From NCBI GenBank assembly GCA_025617375.2, contig JAMYGW020000009.1:1302001-1366000 (forward strand): 64,000 bases of DNA, given 5' to 3'. The position numbers and the translations under genes were made by a program. Below, piece by piece: positions 1-64,000 of the stretch. The stretch is from Acarospora socialis. Lineage: Eukaryota; Ascomycota; Lecanoromycetes; Acarosporales; Acarosporaceae. Below the pieces are notes generated by a model. The model had not been told where the DNA came from. It searched no databases and worked only from the letters and a program-made list of their open reading frames with translations. The first letter of the stretch is position 1. Every line of letters starts with the position of its first letter.

Positions 1-402
1 AGTGAGGATTCGTCCGAGATCGTGTTTTTGCTAGTTGAAAACTACCTTTGACCACTCCTGTTGGTCTTCGGATCGACTGGGAATTTTTGGACAAAAACTG
101 CTTCGCTCGTAGAAGAAAAGCCTTTTCATTACTGAAACTCCTTGCGAGTCGCTGTAGAGAAGAGAGCTGGTTGTAGATACATGGGAGTCGAGAGAGCAGC
201 ACTACTAGCTATTGTATATGGAAGACGTGTGTAGAGCCTGTCCGTCCGTCCAGGATGCCAGTCATGCCGTGAAGATATCTCCTACAGCTTCGAGAGCAAC
301 TTGTGTACCGACGGTGCTGAGTAGCAGCTGCGTATAAGCTACTCAGCCTACCCAAGGTGGCCGTGGGATAATCGTCATACTCTTGTTTTGAATTGCAATA
401 GA
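1..402. other. Upstream region of the MAT2B-like gene
   Basis: No coding frame with a recognisable product is visible here. It presumably holds the promoter and 5' leader of the gene starting at 403. No clear TATA box or tRNA was found. Confidence 0.4.
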
Positions 403-1588
403 ATGACCAGAACAGTGTTAGTGACTGGGGCGACAGGTTTACTTGGGCGTGAAGTCGTGGGAGCTTTCCAGAGAGCTGGGTGGGAGGCTGTCGGGACCGG
501 CTTTACCAGAGCTCGACCGCCTTCCACACTCAAGGTCGATTTAGGGAGAGAAGAGGATATCGTGGCTGCTCTTGAGGAAGTCAAGTATGAAGCCCAGCGT
601 GTGCGATACGAGATGATCTTTAATCGAGATCCTGAAACTGATGGGTCCGAAGGCCACAAGTAGTCGTTCACTGTACGGACTATCTACCAACATTATTCGT
701 CCTGCGTCAGGTTCACAAGCTTATGATCTAGGTGCTGCCAAACGGTCCCCTGACCAATGTGACGCCGATCCCAGCGCTGCCCGGGCCATCAATGTTACTG
801 CCTCTCGTCTTCTCGCACGTGCGACCAACGCCCGGTCGATCCTACTAATTTATATCTCTACGGACTACGTCTTCCCTGGTACTCGTGGTGATGCACCCTA
901 TGACAACGATGCACCCGCCCATCCTTCCAACCTGTATGGTCAGACAAAGCTCGATGGTGAAACCTCAGTTCTAGAAGAGACTGCAGATACCTGCTTGGGT
1001 GTCGTCCTGAGGGTACCGGTCCTTTACGGACATGCAGAGGATAACCAGGAAAGTGCCATCAATGTGCTACTGGATGCGTTGTGGAAAGCACAAGAAAAAG
1101 GTGCACAGATTAACATGGACGACTGGGCCTTGAGGTATCCCACCAACACAGAGGACGTGGGAAGGGTCTGTCAGGACGTTGCAGTTAGATACTTGGAAGC
1201 TGGGAAGGGGAGATCTTCGTTGCCGAGGGTATTGCAATTCTCCTCCGAAGACCGGTACACGAAGTTCGAGATTTGCGAACTGCTGGCGGAAATCATGGGA
1301 TTGCCCCTTGACGGGATCGTGAGGAACCAGCCGGGCAACATTCAAAGCGGAGGCGTACAGAGACCGTATGACACGCATCTGTCTACGAGGGCACTGAAGG
1401 AACTAGGGATCGATGTGCAGACGCAGGATTTCAAGGATTGGTGGTTGGTTCGCCAGTACCGCAAGCCACAACACATGATACTGACAGCTACGCAGGAGAC
1501 GGGAGGTTCGAGCAGTGCGGAGATAGGTAGAGACGCGTGTGAGCTCTGTGTGACTCGTCTAACTTACCAGATCAACTGTTCGTCGTAG
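403..1588 (+). CDS. MAT2B / dTDP-4-dehydrorhamnose reductase-like SDR protein (3 exons)
   Basis: Extended short-chain dehydrogenase fold of the RmlD/MAT2B family; fungal members are annotated as the regulatory beta subunit of methionine adenosyltransferase. Exons fit at 403-584, 653-672 and 732-1588, giving 352 residues in one frame. The start is the ATG at 403, directly before the Rossmann motif VTGATGLLG (GxxGxxG). Exon 2 is only 20 nt and encodes PQVVVHC, the strand that normally precedes the CAA motif at the start of exon 3. Further family marks are [10 protein letters not shown] and YGQTK (Tyr-x3-Lys). The C-terminal tail after DFKDWW is longer than usual and unlike the family, so the last 50 residues or so may be mis-spliced. 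Assignment to the family is strong; whether it is an enzyme or a regulator cannot be read from the sequence. Confidence 0.85.
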
Positions 1589-2206
1589 CACGCACTCAAT
1601 CTAGACGATTGTTAGACCCAGTCCGGGGGGAAGGTAGGATCACAGATGCCGGCATAGGTCCTTGTGGAGGGCTGCAAATGCACTGACGCCAGCATCGAAT
1701 ATGGTTATGGGGTTACTGAGAGCAAGGAGCTCGGCTGCCTGCTTCACAACGACGCGGACGGGAAGTTGATGCTCCCTGAAATAGTTACATATCTTGTAGT
1801 TGGGCGTGAGGACTCGCAATTTCCACATGCTGCTCACTGTTCTCTATAATTACGGGACTTGTACTCGTACGGAGTAGGTAAGCGCACTGTGGCAACTCTG
1901 GGCAAATGCATAAAGGATACCTTACCTACAAATACCTAACCAAACATGCCTGGAAGATACCTTATTACACCTAAATGTAGGCCTGACGTAACATCAATCA
2001 AGCTTGGTGTACTATGTAAGTTTCTTGAATACCTGCGACCAATTTTCTTATCCTACCATACCTTGTAATCTCCCTCCTTCTCTAAGGTGTCAAACCCCGC
2101 CAATATTTAATTAAATCGCCCATCCCTCTGGACTCGCCGCGCCCACGCATTGATATTCATCATCAATGCCTCGCCAACGCACACTCCCCTGTCAACTCCT
2201 ATATCA
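1589..2206. other. Intergenic region with TACCT-type motifs
   Basis: No convincing gene. From about 1916 to 1975 there are several TACCTTACCT and ATACCTA motifs, the same family of short motifs seen upstream of the Nrp1-like gene. The region must also contain the 3' end of the MAT2B-like gene and the promoter of the RA-PH gene. Confidence 0.4.
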
Positions 2207-5045
2207 ATGGCATCAGAAACGCAGACGGCGCCTCTGCCGGAACCTAAATTCTCAAGATATCGTTCGGTGAAGAGGGCTTTGGCCAGCGACGCGTTGCCCT
2301 TGCCTTTGGCCGCGTCGTCTGTGACACTTCCCCCACCTAGGCTCGATCCTACTTCGCATAGTTTCTCTCGCTATCGAGGTACTCATTCCATAAAGCTCCC
2401 ATCAACTTCTCCCTCGAATTTCGCTTCGGACTCGGCGCCGGGCCATGGTATCGAGCAGGCACCCCGCCCTAAAGACCATGCTTCGAAAGCCCTTCCCTCG
2501 ACTCGCCAGACGAGCCCATCAGGGAAACACACGGTATCGCTAGCAACACAACGAGTACATGAATTACCTCGTTCTCCAGAAGCTGATTGCTCAAACCCTA
2601 CTACTTACTCGGGACCCACATCACGGCCGAAGAACCGGGGCGGACACATGCATACCAAGCTTCTTGATCCTGCATCTGATCCTACCGTAGAAAGTTCACA
2701 ACCCACTGGCGAGTATGAGTCACAACAGCAAGGCCATGAGGGTGAGGCGAAGCACCAAAGCCGGCAACTACCGGTAACCCAAACGCAACGAACACCGGGA
2801 CTGGGCCCTCTTTCTCGCTGTGACGCGGGGGATAGTCGTCAGAAAAGGCTTGGAAAGCAGGACGCTTGTGGAACGCTTAGGGCGGATACAAGGCAAGTGA
2901 ACAAGTCGGAATTCCAGACGAGGGAGAAGCACAAGCGGTCAGATCAGAAACGCGATGTTATCGAGTCTGCCCTATCGTTTCCGAGGAATAGCACGGGCTA
3001 TGAAACCGGACCTCTGTCAATAGGTCACGACAGACCATCCCGTGCAATATCGGCCAGCACAGGGAAGACCGGGGAGACGTTAAATAGGACGATCTCGTCG
3101 CCTGTACGCTTAGATTTAGGGGCCGGAACGGTCGTGCCCGGACTGGATGCGCCGCTTTCTGCGGTCAACGCTGGTGAACGGGTATGTTAAGTTCCTCAGA
3201 GAAGCATCACTGGCGCTAATATATCACGGTCAGAGAGTCTTGATTAGGTGCAACAGCTCTGAGATAGACCTCCCTATCCACCCGACCACAACCTCCCTGG
3301 ACCTCATCCTCTCAGCCAGAAATGTTATTTCCGAGAAATTCCAGCCCTCGACTTCGGTTCTGTTGGAGTCCTTCACACGACTTGGCCTTGAACGACGAAT
3401 TCGTAAATACGAACATGTCCGGGATATTATGAATTCTTGGGATCATGATGCGCAGAATAAACTGGATTTGGTACCGTCGGCAACAGGAGGTGATGACGAG
3501 GACTTAGATGTCAAACACGTCCCCGACGAACGACCTCTGGATACCTCTGTGTACATTCACTATTCCCAGAAGCCGGGCAAATGGGACAAGCGCTGGGCAA
3601 CGCTGAGATCGGACGGGCAAGTCCAAGTAGCCAAACGGGACGGGGCCGAGGCGTCTAACATCTGCCATTTGTCCGACTTTGACATATACGTTCCAACACG
3701 ACGCCAATTATCGAAAAGGATCAGACCACCCAAAAGAATATGCTTCGCCGTGAAAAGCCAACAGAAGTCCTCCATCTTTCTCAGCACGGCCAACTTCGTG
3801 CACTTCTTTGCAACCAATGACAAGAAAGTCGCAGCATTGTGGTATAGCGCAGTGCAGGGCTGGAGGAGCTGGTACCTGGTGAACGTCATGGGCAAAGGGA
3901 GGACAAGGGACGACTCTGATATCAACGTCTCCGTGGGCTTAAATCAAATGACAGGAAGCGGCATCGCCTCTGAAACTACAAGGCATCAGAAAGCTCCATC
4001 AACCAGTTCTATACCGTACCAGATCGGTTCGTTTCGGCCTCTTCTGCCACCTGGCAACCTTCAATCCGATCTCTTTGCGACTGACCGCACGCATACTTCT
4101 TCTGCTGAAGCGCCACCGGTGACTGCCACAGCGTTGCACGCACGGAAATTGTCAATTCGTGGGAAACGCGCTCCGGCCCCAGCAGTTCACAGAGAGTGTA
4201 CAGGGGATACCGTGGTTGCTGATTCCAAGCCTGACACTCGGTCTCGCCCGTCTACTGGAGGCCCAACACTTCAGACACTTGAAGCTACGACCTTTGCGCC
4301 GACGAGCCTATTGGGTCGAACTTACAGCCACCGGCAGAGGACTCAATTCGAGCGCGAGATATCGTCCAACGTTACTAACGCTGCAACTCCCCTCACCGGT
4401 TTATTGGGCGGACAATCTGATCAGTCCATGCGTGCGTCAGCGGAGACAAGTGGGAAGCCGACCCTCAACCGGACTGCGACAGCACGCTCCACTAGAAAGG
4501 GATCAGTAGGGCCAAAGCGTATCGCTTCACAGCACCAGAAGCCGGAGCCTCTGATCGATCTAAGCCCGGAGTATAAGGAAGCCCCACAACACACACGAAG
4601 AGGGCGTGGTGTGATCCCGCGTCAGATGCCCCCCGGGGGTCTAGTAGACATAGCGACGTCGCCCGAGGTCCTAATCCCCATTCCTCCCGCTATCGCGTGG
4701 CGCAGACCTGGCACGAGCAATGATGAAGCGTCCTCACTGCAACGGACAAGCGCAGCGCGACCTTCGGTTGATACGACGCGCAGTTCCGTCCAGGAAGAAG
4801 TAGACGCGTTTACGGGTGGCCTCTTAGCCAGGACAGGCAGCAGCCAAGGTGGTACGGGCAGAGGCAGGGGCTTGGTGACGGGTGACAGGCATGCGAAAGG
4901 GCCGATGCTGGATTTTAGCGAAAAGAGTCGATTTCTGCCGGGGAGCCTCCTGGCTCACGTGGAGCAAAACACCGGTAGCGCCGGGCCGGTGATCGAGAGA
5001 GAAAAGAGATTGGATATCAACATGGCGGTTGGCGAAGGTTTGTGA
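2207..5045 (+). CDS. RA-PH domain protein (Ras-associating plus pleckstrin homology), 2 exons
   Basis: Probable cortical signalling adaptor. Exons 2207-3181 and 3234-5045 join in phase 0 (donor GTATGT, acceptor CACGGTCAG), giving 928 residues. The start is the ATG at 2207, the first in frame. The N-terminal 320 residues are Ser/Pro/Thr/Arg-rich and look disordered, with short SRYR repeats. After the junction comes a ubiquitin-like Ras-association region starting RVLIRCNSSEIDLPIHP. A PH domain follows at about residues 427-545, with YIHYSQKPGKWDKRWATLR and the C-terminal helix AALWYSAVQGWRSWY. The remaining 380 residues are again low-complexity. RA followed by PH is the arrangement of the Grb7/MRL (RIAM, lamellipodin) group and of uncharacterised fungal relatives. 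Binding to a Ras GTPase and to phosphoinositides at the membrane is inferred from the domains. No function specific to this fungus can be given. Confidence 0.8.
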
Positions 5046-6549
5046 TCTCAGAGGCATCGGTCACCATGTGTTGTTGACGCACCGGTACTTAATTTGGACA
5101 GTGATGCATGGTGGCCGATGCCCATCTAGAGGTGCTGTTCCTGTAACGCTAACCAGGTACCAACCGCGTCTTCTCGTTCGAATATCCCAGCAAGAGCACG
5201 ATAGAGGTAGGCAGAAGGGGCGTTGATCACAGATCCACAACGAGTACAAGTTTCGACCATGAATGAACACCTTCTCCCTACAACCGAGGAAGGCTCCACT
5301 AGAGGATGGTTTGGTCTTTTGTGCGGAATCTGGGAAACTAGACGCAACAGAGAACTGGGATTCCTGCTGTTTCACTTATCAGGCTTGAGGCAAGGGGAGA
5401 GATGGGGTAGATTCTTGATGCATTAGTTCCAGTAAAAGAGGTCCATCGGGGGAACTATCAAGGCGTCTGATTTACATGTACTTATTTGCATCATCCAAGC
5501 TGAGGTGAGCAACCTGCATGTAGGTAAGGTAAGATCTTACCTTCGAAGCCGGATAGCCGTCCCCTGGGTACTCGTCTACGCATAATTCGTCCGATAAGGT
5601 TCGAACCGCACGAGGGCTTGCATATGGGCTTACAAATGCAATGCACAACACAGTCTACGAAGGGCGTGTTTTTCAGTGTCCGGGCGAACTATAAGCGGGG
5701 AACATGGTGTTTTTCGACATATCGCAACCAAACACTGCAAAAATATCTGCAATATAGATAGAACAAGAGCTGAGATACCGTCTTCAAAGCATAGATATGT
5801 CTTTAATATGATCTATTCTACACTTAATTTGTATCATTCTATGGTGAGTTTATTGAGTTGTGCTGTGTAAACACCGTGTTTGGCGCTTATGAGCAAGATT
5901 GTACGCCAGCCCAAAATCTTGATCCAACGGCTTGAGGGTCTCCAACTTCACATGAATTGGCAAATATAGCAGCTATAGTCTCTTTGCAGAATGAGATACT
6001 GACTTTATCACTGAAGATAACCAAATCTTCGCTGAGGTAACTGCGTTTCATTGAGATCTTGTCCTTCCAAATGTAAAACTGCAAAGCTGCGGGGTGGCGT
6101 GCAAATTTGCTCGTCGCCTTCGTACTACGGAGTTACACATATGTACTCGGGGTTAATATTAGCCAGTCTGCCAGCGCTGCGAGGATTAAATCACACCATG
6201 AATCACTAACACACGTCCCCAGGCCGGGAATTTTATACGTGTTAAAGCTTCTACGTACCTCAATATGTGCTGACCTTGAGTTATGACACAGATGAAAGAG
6301 ATGCAGGGCTTCAACATCTATCTCAGTTCCGCCGCCGAGGGAAGAAGAGAATAAGGTAGAGTACCGCTCTCGTCCGTCATGCATATTCCCCTTTCTCATA
6401 TATCTCTCCTTTTTCCAACTGCATGTTCGGAGGATCAATTCGACTTACCCATCTGACCTCATATCTGTCCCAAGAGAGCCAATTACGAGCTTCAGCTGTC
6501 TTCCACATATCAAGTATCATTCACGCGAGGGCCTACCATATTGCTGAGA
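5046..6549. other. Intergenic, 1.5 kb, no gene recognised
   Basis: Frames here are short, start without context and resemble nothing known. 5526-5543 is a perfect 18-bp palindrome of the TACCTT motif type. 5690-6100 is more AT-rich than its surroundings and could be an old transposon remnant, but no repeat ends were found. The last few hundred bases should include the promoter of the MFS gene. Confidence 0.35.
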
Positions 6550-8220
6550 ATGGTGAACGACCACCGTAATGACGATGTTTCTTCCCACACTCTTACCGGA
6601 GCAGATTCGCAAAGGGGACCGAACAGGTTGTCTCACTGGCGAGTCGTCGCTTCCCATTCCTTGGTCACGCCGGCAGTGTTGAATCATAGCTATGTCGGCT
6701 CCGGGACCGAAGAGGAGCCCTACGTCGTCGAGTTTATCCCGGACGATCCTCGAGACCCGATGCTGTTTCCCATGTGGAAGAAATGGACTCTTACCATCCT
6801 CGTCGCTATCGCGCTTCTGGCGGTCTCGTTCGCCTCCTCGGCATACACCGGTGGTGTCAGCCAAATCATTGAAGAGTTCGCTGCCAGCCCAGAAGTCGTC
6901 ACCCTGGGCATCTCGCTCTTCGTCCTCGGCTTCGCCATCGGTCCGCTGCTCTGGGCTCCGCTCTCGGAGCTGTTCGGTCGGCAGGCCCTTTTCTTCGGCA
7001 CCTATGGGGCGCTCACCGCGTTTAATGCGGGTGCCGCTGGCTCACGGAATATTCAGACCCTTGTCATCCTTCGCTTTTTCGCCGGCGCCTTTGGATCTTC
7101 ACCTCTGACCAACGCCGGTGGTGTTATTGCCGACATGTTTTCCGCTTCGCAGCGAGGGTAGGCCATGAGCATATTCGCTGCGGCACCTTTCATGGGCCCG
7201 GTGCTTGGCCCTATCGTTGGTGGCTTCCTGGGTGAAGCGAAGGGATGGCGATGGGTTGAAGGCCTGATGGCGATCTTCACCGGCGCCATGTGGATCATCG
7301 GCTCTCTGACCATTCCCGAAACGTATCCACCCGTTCTCCTGCGCAAACGTGTAGCCGCCCTGTTCAAGGCGACCGGTAAAGTTTATCGTACGAAGATGGA
7401 CGTGCGGTCGAGTAAACCGCAGTCGGTTGGCGAGGCATTCAAGGTAGCTCTGTCAAGGCCATGGATCCTACTTTTCCGTGAACCAATTGTCCTCCTCTTG
7501 AGTGTGTACATGAGCATTATTTATGGAACTCTCTATATGATGTTCGCCGCCTTCCCTATCGTCTTCCAGCAACAGCGGGGCTGGAGTGAAGGCATCGGTG
7601 GTCTCGCTTTCCTCGGCGTGGCCGTCGGGATGTTGGCAGCAGTCATATATACCATCCCCGACAACACGCGCTATCAACAGGCAGCGGAACAGTACAGGAA
7701 AGACGGGGCTACCGGCACACCCCCGGAAGTGCGACTGCCACCTAGCTTGATGGGTTCCGTCTGTATTCCGGTCGGCTTGTTCGTCTTCGCCTGGACGAAT
7801 TACCCATCCATCCACTGGATCGTGTGCATCATCGCCACGGTCCCATTCGGCTTCGGCATGGTTCTGGTCTTCCTAAGCATCATGAATTACCTCATCGACG
7901 CCTACACCATCTACGCTGCTTCCGTCCTGGCCGCCAATTCCGTCCTCCGCAGTCTCTTCGGCGCCGCCTTTCCGCTCTTCACCACGCATATGTATGACAA
8001 TCTGGGCATCCACTGGGCCAGCACCATTCCCGCGTTCCTGGCGCTCATGTGCGTGCCATTCCCGTTTCTTTTCTACCGGTATGGATCAGCCATTAGGAAG
8101 AGATGCAAATTCGCGGCGGACGCGGAACGAGTCATGATGGAGCTCACCCAGAAAGGTTCAAGGAACAAGAAGGATGGTGGAGATGCCAACGGCGCAGACA
8201 AACCGAAAGAGGAAGTCTGA
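6550..8220 (+). pseudogene. DHA1-family MFS transporter (Flu1/Tpo-like) with one in-frame TAG
   Basis: Twelve-helix proton-coupled drug or polyamine exporter of the DHA1 group, plasma-membrane type. The first ATG is at 6550; the frame runs intronless to a stop at 8220, 557 codons including one internal TAG at 7159-7161 (codon 204). The N-terminal tail is followed by EEEPYVVEFIPDDPRDPMLF, then helix 1, the motif-A loop PLSELFGRQ and helices up to ADMFSASQRG. The stop sits where relatives read Leu in [16 protein letters not shown]. Everything after it is well conserved: [13 protein letters not shown], then [19 protein letters not shown] at the start of the second half. An intron cannot remove the stop without deleting the conserved motif-C region (GPxxGPxxGG). 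It is a fresh pseudogene, a polymorphism, a readthrough site or a sequencing error; these cannot be told apart here. The transported substrate is unknown. Confidence 0.8.
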
Positions 8221-9342
8221 CGTACTCTGAGGAGATGCACTTCGACAAGACGGTCTTCAGGCCTCGTCTTCCATCATGCACTTGGAGCATGCATTAGCGG
8301 CATTTTGGCGTTCAAACAGCGAGTCTTTCGTAAGATCGCTTCGTCGAGCTCGAGTATTATAATCCTGATGCGTAGAAATCAAAACAATCTAGTTCGGCCA
8401 GATATTCTTTCTCTCATGCTGAAAATGAGTGTCTCGACTGCTGGATTGACCTCCAGATATGAACTTCCTGGCTGTCATGTTAAAAAGTGAATTCAAATTC
8501 CTGAATGCAGTCAGTTGAGCCAGCCTAACAGGTAATGTCTCTATCGAACAGATGTGTCCATGTTGTCGAGGTAGATTCATTCACAAACAGGTTACCTTCA
8601 TTTTGCAAGCCCAGCTGAATGAGAGGATTGACAACGAGGTCATAGCAAGTATCTTGGTACTTCGAACATATGCTCGGATGAGCTGGCAAAAGCGAAGGTG
8701 CTTTTTACGCGCCGTCCGATAGGTTCACAGTGTCTTTGGCTGTTTGCAGTACTGTCCGCATGTCTCCCAAACATTGGGGTCAAGAGAAGTATAAGTGCGT
8801 AGTAATAGGATCAAGAGAGTAGCGGCATACAGAGCTGTGAATAATGAATGTGACAGTCTTCCCAGCGTCAGTCAAATCAGCGCGTGTTTAAAGAGATTTG
8901 GGCCTCTAAAGACAGACTATTGACTGTCAACCTGCGTGCTTGCTCGCTGTTCATATCAGTGCTTTGTCAATTGGTACGGTATTTGATAACAGTAACCCTC
9001 ATACTCGAGATCTGATGAAGTGGAGCGATCCATACTAGTCTCATTCCTTACACATTCCGGACTTCTTCTGCAGTCGCCAAGGCTCATACTCTGTAGGTGG
9101 TTCTTACCTACCTCGTCAACAACTTGGCGTTTGGTCCCATGCAGATACTGTACATATCTGAGTTGTCCTACATCCATCCAATCAGTCACCCGAACGCCTT
9201 CCGCCGCGAAATCCAGCGAAGGAGACTCCACACCCCTCGGGGATTTCTAAAGCCAATAGAGTACCCAGCCGCTTTTTTCGCTGTGTTACTGCCAGCTTGA
9301 AGCCTGTCGTCCGATCGCGACAAGCTGGCTTTCTTCAACATC
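8221..9342. other. Intergenic, 1.1 kb, no gene recognised
   Basis: Only short unsupported frames are present. No inverted ends, tRNA or repeats were noticed. It should contain the 3' end of the MFS gene and the promoter of the F-box gene. Confidence 0.35.
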
Positions 9343-11070
9343 ATGAAATTCCTCAAGCATATACGTTCCAGATCGAAGCTGAAGAATAACGGCGCCGAAG
9401 CTCAAGTTTACACTCATTATGCGCCGCCCACTTTCGCTGCAACCGGATCCTCTGGCTTGTATGTCTCTGCGAAACTCCCCACCGCGGTCGTGGAAAGGAT
9501 TTTCTGCTCTGTCTGTCCACACACAAGAGACATGACGTATGAGTCTTCTGAAGAATCCGTCATGGGCGATGGGTGCATGTTATGTGATATGCGCGACCTG
9601 GCTCAGTGCGCCTTGGTCTGTCGACGGTGGGCAGAAGTCGCGCAGAATTTACTGTGAGTGGGTCAGGGTGTGTCGTGGCGGTCATCAATATGAGACCTTC
9701 ACTGACTGTGACCCTATCGTAGATACCATAGTGTCCGGATCGATGCGGTCCACTACTGCGAGCGAGAGATTGAGCTGGCGAAGAGCCGGAAGCGACGATC
9801 GTTCTTCGAACGCAACGGAGACCCGAAGGATGCACCTCAGCAAAGGCTTCAGCTGTTCTCTAGGACGGTCAGAAATGATGAATCTCTGGCCATGATGGTC
9901 CTACTGCTCAAGATGCCTTATATGACGCGAGAAACATGTAAAGCAGACCTCGCCCGGACGGTTTCGGTGTTACCCAATCTGCGGTATGTGGACCTGCCGG
10001 AAGGATTCTACAGCGACGACCCTTCGGCGAATACGCTGAAACAAGAGCTTGAGGCTCGTTGCCCCGATTTGCGGAAGATGAAGTATCACACCGGAGCCGA
10101 GCAAAGCTTCACGAATCTTGCACAATCACGGCTATGGCAATGTATGGAGATACTGGAACTATCGCATCTGATGATTGAATCCAATACTTTTCTGCAGGTC
10201 GTCAGCTCCTTTCCGGCTTTGCATCAGCTCAAAATTGTTGACGCGCCCTGGCTCAACGACTCGACATTCCAGGTTACATCCTCGTTACCATCCATGCCAC
10301 CTCTACACAATCTTTCAATCCAAGATGCACCAAATCTTACCGCCTACGGTCTTCAATCATATCTTGCACGGCCAGAGATTCGGGAAATGCTCTCGACCCT
10401 CAACCTAATCTCCACTGGCGTCCTCCTGCAATCTCTCCATCTAGTGCTTGCCAGCGCTCCGTATCTCGCTCACCTCTCAATCAACGAGAGTGTCAACCGC
10501 TCCCTTCCGGCGGAACCTATCCCTCCGCTCAGCTCCCGATCTCTTCACTCGCTGCACTTTGAAATCGTTTCTTCGACGTCGTCTTACGGGATCCAGCCAC
10601 CAGCGGATTCATACTACAGCTACCTGACCGAGTCTCTCCTAAGTCACTCTCTCCCGTCGCTCCGCACTCTCTACGTCCGCTCCAATACGTTCCCAGAAAC
10701 CCTGCTTGCGCCTCCGGCAGCTCCTTTCGCTCGGCAACCGGCCAACTCGATCCCAAGAGGGCTCCCGCATGCTCTCTCGGTCTACAGCAAAGGTCTCGAC
10801 GAGCTGGAGTGGAACCTGACTTCGATCTATCCTCCCACCGCACCGGGCCGGCGAGGCAGCGCGAGTCCCACCCGACCAATCAGCGCGTACTCGTACGGCG
10901 CGTCGCTGAGTCTGACGTCGAGCGGAGACAGTCGAAGCAACTCCATGGTCGGAAACGGGTTTGGCGGGTTCTTGGCCGTCCCGGGCGAGGATGGCGGGAG
11001 GGTGGGGAGTTCCTTTGGGAAGAAAGGGCAAGGGAGGAGCGGAAGTAAATCAGAGGGGTGGATGGGATGA
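9343..11070 (+). CDS. F-box protein with leucine-rich-repeat-like region (2 exons)
   Basis: Likely substrate-recognition subunit of an SCF (Skp1-cullin-F-box) ubiquitin ligase. Exons 9343-9653 and 9723-11070 join in phase (donor GTGAGT, branch CTGACT, acceptor ATCGTAG), giving 552 residues. The start is the ATG at 9343. The F-box is split by a short insert: LPTAVVERIF at about residue 46, then DLAQCALVCRRWAEVAQNLLYHSVRID running across the splice junction. After it come LRR-like stretches such as VLPNLRYVDLPEGF, MEILELSHLMI, FPALHQLKIVDAP and LHNLSIQDAPNL. The last 70 residues are Ser/Gly-rich and disordered. The type is common in filamentous ascomycetes, where most members have no known target; none can be proposed here. 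The family call is good and the substrate is unknown. Confidence 0.8.
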
Positions 11071-12784
11071 TGGAAACGGTTGTCTCATATCGATTCACGA
11101 CCGTTTGGATTGGGGAGATGACTGGGTTAATGAGGTACATTTGTTTCATAGCGAGGAAGGGTTCTGAGAGACGCTGGCCGATATCTCTTGACCCAGGCCG
11201 ACCCATGCTTAGATACCCCTTGAGAGATCATCTCACGTCTCTTTGAATCCAGAGCTTATCTTGGGATTCGAACCAAACGATGACCCTGGCAGATTCGAGT
11301 TGGTCCCATGGCACACCGCGCCATTCACGTTGAACGGCAGTGCGCTTTTGGTCGGTCAAACCTCAAGGGCAGGTCGGAAGAGCCGAAGTTATAGACTTGC
11401 ATCGCGCCAGTGCCCATTCGCCTAGCCGTTCCCGACTGGACCATCTCCATGGTGCGTACGGGTGCGATGAGGTACCCATTCCGTGCTTGAGCAAGTTGTG
11501 ACGGACCCACCGGACCTTTCTGTCACGGTGACTGACTCCTTTTGACATGCGTTTTCCAAGCATGGGGGGGGCAAGATATTACCAAACGTGGCCAACCGGA
11601 GACCGGGCTACGTGGTTCCGACTGGCCGGCCACCCCAGTGCACCGGGACAACCCCAAGCTTAGGGGAAGAGAAGTCACCGTTGGCCCACGTGTACATTCT
11701 TCCTGCAGTTGCAACCTCACGTAAAGTTGAAGTGCATGGAACCATACGATACGACTACATCAGAGCTGTAAGGTATCTTCCATATATAAGGTAAGGTAGG
11801 TACCCCTATTTTCTGGGCGTATACCTAGGTAGGGCCTTACTACCTTAAAGCAGGTTAGGTATTTGTACCTAGTAGGGCACCTCGTAATATTACCTTACTG
11901 CTACTGCCGACATGCAGCAGCCGAACCCTGCCGCCATGAGACGCGAAGGTTTCACATTTTCGACCATCTCATGCGAATCTGCTGACTTGCCCCCTCCAGT
12001 TTAGTTTGGACGGAACAGACCGGTATCATACTCAGTATCGTACCCTACCTTATGTAAAACCAAAGGTATTCGTCCAGATGCTGCGGCGCAAGTGTAGAAG
12101 GACCGGCATTCGGGAGAGCTGGGAGAGCTTCTGAGCCATTCCCTTGACGCGCCCCTGAGTTGTTTGTCCACAGCCGCGCTTCGGGCAGCAACACAATACC
12201 TAGGTAGGTTCAGAACATAAAGTACCTAGGTACCAAGTCGAGCATCTGCAAAGTCTTTCTTGCTCGTTGCTTGCTGGTGCGGTAATCACGGTATGGTAAC
12301 TTTTCTCTCGTGACCAAATTTACATGTATGTACTGTACCTGTTCAGCAATAACTAGGCCAGACTAGTCCGAAGTTGTACAAGTACCTACCTTAACTTACC
12401 TTTAGGAACCCAAGCGCAAAAATGCAAAACCCTACCTTAGTAATTTTCTCGCACCGTCAACACTGCAATCCTGACTCTGTTCTCAAGCCACTCACCCTCA
12501 TTTCGTCCAGTGTGCTCTATTCTCTTCTCTTCTCTTCTCAGGGATTTGTGTGATACGTTTCTCACACCGCTCCGTGGCCTGATCGAGGAGGAAGAGGAAC
12601 ACCTTGGTCAATACCCGAATAGCGCGCGTCCCTGTTGCAACTTCCCTCAAGCTCTTCGACTTCCCCTGCAGCAAAGCCCTCGTACAACCCCCTTCGAAAT
12701 CAGGTCGTCATACCCAGAGGCGCAGTCGGTCAACCGCCTTCGACCTTTCGAACTTCCTGTCTCGTCTAGGTCACTCATCGAGAA
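11071..12784. other. Long upstream region rich in TACCT/AGGTA motifs
   Basis: No gene recognised in 1.7 kb. From about 11765 to 12440 the sequence carries many copies of short complementary motifs such as ACCTAGGTA, AAGGTAGGTA and TACCTTA, several of them palindromic. Such motifs are scattered through intergenic DNA of many Pezizomycotina; their function here is unknown. The region ends in the promoter and leader of the Nrp1-like gene. Confidence 0.5.
12516..12541 (+). promoter_or_regulatory. Pyrimidine (CT) tract near the likely transcription start
   Basis: A TCTCT-type repeat ending in CTCAG lies about 250 bp upstream of the Nrp1-like start codon. CT tracts are common just before transcription starts in fungal genes. 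It could equally be the end of a leader intron. Assigned by position and composition only. Confidence 0.35.
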
Positions 12785-14936
12785 ATGGCAAACAGTACCG
12801 GTCAACAGCCGAAATTGGACCGTTACGTGGTCATACATGTCGCAACGACTTGTGATGAACATGGAGTGTACGTGACCAAGGACTCTGCCGAGGTCATCGA
12901 GCTCGGATGGATTCTGCTAGACGCCAAGAGCTGCGAGGAGGTAAGGCGCACCTTTCCTGCCGCAGTGAATGCTCCTGCTGACGCATCGACTTCGAAGCTC
13001 CATCGCGAAAGCGTCCTGGTCAAACCGGTCAACACGCCGATCACGCCTCTTTGCAGTCAGTATATGTTCTTCTCCACCGCTGTCTTCTTCATGGCGATCA
13101 GACACGATACAACATCGGCACGGTGACCACTGACATCGGTACTGGTATAGCTAGCTTGACAACTCTGACGTGGGAACATGTCCGCACCGCCGGTTCATTC
13201 CGTGACGCGATCAACCGCTTCGATACGTTCGCCCAAAAACACTTGCTGCCTGATGACTTCGAATTCTCCTTTGTCACTCTGGACTCGTGGGATCTCCGCG
13301 TCCAGCTTCCGCGAGAAGCACGGGATAAAGCCGTCGTCCTCCCCCCATACCTCCAGCATTCTCGGACCTTCGACCTGCGTACCGAATATCAGCGCTGGCA
13401 ACAGCACCACCCCGAGTCTCTGCCCTTCGGACCCAGCTCCCTCGCCAACATCTGTGCGGCGTTGGAGGTCGAGCCGGTACAGTCGTCGGCACCGATCAAG
13501 CACAACCTTCCGTTCCATCTGCAAGCCCTGGCGCCCGCTTCGCCACGGCGCGCGATGGAGGAAGCCGTCACCCTCGCCCGGGTGCTCCGTGGGCTTATCC
13601 GAAAGTCTCAGCCGCCGCACGAGCACCCGGATGTGCTGACGCGGCCGATGGATGCCAGGGCGGATGTGAGAGCGTTCTTGTCTGAGCGGAGCAAGGTCCT
13701 TCACATGAGCGGGCTTCCCCACGATACCACCCAGTCCGAGCTCGAAAGCTGGTACACGCAGTTCGGCGGGAGACCGATTGCATTTTGGACGCTGCGTACC
13801 CCCGATCAGCACAAGCCCACCGGCTCTGGTTTCGCGGTGTTCTCATCGCACGAGGAGGCAAGTCTCGCCCCTTTCCTTTTGGGCATCCTGCACTCGAAGC
13901 TCTCCTTGCCTTGATGTTTTATCATGCGCACCCCCACATTACTAATCAACCGTTCAACACTCTGCTTCGTCTTCTGAAATTTGCTGACATCCCCTAGGCT
14001 GCCGAGAGTCTGTGTATGAACGGGCGAGCGCTCAACGAGAAGGCGATCGAGGTGTCTCCGTCATCAAGCAGGGTACTCGATCGTGCAGCCGAGATTCTCA
14101 CCCCCTTCCCACCGAGCAAAAACCGCCCAAGACCAGGTGACTGGACTTGTCCGTCGTGCGGATTTTCGAACTTCCAGCGTCGCACTGCCTGCTTCCGCTG
14201 CTCCTTCCCAGCGGTCTCCGCCGCTCCGGGCGGTGATCCGATGGGATATCCCGGTTATGGCTACGGCGCACCGCACATGATGCACCCACCGCACCACATG
14301 GGTCATCATGGGGCCCACGGTATGGGCCACAGCCGTGGGATGGGTGGGAATGGCGGAACCGTTCCTTTCCGGGCGGGTGACTGGCAGTGTGGATCGGAAG
14401 GATGTAATTATCACAACTTTGCAAAGAACGTCAGCTGTCTGCGATGCGGTGCAAGCCGTGCGGGTGCCGCCGTCGTGGCGGACTCGGCGTTTCCATCTCC
14501 CCTCGAAGCACCCTCCGGTTACGGGATGGGGCCGCCATCGATGGGCGGCACTCCGGGTCCGGGCCCTTTCGCCGCGGCTGCCGGTGGGTTTGGTTCCGGC
14601 GGGTTTGGCGGCCAACAATATCGTGGACCCCACAGCACGTATGCTCTACCATCTGGACTCGGTGCCCCAACCGGTCCGTACCCACCAATCAATACCGGCT
14701 ACGGTCATGGCGGTGGTTCCCACTCGGCCGGACCGTTCGATAGCCGTGCCGCCGAGGCCGCTTTCAGCTCGGCCGGCCAGGGACCCTCGTCTGCAGGTGC
14801 TTCGAACGGTGGCTTTTATGGCGGCATGGACGGATCGTCCGACCCCTTCGCCTTCTTATCATCCGGTCTCGGTGGATTGAGTATGAGTGATGACGTACGG
14901 AGAAATGGTGCAAACGCCAACAAATCTCCGGCCTAG
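12785..14936 (+). CDS. NRP1: Nrp1-like RNA-binding protein: degenerate exonuclease fold, RRM, two RanBP2 zinc fingers (3 exons)
   Basis: Fungal relative of yeast Nrp1 (asparagine-rich, stress-granule-associated RNA-binding protein). Exons 12785-13055, 13151-13857 and 13998-14936 keep one frame and give 638 residues. Residues 13-210 have the outline of a DEDDh 3'-5' exonuclease, but the catalytic sites look lost: the first D-x-E is H-V-A in YVVIHVATTC, and the third His/Asp site reads PRRAMEEA. An RRM follows (RNP2-like LHMSGLP, RNP1-like GSGFAVFSS), then two RanBP2-type fingers: GDWTCPSCGFSNF with CFRC at about 373-398, and GDWQC with CLRC at about 453-480. Between and after the fingers the chain is Gly/His/Met/Ser-rich and disordered. 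Intron 2 has a GC donor (GCAAGT); using it restores the end of the RRM (HEEAAESLCMNG). It probably binds mRNA in the cytoplasm rather than cutting it. Confidence 0.85.
13858..13997 (+). other. GC-AG intron
   Basis: The 140-nt intron starts GCAAGT and ends CCCCTAG. No GT donor nearby would keep both the frame and the last strand of the RRM. GC donors are a small minority of fungal introns. Confidence 0.75.
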
Positions 14937-15916
14937 AAGTTTGCCAAGATCGGTACGGTGGATTTCATTCCGTCAGTGTACTTTTGTCGCGAGCGCTTTT
15001 CGGGTACGGCTGGGGAAAGCTCCGGGGATACCCTAGTGTGGGCGTGTGCAGAGTCGGTGGAGTTCCTTAGATTCGACATGGTGACGGCTTAATGTGGGTG
15101 CGGTACGTACGGTCGGGACGGTTCTCCGGGCAATAGATCCTTCGTCTTCGTCAGCATAGCGGGATGGCGAGTGCGCCTCGGTGGTGTTGGGCGGGTTTTC
15201 TGAAAAGCGCGGGCGAAGCTTGAAAGATTGGCGGGAAGCGTTCTCTGTCGCTGGTGGTTTCCTTTCGCCTGTTGTATCCACCTCTCATCGTTTGTTGTTT
15301 GTTTCCTCCCTCCTCGCGTCAATATGTGTTTGTGGTCACAATTCAAGAATGGAAGGCGGTGTACGCTTGTAAGATGGGAGAGAAGAAGAGCTTTGGCTGG
15401 GGACACACCGGCGACTTTGGAGATCGGGCTCGAGCTATCGCTGGGCTTTGGATTGCTACTAGACTTAGGTGGTTGAGGGAGGCTTATATCATGTTTGGCA
15501 GCCACCTTTGACCAATCTCTTCAGCGCTTCAACGCTTGTGTTCGAAGCACTTGCGGCCTTGAGTTCCAATTGTGTACCGGCCAGGGCGGGTCACTGTACA
15601 ACAACTATCGACAGACGAACACTTCCCGATTAGAATGTAAATCACTTCACTCGAAGATGACGATTCATTCGTGGGTTGTAGCGCCATTACGTACTGCTCG
15701 CCGAGATTAACTTACCCGGTTTCGTAGCGGTCAAAGATCAATCGACTTCCAGTGAACTAGGGTGCCATCTTCTAAGCAATGTTAAATTTCAAGAGCACAA
15801 ACAGTGAGCGCCAGCAATAGCCCTAACCCTGCCTGACCGAATACCGCGTTACTCGATACAACCTTCAATGTCCTAAAGGCTATTTCCCAATCATCGTCCA
15901 TACCAGACTGTCCTCT
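14937..15916. other. Convergent intergenic region, about 1 kb
   Basis: This lies between the ends of the Nrp1-like gene (+) and Cnd3 (-). Short frames on both strands overlap each other and match nothing recognised, so I call no gene. Both 3' ends and terminators must lie here. Confidence 0.4.
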
Positions 15917-18900
15917 TCAGAGCTCTTCCGCTGTCTCCGCCTCATCCAGGACCGAGTCCTTCTTGTCTCCCCTTTCCACACCATCCATCTTCTCCACCGC
16001 ATGTTCTTCTTCCACGTTTATTTCCGTCGCGCCATCCTCGCACCCGGTCACGTTCCCATGCCCATCGTCTGCCCCAGTCTTCGCCACAGCCGCCGCCGAG
16101 ATCGTATTGGCAGCACCGCTCGCGCCGATCGCTTTCGTCAATGCCGTGAGGAGTTTGTTCAAGGCGTTGCGCGAGGGCGCGTCGGTTGCGACTCGAGCTT
16201 CGATGGCGTCGGTCAGGAGCTCGTGCGCTGCCTGCAGTTTTTCCGGGGTAGATGTTGGCGAGACGTAGAGTTTGCCGAGCATGGAGGTGAGGATCTTCTT
16301 TTCTTCCTCTGTGGGGTGAGACGGAGTCAGTCAGTTACTATCAACGTGTCGTCGGGGTGGTATATGGGGCAGGAGATTGGTCATCGGGATCGACTGAGGG
16401 ACGGGTGTCTTACTCGGACAACTGGAACTCAAGACCTTCTCGAGAATATCGACCGCCAGATCGAGGTGAATGTTCGAATTTACGGCCTTGACCTCCTTCC
16501 GCCCCATCTCGTCCCAACTCACACTTCCAGCGTCCGGCACCACCAGCTTCCTGGCGTCCGTCCAGTCGACCATATGCGCGCCCACGACGCTCATGCCTAC
16601 CATCTCCTCCTCGTCGTCTAGCTCGTCCATGACCCCCATCAGAGCATGCACGACAGCCACCCCGATCTTGCCCATCCGCTCCATGTTCTCTCGCCGCGAG
16701 TGGCAGTACACGGGTAGGAAGTAGGACAGGGCCTGCCTGACAGCAGCGTTCTCGGCCGTCGACGGTTCAAACCAGGAGATCACCAGAGCTTTGAGTAGAT
16801 CTTCGTCTTTGATGATGCTGCCGAGCATGAGCTTGCACAGAGCGGTCGTGCCTGCTGATTGGACATCTGGCGATGACGACGCTTTTAGGGCTTTGGCGAA
16901 GATCTTGAAGACGGCTTTCTGGTTTCCGGCCGTAGCCACGACGGAACCGTCATCGCTGGAGGAAGAGGGCGGCGGGACTAGAAGTGTGGAGTGCGTGGTG
17001 AGAATGTCAGATTGGATGTGTAGTGATGTGACCTGGAGAGCGTCATGGCCCTTGTTGAAACAGTGCAAGAACAGAGTGAGATTCTCTTCTGCTAATGTCT
17101 TGTCCAGAAGACAGCATAAACCTAGGCATAAGAGTCCTCTTTCTCTAATTGGAGCTTCGTGGCTTCGGACCGCTGGCACTACTAGGTTGTTCAACATTGT
17201 GACTAGATGAACATTTTGCTGTAGGTTGCCTTCAATGTTCTCCAGCATGCACTGCGCGATATGCAGACACTTCATGTTGATCATGATCTCCTTGATCGCC
17301 TTCTCTTCATCTTCCTCTTCGTCTGCGCCATCAGGGCTCTGCTTGCTCTTGTTCTTAGACTTCGTCGGAGTGCTGTCGCTGAGTTCTGACCTGGCGGAGT
17401 GGAAGCTTTCGTCTTCCATCTCATCAATCACTTCGTCGCCTGTGATAGTGTCGTGCACTTCAGCAACAGCCTCGAGCACAATGCCACAGAACTCCCTTTC
17501 CCCCGCCAATCCACCCCCGCAAACTCCCCGGAGCACCTCAACCACGAGTTTCGTCACGCCTTCCGGTAGTTCAGGGATCGCCAAAGTTTCCCGTAGTAGA
17601 GCAAACATCTTCCTTCTCCCCACCTCGTCACTGTAGTCCAACGTTTGCGCAATGTGCAAGAGCTGTTCCACGATGAATTCCTGCTCGACGGTGACATCCT
17701 CCTCTTCGCCATCTTCTGCTTCGGCCGCCTTCCTGATACCCTCGATGAGGTTGTTGCAAGATCGCTGTAGGTAGAAAGCCAGCTTGGTAACCTCTGGCAA
17801 CTTCTCTTCCACTAAAGCCTCGAATTTCCCACCGCTTTCGCACCGGCAAAAGTCGTTCAAAGTCCTTGCCAGGAACACTCTCTCAGCGCTTAATGCGTCC
17901 CAGAATCCGTCATCAAATACAACGGCATCGCGGTAATCCGGTCGGCCGTCCCAGAATTCTTTCATCGCCTCCAGAGCTATGCCGTTCCCCACACCCGAAT
18001 TGACAACGTCAATTCTCTCTAAGAGCTCAAGAAGGCCGTCAATGGTTGGTGAAGCAGCTTCTTCACCAGGTGCACCTTCAACGGTGTCAGGCGTATTGGC
18101 GCAGTCTTCAATCCACCGCTCCCGGAAAAGTCTGCCAGCTGCTTTCCGTACATTCTCGTCTCGATCCCGTAAACCCCAGCGAAGCAACTTCTCCCGCATT
18201 GAGAGTGACAGATGGCGGAAGTCGCCAAGAGCTGGCAGCAGACGCGAGTAGAGAGCCCTCCGCGTTGCAGGATCTACATCTCTTGCGCGCTCAAGCAAGT
18301 AGGGCAAAGTGCTCGGCGTAAGTGGAAGATTCAGAAGGAGCGAACGGCGAACATCGGCGCTCGGGTCGTTCTGGAGCACTTCGAGAAGCTTCTCCAGGAG
18401 CCCTCCCTTTTCGTCGTTGTCGCTATCACCATCTTCAATATCTTCCTCTGCTTCATTCCCTGCAAGCCGTCCGAGCCCGAGAATTGCCTGTACCCGGACC
18501 ATGGGCTCCTTGTCCCTGATGCGTTTAAGGAGACCTGCGCGTAGGAGTTGGTAGTATTCATCATCAATAGAGTCAAGAGTGTTGATCATATGCGATAGTG
18601 TCTGCGTGGAGCGGTATCTAACAGTCTTTTCCTTTGACACCATGAGCGGGAGGAGGATCGAGAGAGTATGTGACGCCACGCGCGTGCTTGGTGTGTCTGA
18701 GATGGCCTGACTCCCATCTGCTCCTGATTGAGACACGACGGAGTTATCTGCACACTGACTTAGTAATTCTCCACTCACGAGATCCAAGTTACCACTGCAG
18801 GGGTTTAGTACCCAACTCGCTCGCGTGCCGCAAAAACATCCCCCAAAACCTGACAATCCTATCACCGACTATCTCAGTCTTTCTTACACCCATCAACCGT

Positions 18901-19223
18901 ATAATACATCTGGAGATCTCCCTGTTGAAGTCATCTTCACCCCAGTCCTCCACTCCTTCCTTGCCTGCATTCGTAGGCTCATAGCAGCACGCTTCTTGAA
19001 TCTTTCTCAGTTTGATAACCAACTTTCTATGCCCACCTGTTGTTCTTTGTGCATCAGCAAAGATAGCACAGACCCTCGTGCGCAACGGTGTGGAAGGCCC
19101 CTCGTCGGGAGCATCGAATGTAGGTGATGAGATAGCGGACGCGCGCGAACTCAAGGTATGTGCGGAAGGTTTCTGGGAAAGTCGAGAGGCAGTGGATGTA
19201 CGTGTTGTTATTCGTCCAGGCAT
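15917..19223 (-). CDS. cnd3: Condensin complex non-SMC subunit Cnd3/Ycg1 (CAP-G), 3 exons
   Basis: HEAT-repeat kleisin-associated subunit of condensin, needed for mitotic chromosome compaction; with the kleisin it forms the DNA-holding site. The best-fit exons (minus strand) are 19223-18812, 18747-16414 and 16308-15917, adding up to 1045 residues in one frame, the usual Cnd3 size. The N-terminus has TPLRTRVCAIFADAQRTT and HRKLVIKLRKIQEACC, typical of the family. Next come HEAT repeats such as EKTVRYRSTQTLSHMINTL and KEPMVRVQAILGLGRLAG, followed by an acidic linker. A second acidic or lysine-rich disordered segment lies near residues 590-630. The second intron (GTAAGA..CCACAG) is clear. The first (GTACTA..TGCAG, branch TTACTAAG) is the only choice I found that keeps phase, but its donor is weak. 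The C-terminal 60 residues are acidic. The gene starts 231 bp from a divergently transcribed cysteine synthase. Confidence 0.9.
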
Positions 19224-19454
19224 GACAATATTTGCTTACAACGTCACAAGATCTTCTGCAATTGCACGGTTGCGAGTGTTGTTCGATTGAGATCTTGGGT
19301 GGAGAGCGGAGGTAAACAAACCCAGACGCTAATGCTAATGCGTGCTAGCGCAAGCCACAGCCGTTAGATCCACCACCTTGCAGACTTCCTCGCCATCACC
19401 CTCTGTTGCCCTTCAATTCACTTGCACCAGTTTTCGCAGGCTTTTTGGTCGACT
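19224..19454. promoter_or_regulatory. Divergent promoter between Cnd3 and cysteine synthase
   Basis: Only 231 bp separate the two start codons, so both leaders and core promoters must share this stretch. No binding site can be named with confidence. Confidence 0.6.
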
Positions 19455-20666
19455 ATGATTAGACATGGCTTAAGACGCTTCACAACAACTGCCTACAAAG
19501 CTGCAGAGACACTTGCACAGATGGAAGGACCCAATCAATATGGCATACGAGTGGCTAAAGCACAGGGCGCTGTTAATGGCTTCGTTGGAGGTATGCGACA
19601 ATGCCCTTAGCGGCTATTGGAATACATGCATGACGACGAGTCAGATAGCTGACGGATAATCTGTGAAGCAATCGGCAACACTCCCCTGATCCGCTTGAAC
19701 CGCCTCTCCGCCGAAACGGGCTGCGAAATCCTCGGAAAAGCCGAGTTTCAAAACCCTGGCGGTAGCGTCAAAGATCGCGCAGCCCTTTATGTGGTTAAAG
19801 ATGCTGAAGAACGTGGCCTTCTCAAACCTGGGGGGACAGTAGTCGAAGGGACTGCCGGCAATACCGGTATCGGCCTCGCTCATGTCTGTCGCTCCAAAGG
19901 TTACCAGCTTGTCATCTACATGCCCAACACGCAAAGTCAAGGAAAGGTAGACTTGTTGAGACTGCTCGGTGCGAAGGTGTACCCGGTACCAGCTGTACCG
20001 TTCGAAAATCCCGAAAATTACAACCACCAGGCCAAGAGACATGCAGAAGGAATGGATAATGCGGTTTGGACGAATCAATTCGATAACACAGCAAATAGAA
20101 AAGCGCATATTGAAACAACAGGTCCAGAAATCTGGCATCAGACAGATGGAAAGGTCGATGCCTTTACTTGTGCTACAGGGACTGCAGGGACACTGGCGGG
20201 TGTGACAAGATATCTGAAAACGGTATCAGACGGAAGGGTGAAAACCTTCCTGGCAGATCCACCAGGCAGCGTACTTCATGCATACATCACGAGTGGTGGC
20301 AAATTGGTGGAGCGGAAAGGATCATCTATCACTGAAGGTATAGGTCAGGGCCGGATAACGGATAACTTGAAACCGGATATTGACCTGGTCGACGGCGCGC
20401 TGCACATCAGCGACGAGAAAACGATAGAAATGGTGTACAGATGTTTAGACGAGGAGGGCCTTTACCTCGGAGCGAGCTCGTGTTTGAACGTGGTGGCAGC
20501 GAAAGAGGTGGCAGAAAAGCTCGGCAAAGGACACACTGTTGTCACGATGTTATGTGATGGTGCATATCGATATGCTGATAGGTTATTCTCTAAGAAGTGG
20601 TTGCAAGAGAAGAAGCTGCTTGGAGCCATACCCTCGCATCTAGAGCGATACATTGTGTTGCCCTAA
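19455..20666 (+). CDS. Cysteine synthase (O-acetylserine sulfhydrylase, mitochondrial 'cysteine synthase 2' type), 2 exons
   Basis: PLP enzyme of the CysK/CBS family that makes cysteine from O-acetylserine and sulfide; it most resembles the fungal second isozyme (yeast Mcy1/YGR012W group). Exons 19455-19590 and 19669-20666 join in phase 1 (donor GTATGC, branch GCTGACG, acceptor GTGAAG), giving 377 residues. The start is the ATG at 19455. The first 18 residues ([18 protein letters not shown]) look like a mitochondrial presequence. Catalytic marks are [10 protein letters not shown], the PLP lysine K80 in [12 protein letters not shown], the substrate loop [10 protein letters not shown] and the phosphate-binding loop [10 protein letters not shown], the last with Ala in place of the first Thr/Ser of bacterial Cys[10 protein letters not shown] near the C-terminus is also conserved. 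In vivo, fungi of this group mostly make cysteine by transsulfuration, so the physiological role may be secondary. Confidence 0.9.
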
Positions 20667-20994
20667 GAACCTTCTCTGTAAAATTATCAACACTCCTGTT
20701 GGGAGAAGAAATGATTCTGCACAAGTGTAAAGCTGTTCTGATCGGTACGGGCTGTACACTCAAATCGCTTCCAGGACAGCTGACAGTCCAGAAACAACTC
20801 CACTACCAGCGTGGGGCCTCCAGCGGTTGAGTACTACGAGCTGTCTCGAAGATACTGATTGCCGTGTAGCGAGACCAACGGACATCTAGACACCCGAAAA
20901 TCCTCGAGGCCACATATCTAAACTACTCTGTCGTTCCTCTCTCAACATGCCGTCCATTCCGCGTTGGACTTGCCACAGGAGTACTCACCTTTCA
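20667..20994. other. Convergent intergenic region
   Basis: These 328 bp lie between the end of the cysteine synthase (+) and the end of the minus-strand hypothetical gene. No frame or repeat of note. Confidence 0.4.
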
Positions 20995-22023
20995 TCACCA
21001 GTTGCGGTACTGTTGTCCAATCGACGGATAGATATCCTGTGGGGTGGGTCCGTTCGGGTCATCGTTCAACGACCAAGGTGTCATCTCGGCCTCCATCCTT
21101 CGTATCAAGTCGATATGTGACTGGTCGGGGATAGCCAGCCTTTCGTTCAGTCCGGCTGTTGAGGATGAGCCCGTAGAAGGAGAAGATTCCCGCAGCAGCT
21201 CTTCGTGAAGCCCATCTGCCTCGTTCTCATCCAGAGAAGTTCGAATTCCATTGACAGTGCTGTAGTAGCTCCGCCCCGATCCCCTTCCATCGGAGATGAA
21301 CAACCGCCGAGTATTCCGCATGCTCCGCCCAGCGCGACCAGGTGTCGCAGTACGAGGCGGGACCTGACCTTCAGCTTGGTTTGGAGATGCCAACCAAGCA
21401 AGCACGTTGTCGGATGCTGCGGCTTCCACGGTTCCTCTTCGTTCTTCATTCTGTGCCGCTCGATTCTCACTAGCGCGGGCTTGATCGACTGCGGGATTGG
21501 AAACATCTCTCAACCGTGGGCCGACCCGGAGTATCTGGATGTTGTTCTGTCTTACTGTGTTTATCGGCTCGTCTTGAATGAGAATTCGCTCTTGAGGTTG
21601 CGTTCTCCTTTGAACTCTGCGTCTATGGCGTACCATCGGCCGTGGAGGCGGCTCAGGACTAGAGTCGTTGGCAGGGACTGTATGGTCCACCATCTTTTCA
21701 TCGTCACTAACCCACACTACAGGTACGTTAATATGAGAGGAAGTTCCAATGTTGGGAGAAGATTCGATGGGAGATTAACAGAACACTTACTTGGCATACC
21801 CATAGCTCTGGTTTCCTGTGATATGGGAAGTCGTACTATGTACAAAGCTCTACAACGACGTCTTGAGTTTTCAGGGTAACGGTCAGCTCCAGCCGTCTTC
21901 AGAGGTGGTGTACTGCAAAGAGCAAGGAACTCACGGATCGATATGGTGACGTTCAAGGCTATCGATGTGTTTGTGGTCTCCAGGTCAAAAGTATCCAGCT
22001 TCAATGTGCGAGCTTGTGTGGTT
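20995..22023 (-). CDS. Hypothetical protein, 3' part of a multi-exon gene
   Basis: Not recognised. The last exon (21716-20995) is a 240-codon open frame rich in Arg, Ser, Pro and Glu, with no membrane segment. It has an RHRRRVQRR basic patch, possibly a nuclear signal, and a C-terminal DLIRRMEAEMTPWSLNDD. It is preceded by a strong intron (donor GTAAGT at 21790, acceptor CTGTAG), and a 45-nt exon 21835-21791 fits before it in phase. A further exon 22023-21935 (acceptor TTTCAG, donor GTGAGT) also fits, giving an upstream stretch with LNVTISI. No start codon lies in this exon set. The gene either begins further upstream (frames near 22140-22570 are possible exons) or at the ATG at 21693. The splice signals are the main support. 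Confidence 0.5.
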
Positions 22024-23134
22024 CTGAAAGGTCGGTGGACGATTCACGGGCATCTTTAAGGATCTTAAGCGAGCTACACAAATGAATATCATGAGTGTTG
22101 AGGTGCTGATTGTGTTAGAACTAACGGGCATGCCGCCCTAACCTTCCATTGGCATGAGGATATGAACAATACGAACCCTTCCGTGGAGATAGACTTCGCA
22201 GCCTTCGACTGCCCTGAACGCAAACCTCTTGCCACCGTGGAGCTCTTCAGGAAGCATCCTGATGCACACTGCTGGGGAAGTTGAATGACTCAAATGCGGT
22301 AGGTATCTACAAGGTAGCCAAACCGGCCCCAAAAATGAAAAAGGAGCAGACTCTACCCCCAAGGCTCAATATGCATTCCTTTAACGCTTTGCAACAGTCA
22401 AATCCTGCAATGCCACCGACAACACTTCGAGGAGGTTGCTGAATTGCAAGCACAACAATGCGGTCAGCCATGATTCTCCGAACCAGCCCGGCGTCAAACA
22501 TCTCAGACATTCTCGACTTCAACACACAGTCCTGCTGACAACCTTCCTTCTGCTGTTCAGAAGCTAGCACTTTCCCGGCAGTAGGAAAGCGTTCACTCCA
22601 TCAACTACCTAGATGGCCAAGCCGCGTCGGTATATAGAGACCATTCCATAGCTCGCCTCCATTCATCTCCGCGTCTTACCATCTCACATTCAAGTTATGA
22701 GAATCTGACCTTCCGCCGTCCATAATGTAGCAGCAAGTCTTCCTCAGAAGCAAAGAAAGTGAAAGTCACACTACATCATACTCTTCCTTCCATCCTGTAC
22801 CTGTAGTCTTCCGCAATACGTTCATAGGTCACATCAGTCTCCAGAAGCGCGTACTTCTCAACCATCCCTCACGGTTCTCAGCTCAGGCACGATAGCCAGA
22901 CTGTAAACTACATCTCCTGTACAACACTGTTTCTCGTGGTTACAGACGCGTATGTGAGCTAACGAGCTCTGAATTGTCAGATTTTTACGTACTTGAAGGC
23001 CCTACAGAGGAGCTTATTGTAGACCTGCATGCGAGGAAACGCCTGGAAACTGTAGTGCTGAGCAACGTAGTCGGTGAGACTGTGTCTCTAAGTTTACAGC
23101 ACACCTATCTTCTAAACTCTCGGCCAGATAGGTA
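22024..23134. other. Intergenic or upstream exons of the hypothetical gene; left flank of the Tc1 element
   Basis: Minus-strand frames at 22138-22362 and 22307-22570 could be 5' exons of the hypothetical gene, but I could not join them in phase with good splice sites. From 22620 to 23132 nothing coding is visible. The TA at 23133-23134 is the target-site copy next to the Tc1 element. Confidence 0.35.
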
Positions 23135-23186
23135 CGAGGATTTAGTATTTAGTCATGTATCGTACCATAAGCGAGGGCAACCACCA
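23135..23186 (+). repeat. Left terminal inverted repeat of the Tc1 element
   Basis: 52 bp, identical to the reverse complement of 33782-33833, and preceded by TA. It still contains three CG dinucleotides, unlike the neighbouring retroelement DNA. Confidence 0.95.
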
Positions 23187-23264
23187 AATTTCCTGCATTT
23201 CGCGATCAAACTCCATCAAATTACTATACAAATTGCTAGGAAATCAGATAGATTTAGATAATAA

Positions 23265-23879
23265 CTAGTCATGAAACTCATTGCCACCCTCGCAGTCAAT
23301 AACTTGCTGAATGTGACAAGAAAGTGCATCAATTCATGCATTTATGACCTTCACAGGGAGATTTGCCCACTCCTTCCACCAGATTGCATCCATTTCGGGG
23401 ATTCTAGTAGAAATATGTCTGTAATTCTTCACTTAGTAGACACATGAATTGGAGATTCTAGCAGGAAATTACCTGTGTCTTCCCACTTGTTGTCACACCC
23501 ATGCCCAGGCATGCTCAATGGCATTAAGGTCAGGTGAGCATGGCGGCCATAGCAGTTTTTGAATTTCATAGGCCTCAAAGACCTCCTGATTTCAAGACTT
23601 ATTATGAACAGATGCATTATCTTTCACAATCAGAACAGAATGTTCACTCTTCTTCAATTTGACTGCAAAAGGCAGTAGTAATGGGTGAAGAACACACTCA
23701 TGATGTTGGAATCAATCAATGTCTTCTCTGCTTCTATTGCCATGCTTCTTGAGATCAGGGTGAAATTCAGAAAATTTTCCATGTTGTTTTCTGTCTTTCT
23801 CATTCAAATCCAGCTGTTTTAGATCTTGTTCTGCAAGATATTTAGTTCTAAGGCAGAAAAGATCTGCAGCATTCTTCTG
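23265..23879 (-). pseudogene. Tc1 transposase, C-terminal half
   Basis: Continuation of the transposase beyond the insertion. The second catalytic Asp lies in VKDNASVH (near 23620). The third acidic residue is in PCSPDLNAIEHAWAW (near 23520), the classic Tc1 D-D-E signature. The frame ends near 23265 with VIDCEGGNEFHD, a usual Tc1 C-terminus. There are in-frame stops within it. Confidence 0.85.
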
Positions 23880-24194
23880 TGTTATGGCCATACCCCAAGG
23901 AAATAGTGTAACAGAAGATACATCGGGGGCAGGTGTAATTCTGAGCATGAAATGATGAAACATCAGGCATTCCCTCATGAGCATGTGCTGAGAGCACATC
24001 AGAACACTGGAACACTGAGCATGCCAGTGTGTCTATTTCTATATAGTAGGATCAATTCCCTTATGAAACTGACTGTGTTCAACTCATCTAATTATGCAAT
24101 ACAAAGCTACTGTTTATCTAGAACCTTTGAACCCTTATATCAAGAAGCATAAACTCTAGCCCTATAACTGAGGAATCTCAGTTGGGATGTAACA
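23880..24194 (+). repeat. 5' LTR of gypsy A1
   Basis: 315 bp starting TGTTATGGCC and ending GATGTAACA. It is the same length as the 3' LTR; the differences appear to be mostly C/T and G/A. Confidence 0.9.
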
Positions 24195-25584
24195 CTTTGA
24201 ACACCCTCACAATATAAGAAATGTCATTCAAAGAATCAACCTCAGATGGTGTGTCACAGAGCACTGAATCAACAAAGATGATTAATGTTGATTCTGAAGT
24301 ACTCAAAGTCAAGACACTGAAGAACTTTATGAATAATCAATGAAATCTGAGGCAATTCCTTGCCCAACTAGATCTGTATGTTGAATTCAACATGAAGAAG
24401 TTTTCAAGCAATATTGACAGAGTCTTATTCACAATATCCTACCTAAAGAACACCACATTTAACTGAGTTGAACTCAAGCTCAGAGAGTTTCTGACCATGA
24501 ACTCAAGGAAGAAAGAAGCAAACACCTCATATATCAGTCATTGAGAATGATTCAAGAAGAAGCTTAAAGTGATTTTTGAGATAGTGAATGAGAAACATGC
24601 AGCAGAACAAAAGATACACACATTATGACAAGAAGAATTCACAGTCAAGTATGCAGCAGAGTTTCAACAACTTGCAGCACTCACACAGTGAAATATGAAT
24701 CAGTTAACATCAACATACTATTGAGACTTGAAAGAATCTATCAAGAACAAGATTGCACAAAACAAGTGACTCAATGACTTGCAGAAATTAATCAATCAAA
24801 CAATCATGATAAATGATCATCAATGAGAACATCAGATGAAAAAAAGAGACTACTGACATCAAAAATGAATGAGTAAACTCTCAAGAAAAAATCAGGGGCA
24901 ATCATACCTGAATCTCATGAATCTTAATGCAGTTGAGAAGCACCATCAGAAGTCATAAAGAACTAGATGAGTGAAGTCTGAATGCTGAACAGAGCAATTC
25001 AGTAAATCTCAGATAACACTGTGAAATGAAATGTGAACATATTACAACTGCAGAAAAACTGAACATCTAGTCTGAGAATGCAATAGATCTTGAATGAAAA
25101 GAAAGAATATTGCAGTAGTAATGATCAAAACAAAAACAAAGAAATCAAGTGTAGTGCATGACATTCTAAGTTGAACAGTCTGTTATGACAATATGTGCTG
25201 AGCACATATGAGTGCAAAAGATAAAGTCAGATGATATTCACAGAGATTACACAAAGATGTGAAGAATAGACACAACACAATGAGTTAATCAATCTATGAG
25301 AAAGAATTAGCTATTCTTATCAAGAAAAATGTTCTTGATGCTGAGATTGAAGAGATCAATACTTGAGAAACTCAGATAGAAGAAGACTACAGTGATAGCA
25401 TCTGACAAGCACTGAATTTGAATGCAGATCAGAAAGAAATTGATGAATGAAAAGTCAATATGAAGATGAAGAAAGAATATCAGCACTCTGAGAATCAATG
25501 TCAAGCATTGAAGAAAGAAAAGCTTCAATTCAAGAAGCAAGAGCTTGAACAGAAGATGCAAGTCTGAAAACAGAAAGTGCAACA

Positions 25585-25901
25585 TGTTATGTCTCAACTG
25601 AGATTTCTTGGTTATAGGGCTAGGGTTTATGCTTCTTGATATAAGGGTCCAAAGGTTCTAGGTAAACAGTAGCTTGTTATTGCATAACTAGATGAGTTGA
25701 ACACAATCAATTCCATAAGAAAATTGACCCTACTATATAGAAATAGACACACTGACACACTCAGTGTTCCAGTGTTCTGATGTGCTCTTTGACACATGCT
25801 CATGAGAAAACACCTGATATTTCATCATTTCATGCTCAGAACTACACCTGCTTCAGGTGTAGCTTCTGTTATGTTACTTTTCTTGAGATATAACTGTAAC
25901 A
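25585..25901 (-). repeat. LTR of the inner family-A element (left; its 3' LTR)
   Basis: 317 bp, reverse orientation, similar over its whole length to the A1 LTRs. Confidence 0.85.
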
Positions 25902-25978
25902 TCATTTCTTCTCTTCAGGCACTAGTTCTTTAGAGTTTATTTAAGTGAGAGTATTTATCTGCATTCATTCATCAATCT

Positions 25979-26293
25979 TTGATGATGCATCTGAAATTCA
26001 AAAATTGTCTTTGCCTTGTCAATATCATCTTTCATAAAGAAAATCCTGCACTTGTTTCTTGTGATTGCTGTCTTAGCATCAGTCTCTCTTGTATTGTGAT
26101 GTCTCTCAATTCTTCAGTGTCATATTTGATTGAGTTCATAACATTAAATGTTATCTCTTGTGAGTTTTCAAGAATTGAGATCTTCACACAGGTTTCCTCA
26201 TTGATTCTTTCTATGACTTCATTCATCATTTGTATGTTGAATGAACAGCACACTTGCTGTGTCACTAGTTCTAACATGTTGACTATTCATTGA
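25979..26293 (+). other. Antisense reading frame of the inner family-A element
   Basis: In this inverted copy the antisense frame lies on the + strand. It begins like the A1 and A2 frames (LKFKNCLCLVNIIF, then NPALVSCDCC) and then runs into unrelated sequence of the shortened element. Part of a fossil element. Confidence 0.5.
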
Positions 26294-28230
26294 CTTATGA
26301 TGTTACTGTCTGCTTCAAAATTCACCAATATGTTGATCTGATGTTCATTGATCATGATTTTGATTCATATTCTATGATCATTGTTTTGTCTTTGAGATGT
26401 CACTAGCTTCTTTTTCTCTAGTCTTGTTGAGGAAGCTTTTCATTTTTTGACTCACTTGATTGTTCAGCTCATCTTCAAAGTTCTTGAAATCATCTGAGTT
26501 TTCTTTCAACCATAAGGTTTGCATACTCTAAACTGTGCTGTTCAATGCATCTTTCTGAATGTAGTTGGGGTTTATACTGATTGTACTTTATCTGCAACTG
26601 ACTCTCAAAGACTCTTACTCTTTGCAGAAATTTAAGTGATATATACTCTTCACTGAAGATTCATCTATCTTCATTCTGTGTGGTATATTCTTCAGGTAAG
26701 TGTATCTCAACTTTGTGACTCTTTGTTTTTCAAACAAGAGATTTAGATAATACTGCATAGTCATTGCTGAGACATTCATCTTTAACAGCTGTTGTCAGCT
26801 TCTCTAGCTGATCATATATCTTTTGCTCTTTTGTGTTTTTGTGTTGTGCTTTCTGTTTCTGGGCTTGTATCTCTTGCTCAAGCTCTTGTTTCTTGAATTA
26901 AAGTTTTTCTTTCTTCAGTGCTCAGTATTGGTTCTCAGAGTGCTGATATGCTGTCTTCAGCTTCATATTGACTTCTTATTCATCAATTTCTTTCTGGTTC
27001 ACATTCAAATTTAGTGCTTGTCAGATGCTATCACTGTAGTTCTTTTTCACCTGAGTTTCTTGAGTATCAGTTTCTTTGATCTTGTCATTAAGAACATTTT
27101 TCTTGGTAAGAATAGCTAATTCTTTCTTGTAGGTTAATTGACTTGTTGTGTCATATCTATCTCTCACATCTTTGTGCAGTCTCTGTGAATACCATTCAGC
27201 TCTGTTCTTTGCACTCATATGTGCTCAGCACATATCATCATAACAGGTTGTTCAACTCAGAACATCATACACTACACTGAGTTTCTTTGTTTTTGTTTTG
27301 ACTGTTACTGCTGCAACATTCTTTCTCTTCATTCAAGGTCTGTTGCACTCTTGGGTGAGGTGTCTGAGTTTTTCACAGTTATAACATGTTTGTGTCTCAT
27401 TTCACAGTGTTATTTGAGACTTATTGAATCACCCTGTCTGACATTCAGACTCTGCTTGTCTAGCTTTTTATGACTTTTGATGATGCTTCTCAATCACATT
27501 AAGATTCATAGAGTTCAGGTATGATTGTCTTTGATTTTTTTTCTGAGACTTACTCATTCATCTTTGTTGTCAGTAGTTCTTTCTTTTCATTTGGTGTTCT
27601 CATTGATGACTGTCTATCATAATTGTTTGATTGATGAGTTCTTGTAAGTCATCAAGTCTCTTATCTTGTGCAATCTCATTCTTGATAGACTTCTTCAAGT
27701 CTCAATAGTATGTTGATGTTAACTGATCTGTGTTTCATTGTGTGAGTGCTGCAAGTCATTGAAACTCTGTCACATACTTAACTGCAGATTCTTCTTGCTG
27801 TAATGTGTGAATCTTTTGTTTTGTTGCACATTTCTCATTCACTACCCCAAAGATTACTCTAAGCTCTTTCTTGAACTGTTCTCAGTGACTGATATATGAA
27901 ATGTTTGCTTCTTTCTCTCTTGAGCTTATGATCAGAAACTCTCTGAGCTTGAGTTTGACTCAGTCAAATGCTGTGTTCTTCAGGTAGAATATTGTGAACA
28001 AGACTCTGTTGATATCACTTGAAAACTTCTTCACATTGAATTCAATGTACAGGTTTAGTTGGGCAAGAAATTGTCTCAGATTTCATCAATCACTCATAAA
28101 GTTCTCTAATGTCTTGACTTTGAGTACTTCTGAATTGACACTAATTGTCTTCATTAGTTCAGTACTTTGTGACACACCATCTGAGATTGACTCTTTGAAT
28201 GACATTCTTATATCATGAGAGTGTTCAAAG

Positions 28231-28547
28231 TGTTATGTTTCAACTGAGATTTCTTGATTATAGAGCTAGAGTTTATGCTTCTTGATATAAGGATTCAAAG
28301 ATTCTAGATAAACAGTAGCTTGTTATTGCATAACTAGATGAGTTGAACACAATCAATTTCATAAGAGAATCAACCCTACTATATAGAAATAGACACACTG
28401 ACACACCCAGCATTTCAGTGTTCTGATGTGTTCTTTGACACATGCTCATGAGAAAATGCCTGACATTTCATCATTTCATGCTCAGAACTACACCTGCTTC
28501 AGGTATAGCTTCTGTTATGTTATTTCTCTTGAAGTATGATCATAACA
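28231..28547 (-). repeat. LTR of the inner family-A element (right; its 5' LTR)
   Basis: 317 bp, reverse orientation, similar to 25585-25901, followed by the CAACA duplication. Confidence 0.85.
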
Positions 28548-31500
28548 CAACACAAAAGTATGAAAGAAAAAGAGACATATGATCAGCTAGAAAAGCTGAT
28601 GATAACTGTTAAAGATGAATGTTCTGACAGTGATGACACAGTATTGTTAAGATTTCTTGTTTGAAAAACAAAGAGTCACAAGATCAAGATATGCTTACCT
28701 GAAGAATATATCACACAGAAAAAAGATAGATGAATCTTCAGCAGAGAGTATATATCACTCAAATTTCTGCAAAGAGTAAGAGTCTGCAAGAGTCAGTTGC
28801 AGATGAAATATAATTAGTATGAATTCTGACTACATTCAGAAAGACACATTGAGCAATACAGTCTAAAATATGTGAATCTTATGATCAGAAGAGAATCTAG
28901 ATGATTTTAAGAACTTTGAAGATGAGCTGAGCAGTCACATGAGTCAAAAAATGAAAAGCTTTCTCAATGAGACTAGAGAATCAGGAGCTAGTGGCATCTC
29001 AAAGACAAAACAATGATTATTGAATATGAATCAAAATCACAATTAATGAACATCAAATCAACACATTAATGAATTCTGAAGCAGACAGTAATCTGATAAA
29101 TCAGAAAACAATTGATATGTTAGAATTAGTGACACAGTGAACACACTATTCATTCAACATACAAATGACAAACAGAGTCATCAAAAGAATTGATGAGAAA
29201 ATCTGTGTGAAAGTCTCAATTCTTGAAAACTCACAAGAGATAATGTTTGACATTATGAAGTCAATCAGATACAATGCAATACTAGAGATGTCTTGATTGT
29301 GCAGAAGAAATTCAAGAATCAACTGAGTTATGAAAGAAATATGTGCAGTTAAGAACACATATCAGATTCTCAAACAATCAGAAATGAGCTTATCAGAGTA
29401 TAAGTCATGAAATCATGAAATATTGCTATTGAATGAAAAGCAACCTAAGTGAATGTCATTATACTCAATGAGTGAGAATCAACTCAAGAAAGTAAAAACT
29501 TACCTTGATGAGAATCTGAAGAGAGAATTCATCAAATCATCAAAATCATTGACAGAATACCTGATTCTGTTTGTACTGAAGAAAGATGACAAGAAATGAC
29601 TATGTGTCAATTATAGACAACTCAACAAGATAACTCATCAAGACAGTTATTTTCTATCATTGATAGAAGAGTTGCAAGATCAGTTAGACAAGACTAAGTG
29701 GTTTATGAGCTTAGATCTTAAGAAGACTTACTATCAAGTGAGAATGAAAGAAGATAAAGAATGAAAAACAGCATTCTGAACAAGATATAAACATTATGAG
29801 TATATTATTATGTCATTTGAGCTGAAGAATGCTCTAGTCATCTTTCAGAGATTGATCAATGACATATTAAGAAAATATCTTGATGATTTTGTGATCATGT
29901 ATCTCAATGATATTCTGATATACTCAGAAGATCTTGAAGAACATTGAGAGCATGTGCAAAAGATATTGACAAGACTCAATGAGAGAGTTCTGTACATGAA
30001 AAAGTCAAAAAGCAGGTTTGAGATCAAGAAAGTTAAGTTTTTAAACTATGTGATTTGATCTGAACAGATCAAGAAAAATTCAAAAAAGATGAAAGTAGTC
30101 AGAGACTGATTGATGTCAAAGAAAATCAAGAAAGTACAAGTCTTTCTAGAATTGATGAATTACTATTGAAAGTTTGTATCAAACTATGCAAGAATTGTGA
30201 AATCACTAATGCATTTGACACACAAAAGTGAAGAATAACATTGAAATAAAGAGCAGAAAGATGTGTTTCACATATTAAAGAAAAGTCTTAGTGAAACAGC
30301 ACACCTGAGAATACTCAATTCAGCATGTGAGAAGACACTGAAAACTGATGCTTCAGATTTCACAGTAAAAGCATGTTTATATCAGATTGAGAAGAAACAG
30401 CAGAGACTCATAGTCTATTGATTTAGAAAACTATCAGAACTCAAGAAAAGATATGAGATTCATGACAAGAAACTTCTTGCAATAGTGAAAGCACTGCAAG
30501 ATTGAAGATCTTATCTTGCAAAAACAAGCAAGTCAGTTCAGATCTACACAGATCACAAGAATCTGAAAAACTTTGCAATGACAAAGCAACTCAATCAATG
30601 ACAGATTCATTGAGCAGAGCAGTTAGCAGATTATGAATTTCAGATTCATTACAAAAAAAGTAATGAAAATAATGAAGCAGATGTCTTGAGCAGATGACTC
30701 AATCATGAGAGTGTACAGATGATACACATCAAAATTCTAAGCAAAGATGACAACAGAATTCTCACAAAGAACTTAGCAGCAACATACAAGATAGAGCAAG
30801 CTTTCTTGATGAATGAAGAACTCATTAAAATGTGTCACTACAGCAGAGTCAGAGAACATCTAAAAGTCAAATGCACTGAGAATCTAGTGCAGAGAAAACA
30901 CAATATTGATGATCTTAGAAATTGAATCATCAAGATGATCACTGTGTGTGATTCATGCTGAAGAAACAAGATCAATCAAGATAGACAATACAACAAAGTA
31001 ACACAACTAGATGCACTGAATGCATCATGAAAGTCAGTTATCATGAACTTCATTACAAAGCTATCATCATCTAAAGATTCAGCATGAAAAGTGAAATTCA
31101 ACAATATACTGATCATAGTGAACAGATTGACCAAGTACACAATGTTCATTTCATTCAAAGAAACTGTGACAGCACCAATATTAACATATACAATACTGAG
31201 AGAATTGATTAGCAATCACAGACTATCAAAAGAATTTATCACTGACAGAGATAAGCTATTTACAAGCAAGTTTTGAAAAATGCTTACAGCAGAGCTTGAA
31301 ATAAAACACAAGATGTTGATAGCATATCACTCACAGACAGATGAGCAAAGCAAATGAATGAATCAAATAATAAAAACATACTTGAGACACTATGTCAATA
31401 AGAATCAGAATGACTGAGTATAGCTGTTGTCAACAGCACAGTTTGTGTACAACAACACAAGAAATGAGATCATGAAAGAGACATCTTTCTATGTGAACTA

Positions 31501-32063
31501 TGACTATGACTCAAAGATATGACAAGATCTCAGAGAACATGAATCACAAAGTCAAAAAGTGATTTTGAATATCACACAGATGAAGAAACTGCATCAAGAT
31601 CTAATGAAATGAATTGAACAACAAACAGAATGAACAACAAGAACAAAATCATTCAAAGAAAAAAAAAGAGTATATCTAAAAACAAACAACATACAGACAA
31701 AGAAGAAGAGCAAGAAGCTGAAGAACAAAAGCATTGAATCATTCAAGATCATATGAAACATCAAGAAGTTAAGCTATGAGCTAGACTTACTCAAGAAAAT
31801 GAGAATACATGCAGTATTTCATGCATTCATGCTACAGCATTGTGACCAGTTCATATCACTTCAAATCATCAAAATGTCTGTCAAACTCAATAAAGAATAT
31901 GAAGTTGAGAACATTCTAGAGAGAAGAATGATTAGTGAGAAAGTTCACTATCTCATCAAATGAAAAGACTATGATATCTCAGAGAATACCTGAAAATCAA
32001 GAGAAAATCTCAAGAACTGCACAAGAACACTTCAACATTTTGAGAAAGAGGGTCAAGGTTAAT

Positions 32064-32522
32064 TCAGAAGGATGAAGACATTGCATTTATAAGTTGTGAC
32101 ATCAAAGAAGAATTTTCATTCTCTGTTCTATCATTATCATCTGCAAGCTCTTCATCAAGACATCTCACTTTTGTGTTGATCTGAGCTTTGAACTGTTTCA
32201 AGATTTTTTGCAATCTAGCAATTCTTGTCAAGAGAGCAAGAAGCTGCTCATTGAGAGTCAGAAAGAGCTCATTCTCAGTTTTTAAATGAGCAGACTCTAA
32301 GAAGTCAAGAGAGAGATCAACACAGAAATGATCTTGACACACACACTCAGCACACTTCACAGACTTCAAGAAGTCAGATGACATCAAAGAATCAGAAGAC
32401 ATCACAATACAAGAGAGATTGATGTCAAGACAACAATCACAAGAAACAAGTGCAGGATTTTCTTTACAGAAGATAGTATCAACAAGGTGAAGATGATTTT
32501 TGAATTTTGAATGCATTGTCAA
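32064..32522 (-). other. Antisense reading frame of gypsy A1 with CxxC motifs
   Basis: A 152-codon open frame on the strand opposite to pol, between the chromodomain and the 3' LTR. It has CDCC near residue 29, later CAECVC, and a Leu/Lys/Glu-rich second half that looks like a coiled coil (LARLQ-type heptads). Related antisense frames sit at the same place in the other gypsy copies in this window. Part of a fossil element; function unknown. Confidence 0.6.
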
Positions 32523-32600
32523 GAAAATGACAGACAGATGCTGATATATACTCTCACTTAAATAGACTTTAGAGAACTAGTGCCTGAAGAGAAGAAATGA

Positions 32601-32915
32601 TGTTATGATCATATCTCAAGAGAATAGTGTAACAGAAGATACATCAAGAGCAGGTGTAATTCTGAGCATGAAATGACAGAACATCAGGCATTTTCTCATG
32701 AGCATGTGCTGAGGGCACATCAGAACACTGAAACACTGGGCATGTCAGTGTGTCTATTTCTATATAGTAGGGTTGATTCTCTTATGAAATCAACTGTGTT
32801 CAACTCATCTAGTTATGCAATACAAAGCTACTGTTTACCTAGAACCTTTGGACCCTTATATCAAGAAGCATAAACCCTAGCCCTATAATCAAGAAATCTC
32901 AGTTGAAACATAACA
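32601..32915 (+). repeat. 3' LTR of gypsy A1
   Basis: 315 bp starting TGTTATGATC and ending ACATAACA, followed by the TTCTG target duplication. Confidence 0.9.
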
Positions 32916-32920
32916 TTCTG

Positions 32921-33727
32921 CTTCAAAGCAGTCTCTGCATCTTGCTTTTCTTGCTGTAAATTGAAGAGTGTGATTAGTTATGCATACAAATTGAGTGTAA
33001 AACTAATCTCTGTCTCTGTGTGATAAACATGACATGAATTTTTTGCATCATAGACAAAGCAACCCCAGAATTGCAGCTTTGAGTATTTAGTCTGATGTCT
33101 GCGCACAACATCTGGAGAATACAGCTTCTTTTTGGCTGTCTTTCTTCAAAGTTTGTGATATTCTTGTTGTTCTCTCACTTTCACAGCAGTTTTGTTTGTG
33201 AAAATCATGCTTCATCAGTCAAAATCTTGATGTTTTAGGGCAAATTTCAGTCTAGTTTCCTTCTGTTTTTTGGAGAGCACAGGCTTAAGAGAAGAATCTC
33301 TTCATGCATAGTCCCTGTCATAGAGCAATTGCTGCAGAGTGAAAGAAGAAATCTGAAAATTTAGCTGTTTTAGTACATTATTTACCTGTCATTCTCAAGA
33401 ATCCCCATTCTCCATCACTTTCTTCACAATTTTGTCCTTTTCCTGTTCAGAAAGTTTCTTGGGCTGCCCACTTTGAGGTTTGCTGGTGTAATTCTCTAGT
33501 TCTTGCAGTGGTAAATCTGCCTTAGAAGTCTTGTTGTGAGCAGCTTTGACAATTCAACAAACAGTAGGCTGTGGGATGCCAGTTTTCTTTGCCACTTCAT
33601 GTGTGGTTTTTCCTAGCTTTTTGCATAGTGTGGCTATATAAACTCACTTTGGGACACTGATTTCTCTGCAAGATGTCTTATGAGGTTTAGGGTGGCAGTC
33701 TTTTGTATCATGATGAATTTGTGGCAT
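32921..33727 (-). pseudogene. Tc1 transposase, N-terminal half
   Basis: Starts at the minus-strand ATG at 33727 (MPQIHH...). An HTH region reads KTTHEVAKKTGIPQPTV, followed by the GRPR-like linker SGQPKKLSEQEKDKIVKK. Further on, the first catalytic Asp lies in a TDEA-like context near 33215, and LQFWGCF follows near 33060, as in Tc1 transposases. Several in-frame TGA/TAG codons break it. The coding sequence continues at 23874 on the far side of the inserted gypsy element. Confidence 0.85.
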
Positions 33728-33781
33728 TGTAATGCATACAAATTTGTACTGTTTACAATGTGAAGTTGTTGTTTACTATGG

Positions 33782-33833
33782 TGGTGGTTGCCCTCGCTTA
33801 TGGTACGATACATGACTAAATACTAAATCCTCG
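33782..33833 (-). repeat. Right terminal inverted repeat of the Tc1 element
   Basis: 52 bp, the exact reverse complement of the left end, followed by TA at 33834-33835. Confidence 0.95.
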
Positions 33834-33835
33834 TA

Positions 33836-34143
33836 CTCGTAGATTCTGCTGATCAGTCGAGTAGAGGTTGGAAGCACATTGTTAGAATGTGCTAGAGGAT
33901 CATCAACATCTTGCCATTCTCAGTCATTTACGGACCGCCAAAGGCGCCAGTGACGAGGAAACTCAATCTGTAACATGCTTCAGATATATCTGCCTATATA
34001 CATTCTGTCTCCCATCCCGCTGCCTCGCAAGTCCTATGTACAATCAACATCATGACAGCCCCAATCGCACGATAGAAATTATATACGCAACGCTCGTGTC
34101 GTCAGACCCAAAGAAATTCGTCTAAAGTTTTTGAAAAAGCCCA
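33836..34143. other. Spacer between the Tc1 element and the TRK gene
   Basis: About 310 bp of host DNA with normal base composition and CG dinucleotides. It should contain the TRK 3' untranslated region. Confidence 0.4.
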
Positions 34144-37072
34144 TTACTTGGCCGACGCATCCACGCTCTGACTCCCAGCAAGACTAGCCATCATGTTACC
34201 CAGGCCATCTCGGGCGTGATGGCCATGCCGCTTCTCCGCGTTCGAGGCGGCGTCATCCCTCTCCCGCCCCGTCGTCGTGGCCGTGCCGAGCCTGAACAGA
34301 CCTTGGCCGCCCGGCTCGAGCGTGCTGAGGTTCGAGTTCCTCCTCGCGATGCGCTGCGCGGCGTCGGCGTCTTCCTTCTTGTGCAGCGATTCGCTGGGCA
34401 GGAGGATGGCGCGGTCGAGCTCGTAGGGCAAGCCGCGGTGGCGGCCGCGGATCTGCATGGCGATGATGACGAGTTTGGAGAGGACGGAGAACTCGGCGGA
34501 GAAGGAGGGGTCGATGTTGGGGTAGCCCATCGAGAGTCCGACGGTGCCGTAAGCGGAGACGATCTCGAAGAGCACCGAGAACATGGTGAAGGCGTAGTCG
34601 TTGGTGTTTTGCAGCCGGCTGCCCTCGGCCAGGGCGATGACGAAGAAGCCGAGGAAGATGTACCACAGGTCGAAACTCAGTTGACGCCGGAGATGGGCGC
34701 CGACATAGCTGGGCTCTTTGTCGTCTTCGTCCTCGTCTTCTTTCGAGCCGTAGATGCCGAGGCTCTTCTCTTCGTAAACGTTGGTGCGCCGCACGGAGAT
34801 GGCGATGGGAAAGACGGATATATACATCATGATAAGGTAGGATACCTGAATACCCGGGTGGAGACCAGACAGGCTGACCACCGAGAAGCCTGCAGTTCTT
34901 GTTGAAGCGGCTTGGAATAAGCCGTCTAGTACTCGGAAGCCGGGCGGCACGCTCGTGACGACCGGGTCATGCAGCTGCCATCGGTGTCAGTCGAAAAAGC
35001 ACCATGCCCATGCCACGTACCCGGAAACTCACATCGAGGATGATATAGAACACCAAGTCTATACCGTTCAGAAGTACCAGGATCCAGAAGAGCCACCAGG
35101 TTGCCGTGCTGGGAAAGAGAAGCGTGAAGCAGCGCCGTGGGTGATCGAGCAGAAACTTGAATTCCTCCCATATGGCGCTGTCACGTGGCAGAAGCTTGGA
35201 AATCACCCAGATGATGAAGCGAAGCATGCACGGGAAACCCGTGTTCCCGATGATGATCAGAAAGGTCCCGAGAAGTAGGGGAAATACGGCCGTCTGAAAG
35301 GAAATCATCGAGTCGGGTGTGAGGGTGAACCCCAAATCGCTAAATAGCGATGCGCCTGTGAAGAAACCCCTACAAGCCATATCAGCTTCAAGTAATATGG
35401 CATCGGCTTTGCGTACGTACCACCAAACCCTAGAAATGCCATCGTTCTCGACAACGGGCCCATAAGTGGCACTGCGGACAATCCAAGGAACCAAACACAC
35501 AACGGCTAGAACGTGGAAGAGTACATAATAGGCTAGCGAGCAACAGCTTAGCATCTGGTAAGCGTTGAATGCCTTATCAGGGGGTTCTCACAAACAAGCA
35601 CCAACGCCAAGGTCTTCAATGTTCGATACTCGATACCACCTAATTCCTCCCTTTGCTCCTCCGTCAGGTCAATGAAAGCGGAGTTTCTCCCAATCGTCGG
35701 CTGCCAGCTGAGGTAAGGGATATCCTTGTCCCCTTCTTTGTTCTGTGATGATCTCATACTGCTGAAAGTACCACTCCGTTGCCGCATGTGAGCGTTAGAG
35801 GGACTGCCTTCAAAGGATGGCCCATGGTTGGCTGACCCCGGTCTATAAAGGTTGAACTTCGGAAAGGTGCTGGTCCTTGTTCTGGATCGAGGATGGTTCG
35901 GCTCATCAATTGTGATGTTACGCTTCACAGCGTGATCGTTCGAGTTCACTTCGGAGATATCCTCCATCCTGCCAGTTTGATCATCCGGCGGACCGCTTTG
36001 GTCCACTGTTTCTGGTAAATCACCACGGTCGAACTCTCGGGGCCCAGGTATCCGGAGCATCCCCTTATCCTTTGGATTTCGCTGGTTCTCCAGGAAAGCG
36101 ATGTGTTGTTCAGCACTCAACTCTAGAGGGGTCCGTAGAGATCTTGGATTATCGGTATCCGGAGACCTCACCTCGTCGGCGAAGGTGATGTCTCTCCGAA
36201 ACGTTGGTGGTTGGGGTGGTGACGTAGTTATCGCCGGTGGCTTAAGCTCACCATCGAGACTGTCGACACTGTCTTTCTTCTCATCTGATGACGTCGAGGG
36301 AGACACACTTTCCGCCATTTGACCCGTCTTATCCTTCTTGTCAAGGCCCATACCCTCCGAAACGTAACCATTTCCCCGAGCGTCATTGCGGAGGACTACG
36401 ATATTCCTCCCATTCACACCCCGTTCTTCTCTGTCCGGGTCATTATTCATTTGGTTCTCCGTCACGGTTCTTGAACGAGTTCTTGAACGTCGCCAATCGT
36501 TTGCATTCTTAACGATATGCTGGAAGCGCTTTTCAAACCAGTACAGTCGCACGAAGACAACGACGGTATTGATAAAGATCGGGGTTGCGATGAACGGAAT
36601 AATATACAGAATAATCTAATATAACAGAGATCAGCGGGTCGTGCTCTCCGTGTAGTAGGTCGCAGTGTTCACTAACCTGCTGATAGGTATTCAAATCGTT
36701 GATATTGATCCTACGATGCGGATCAGCAACCCTTCTCTTCAGCACCCATAGTTGCATTGTCAGGTCTTACGTATTCAACCCACTCTGGGTGGCCGCGCCG
36801 CTAGCAAAGAAAAGAGCATCGATGTACGCCATACCCCCCGCAGGGTAGAGCAAGATTGAGCCGATGACTACCAGGGCCAGCATATACAAGTCTGTGGGGT
36901 AAGAGTCAGCGACGGTCGGCACAATGGGAGAGGAGCCCGTCAATGGGCTGAAGGGCATCTGCGCACAGTGTATTGTGATGAAGTTCAGGTGATGCTTCTT
37001 GAATGATGACCCCAACAATCCCTTTATGCGGCCCTTAGTCCACTCCCACGTTTCCAACCATGGGCCGAACAT
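34144..37072 (-). CDS. TRK1: High-affinity potassium transporter TRK (TrkH/HKT family), 7 exons
   Basis: Plasma-membrane K+ uptake system with four pore (MPM) repeats. Minus-strand exons: 37072-36967, 36891-36771, 36710-36677, 36615-35592, 35532-35421, 35369-35033 and 34974-34144. All six junctions agree in phase and give 854 residues, normal for fungal TRKs. The start is the ATG at 37072 in a good context (GCTACCATG), shortly before HHLNFITIHY. Pore motifs: SGAATQSGLNT (repeat 1), TGASLFSDLGFTL (repeat 2), AASTRTAGFSVVSL (repeat 3) and SAYGTVGLSMGYP (repeat 4). YWFEKRFQHIV opens the long, charged, disordered cytoplasmic loop typical of fungal TRKs, encoded by exon 4. Exon 3 is only 34 nt. 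The C-terminal 90 residues are hydrophilic. The gene sits alone between two transposon blocks yet appears intact, with CG dinucleotides kept. Confidence 0.93.
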
Positions 37073-37633
37073 GGTAGCAACTCTACCTCCCCCAAGCCAG
37101 AGGAGACCTGTAATAGCACCAGGCCGTTGAACAACAGCAAGGCGTGAGAGCGCGAGGATCACCAATCAGCTGGTGTGAGTGGTGAGCAAGATTCCTCTCA
37201 GCGGTCAAATATTCTTATCGATATCGAGCAGTGACAAGCAGACTGGATCAATTGTTATTAGGCAACGTTGCGGCGGACCCTGACCAAACACTGCATGAAT
37301 ACAATTGGAAGGAGATCCATGGTTCTTGAGACTTTGAAGAAGGACAGGCCAGGTGTGTTGGATGGATTGTGTTTCAATGATAATTGATATTCACCACTTT
37401 CCGGAGGTCTTCGAAGGTTCCATGACGAGGGTTTTCGGTTACATGGGGGGCAAACTTCCAAGTACCGGATAATTACTAGTGACTTCACAAGTACAATAAG
37501 GTACCTATGACTTTTGTTCCAGAGCTTGGCAGGGATTCCGTCTACCGTTGTCGGCGACTATCCCAGTCTGGACAACAGCGTCCCTCCGTCCTGATGCTGA
37601 TGGACGATACTAGGCTAGGTAGTGTCGCTGAGG
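37073..37633. promoter_or_regulatory. TRK upstream region
   Basis: 560 bp of host DNA upstream of TRK, ending at the TA target site of the Fot1-like element. A few AGGTA/TACCT motifs occur near 37500-37620. An upstream 5' exon cannot be excluded but none is evident. Confidence 0.4.
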
Positions 37634-37635
37634 TA

Positions 37636-38786
37636 ACATCATCCACGATTAACCAAAAAAGACAACGAAGCAAAAAGGGGTAAATTTATTATATACTAGA
37701 TCTATATAACTAGAATTTAGAATTTAAGTACAGAACAATAGAGAACTAATGCTTGTTCCATAGTGAAATTAGAGTTAGTAGAGGCCTTTCAGAACCTTGT
37801 AAAAAGCTTTGTGACTGCTTTTTTCACATTTTCTTCCTTCATCAGTGTCTGAAACACCTGTTCACTAATAATACTCTTTTTACTCTCATGATAGCTTGCT
37901 CAAATGTGTTTCAACAACTTTTCTTTATCTTAGTCTTTTTCAGACACTGAATCTTCTGTTCTAAGAATAAATTTTGAGTCATAGCTTGCTTGAAGATCTT
38001 TCAAATCTTGTTAACTTGCATTTGACTTGTCAGTGTCAGCTTGAATTGTCTGTTTAGAAAGTTATTCATAGAGTTTTAAAGTTGTAAGATCATCATAAAT
38101 GTCTTGATATAGTGCTGTTCTGAAGACTTGTTTTCAGAAAGAATAATAAATTGTTTTGAGAATAATTTAGACAGCACTTTTTCAGAATTCAATGAATAAA
38201 GTTCTGCATCTAATCATACATTTCTGATGTTTTTCTGATTCAAAACAAGCATTCTAACTCTAGAGTAGAGACTTATAAACTTTGATTTTGTCACATTGAG
38301 ATCTCAATGAACTAATTGTTTCATCTTTTCTGCATATCAATGTTCTAATGAATTAAATATATTTACATCAAGAGACTGCATTCAATACATCATATGTGAA
38401 GATAGAACAGTTAATAGAATTTAATTCTGAAACCAATAAATTTTCTGATGACATTGATGTTGAACTTACTCAGCTACAATCTTCTCTTCAATAGAAATCA
38501 ATAACTGACAGTGAATATGTACAGTCATATGATTCTGACAACTCTTATATTGATGATATAGAGTAGTAATTGAGATTTCATGAACATGAATGAAGACTGA
38601 AATCATAGTAAATTTATAAGTCTTTAAGTCTTCTAAGATCTTCTGAATGATCTTCTCTGATTTAGTTTTTTTAGACTTTGTTATAGTGATTTAATTGATG
38701 TTATTATTTCTATATATTCATAGTTTTTATATACAAATTTATCTCTTTTTGCTTTGTTGTCTTTTTCAGTTAATTGTGAATGACAT
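37636..38786 (-). mobile_element. Fot1/pogo-like DNA transposon remnant
   Basis: Imperfect inverted ends (left starts ACATCATCCACGATTAACC, right ends AATGACAT) agree over about 60 bp, mostly apart from C/T and G/A changes, and are flanked by TA (37634-37635, 38787-38788). On the minus strand the inside reads like the C-terminal part of a Fot1/pogo DDE transposase: a SLDVNIFNSLEHQYAEKMKQ-like segment near 38370-38310, then KNIRNVWLDAELY-like further on. At 1.15 kb it is shorter than the usual 1.9 kb Fot1, so much of the transposase is missing. CG is lost everywhere except in the outer part of the left end. Its left end lies about 560 bp upstream of the TRK start codon. Confidence 0.75.
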
Positions 38787-38902
38787 TAGATGATACTCTG
38801 GTAAATATCTATCTTAATAGGCAAAGTAGATCTTGCTGAATAATTATATGACTGTTATATAATTCATTCAATCTAGATATCAATATACTATCATTATATA
38901 AC

Positions 38903-39210
38903 TGTTACAGCCATATTCAGAGAAATAAGATGCAGACTAACTTATATGTGAAAAGAGCATTTAACAGGTTGTCTGTCAAGCATAAATTATGTAACAACTC
39001 AATGAGTCAATCAATTAAGCATTCAACTCAACACAGAAGAACATCAAGTTTATACTATATAGTAGAATTAATTTTCTTATGAAATCAATCATGTTCAACT
39101 TAAGTAACAATCTAAGAATAAAGATCAGAACTATTTCAGACCAGCTTTTATATTAATAAGCACAAACTTTTAGTTTTAATACAAGAGAAATCTCTTATGA
39201 GAATATTACA
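38903..39210 (+). repeat. Solo LTR, gypsy family-B-like
   Basis: 308 bp from TGTTACAGCC to AATATTACA. Its second half resembles the LTRs at 51684-52028 and 63573-63933 read on the opposite strand. No internal region is attached. The flanking 5-mers ATAAC and ATGAT differ only by transitions and could be a mutated target duplication. Confidence 0.65.
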
Positions 39211-42200
39211 ATGATCATATATCTTATAAACTGTTATGTGACAGTATTTTAGACTTGATGTAATGCAGATAAGTATTGTTTTCATTAACTAATAGTTTTT
39301 ATTCATACAACAATAGAATATTGATAACAATAGTAAGATCACAAAACACAGACAATATCACAATTCTTGTGATTTTCAAAACAGTCATAAAATGTTAGTG
39401 AATTTCAAAAATGCCAAGATCTAAACTCAGATGCTGTGTCATATCATGAGCATCAACATCACACTGAAAAAAATCATAAATTCAGTTAATTCATGCAAAT
39501 TCACTCATAGATAAATAGCTCTGAACTCTGTCTGCAATAGAGTTGTTGATATACTATGAGTCATGAGTGTTAGATCTCATGCAATCTCATGTAATTTATT
39601 ATATTTAAAAATACACCAATGATTTCTTAGACACTATGCTTTTGACCAATCAAAACTGTTGAAATCTTACAATATTATGATCTAGTAACTGTTTTTGTAC
39701 AGTTAAAAGTTTGATTTTTAGATTCAGAGCATTTTTATATGAAAAGTGTTTTAAGATCATGATAACACAATTGATCACAACTTGCTTTGCTCACTAAGAT
39801 ATCTTAAGATATCTAAATATCAGTATGTGATGCATTTACCATCTATTTTATCTTATCAACCTGAAACTACCTACTGTAAGATTTGTCAGACTTGAAGATT
39901 AAAGCATGTGAGTAGTATTAGTTGTCATTATTATCTAGAGTATCTAGAATTAATTTACATGATATGTAATGTGCATCACTAAGTTCAAATAGACTACTGA
40001 AGAACATGACTTAAAACTTTATGAAAATCTTTATCAAATAAGATTTAAATTTCTGACATACTCTTTCAAACTGTTTTGTTAACAGTGAGATAGATGACAA
40101 AAGAAATGAATTTTTACAATAAATCACTCAGTTTATCACAAAGATTCAACTGATTCTGATGTGATTTGAATGCACTTTATTGAAGTTTGTCAAACAACAA
40201 CTCAATATTCTCTCATATAGATCACAGAATCTTTAGTGACAGATAAGATCAATAAAATCAATAAAGTGTGTAAATTTGATGATAAAAAGTGACTTAGTAA
40301 ATTTGTTGATAATTATGTCACTGATAAAGATGTAGTCAAGATAAATAAGATTTTGTGATTTGACTTTCTGTATGTAATGATGATGTATGTTAATATGTTT
40401 TGTATAAGCATGAAACTCAGAGTTCTTGACTAAGATCATAGTTCTTATATTATTTATTTAAATAGACATCATGTCAAACTCTTTAAATCTCATTTCTTAT
40501 AATAGTCTTCACATTCAGACAGCTTTCTTCATTATTTTTATTACAGTTATATATTCTGTTTTCATAAAAAACAGAATGACTGTTTTTTGATGTCTTGAAC
40601 ATCAGAAAACTGATTTATTTGTTAGTTAAAACACATAGTTAGTTGTAAATTTTCTTGTTTTAAGATCTCTGTCTCAGTTCAAGTTTAAATATTTTAGAAG
40701 TTGTAGATGTTCTGAATTTGATTTGTATTCAATGATGACATTGAGAGTTTTACATATGTAGTGAAATACTTACTTTAAGATCTTTCAATGTATCTTATCA
40801 GAGTTGTGTGAAAACTGACTAAGTGTCAATATCATAAAGATGATGTCAAAACATGTTTGAATCATTGTGTACATGAGAAAGTTTATAGTACACTGCTATC
40901 ACTATATTAACTGTAAAATAAAGAATTTCTTAATCTGTATCAAATATATATTAAAATTTATAGAAATCAGAATTGATTTTGTGTTGCTGAGATTGAATTT
41001 AATGAACATTCTCTTAAGATAAGTTTTCTGTGACAGAATGAGAATTTAGTGAGTTTTATTGCATATTATCTGCATATTTAAGTAGTATTTACATGTTTCA
41101 CAGTTCATCATTTTGAACTGACTGCTCAATTTAATCTTCAGATTGTAAATTGCTTTCTTGCTTGATCTGCACATCAGAATGTTGTTAATGTAAATAGTAA
41201 TGATGAAATTGCTGAATAAAAACACACTATTATTTGTGTAAAGACATATATAGCTGTTGTCAGCAAGAAACTTGTGCATGATTTCATATCATAGATAAGA
41301 AAATCATTTTAGTTCATATTAAATCTTTCTTCAGTCTGTACATCTTTTTTTTTCTTTTCATATTCAGTGAATTGTATCATGTATATCATCTTTTTCAAAT
41401 CATTGTGCAAGAATGTCATCTTAATATTCATTTGTTTCAACTCATAGTCATAGTATGCAGCAATAACAAAGATGATTTTGTAGATCATGAACTTGATGAT
41501 GATGATAAATGTTTTATTGTAGTTAATGTTGAAACATTGCTCAAAGTTTTTAACAACTCATCATATCTTATATTGTATAATCATGTCATTAAAATCACAT
41601 TTGTAACAATAGATTCATTTTTTATGTAGAGTGCAGCAATTCAAAGATAGTGTTATTAAATCTCATGTTGAATTAACTTTCAAAAACTTAAGCTCATTGT
41701 TCATAATCTATTTTCAGTACTTAAAACTAAAGCTCACAACAGTCTTATAATAGATATTGAGTTTGCTGTTTAACTGAAATTCAAGTTCATGCTCTTTTGT
41801 AGTGTTGATGATGACAGTATTGAAAAATGCATCATGAATTGCAGATAAGACAATAATGATTTTAAGACTGAATTTTAAAAACTTCTTTTATTCTCTGTCT
41901 GAATATCTTAATAGTGTTGACACATTAATTGATGATTATTGCTTCATTATGTTTTTCTTTTCATTCTTCATCTCATTATTGAACTTCTTGTTGTACTTCT
42001 TTGATGAAGATGTCTTATTTGAAGATGTGTATGATGATTTGTATGAAGATGATGAACTTTTTATGTTAAACATAAAAAATAAACACATCAATATCAACAG
42101 TGCTTGCATCTGATGTACAAGATGAAAAGCTTGCAATTGATGTATAAAAAATTAATGTGCACAAAATGAGTGCAGAATACTATTGTTCACACTTTTTTGC

Positions 42201-44750
42201 TTTATACTCATTGCATTATTTATTGAATTTTTAAAGTCAAAGTCATTAATCTGTGTCACAGAGAGTTCAAAGTTGAAAGCATTGAATAATTTAAGATTCA
42301 TATTTAAGTCATAGATTCTGAGTTCTTTATCAAATTGAACATCTTAAATTCTAATTACTTTACTTTCTTTTTCTTTCTCTGACAGTCAGATTCTATACTG
42401 ATTGCATTTTTTATAATTTATCATTATGCTTTTGTTGCTCTGTGTCTCAAATTTAACATTTTGACATTATTTTTTTCTAGAAATGTGCACATATACAGTA
42501 CATTCAAAGAATCAAACATGTTCAAGATTAATTAGATTGATTATATCATCATTATTAAGCAATTTATAAAGTAATTAAAGTGAAACTTTATCATTCTTTA
42601 TTGATGAGATTGATAGTCAATTCAGTAGATAATAGACAGTTTTAACTATCTTTGATCACAAGTTGTGTAATACTTCACTGTTAATTATCATGACTTTAGT
42701 CTTTTTAATCAGTAAATTATTGTTTTATTTAGCAACATCATTTTGTTCTGATTCATAAAAGATAATAGTTTTATAACTTATACTGTTGTTTCATAATCAG
42801 TCAATAAGAGCTTGATCTTCAAACTTCTTGTCATTGTCAATTCATATACATTTGACAGTTTTATGCATCTGTGTATAAATTATATTAATAAATTGTACAA
42901 TTTCATCTTTAATCTGATCTTTGATCTTTATGTTGCAAATGTATGATCAGTGAAAATAGTCATTCATAAAAACTATATATCATGCTAATTTGTCAAATGC
43001 TTTTGATGTAATGAAACTGACAACATCAATATGAACAAGTTTAATTACTTCAGTAACTCATCATTAAGAAAGCTTGAACAACTGTTATTTCTGATTTGTC
43101 ATCAAACAGATATTGCATAAATAAGATGACTTATCTGTAAGTTTGTGTAAATTGATGCTGTTGATGTTCAGATTCTTGAACACACACTTGAGATTTAAGT
43201 TTTTTAGATGCTTAAAGTGACAATATCATGTAATCTATAATATTTTGTTGTTGTTAATAGCTGACAATGTTTCTTGTTTAAAAGAGATATACTTAGCTGT
43301 CAAAATCTGTAAATAATACAGTTTATCTGAGTAAGATGTATATTTAATTATTTTTTCTGTCTTGTTCTTTAAATGTAGTATTTCATCTTGAATTTCAATC
43401 ATTATGTCTTTCAATTTGATCATTTCTATAGAGAAAAGATTGAAATCAATGTCTGACATGAAATAGATGTTTATTAAGATAATTTGTTAATGTTCACTGT
43501 TATCTTCACATTTCAGACATAATTTAACAATTTTGATGTTCTGAACATTTGTTAATTTAGTTACTTTTTATACAGTAAATTTATTTTTAAACATTTCAAT
43601 TACTGTAAATGCAGAATGATTGCAGCATATATACTGTGTAACTGTGAAATCAGTTAATTATGATGATTCATTAACAACAAAAATGATGATGATTGTTGTC
43701 AAAACAAGTAAGTCTTCATTAAAATAATACTTTTTGTTCAAGTCTTTCTTCTTATTGACTTTCTGTTTTTTTTAAATTTTATTTGACATCTTATTAAAGT
43801 ATTTATATCAGCAGTTCTGTTCTGCATGAACTTTTTTATTATAATGTGTGCACTTTTCATTCTTTTCTTTGCTCTTTTCAAAATTCTTCTTCTTGTTCTT
43901 TAATTTTTTATTCTTTTTTCTGTTTTTATTTCTATTTTTTTTTTTAAATTTTTTCATTAAAGTCAGATTCTTGTTCTCTTTTTTGAACTGTTTTTTGTTA
44001 ATAAACTCTGCAATTAAACTGTTGAACAAAGAAAGTGTGATTTAAGCAGTGAAATGTTTTACTGTTATTCATTGATTGTAGAAGAATTTTAGATTGATGA
44101 GAAAGAAAATAATCTTTAAAATTTTGTTAATAATGAAATTAAATGCTGCAATTTTGATCAGAAGTTCTTTATATTTGAGAACATAATCATTAATTAATGT
44201 AAATTGATTCAGACAGAGATCATAGAGATTGATGAAGAGAATATACTGAAGATTAAATTCATAAGAAATATAAATTAAATGTAGATACTTTCACATTTCT
44301 TTTGCAGTTCTTATGTTGTTTATAATAACTGTCACTTTGAAGATGACATTGAGAATGATGATGATGATGATCTTGTTATTTTTATTGATTCAGTTATTGT
44401 GAACTGAATTAAAAACTGTAATTTGCAATACTGCAGCTGTTGTACTATCTGATATTGAAACTGTTAATGTTATAATTGTTGTTGTTAGATCTGATTCTAG
44501 ATTTGTTCTTTTGACTATATTTTATAATTTGAAGTTTATTAAGATGTATATTGAGAGATAAAAGAATACTTGTGCTATACTACTGACTAACTGTTTATCT
44601 AGTGAAATATACATCATTAACTTAACTGTGATCAATGTAAATTGTAAAGATTGTTTTTTCACATGCTCTGTCACACAGACTATATGAATAATGAGCAATT
44701 TCTGATATTAGTTTCAACTAAGACTATAAAAGCAGCTAGAACATCACACT
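39211..44750 (-). mobile_element. Ty1/copia retrotransposon relic 1 (limits approximate)
   Basis: Minus-strand remains in copia order: zinc-knuckle gag near 44.0-43.8 kb (lysine-rich, CTHYNKKVHAEQNC); integrase core near 42.85 kb with an IDNDKKFEDQ-like segment; reverse transcriptase near 41.3-41.0 kb (ITIYINNILMCRSS, the YVDD region, then KFKM-like and YYLNMQI); and the RNase H end near 40.4-40.2 kb (TKHINIHHHYIQ, DIIINKFTKSL). The integrase-before-RT order confirms copia. LTRs could not be delimited. It is very decayed, AT-rich and has no CG; clearly old and broken in very many places. Confidence 0.7.
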
Positions 44751-45930
44751 TCTCAACATTTTCACTTAATGATGCTGCATCTATTGACTTTCATTAACAG
44801 CAAGTCTCAGTTGTTCAACAAAGTGCTTAAAGATTCATTTAAATAAGAACTTAATTAATTTATCAGTCATCATGTTTTAACTGAACACAAAGTTCACATC
44901 AATTTGATTTTGCTTGTGCAGATCACAGATATAATAATAAACAATGTTAATGTGCTTTAATCACTTATACATATATATATTTTTAATCAGAATCAAAACA
45001 ATTTAATTATCTTTCTTGAGCTGAAGAAATAAGATTACTTGATGAACTTCATTTTTCTTGATGCTCATACAATATAAATTATCTTCAAGATACTTGTTCA
45101 TATTTATGTCTTGCAGCATCTGTGTAAGTCAGATCTCAGTCTTTGCATATATTGACATAATTATGTATTCAGTCTCTGTAATTAAGATGACAACAGACTT
45201 TTGTTTTTAACTTATTCATGATACTGATTTATCTTTAAGCATGTATACATGTTTCAGAATTGACTTTCAATCTTGTTTGTCTGATGCATAGTTGAAGTTA
45301 GAGTATTTAAGTATGACTTGACTCTCACTAAATTCATATACAATGTCAAAATTGATAATTAATCTCACATATTGCAGCAGTTTCTTGAACATATGTTCAT
45401 GATGCTTTGCAAAATTATTAAAATACTGACTTAATTGATTTAAAACAAAGATGATGTCTGATTGAATATGAATCACTGTATATATCAGACTTTCAATTGC
45501 ATGTTAATACTATTTTTAATCTATTTTTTGATCAGCTGAGCTGACAGAATGAAAAGCATCATATTTATTAAGTGAAATCATTGTGATCTTATGCTTATCA
45601 AACTGCATATGAAGATCTCTTAGCATCTTGTTTACATAGTGAGTTAAATTTAGATATAGAGTTCTTCTCTTGTAATTGTGTATAACTTATATGTCAAGAA
45701 TTTTCTGTGTCTTTCTTAAGTTCTTAACTTTGAATATCTTCATAAGAACTTTCTTAAATCAGAAAATATATATCAGATTTACTGAAATTACAATTATATT
45801 GTTTACATAGAGAAGCAGTATGATTCTTTTGACACTGTTGATGAGAAAACATGAGTTAGTATTGCTTTAATGAAAGTTTAGTTTGCACAGATCAGTGATG
45901 CATCATTTATGTTAGTTTTGTGCAGTTTAC
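44751..45930 (-). mobile_element. Ty1/copia relic 2, 3' part only
   Basis: A second copia copy in the same orientation. Minus-strand segments resemble the end of reverse transcriptase, then HIQSDIIFVLNQLSQYFNNF (45.48-45.40 kb, the RPDI..VxxLSR block) and an RNase H end near 44.95-44.8 kb. It is cut at 45930/45931 by the LTR of gypsy element C; whether the rest lies beyond the window cannot be seen. Fossil. Confidence 0.65.
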
Positions 45931-46229
45931 TGTTACATCTCAACAGAGATTTCTCAATTATAGAACTAGAGTTTGTGCTCTTTGATATAGAGATTCAAAG
46001 ATTCTAGTAAACAATAGTTAGTATTGTGTAACTAGATAACTTGAGTTAAACACAATCATTTTCATAGAGAAAACAATTTTACTATATATCAGATTGCTTG
46101 TCAGTTTACTGTTATCTCAGTGTGTTTTTAGATCTGCTGTCTCACTGATATGTCATTATGTTGTATCTAGAGTGTGTTTCTTCAACATACTGTTCTTCTC
46201 ACTAAGTTCTTTTAAGTATAATCATAACA
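45931..46229 (-). repeat. 3' LTR of gypsy element C
   Basis: 299 bp in reverse orientation, related to the family A LTRs but shorter and diverged. Confidence 0.75.
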
Positions 46230-46304
46230 TCATCTTTCTTCTCTGAGGTGCTAGTTCTTTAGTGTCTATTTAAGTGAGAGTATATAGATTAGCTGTCATT
46301 TGCA

Positions 46305-46499
46305 ATGATGATTTTCAAAAGTGAAAATTGTCTCAGACTCACAAAAGAGATTCAATTAAGTGACAATCTTGTCTCTTTCTCTTACAAGTACTGTATTGTT
46401 CATGATCTTCATTGTTTTTTCATGATTGAAGAGCATTTTGAGTGCTCAAAGTGTGATAAGTGCACTCATTACAGTCATTCTTGTGTTGCAGTAATGTGA
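46305..46499 (+). other. Antisense reading frame of gypsy C with CxxC motif
   Basis: 64 codons opposite to pol, next to the 3' LTR. It contains RLTKEIQLSDNLVSF and CSKCDKCTHY, closely like the frame at 52094-52288. Part of a fossil element; function unknown. Confidence 0.55.
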
Positions 46500-49400
46500 T
46501 AGTTTCTCAATCAGACTTATCTTTTTCTTCAAAAGAAAATAAGTAAAGCAAATACTGAGCTGACAGCACTCTCTGCAAAGATAGTTCATCTTTAAAAGAT
46601 TCTCAATCTTACTGATCATTATACATCAAAAAAGACTGACTGTCTTGCTGCTGAGCTTGATAGTGATAATGATGAAACAAAAAATGAAATTGATTCTTCT
46701 GACATGCAACAACTAATTAACTTTATGTCTTCATTCTTCTGAAATTCTATACTATTTTTTTCTCAAAATGTTGAAGTGTTCTTACACAGTTCTTGAGATT
46801 CTCTCTGAGTTTTCATGTGTTTTCTGAGATATTATATTCTTTTCATTTGATGAGATAGTGAATTTTCTCACTAATCATTCTCTTTTTTAAAATGTTCTCA
46901 ACTTTGTATTCTTTGTCAGATTCAATCAATGTCTCAGTTGTTTGAAGTGATATGAACTGATTGCAGTGTTGCAGCATGAATGCATGAAATATTGAGTGTA
47001 TTCTCATTTCTTTGAGTAAGTCTAGCTCATAACTTATTTTCTTTATGTTTCTTTTGATCTCAAACAGTTCTATGCTTCTACTGTTCAATTTTTTACTTTT
47101 TTTCTTTGTTTTGATATTGTCTGTTCAAAGATATACTCTTTTTTCTTTCTAAAATAGTTCTTCATGCACTTTGCTCATCTGTCTTTGAATTTTGCTCATC
47201 AGATCTCTGTGCAGTTTTTTTATCTGTGTGATATTCAGAATTGCTTTTTAACTCTGTGACTCATGTTTTTGTGAATCTCATCATATCTTTGAGTTATATT
47301 TATAGTTCACATAAAATGATGTCTCTTCTGTGATCTCATTTCTTGCATTGTTGTATGCAAATTACACTGTTGATAGCAGTTGCACTCAGTTGTTCTGATT
47401 TTTGTTGATATAGTGTTTCAAGTATGTTTTTACTGTCTGATTCATTCATTCACTTTATCTGTCTGTCTGTAAGTAATATGCTGTTAATATCTTATGTTTT
47501 ATCTTGAGCTCTGCTGTGAGCATTTTTCAGAATTTGCTTGTGAATAACTTGTCTCTGTTGATGATAAGCTTCTTTAATAGTCTGTGATTGTTAATCAATT
47601 TTTGTAGTATTGTGTATGTCAACACTGATGCTGTTGTGATTTCTCTGAATGAAATGAACATCATGTACTTGATTAATCTATTTACTATAGTCAATATGCT
47701 GTTGAATTTTATCTTTCATGCTGAATTCTTTGATGATGATAGTTTCATAATGAAGTTCATCATAACTGACTTTCATGATCTGTCTGACACATCAATTTGT
47801 GTTACTTCATCATATCATTTATCTTGTTGAATCTTATTTTATTGACATAAATCACATCTGACAATCATTTCAGTGATTCAGTTTCTAAAATCACTAATGT
47901 TGCATCTTCTTCACACAAGATTCTTAATGCATTTAACTTTTAAGTGTTCATGAACTTTGTCTTCATAATATTCTTGTATGAGTTCTTCATCTGTTAAGAA
48001 AGCATTCTCTATCTTGTACATTGTCATTAATTCTTTAATTAGAACTTCATTGTCATTTTCTCTCAGAATTTTGACATAAACTTGCTTCACTTCTTCATGA
48101 TTGAATCATCTGCTTAAAACATCTGCTTTATCATTTTTATTATTTTTCTTGTAATGAATCTGAAATTCAAAGTCTGCTAACAATTCAGTTCAGTGAATCT
48201 GTCTATGATTCAACTGCTTAATCATTGTGAAGTTTCTCAGATTCTTATGATTCATGTAGATCTGTATAGACTTTTTCATATTTACAAAATAAGATTTTCA
48301 CTCTTGCAGTGCTTTCACTATTGCAAGAAGTTTCTTATTATGAATCTCATATCTTTTCTTGAGTTCTGATAACTTTCTAAATTAAAATGCTATGAGTCTC
48401 TGAATTTTCTTTTTAATCTGATATAAGCATGCTTCAACTGCAAAGTCTGACACATTGATCTTCAATATCTTCTCACATGCTGTTTAAAGTATCATGAGAT
48501 GAGCTGTTTCACTGAGACTTTTCTTCAATACATTGAATACATGCTTCTGTTTCTTATCTCAATGTTATTTTTTATCTTTCTGCATTAAGTGAATGAGAGA
48601 TTCTGCTACTTGTGAGTAGTTTAATACAAACTTTCAATAGTAATTCACTAATTCTAGAAAGATCTGTACTTTCTTGATTCTTATGAGTGTAAATTATTGT
48701 TTTATTGTCACTGTCTTTGCTGAATTCTTCTTGATGCACTCAGATCAAATCACATATTCTAAGAACTTAATTTCTTAAGTTTCAAATCTGCTTTTTGATT
48801 CTTTCATATATAGTAATCTCTTTCTTAACTTCACTAGTATCTTTTTTACATGCTCTCTGTGCTCTGTGAGATTCTCTGAATAAATCAGTATGTTATTTAG
48901 ATATGTGATCACAAAGTCATCAAGATATTTTCTCAACATATTGTTAATAAGTCTCTGAAAGATAGTTGATGCATTTTTCAGCTCAAATAACATAATAATG
49001 TACTCATAATGTTTATATCTTGTTCTGAAAGCTGTCTTTCATTTTTTTTCTTCTTTCATTCTAATTTGATGATAGACATTTTTGAGATCTATGCTGATAA
49101 ATTATTTAGTTTAATCAAGTCAGTTCTGCAATTCTTCAATCAAGAGTAGCAAATAACTGTTCTGTTGAGTTATCTCATTCAGTTGTCAATAGTTGACATA
49201 TAGTTGCTTTTGATCATTTAATTTCAGTACAAACAGAATTGAATATTTCACTGATGACTTCAATAATCTTATGAATTCTCTTTTGAAATTCTTGTCAAGA
49301 TAATTTCTGACTTTCTTGAGTTGATTTTTGCTCATTGAGTATAACAGCATTCACTTAGATTGCTTTTCTTTCAACAGTGATATCTCATGATCTCATGATT

Positions 49401-51599
49401 TGTACTTCAGCAAACACATTTCTGACTGTTTCAGAATCTTGTATGTGTGCTTTGTTGTATATATTTCTTTTGTAACTCAGTCAATCTTGAAATTATAGTC
49501 TCTCAAATATGACATACTCAGTATGACATCATACTTCATGAAGTTCATGACATCAAGCATTATTTCTTGACATCTTTTTAAAATGTCAATTGTAATATAA
49601 GCTTAATTCATCACATCTTCATGACTTCTGTTCATCATCAGCACTCTTACTGAATACAGTGTTTTCATGATTTTTAGTCTTGTTTTTCAGATTAGCTTTC
49701 ATGAAATATAGTTGTTCAACACTTCAGAGTCAACTAAAGCATGTATTGTTTTTGATAGTCAATCATCTTGTTCAAACTTCATCTTTATCATGATCTTGTC
49801 TTTATGTCATTCATGAGACTTTAGCAGCTTCTTGCTCTCTAGTTTCATCAAGAAAGCTTGTAGTTTTTTGACATTTCTGCATTCTCATGTACTCTTCTTT
49901 ATAGATTCTGAAATCATCATGATTTTTGTTCAGTGAGCATCAAATTTATGTGTTTCTTACTTTTATTTTCAACATATCATTCATGATGTATTTTCAAATC
50001 ATATCTATCATATTCTTTCTGCAACAGATTTCAAAGTGCTTTCACTTTGCATAGAAATTTTAATGAAATATAATCTTCTCAGAAGATTCATAGTTCTTTG
50101 TTTTCAGTCTTTACTTCTAGAGATAAGCTTATATCAAGCTTGAATTCTTCTCTGACTGCTGATTGAAATGTCTTGAATGAGAGTTTCAGATGATTTTTAA
50201 TGATTTTTTGTGCTCATTTTATGACTTTCTTGATCATTTAATCAATGTCTTGTGTCTCATTTTGTTCTTGTTTCAAAACAGCAATTTCTTCTTCTAAATC
50301 TTGTTTCTTCTGCTGAAGTATTTCTTTTTTTAACACTCTGCATTGATTCTCTGAGTATTTATATCTTGACTTGAGTTTTTGATTGACTTTTCATTCATTA
50401 ACTTCTTCTTAATTTGTGTTCAAATTCAAGACAATTCAAATGCTATCACTGTAGTCTTTTTCTATTTGAAAATCACAAGTATCAATCTTTTCAATCTCAG
50501 TCTCTAGAACACATAGTTCTTTCTTCACAGTGTTGTCTGATCTGAGTCATTCTGTAATATTGTAAGTTTCTTGTTTCTGACATGACTTTTTCAAATAATA
50601 TTCAGCTTCATTCTTGCTACTTATGTGTGTTCAACACATGTCATCATAGCAAGCTGTTCAGCTAAGATCATCATGCACTACTTTTCTAGTTGTAATTACA
50701 GTTTTCTTTCTTTCTTTTTTGAACTTTCTACAGTTTCTTGCAAGATGTTCAACATTATTGCAGTTATAGCATTTCTGCATCTCTTGATTTCTTGAAGACT
50801 TTTTTCTTGAGAATTATTTTTTTTCTTGTGATGCTTTTTTCAATCATTGTACTGAAGATCAATCTCACTCTGTCATGTCAAGATTCATGAAATTCAAGTA
50901 TAATCATCTTTGATTTTCTCAGTTAGCTCTGACTGTTCATTTCTGATGTCAGTAGTTTTTTCTTTTTATTTGTCATTCTCACTGACAGTCATCTATCATA
51001 ATCATTTTGTTAATTAGCTCTTGCAAATCATCTGATCTGTCACTTCATGTGATTTTGTTCTTGATAGATTCTTTCAAGTTTCAATAGTAAGCTGATGCTA
51101 ATTGATTTGAGTTTCATTGTGTAAGTGCTGCAATTCACTGAAACTCTGTCACATACTTAACTGTGAATTCTTCTTGTCATAACATGTGAATTTTTTGTTC
51201 TGCTGCACATTTCTCATCTACTATCTTAAAGATTTTTTTCAGCTCATCTTTGAACTACATTCAGTTCTCAATGCAAGATGTGTTTCACTCTTAATTGAGC
51301 ACACTTTTTGAACTACATTCAGTTCTCAATGCAAGATGTGTTTCACTCTTAATTGAGCACACTTTTAATCATAAACTTGTTGAGCTGAAGTTCAATTCAG
51401 TCAAATGTTGTGTTCTTTAGATAGAATGTTGCAAACAAGACTCTGTCAATGTTGTTATGAAACTTTTTCTGATTGAAGTCAACATACAGATTAAGTTGAG
51501 CAAGAAATTATCTCAGATTTCATCAATCATTCATAAAGTTCTTCAATATCTTGACTTTGAATACTTCAGAGTCAACATTAATCATCTTTATTGATTTGA

Positions 51600-51683
51600 T
51601 GTTATGATCAAGTCAGAATGAGCTTAAAGCAGACTGATGCATGCACATGAAAGACATATATTCAAGAAATGTCTAAACAGCAG
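51600..51683 (+). mobile_element. Start of LTR element D (forward), cut by element B
   Basis: TGTTATGATC at 51600 looks like an LTR start interrupting the gag-like region of element C. It runs 84 bp to the AGCAG target site of element B and resumes at 63934 after B. The visible part resembles the family B LTR in opposite orientation. The rest of D lies outside the window. Confidence 0.55.
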
Positions 51684-52028
51684 TGTAACATTTTGATCTG
51701 AGATTTCTTGAGTATGTAGAACTAAGAGTTTGTGCTTGTTGATATAACAGTTGGTCTGAAATGGTTTTGATCTTTAACTCTTAGATAGTTACTTAAGTTA
51801 AACATGATTGTTTTCATAAGAAAAACAACTCTACTATATAGATTGCACTTGATGTCTCTGCATTGAGCACTCTTGATGTTGAGAAATTGAGTTCTTGACT
51901 TGTCTGCTCATCATCAAGTCATTATGCTGTCATGTGACTGCTGTCTAGCAGTCTTTCTCATGCACACTTTGAGTGAATCTTTAATCATAAATTCACAAGT
52001 TTCTTTCTTTTCTGATATGATCATAACA
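51684..52028 (-). repeat. 3' LTR of gypsy B (left)
   Basis: 345 bp, reverse orientation, preceded by AGCAG. Confidence 0.85.
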
Positions 52029-52093
52029 TTATTTTTTTTCTTCAGGTGCTAGTTCTCTAGGGTTTATTTAAGTGAGAGTATATAACAAATTCA

Positions 52094-52288
52094 TTGTCAG
52101 CAATGATGCTTCCTAAAAATTTCAATTGTCTAAGAATTGCAAAGAAAATTCAACTCAGTGATAGTCTCACCATGTTTTCTTGTGAATTCTGTACTGCTTG
52201 TGATCTCAATTGCTTTGTCATGGTCAGTGAAAGATCAAAATGTGATAAGTGTACTCATCACAATTGCTCATACATTGCAGTATCATGA
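52094..52288 (+). other. Antisense reading frame of gypsy B with CxxC motif
   Basis: 64 codons opposite to pol: CLRIAKKIQLSDSLTMFSCEFCTACDLNCF followed by CDKCTHH (the first segment spans about 30 residues; only its key Cys pairs matter: CEFC, CTAC, CDKC). Same position as the frames in A1, A2 and C. Part of a fossil element. Confidence 0.55.
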
Positions 52289-53158
52289 AAGTCTCTCAAC
52301 AGAACTTGTCTTTTTCTTCATAAGAAAATAAGTGATGCAAATGTGATTCTTGATGTTCTTGCTGTCAAGATGGTGTGTCTTCAAAAGACTTTGAATCAAA
52401 TGAATTGTCATGCTACACAGAAGACTGACTGTCTTGCTGCTGAACTTAATAGTGATAATGATGAGACTGAGAATGAAAATTCTCAAACAATATCATAACT
52501 TGTTAACTTGATGTTGTCATTCTTCTGAGCTAATGTTGACTTCTTTTCTCAAAATGTTAAAGTGTTCTCACACAGTTCTTGAGATTCTCTTTGGGTTCTC
52601 AGATATTCTCTGAGATATTATAATCTTTTCATTTGATGAGATAGTGAACTTTTTCATTAATTATTTTCTTTTCTAGAATGTTCTCAACTTTGTATTCTTC
52701 ATTGAGTTTGACAGACATTTTGTTGATTTGAAGTGATATGAACTGGTTGCAGTGCTGTAGCATGAATGCATGAAATATCAAGTGTATTCTCATTTTCTTG
52801 AGTAAGTCTAGCTCATAGCTTAATTCCTTGATGTTTCATATGATTCTAAATGATTCAATGCTTTTGTTCTTTAGCTTCTTGCTTTTTCTCTTTGTCTGTA
52901 TGTTGTTCATTCTTAAATATACTCTTTCTTCTTCTTTGAATGATTTTGTCTCTGTTGTTCATTTTATCTGCTGTTTAATTCATTTTGTTAGATCTTAATG
53001 CAGTCTTTTCATCTGTGTGATGTTCAAAATCACTTTTTGACTTCATGATTCATGTTTCTTTGAATCTCACCATATCTTCAGATCATAGTCATAGTTCATA
53101 TAGAAAGATGTTTCTTCTGTGATTTTGTTTCTTGTGTTGTTGTATGTGAACTGTGCTG

Positions 53159-53475
53159 TGTTACAACCATATCTCAAGAAAAGTAGCATAACAAAAGCTA
53201 CATCTGAAGCAGACATAGTTCTGGGCATGAAATGACAGAATGTCAGACATTTTCTTGTGAGCATGTGTCAAAAAGCACATCAGAACACTGAAATGCTGAG
53301 TGTGTCAGTGTGTTTATTTCTATATAGTAGAGTTGATTCTCTTATGAAATCAATTGTGTTCAACTCATCTAGTTATGCAATAACAAGCTACTGTTTATCT
53401 AAAATCTTTGAATTCTTATATCAAGAAGCATAAACTCTAGCTCTATAATCAAGAAATCTCAGTTGAAACATAACA
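53159..53475 (+). repeat. 5' LTR of gypsy A2
   Basis: 317 bp, TGTTACAACC to ACATAACA, preceded by TGCTG. Confidence 0.9.
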
Positions 53476-56400
53476 CTTTGAACACTCTCATGATATAAGA
53501 ATGTCATTCAAAGAGTCAATCTCAGATGATGTGTTGCAGAGTATTGAATCAATAAAGACAGTTAGTGTCAATTCAGAAGTACTCAAAGTCAAGACATCAG
53601 AGAACTTTATGAGAAATCAATGAAATCTGAGACAATTTCTTGCTCAACTAGACCTGTACATTGAATTCAACATGAAGAAGTTTTCAAGCAATATCAACAG
53701 AGTCTTGTTCACAATATTCTACCTGAAGAACACAGCATTTGACTGAGTTAAACTCAAGCTCAGAGAGTTTCTGACCATGAGTCTGAGAAAGAAAGAAGCA
53801 AACATCTCATATATCAGTCACTGAGAATGGTTCAAGAAAGAACTTAGAGTAATCTTTGAGATAATGAATGAGAAATGTGCAGCAGAACAAAAGATTCACA
53901 TGTTATGACAAGAAGAATTTGCAGTCAAGTATGTGACAGAGTTTCAACAACTTGCAGCACTCATGCAATGAAACACAAATCAGTTAACATTGACATACTA
54001 TTGAGACTTGAAGAAGTCTATCAAGAATGAAATTACATGAGACAAGAGATCTGATGACTTACAAGAGCTTATTAATCAAACAATTATGATAGACAGTCAT
54101 CAATGAAAACACCAGATAAAAAGAAAGAACTACTGACAACAGAAATGAATGAGTAAGTCTCAGAGAAAAAATCAAAGATGATCATACTTGAACTCTATGA
54201 ACCTCAATGTGATCAAGAAGTGTCATCAAAAGTCATAAAAAGCTAGACAAGCAGAGTCTGAATGCCAGACAGAGCAATTCAATAAGTCTCAAATAACACT
54301 GTGAAATGAGATGCAAACATGTTATAACTGTGAAAAACCCAGACACCTCACCCAAGAGTGCAACAGATCTTGAATGAAGAGAAAGAATATTGCAGTGATA
54401 ATGATCAAAACAAAAATGAAGAAACTCAGCATAGTGCATAATGTTCTGAGTTGAACAGCCTGTTATGATGATATGTGCTGAGCACATATGAGTGCAAAGA
54501 ACAAAGTTGAATGATACTCACAGAGACTGCACAAAGACACAAGAAGTAGGTACAACATGATGAGTCAATCAATCTACAAGAAAGAATTAGCTATTCTTAT
54601 CAAGAAAAATGTTCTTGATGACAAGATCAAAGAAATCAATACTCAAGAAACTCAGATGAAAGAGAACTACAGTGATAGCATCTGACAAGCACTGAATTTG
54701 AATGCAGATCAGAAAGAAATCAACAAATGAGAAGTCAATATGAGACTGAAGACAGCATACCAGCACTCTGAGAATCAATACTGAGCACTGAAGAAAGAAA
54801 AACTTCAATTCAAGAAACAAGAGCTTGAGCAAGAAATACAAGCTCAGAAACAGAAAGCACAACACAAAAATGTGAAAAAGCAAGAGATATATGATCAGCT
54901 AGAGAAGCTGACAACAGCTGTTAAAGACAAATGTTTCAGCAGTGATCACACAGTATTATCTAAATCTCTTGTTTGAAAAACAAAGAGTCACAAGATTGAG
55001 ATACACTTACCTGAAGAATATATCATGCAGAATGAAGATAGATGAATCTTCAGCAAAGAATATATATCATCTGAATTTCTGCAAAGAGTAAGAGTCTTTG
55101 AGAGTCAGTTGCAGATAAAGTACAATCAGTATGAATCTCAACTACATTCAGAAAGATGCATTGAACAGTACAGTCTAGAGTATGCAAATCTTATGGTTAA
55201 AAGAGAACTCAGATGATTTCAAGAACTTTGAAGATGAGTTGAATGATTAAGTGAGTCAAAAAATGAAAAGCTTTCTCAACAAGACTAGAGAAAAAGAAGC
55301 TAGTGATGTCTCAAAGACAAAACAATGATCATAGAATATGAACCAAGATCATGATCAACAGACATCAGATTAACACATTGGTGAATTTTGAAGCAGATGA
55401 TAACATCATAAGTCAATGAATAGTCAACATGTTAAAACTAGTGACACAGCAAGCACACTGTTCATTCAACATATGAATGATGAACAGAGTCATAGAAAGA
55501 ATCAATGAGAAAATCTGTGTGAAGATCTCAATTCTTGAAAATCTGCAAGAAATAACATTTGACATTATGAACTCAATCAGATACAATGCAATACTAGAAA
55601 TGTCTTGATTGTGTAGAAGAAATTCAAGAATCAATTGAGTTACAAAAGAAATATGCACAGTTAAGAACACATATGAGATTTCTGAACAATCAGAAATGAG
55701 CTTATTGAAGTATAAGTCATGAAATCACAAAATACCACTATTGAACAGAAAGCAACCTAAGTGAATGTCATTATACTCAATGAGCAAAGAACAACTCAAG
55801 AAAGTTAGAACTTATCTTGACAAGAATTTAAAGAGAGAATTCATAAAATCATCAAAGTCATCAGCAGAATACCTGATTCTGTTCATACTCAAGAAAGATG
55901 ACAAGAAATGACTATGTGTTGATTACAGACAACTCAACAAGATAACTCATCAAGATAGTTATTTTCTACCACTGATAGAAGAGTTGCAGAACTGATTAGA
56001 CAAGACTAAGTGGTTTACAAGCTTAAATCTTAAGAATGCCTACTATCAGATTAGAATGAAGAAAGATGAAGAATGAAAAATGACATTCTGAATGAGATAT
56101 GAACATTATGAGTATACTGTTATGTCATTTGAGCTAAAAAATGCATCAGTCACCTTTCAGAGATTGATCAATGATATATTGAGAGAATATCTCAATGATT
56201 TTGTGATCACATACCTCAATAACATTCTGATATACTCAGAAAACCTTGAAGAGCACTGAGAGCATGTGTGAAAGATCTTGATGAAACTCAATGAGAGAGT
56301 CTTGTACATGAAAAAGTCAAAAAGCAGGTTCAAGATCAAGAAAATTGAGTTTCTAGACTATGTGATTTGATCTGAACAGATCAAGAAGAATTCAAAAAAG

Positions 56401-58645
56401 ATAAAAGCAGTCAGAAACTGACTGACACTGAGAAGAATCAAGAAAGTACAAGTCTTTCTAGAATTGACAAACTATTATTGAAAGTTTGTACCAAACTATG
56501 CAAGAATTGCAGAACTGTTAATGCATTTGACACACAAGAGCAAAAAATGACATTGGGATAAAGAACAGAAAGACACATTTCATGTATTAAAGAAAAGTCT
56601 TAGTGAGATAGCACACCTGAGAATACTCAATTTAGCATGCAAGAAAACACTGAAAACTAATGCTTCAGATTTCACAGTAGAAGCATGTCTATATCAGATT
56701 GAGAATGAGCAACAAAGACTCATAGCATATCAATTTAGAAAGTTATCAGAACTCAAGAAAAGATATGAGGTTCATGACAAGAAACTTCTTGCAATAGTGA
56801 AAGCACTGCAAGATTGAAGATCTTATCTTGCAGAAATAGACAAGTCAATTCAGATCTACACAGATCACAAGAATCTGAGAAACTTCACAACAACAAAGCA
56901 ACTCAACCAACAACAGATTCATTGAACAGAGCAGTTGGCAGACTATGAATTTCAGATTCATTACAAGAAGAATAATGAGAATAATGAAGCAGATGTCTTG
57001 AGCAGACAACTCAATCATGAGAGTGTACAGATGGTACACATCAAAATTCTGAGTGAAGACAATGATGAAATTCTCATGAAGAGCTTGACAGCAATGTACA
57101 AGATGAAGCAAGCTTTCTTAACAGATAAAGAACTCATCAAGATATGTCACTACAGCAGAACTGAAGAACATCTGAAAGTTAAATACACAGAAGATCTAGT
57201 GCAGAGAAAACACAATGTTAACAATTTTAGAAATTGAATCATCAAGATGATTGCTGTGTGTGATTCATGTCAAAGAAATAGAATCAACTGAGATAGACAA
57301 TACAACAGAGTAACACAACTGAACACACCAAACACATCATGAAAGTCAGTTACCATGAACTTCATTATGAAGCTATCACTGTTGAAGAATTTGGCATGAG
57401 AGATAAGATTCAATAGCATATTGACCATAGTGAATAGATTGATCAAGTACACAATGTTCATTTCATTCAAAGAGACTGCAACAGCACCAATATTGACATA
57501 TACAATACTAAGAGAATTGATTAGCAATCACAAACTATCAAAGAAGTTTATCACTGACAGAGACAAGCTGTTTATGAGCAAGTTCTGAAAAATGCTCACA
57601 GCAGAACTCAGAATAAAACACAAGATGTTAACAGCATATCACTCACAGATGAATGAGCAAAGTGAATGAATGAATCAAACAGTGAAGACATACTTGAAAC
57701 ACTATGTCAACAAGAATCAGAATGACTGAGTATGACTGTTGTCAACAGCACAGTTTGCATACAACAACACAAAAAACAAAACTACAGAAGAAACACCTTT
57801 CTATGTGAACTATGACTACAACTCAGAGATATGGTGAGATCTCAAAGAACACAGATCATGAAGTCAAAAAGTGATTTTGAACATCACACAAATAAAGAAA
57901 CTGCATCAAGATCTGATGAAACAGATCAGACAGCAGACAGAATGAACAATAGAGACAAAATCATTTGAAGAAGAAGAAAAGATATATCTAAGAATGAACA
58001 ACATACAGACAAAGAAAAAAAGCAAGAAGCTGAAGAATAAAAGCATTGAATCATTCAAGATCACACAAAACATCAAGAAGTTAAGCTATGAGCTAGACTT
58101 ACCCAAAGAGATGAGAATACATTCAGTATTTCATGCATTCATGCTACAGCATTGCAACCAGTTCATATCACTTCAAACCACTGAAATGCTCATCAAACCC
58201 AATAAAGAATACAAAGTTAAGAACATTCTAAAGAAGAGAATGATTAGCAGAAAAGCTCACTATCTCATTAAGTGAAAAGATTACAATATCTCAGAGAATA
58301 TCTGAGAATCAGAAGAAAATCTCAAGAACTGTGTGAGAACACTTCAACATTTTGAGAAAAGAGATCAAGATTAGATCAGAAGGATGAAGACATTGTGTTC
58401 ATAAGTTGTGACATTGATTGAGAATTTTCATTCTCTGTTTCATCATTATCATCTGCAAGCTCTTCAGTGAGACACTTTGCTTTTGTGTTGATTTGAGCTT
58501 TGAACTGTTTCAAGATTTTTCACAATCTAGTGATTTTGACTAAAAGCACAAAGAGTTGCTCATCAAGAGCCAGAGAGAGCTCATTCTCAGTCTTTAAACA
58601 AACAGACTCTAAGAAGTCAAGAAAGAGACTGATGCAGAAATGACC

Positions 58646-58834
58646 TCAATGCACACACTCAGCACACTTTGCAGACTTCAAGAAGTTGAATGATGCTGAA
58701 GAATTGAGAGACATCACAATACAAGAGAGACTGATGTTAAGACAGTGATCACAAGAAACAAGTGCAGGATTTTCTTTACAAAAGATGGTATCAGCAAGAC
58801 AAAGGTGATTTTTGAATTTCAGATGCATCATCAA
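58646..58834 (-). other. Antisense reading frame of gypsy A2
   Basis: 62 codons open, opposite to pol: a FKNHLCLADTIF segment, then NPALVSCDHC and CAECVH, matching the frame at 32064-32522 in A1. Part of a fossil element. Confidence 0.55.
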
Positions 58835-58911
58835 AGATTGATGAATGAATGCAGATAAATACTCTCACTTAAATAGATTCTAGAGAACTAGTGTCTGAAG
58901 AGAAGAAATGA

Positions 58912-59228
58912 TGTTACAGTCATATTTCAAGAGAAGTAGCATAACAGAAGCTACATCTGAAGCAGGTGTAGTTCTGAGCATGAAATGATGAAACATCAGG
59001 CATTTTCTCATGAGCATGTGTCAAAGAACACATCAGAACACTGAAATGTTGAGCATGTCAGTGTGTCTATTTCTATATAGTAGAGTCAATTTTCTTATGA
59101 AATTGATTGTGTTCAACTCATCTAGTTACACAATAACAAGCTACTGTTTACCTAGAACCTTTGAACTCTTATATCAAGAAGCATAAACTCTAGCCCTATA
59201 ATCAAGAAATCTCAGTTGAAACATAACA
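58912..59228 (+). repeat. 3' LTR of gypsy A2
   Basis: 317 bp, TGTTACAGTC to ACATAACA, followed by TGCTG. Confidence 0.9.
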
Positions 59229-62200
59229 TGCTGTTGATAACAGTCATACTCAGTTGTCTTAACTCTTGTTGACATAGTGTTTTAAGTATGTTTCTATCAT
59301 CTGATTCATTCATTTGCTTTGTCTGTCTGTCTGTGAGTGATATGCTGTTGATATCTTGTGTTTTATCTTGAGCTCTGCTGTAAGTGTTTTTCAAAACTTG
59401 CTTGTAAACAGCTTGTCTCTGTCAGTGATAAACTCTTTTAATAGTTCATGATTGCTAATCAATTCTCTCAGTATTGTGTATGTCAATATTGGTGCTGTTG
59501 CAGTTTCTTTGAATGAAATGAACATTGTGTACTTGATCAATCTGTTCACTATGATCAATATACTGTTGAATTTTACTTCTCATGCTGAGTTCTTTGATAG
59601 TGATAGCTTTATAATGAAGTTCATAGTAACTGACTTTCATGATGCATCTGATGTGTTCAGTTGTGTTATTTTGTTGTATTATTTATCTCAATTGATCTTA
59701 TTTCTTCAGCATGAATCACACACAGCAATCATCTTGATGATTCAATTTCTAAAATTGCTAATGTTGTGTCTTCTTCACACTAGATTCTTTGTGCATTTAA
59801 CTTCTAGATGTTCACTGACTCTGCTGTAATGATACATCTTAATGAGTTTTTTGTTTGTCAAGAGAGCTTGCTTCACCTTGTATATTGCTGCTAAGCTCTT
59901 CATGAGAATTTCACTATCATCTTCACTCAGAATTTCAGTGTGTATCATCTGTACATCTTCATGATCAGATTGTCTGCTCAAGATATTTGCTTTGTCATTC
60001 TCATTACTTTTCTTGTAATAAATCTGAAATTCATAATCTGTCAACTGCTTCACTCAACAAACTTGTTGTTGATTAAGTTGCTTTGTTGTTGCAAAGTTTC
60101 TCAGATTCTTGTGATCAGTATAGATCTGAATTGACTTGCTTGTTTTTGCAAGATAAGATCTTCAGTTTTGTAGTGCTTTCACTATTACAAGAAGTTCTTT
60201 GTCATGAATCTCATATCTTTTCTTGAGTTCTGATAGTTTTCTAGATCAATACACTATGAGTTTTTGTTGTTTCTTCTCAATCTGATATAGATATGCATTT
60301 ACTGCAAAATCTGAAGTGTCAGTTTTCAGTGTCTTTTTACATGCTAAATTGAGTATTCTCAGATGTGCTGTCTCACTAAGACTTTTCTTTAATATGTGAA
60401 ATGCATTCTTCTGCTCTTTATCTCAATGTTATTTTTCACTCTTGCATGTCAAATACATTAGTGGTTCTGCAATTCTCACATAGTTTGATACAAACTTTCA
60501 GTAATAGTTCATCAATTCTAGAAAGATCTGTACTTTCTTGATTCTTTTTAATATTAATCAGTTTCTGACTGCTTCTGTCTTCTTTAAATTCTTTTTAATC
60601 TGTTCAGATCAAATCACATAGTCTAGAAACTCAACTTTTCTGATCTCAAACCTGCTTTTTGACTTTTTCAGGTACAGAGCTCTCTCATTGAGCTTTGTCA
60701 ATATCTTTCACATATGCTCTCAGTACTCTTCAAGGTCTTCTGAATATATCAGAATATCATTAAGATACATGATCACAAAATCATCAAGATATTCTCTCAA
60801 CATATCATTGATCAATCTCTGAAAGATGACTGAGACATTTTTCAGTTCAAATGACATGATGATGTATTCATAATGTTTGTATCTTATTCAGAATGCTGTC
60901 TTTCATTTTTCATCTTCTTTCATTCTAACTTGATAATAGGTGTTCTTAAGGTCTAAGCTCATAAATCACTTAGTCTTTTCTAATTAATCTTGCAACTCTT
61001 TTATCAGTGATAGAAAATAACTGTCTCAATGAGTTATCTCATTGAGTTGTCTGTAGTTGACACACAGTCATTTTCTGTCATCTTTCTTTGATACAAACAG
61101 AATCAGGTATTCTGCTGATGACTTTGATGATTTGATGAATTCTCTTTTGAGATTCTCATCAAGGTAAGTTCTAACTTTCTTGAGCTGATTCTCACTCATT
61201 GAGTATAATGACATTCACTTAGATTGTTTTTCATTCAATAGTGATATCTCATGATTCCATGACTTATGCTCTGATAAGTTCATCTTTGATTGTTTGAGAA
61301 TCTTATATGTGTCTTTGACTGCACATATTTCTTTTGTGACTCAATTGATTCATGAATTCTTTTTGTGCAATCAAGGCATCTCTAGCATTGCATCATATTC
61401 AATTGATTTCATAACATCAAACATGATTTCTTGTAAGTTTTCAAGAATTGAGATCTTCACACAGATTTTCTCATCAATTCTTTCAATAACTTCATTTGTC
61501 ATTCATATGTTGAATGAACAGCACACTCATTGTGTCTCTAATTCTAACATATTGACTGTTTTTCAGCTCATAATGTTTTCATCTGCTTCAAAATTCATCA
61601 ATGCATTGATCTGATGTTCATTGATCATGATCTTGATTCATATTCTATGATTATTATTCTGTCTTTGAGATGTCACTAGCTTCTTATTCTCTAGTCTTGT
61701 TGAGAGAGCTTTTTGTTTTTTGACTCATTTAATTGTTCAGTTCATCTTCAAAGTTCTTGAAATCATCTGAGTTTTCTTTCAATCATAAGATTCACATACT
61801 CTAGACTATACTGTTCAATGTGTCTTTCTGAGTGTAGTTGAAGTTCATACTGATTGTATTTCATCTGCAACTGACTCTCAATGACTTTTACTCTTTGCAG
61901 AAATTCAAATGATATATACTCTTCACTGAAAATTCATCTTTCTTCATTCTGCATAATGTATTCTTCAGATAAGTGTGTCTCAATCTTGTGACTCTTCATT
62001 TTTTACACAAGAGATTTTGACATCAGTTCTCTTGTGATCATTCATACATCTCTTATTAGATCATCAAATTCTTTGCATATCTCTGCTTTCTGATTTCAAG
62101 TCTTTTGCTTTTTCTTCTGTGTTGTATTGTAATCTGATGTTATTTCTTTTTGAGTACTTAGATCTTTTTTGATCTTCATTTGATACTCTTTTGAAAGCTC

Positions 62201-63572
62201 TGTCTCAGTATTGTCTGAACTTTTTTCTGTGAGTGTATTGTTGTCAGAAAATATTCATGATTCATCAATCTGAAATTCATGATCATCAGTCTCTTCAATA
62301 TCATCTTTAAGAACATCTCTTTCTTTCTCAGCATCAAGAACTCTTTTCTTGATAAGAATAGCTAATTCTTTTTTATAGATTGATTAACTTGTTATGTTAT
62401 ATTCATTCTTCACATCTTTGCATGATTTCTGAGAATATCATTTAGCTCTGTCTTTTGCACTCATATATGCTCAGCACATATTGTCATAACAGACTGTTCA
62501 ACTCAGAACATCATGCACTATGCTTAATTTCTTCATTTTTATTTCAGTCATTACTGCTGCAACATTCTTTCTTTTTATTTGAGATCTGTTGCACTCTCAG
62601 ACAAGGTGTTCAGATTTTCTGTAGTTGTAATACATTTATATTTCATTTCACAGTGTTGTCTGAGACTTAGTGAATCACTCTGTCTGACATTCAGACTCTG
62701 TTCATTTAGTTTTTTATGACTTTTGATAGTACTTCTCAATTGCATTGAGATTCATAGAATCTGTTCTTCTATGTCTTATCAGTGAAATATATTGCTTCAT
62801 TCACAGTCAGAAGCTTTCTTCTTGATCTTCTATTATAGATGACATTCAATATTTTTTTTGTTTCATCTGTTGTTTTCATTGACAACTGTCAATGTTGATA
62901 CTCAGATCAATCATTTTCTGAAGGTTGTCTGATTGTTTTGCTTGAGCTATCTTGTCTTTGATGAACTCTCTCAACTCACAATAGTACTGATAAATAAGTG
63001 CTTCATCATTTCATCTGATAAGTATTGCTAATCACTGAAACTCTGTGATGTATACTGTCACTGATTCACTCTGTCACAAAATATAAACTTATTTCTCTGC
63101 TGTTCTCTCTTTGTTGATTACTTTGAAGACTTTCTTGAGTTTTTTCTTGAACTTGCTGAAGTTGTTGAACATAGACTTCATGTCAGCATTGCATTCATCA
63201 TAATTCTTCTCTAGAAATTCATGTAACTTGAGATCAACTCAATCAAAGACTGCATTCACTAGATAGATTGTCACAAACAATGTTTTTTCTTGATTGATTT
63301 GAAACTTCAGTTGATTGAATTCAATATACAGATCAAGCTTAGTCACAAAGACTTGTAGCTTTTCTCATTCTTCATCAAAGATATCAGATATCTGAATCTT
63401 TGATGCATTTACAGATAGTTGTATTATCTGAACTGACATCACTAATTGTGCTGTCATTCTATCTGAAGTAGATAGTAGAGATGAATTTGTCTGAACTTGT
63501 TTCAAAAATAAGATCAAAACATTCTTCTGTGTGTCAAACATCATACTTATTATATCATAAGAGTGTTCAAAG

Positions 63573-63933
63573 TGTAACATTCTAATCTGAGATTTCTCAG
63601 ATATGTAGAGCTAAGAGTTTGTGCTTGTTGATATAATGACTGGTCTGAAATAGTTCTGGTCTTTAACTCTTAAATAGTTATTTAAGTTGAATATGATTGT
63701 TTTCATAAGGAAAATGACTCTACTATATAGATCATGCTTGATGTTCTCACATCAAGCACTCTTGATGTCTTGACATCTCAACATTAAAAGATTAAGCTCT
63801 TGACTTGTCTGCTTACTGTTGAGTCATTGTGCTGTTATGTGACTGCTGTCTAGCAGTCTTTCTCATGCACACTTCAAGTGAATCTTTAATCACAGACTCA
63901 CAAGTTTCTTTCTTTTCTGATATGGTCATAACA
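63573..63933 (-). repeat. 5' LTR of gypsy B (right)
   Basis: 361 bp, reverse orientation, followed by AGCAG. It differs from the left LTR by a small length difference and many transitions. Confidence 0.85.
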
Positions 63934-64000
63934 AGCAGTCATGTGACATCTTAACATGCTTAACAACAAGCTTGACAAGCAAACTTAACAGATTACATGA
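63934..64000 (+). mobile_element. Continuation of LTR element D to the window edge
   Basis: Starts with the second AGCAG copy of the element B target duplication and continues the sequence interrupted at 51683. It is cut by the window end. Confidence 0.5.

What the first reader, a model, noticed from the sequence alone, without database searches (positions are those of the whole stretch)
32064..32522. Antisense Cys-x2-Cys frame present in all gypsy copies here: possible under-described retroelement gene
In A1, A2, the inner A element, C and B, a frame opposite to pol lies between the chromodomain and the 3' LTR. It keeps CxxC pairs (CDCC, CSKC, CDKC) and, in A1, a coiled-coil-like second half of a 152-codon frame. 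Presence at the same site in three diverged LTR families (A, B, C), and retention in a copy lacking most of pol, argues for selection before decay. It could be a zinc-binding regulator expressed from the 3' LTR region.
Basis: partly seen in the sequence, partly recalled or inferred. Interest (0 to 1): 0.75.

Follow-up and report, generated by a model that had tools for sequence, protein, structure and literature searches.

The report
Antisense accessory gene in fungal retrotransposons
The odd backward reading frame is a real gene that evolution kept in a large group of fungal jumping elements; it has what looks like its own start signal, resembles a zinc-binding paired protein, and has been swapped between elements together with their control region.

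Summary
A genome-wide search gave 151 matches. In 77 copies, transversions, which the local RIP-like decay does not make, fall 146:110:284 on antisense codon positions 1:2:3; the pol frame gives 41:32:109, the LTR side 109:135:121. An unmutated-looking copy has the antisense frame open, though its pol carries in-frame stops. A TATA-like element lies upstream of the ATG in 73 of 80 copies, against 3 of 560 control stretches. CDCC and CDKC contain framework cysteines; CSKC's first cysteine is probably decay-made. The framework is C-x2-C-x6-C-x(8-18)-C-x2-C-x6-C, then a predicted long helix. That is Zn2Cys6 spacing, but homology is not shown. Unexpectedly, families A and C share one pol (1.0% transversions over 2794 bp), yet differ by 21-39% in most of the antisense gene and 31-37% in U3: gene and LTR were exchanged together. 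Antisense genes at this site are known (brtn, plant aORF-3R), so this is a new variant. A regulator acting on its own U3 is my best guess, not shown.

The parts
32064..32522 (-). antisense accessory gene of element A1 (152 codons from TTG, 150 from the ATG at 32514-32516, stop at 32064-32066)
   Evidence: codon-position-3 excess of transversions
32322..32441 (-). six-cysteine stretch C-x2-C-x6-C-x18-C-x2-C-x6-C (residues 28-67)
   Evidence: all six Cys in 59 of 80 copies; per position Cys in 74 of 79, 78 of 79, 79 of 80, 73 of 80, 69 of 80 and 79 of 80 copies, losses to Tyr
32070..32276 (-). predicted long helix, coiled-coil-like (residues 83-151)
   Evidence: single-sequence AlphaFold2; ten-residue blocks at pLDDT 81-94 for residues 91-150, 67 and 61 at the ends; a/d positions richer in hydrophobics in the four copies looked at
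32547..32612 (-). conserved block -31 to -96 upstream of the antisense ATG: presumed antisense core promoter plus polypurine tract and LTR edge
   Evidence: 10-bp means of 0.0-0.6 transversion events per column against 1.6-3.6 on either side
32557..32564 (-). TATTTAAG, TATA-like element of the antisense gene (TATATAAG in L066)
32586..32597 (+). presumed polypurine tract GAAGAGAAGAAA before the 3' LTR
   Evidence: read from sequence; no transversion events in the aligned columns -80 to -71
32601..32916 (+). 3' LTR of A1
   Evidence: 32601-32905 matches the 5' LTR 23880-24184 at 89%; the outer end is taken from matches to other LTRs in the same call
23880..24184 (+). 5' LTR of A1 (matched part)
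28546..32062 (+). pol part of A1 (decayed), ending in the chromodomain just before the antisense gene
   Evidence: the corresponding frame of L066 matches SH3_Tf2-1 and Chromo
58379..58834 (-). antisense gene copy in element A2 (2 in-frame stops)
46317..46739 (+). antisense gene copy in element B (3 in-frame stops)
52124..52525 (+). antisense gene copy in element C (2 in-frame stops)
25979..26122 (+). first 48 codons of the antisense gene in the inner A copy; no further match there

Best explanation
A genuine accessory gene of Ty3/gypsy chromodomain elements, lying antisense between pol and the 3' LTR. Shown: purifying selection on the antisense protein while the elements were spreading; a conserved TATA-like element upstream on the antisense strand; a conserved six-cysteine framework, followed in A1 by a predicted long helix; and joint exchange of this gene with the adjacent LTR part between elements that share pol. 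Inferred: the gene is read from its own antisense promoter into a small zinc-binding, coiled-coil-dimerised nuclear protein that binds palindromic sites in the element's own U3 and sets the level of its own transcription. A regulator and its target would then travel as one cassette. I put about 0.97 on the gene being real and about 0.4 on the U3-regulator mechanism; the figure below is for the whole statement.
For: Transversion events by codon position 146:110:284 (antisense frame), 41:32:109 (pol, positive control), 109:135:121 (LTR side, negative control) on 77 copies. In 686 pairs at 10-20% divergence the transversion rates are .0048/.0044/.0307 while transitions are .147/.134/.173. Mean in-frame stops are 2.2 in this frame against 6.2-20.5 in the other five; 6 of 80 copies have none here, 0 of 80 in each of the others. 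L066, a copy without the decay signature, has the antisense frame open. TATWTAAG upstream in 73 of 80 copies against 3 of 560 control stretches; the longer motif has 116 exact sites genome-wide and 0 for its reversed control. Cys framework in A-, B/C- and L066-type proteins. A1 against C: pol transversions 0.010 and 0.009, against 0.21-0.39 in the first 375 nt of the frame and 0.31-0.37 in U3. The gene tree and the pol tree reject each other (AU p 3.25e-5 or less). Over 73 copies gene distance follows U3 (r 0.94) better than pol (0.39). U3 holds more short palindromes than shuffles (0.70 against 0.15 in 60 near copies, 0.72 against 0.22 in 18 far copies), and the recurrent ones differ between types.
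Against: Zn2Cys6 homology is not significant (PF00172 11.1 bits, E 0.44; hhalign probability 4% against 19 host domains), and the first loop of L066 and A-type proteins lacks basic residues. The N-terminal half was not modelled with confidence (block pLDDT 26-42). U3 and antisense gene are neighbours, so joint exchange needs no functional link. Within types the gene follows pol about as well as U3 (near: 0.83 against 0.89; far: 0.79 against 0.70). Palindromes also exceed shuffles elsewhere: R/U5 side (near 0.27 against 0.13, far 0.43 against 0.12), one pol stretch of near copies (0.38 against 0.14), one frame stretch of far copies (0.47 against 0.23); in L066 alone 22 of 500 shuffles reached the U3 count. 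The conserved upstream block could serve the sense strand. No expression data.
Confidence: 0.45

Rival explanations
1. Same gene, different job: the protein acts in replication or integration (nucleic-acid chaperone, nuclear import, chromatin targeting beside the chromodomain), not as a U3 regulator.
For: Cysteine pairs and a predicted helix suit RNA or chromatin binding too. Within types the gene co-varies with pol at r 0.83 (near) and 0.79 (far).
Against: The same pol is found with antisense genes differing by 0.21-0.39 transversions per site in most of their length, so tight co-adaptation to pol is unlikely. The exchange took U3 along.
Confidence: 0.3
2. Same gene, aimed at the host: it counters RIP-like mutation, silencing or methylation, and its divergence reflects an arms race.
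For: The genome is heavily armed against repeats (CpG gone, CpC strongly depleted in the elements). The gene is diverse between element types.
Against: Position 3, not positions 1-2, carries most of the divergence; within the A type, positions 1-2 of the N-half are strongly constrained (.010/.005 against .072). No sign of diversifying selection in these counts.
Confidence: 0.15
3. The conserved thing is the antisense RNA or its promoter; the open frame is incidental.
For: The promoter-side block is the most conserved stretch upstream of the frame.
Against: A codon-position-3 excess in this frame and amino-acid conservation across types need a protein. In L066 the one sense frame that shares this wobble position has a listed ORF only over the first 68 nt of the gene (425-844) and none of 50 codons beyond (read).
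Confidence: 0.03
4. Chance open frame from base composition after RIP-like mutation.
For: RIP-like C-to-T change makes stops only from some codons, so some frames survive.
Against: 0 of 400 shuffles; codon signal; 151 matches genome-wide; open in the copy without decay signature.
Confidence: 0.01

Closest known systems
brtn of Boty-like retrotransposons (Botrytis cinerea; Zhao et al. 2011, not held; seen through passages of PMC8365987, PMC7264820, PMC4227169, PMC5987419)
   Same: Additional antisense gene in a fungal gypsy element whose gag-pol carries a CHROMO domain (PMC4227169 passage); the review PMC7264820 places it between pol and 3' LTR. A BRTN-like sequence is reported among Monilinia transcripts (PMC5987419 passage).
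   Different: The BRTN sequence could not be compared. The passages I saw report no antisense TATA block, six-Cys framework or exchange with U3.
Plant aORF-3R genes: Grande gene23, RIRE2, Retand, PvRetro13 (review PMC7264820, passages)
   Same: Antisense gene between pol and 3' LTR, kept in most copies, transcribed from its own upstream promoter in Grande; Grande's protein is nuclear; function not known.
   Different: The review reports no clear similarity to other proteins, apart from an SMC domain in PvRetro13; the passages seen mention no cysteine framework. No sequence was compared here.
Fungal Zn(II)2Cys6 (Gal4-type) regulators, PF00172
   Same: Same cysteine spacing x2, x6, variable, x2, x6, then a coiled-coil-like helix (architecture of the known family recalled).
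   Different: Below Pfam's cut-off; no basic first loop in L066 and A-type; no detectable profile homology.
Recombinant centromeric retrotransposons of grasses (PMC4079200, passages)
   Same: Elements that combine LTR/UTR parts of one lineage with polyprotein of another; template switching or nested insertion is suggested there.
   Different: No antisense gene is mentioned in the passages seen.
HTLV antisense transcription (mentioned in PMC7264820, passage)
   Same: Antisense transcription near the 3' end of a retroelement.
   Different: That promoter lies inside the 3' LTR; no homology tested.

Membership tests
Antisense additional ORF between pol and 3' LTR (aORF-3R; brtn and plant types) | frame antisense to pol, between pol and the 3' LTR | tested here: met
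Antisense additional ORF between pol and 3' LTR (aORF-3R; brtn and plant types) | conserved as a protein among copies | tested here: met
Antisense additional ORF between pol and 3' LTR (aORF-3R; brtn and plant types) | present in most copies of the element family | not tested
   copies that lack the gene were not counted; all loci were fetched by this gene
Antisense additional ORF between pol and 3' LTR (aORF-3R; brtn and plant types) | sequence homology to BRTN | not testable with these tools
   paper not held; no sequence at hand
Antisense additional ORF between pol and 3' LTR (aORF-3R; brtn and plant types) | own antisense transcript | not testable with these tools
   only a promoter-like block was seen
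Zn(II)2Cys6 binuclear cluster proteins (PF00172) | CX2CX6C - variable linker - CX2CX6-8C (range recalled) | tested here: met
   linkers of 8-18 residues, 18 in 57 of 80 copies, longer than the usual 5-12 (recalled)
Zn(II)2Cys6 binuclear cluster proteins (PF00172) | score over Pfam's cut-off or significant profile match | tested here: not met
   11.1 bits against cut-off 21 (L066); hhalign probability 4%
Zn(II)2Cys6 binuclear cluster proteins (PF00172) | basic residues between Cys 2 and Cys 3 (recalled) | tested here: not met
   No Lys/Arg in this loop of L066 or A1, while 19 of 19 host domains have them. In the B/C type one loop column is C 14, H 4 (col 34) and may have been Arg before decay
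Ty3/gypsy chromoviruses | integrase followed by a chromodomain | tested here: met
   L066: rve 3.7e-10, SH3_Tf2-1 1.4e-18, Chromo 5.2e-18, in pieces of one frame

The most novel reading that the evidence does not exclude
The U3 and the antisense gene form a self-specific regulator-plus-target cassette: each element type carries a Zn-cluster-like dimeric protein matched to palindromes in its own U3. Retrotransposons change their regulatory identity by swapping this cassette onto an unchanged pol.
Probability: 0.28. Interest if true: 0.82.

Novelty: new variant of a known kind. Interest (0 to 1): 0.62.

Why it matters
The review of additional ORFs seen here (PMC7264820, passages) says the function of antisense genes in LTR retrotransposons is not known. 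This case gives a codon-level signal of selection that survives heavy RIP-like decay, a candidate promoter, a concrete protein framework to test, and a natural swap experiment (same pol, different antisense gene and U3) that points at the LTR as partner. That makes the function of such genes directly testable.

Tried and rejected
Chance ORF: rejected. Selection argument from the inner copy: set aside, only 48 codons match there. All CxxC pairs as evidence: rejected for the Arg-derived columns. Zn2Cys6 membership: not accepted. Other family searches gave nothing convincing: Pfam on A1 (best Phage_Mu_Gam, E 0.066); Pfam on five open copies, where one member matched Gp-FAR-1 at E 3.3e-4 and the other families were at 0.024 or worse; NCBIfam, one member at E 0.0034, 16.4 bits against a cut-off of 350; PDB sequences, best E 0.016, apolipophorin-III. 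I take these as helix-composition matches (inference). Relatives in viral contigs and prokaryote genome contigs: none confirmed; the phage, plasmid and E. coli collections were not searched. Structure of A1 from a single sequence: only the C-terminal helix is confident. A second structure job with window fragments was dropped because the alignment misplaced N-terminal pieces. No fold search was run. Frequent shuffling of the gene against pol: not supported; within types the gene follows pol. A guess at the host order from its decay pattern led nowhere firm; the species is not established. Literature: 10 searches were answered, of which 39, 73 and 76 bear directly on a zinc-finger antisense gene in fungal gypsy elements; they listed 1, 2 and 0 papers, judged by title and start of abstract only. 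Searches listed 15 of 156, 15 of 59 and 12 of 25 papers. The key paper (Zhao 2011) and PMC2892095 are not held. While checking this report I corrected an earlier reading: pol of L066 is not fully open.

Full report
What is there. The window lies in a 31.1-Mb genome of 38 contigs, fungal by content (97 matches to the fungal Zn2Cys6 family at E up to 10, most marked over the cut-off); the species was not established. The A+T-rich part holds nested Ty3/gypsy elements. In the five element-rich stretches measured, CpG odds are 0.00 and CpC/GpG odds 0.02-0.29, while CpA and TpG are in excess (1.5-1.7). This is a RIP-like decay at CpG and CpC rather than CpA. By the rules of such decay (inference) it turns TGG and CGA codons into TGA and Arg codons CGY into Cys or His, so decayed frames must be read with care.

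The frame. 32064-32522 (-) is open in A1, starts where pol ends and runs back toward the 3' LTR (32601-32916). Shuffled sequence never gave such a frame (0 of 400). A protein search of the whole genome scored 150 of 308 candidates and reports 151 matches down to 34% identity, a few of them pieces of one copy and most covering nearly the whole query; the number of copies is a lower bound. I fetched a part of these. With the window copies, 81 matches were taken and 80 entered the alignment (the short copy at 25979-26122 was left out): 60 of the A type ('near') and 20 others including L066.

Selection. Because decay makes transitions, I counted transversions. Parsimony events on a tree of 77 copies are 146, 110 and 284 at antisense codon positions 1, 2, 3 (152 columns each); the pol frame next to it gives 41, 32, 109 (138 columns each) and the LTR side 109, 135, 121 (97-101 columns each). 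For 686 pairs at 10-20% divergence the transversion rates are .0048.0044 and .0307, while transitions are .147.134 and .173. The protein was under purifying selection while the elements multiplied; decay afterwards was close to neutral. One copy, L066, lacks the decay signature (GC 0.48, 49 CpG per kb). There the antisense frame is open over 192 codons stop to stop and the SH3/chromodomain end of pol over 146 codons; further upstream the pol frame seen carries three in-frame stops. The antisense gene has open copies; pol of L066 is broken. Pfam finds integrase, SH3_Tf2-1 and Chromo in the pieces.

Promoter. The stretch from -96 to -31 before the antisense ATG is almost free of transversions (10-bp means 0.0-0.6 against 1.6-3.6 on both sides). 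Part of this is the LTR edge and the polypurine tract, needed anyway. The part next to the gene holds TATTTAAG or TATATAAG, at 41-56 bp before the ATG and most often 47, in 73 of 80 copies, against 3 of 560 control stretches; four of the seven misses show a one-letter variant such as TACTTAAG or TATTTAAA, as read from the list. L066 reads CCTATATAAGCGAGAG. A 31-letter version has 116 exact sites in the genome and none for its reversed control; how many of the 116 lie beside the gene was not counted. I read it as the antisense core promoter. A role on the sense strand is not excluded.

Protein. Six cysteines are kept across types: C-x2-C-x6-C-x(8-18)-C-x2-C-x6-C. Per position Cys is found in 74 of 79, 78 of 79, 79 of 80, 73 of 80, 69 of 80 and 79 of 80 copies, the losses being Tyr. 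All six are present in 59 of 80, and both x6 spacings hold in 79 of 80. Cys codons are poor targets of CpG/CpC-directed change, so persistence within a type is weak evidence; conservation between the types is the stronger one. The second half is predicted as one long helix (residues 83-151; ten-residue blocks of pLDDT 81-94 for residues 91-150), with hydrophobics favoured at a/d positions (0.61-0.81 against 0.24-0.40 in the four copies looked at, best of seven registers). The spacing is that of Zn2Cys6 regulators (recalled), but the match to PF00172 is below cut-off (11.1 bits), profile comparison with 19 host domains gives 4% probability and covers only one cysteine triplet, and the basic first loop is missing in L066 and the A type. 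So it may work like such a protein; it is not filed as one.

Exchange. A1 and C have the same pol: transversions 0.010 over 2794 bp and 0.009 over 638 bp, against 0.008 between A1 and A2. In the antisense gene they jump to 0.21-0.39 for about the first 375 nt, and the U3 bins are at 0.31-0.37; the U5 side is at about 0.15. The change lies near alignment codon 140 (20 near against 19 far copies). A1 and B differ more in pol (0.059 over 2564 bp), but the far end of their LTR is close (0.01-0.03) while U3 and gene are not. Near-far means over 73 copies are gene 0.258, U3 0.253, U5-side stretch 0.218, pol 0.022; gene distance follows U3 (r 0.94) better than U5 (0.64) or pol (0.39). So in most far copies the whole LTR differs, not U3 alone. 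Trees from R/Y-coded gene and pol reject each other (AU p 9.5e-142 and 3.25e-5; the program warns that 5000 replicates are few). Third positions argue for age rather than speed: near-far position 3 is .354 in the gene and .041 in pol. Within types, gene and pol agree (r 0.83 and 0.79), so exchanges were probably few. Template switching between co-packaged RNAs is the ordinary route (inferred; suggested for grass elements in PMC4079200, passages).

Function. U3 carries more short palindromes than shuffles (0.70 against 0.15 in 60 near copies; 0.72 against 0.22 in 18 far copies), and the recurrent ones differ between types. The R/U5 side (0.27 against 0.13; 0.43 against 0.12), one pol stretch of near copies (0.38 against 0.14) and one frame stretch of far copies (0.47 against 0.23) also exceed shuffles, and copies are related, so this is suggestive only. 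A dimeric DNA-binding protein acting on its own U3 would explain the architecture and the joint exchange. Simple linkage explains the exchange too.

Known or new. Antisense genes between pol and the 3' LTR are described for Boty (brtn) and several plant elements, function not known (PMC7264820 and PMC8365987, passages). The present gene is a new variant of that kind. What I did not find in the passages and listings seen is the cysteine framework, the conserved antisense TATA block, or the exchange with U3; the primary brtn paper was not available.

Noticed in passing
window 23800-32900 and 38000-64000: RIP-like decay with an unusual target: CpG gone, CpC/GpG strongly depleted (odds 0.02-0.29), CpA/TpG in excess (1.5-1.7). 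The context is CpG plus CpC rather than CpA.
   Followed up: partly
window 28645-32063 and 59229-62022 / 52528-53167: Elements A1 and C share one pol (about 1% transversions) but have different LTRs and antisense genes: a recombinant element family.
   Followed up: yes
L066:519-543; A-type copies at about -268 from the antisense ATG: An inverted repeat close to the sense TATA of the LTR; arms differ between copies yet still pair (L066 GATCGTTTCC/GGAAACGATC; L014 TCGATTCC/GGAATCGA). Possibly a hairpin at the sense start site.
   Followed up: partly
L066:576-644: U3 of the copy without decay signature has two copies of GTCGACTCGAC and an inverted repeat with 22-nt arms (86%), which looks like a site for a dimeric protein.
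   Followed up: partly
window 33395-33553 (-): Remnant that looked like a Tc1-type transposase start to me (recalled); Pfam gave no supporting match, only DUF356 at E 0.0038 below its cut-off.
   Followed up: partly
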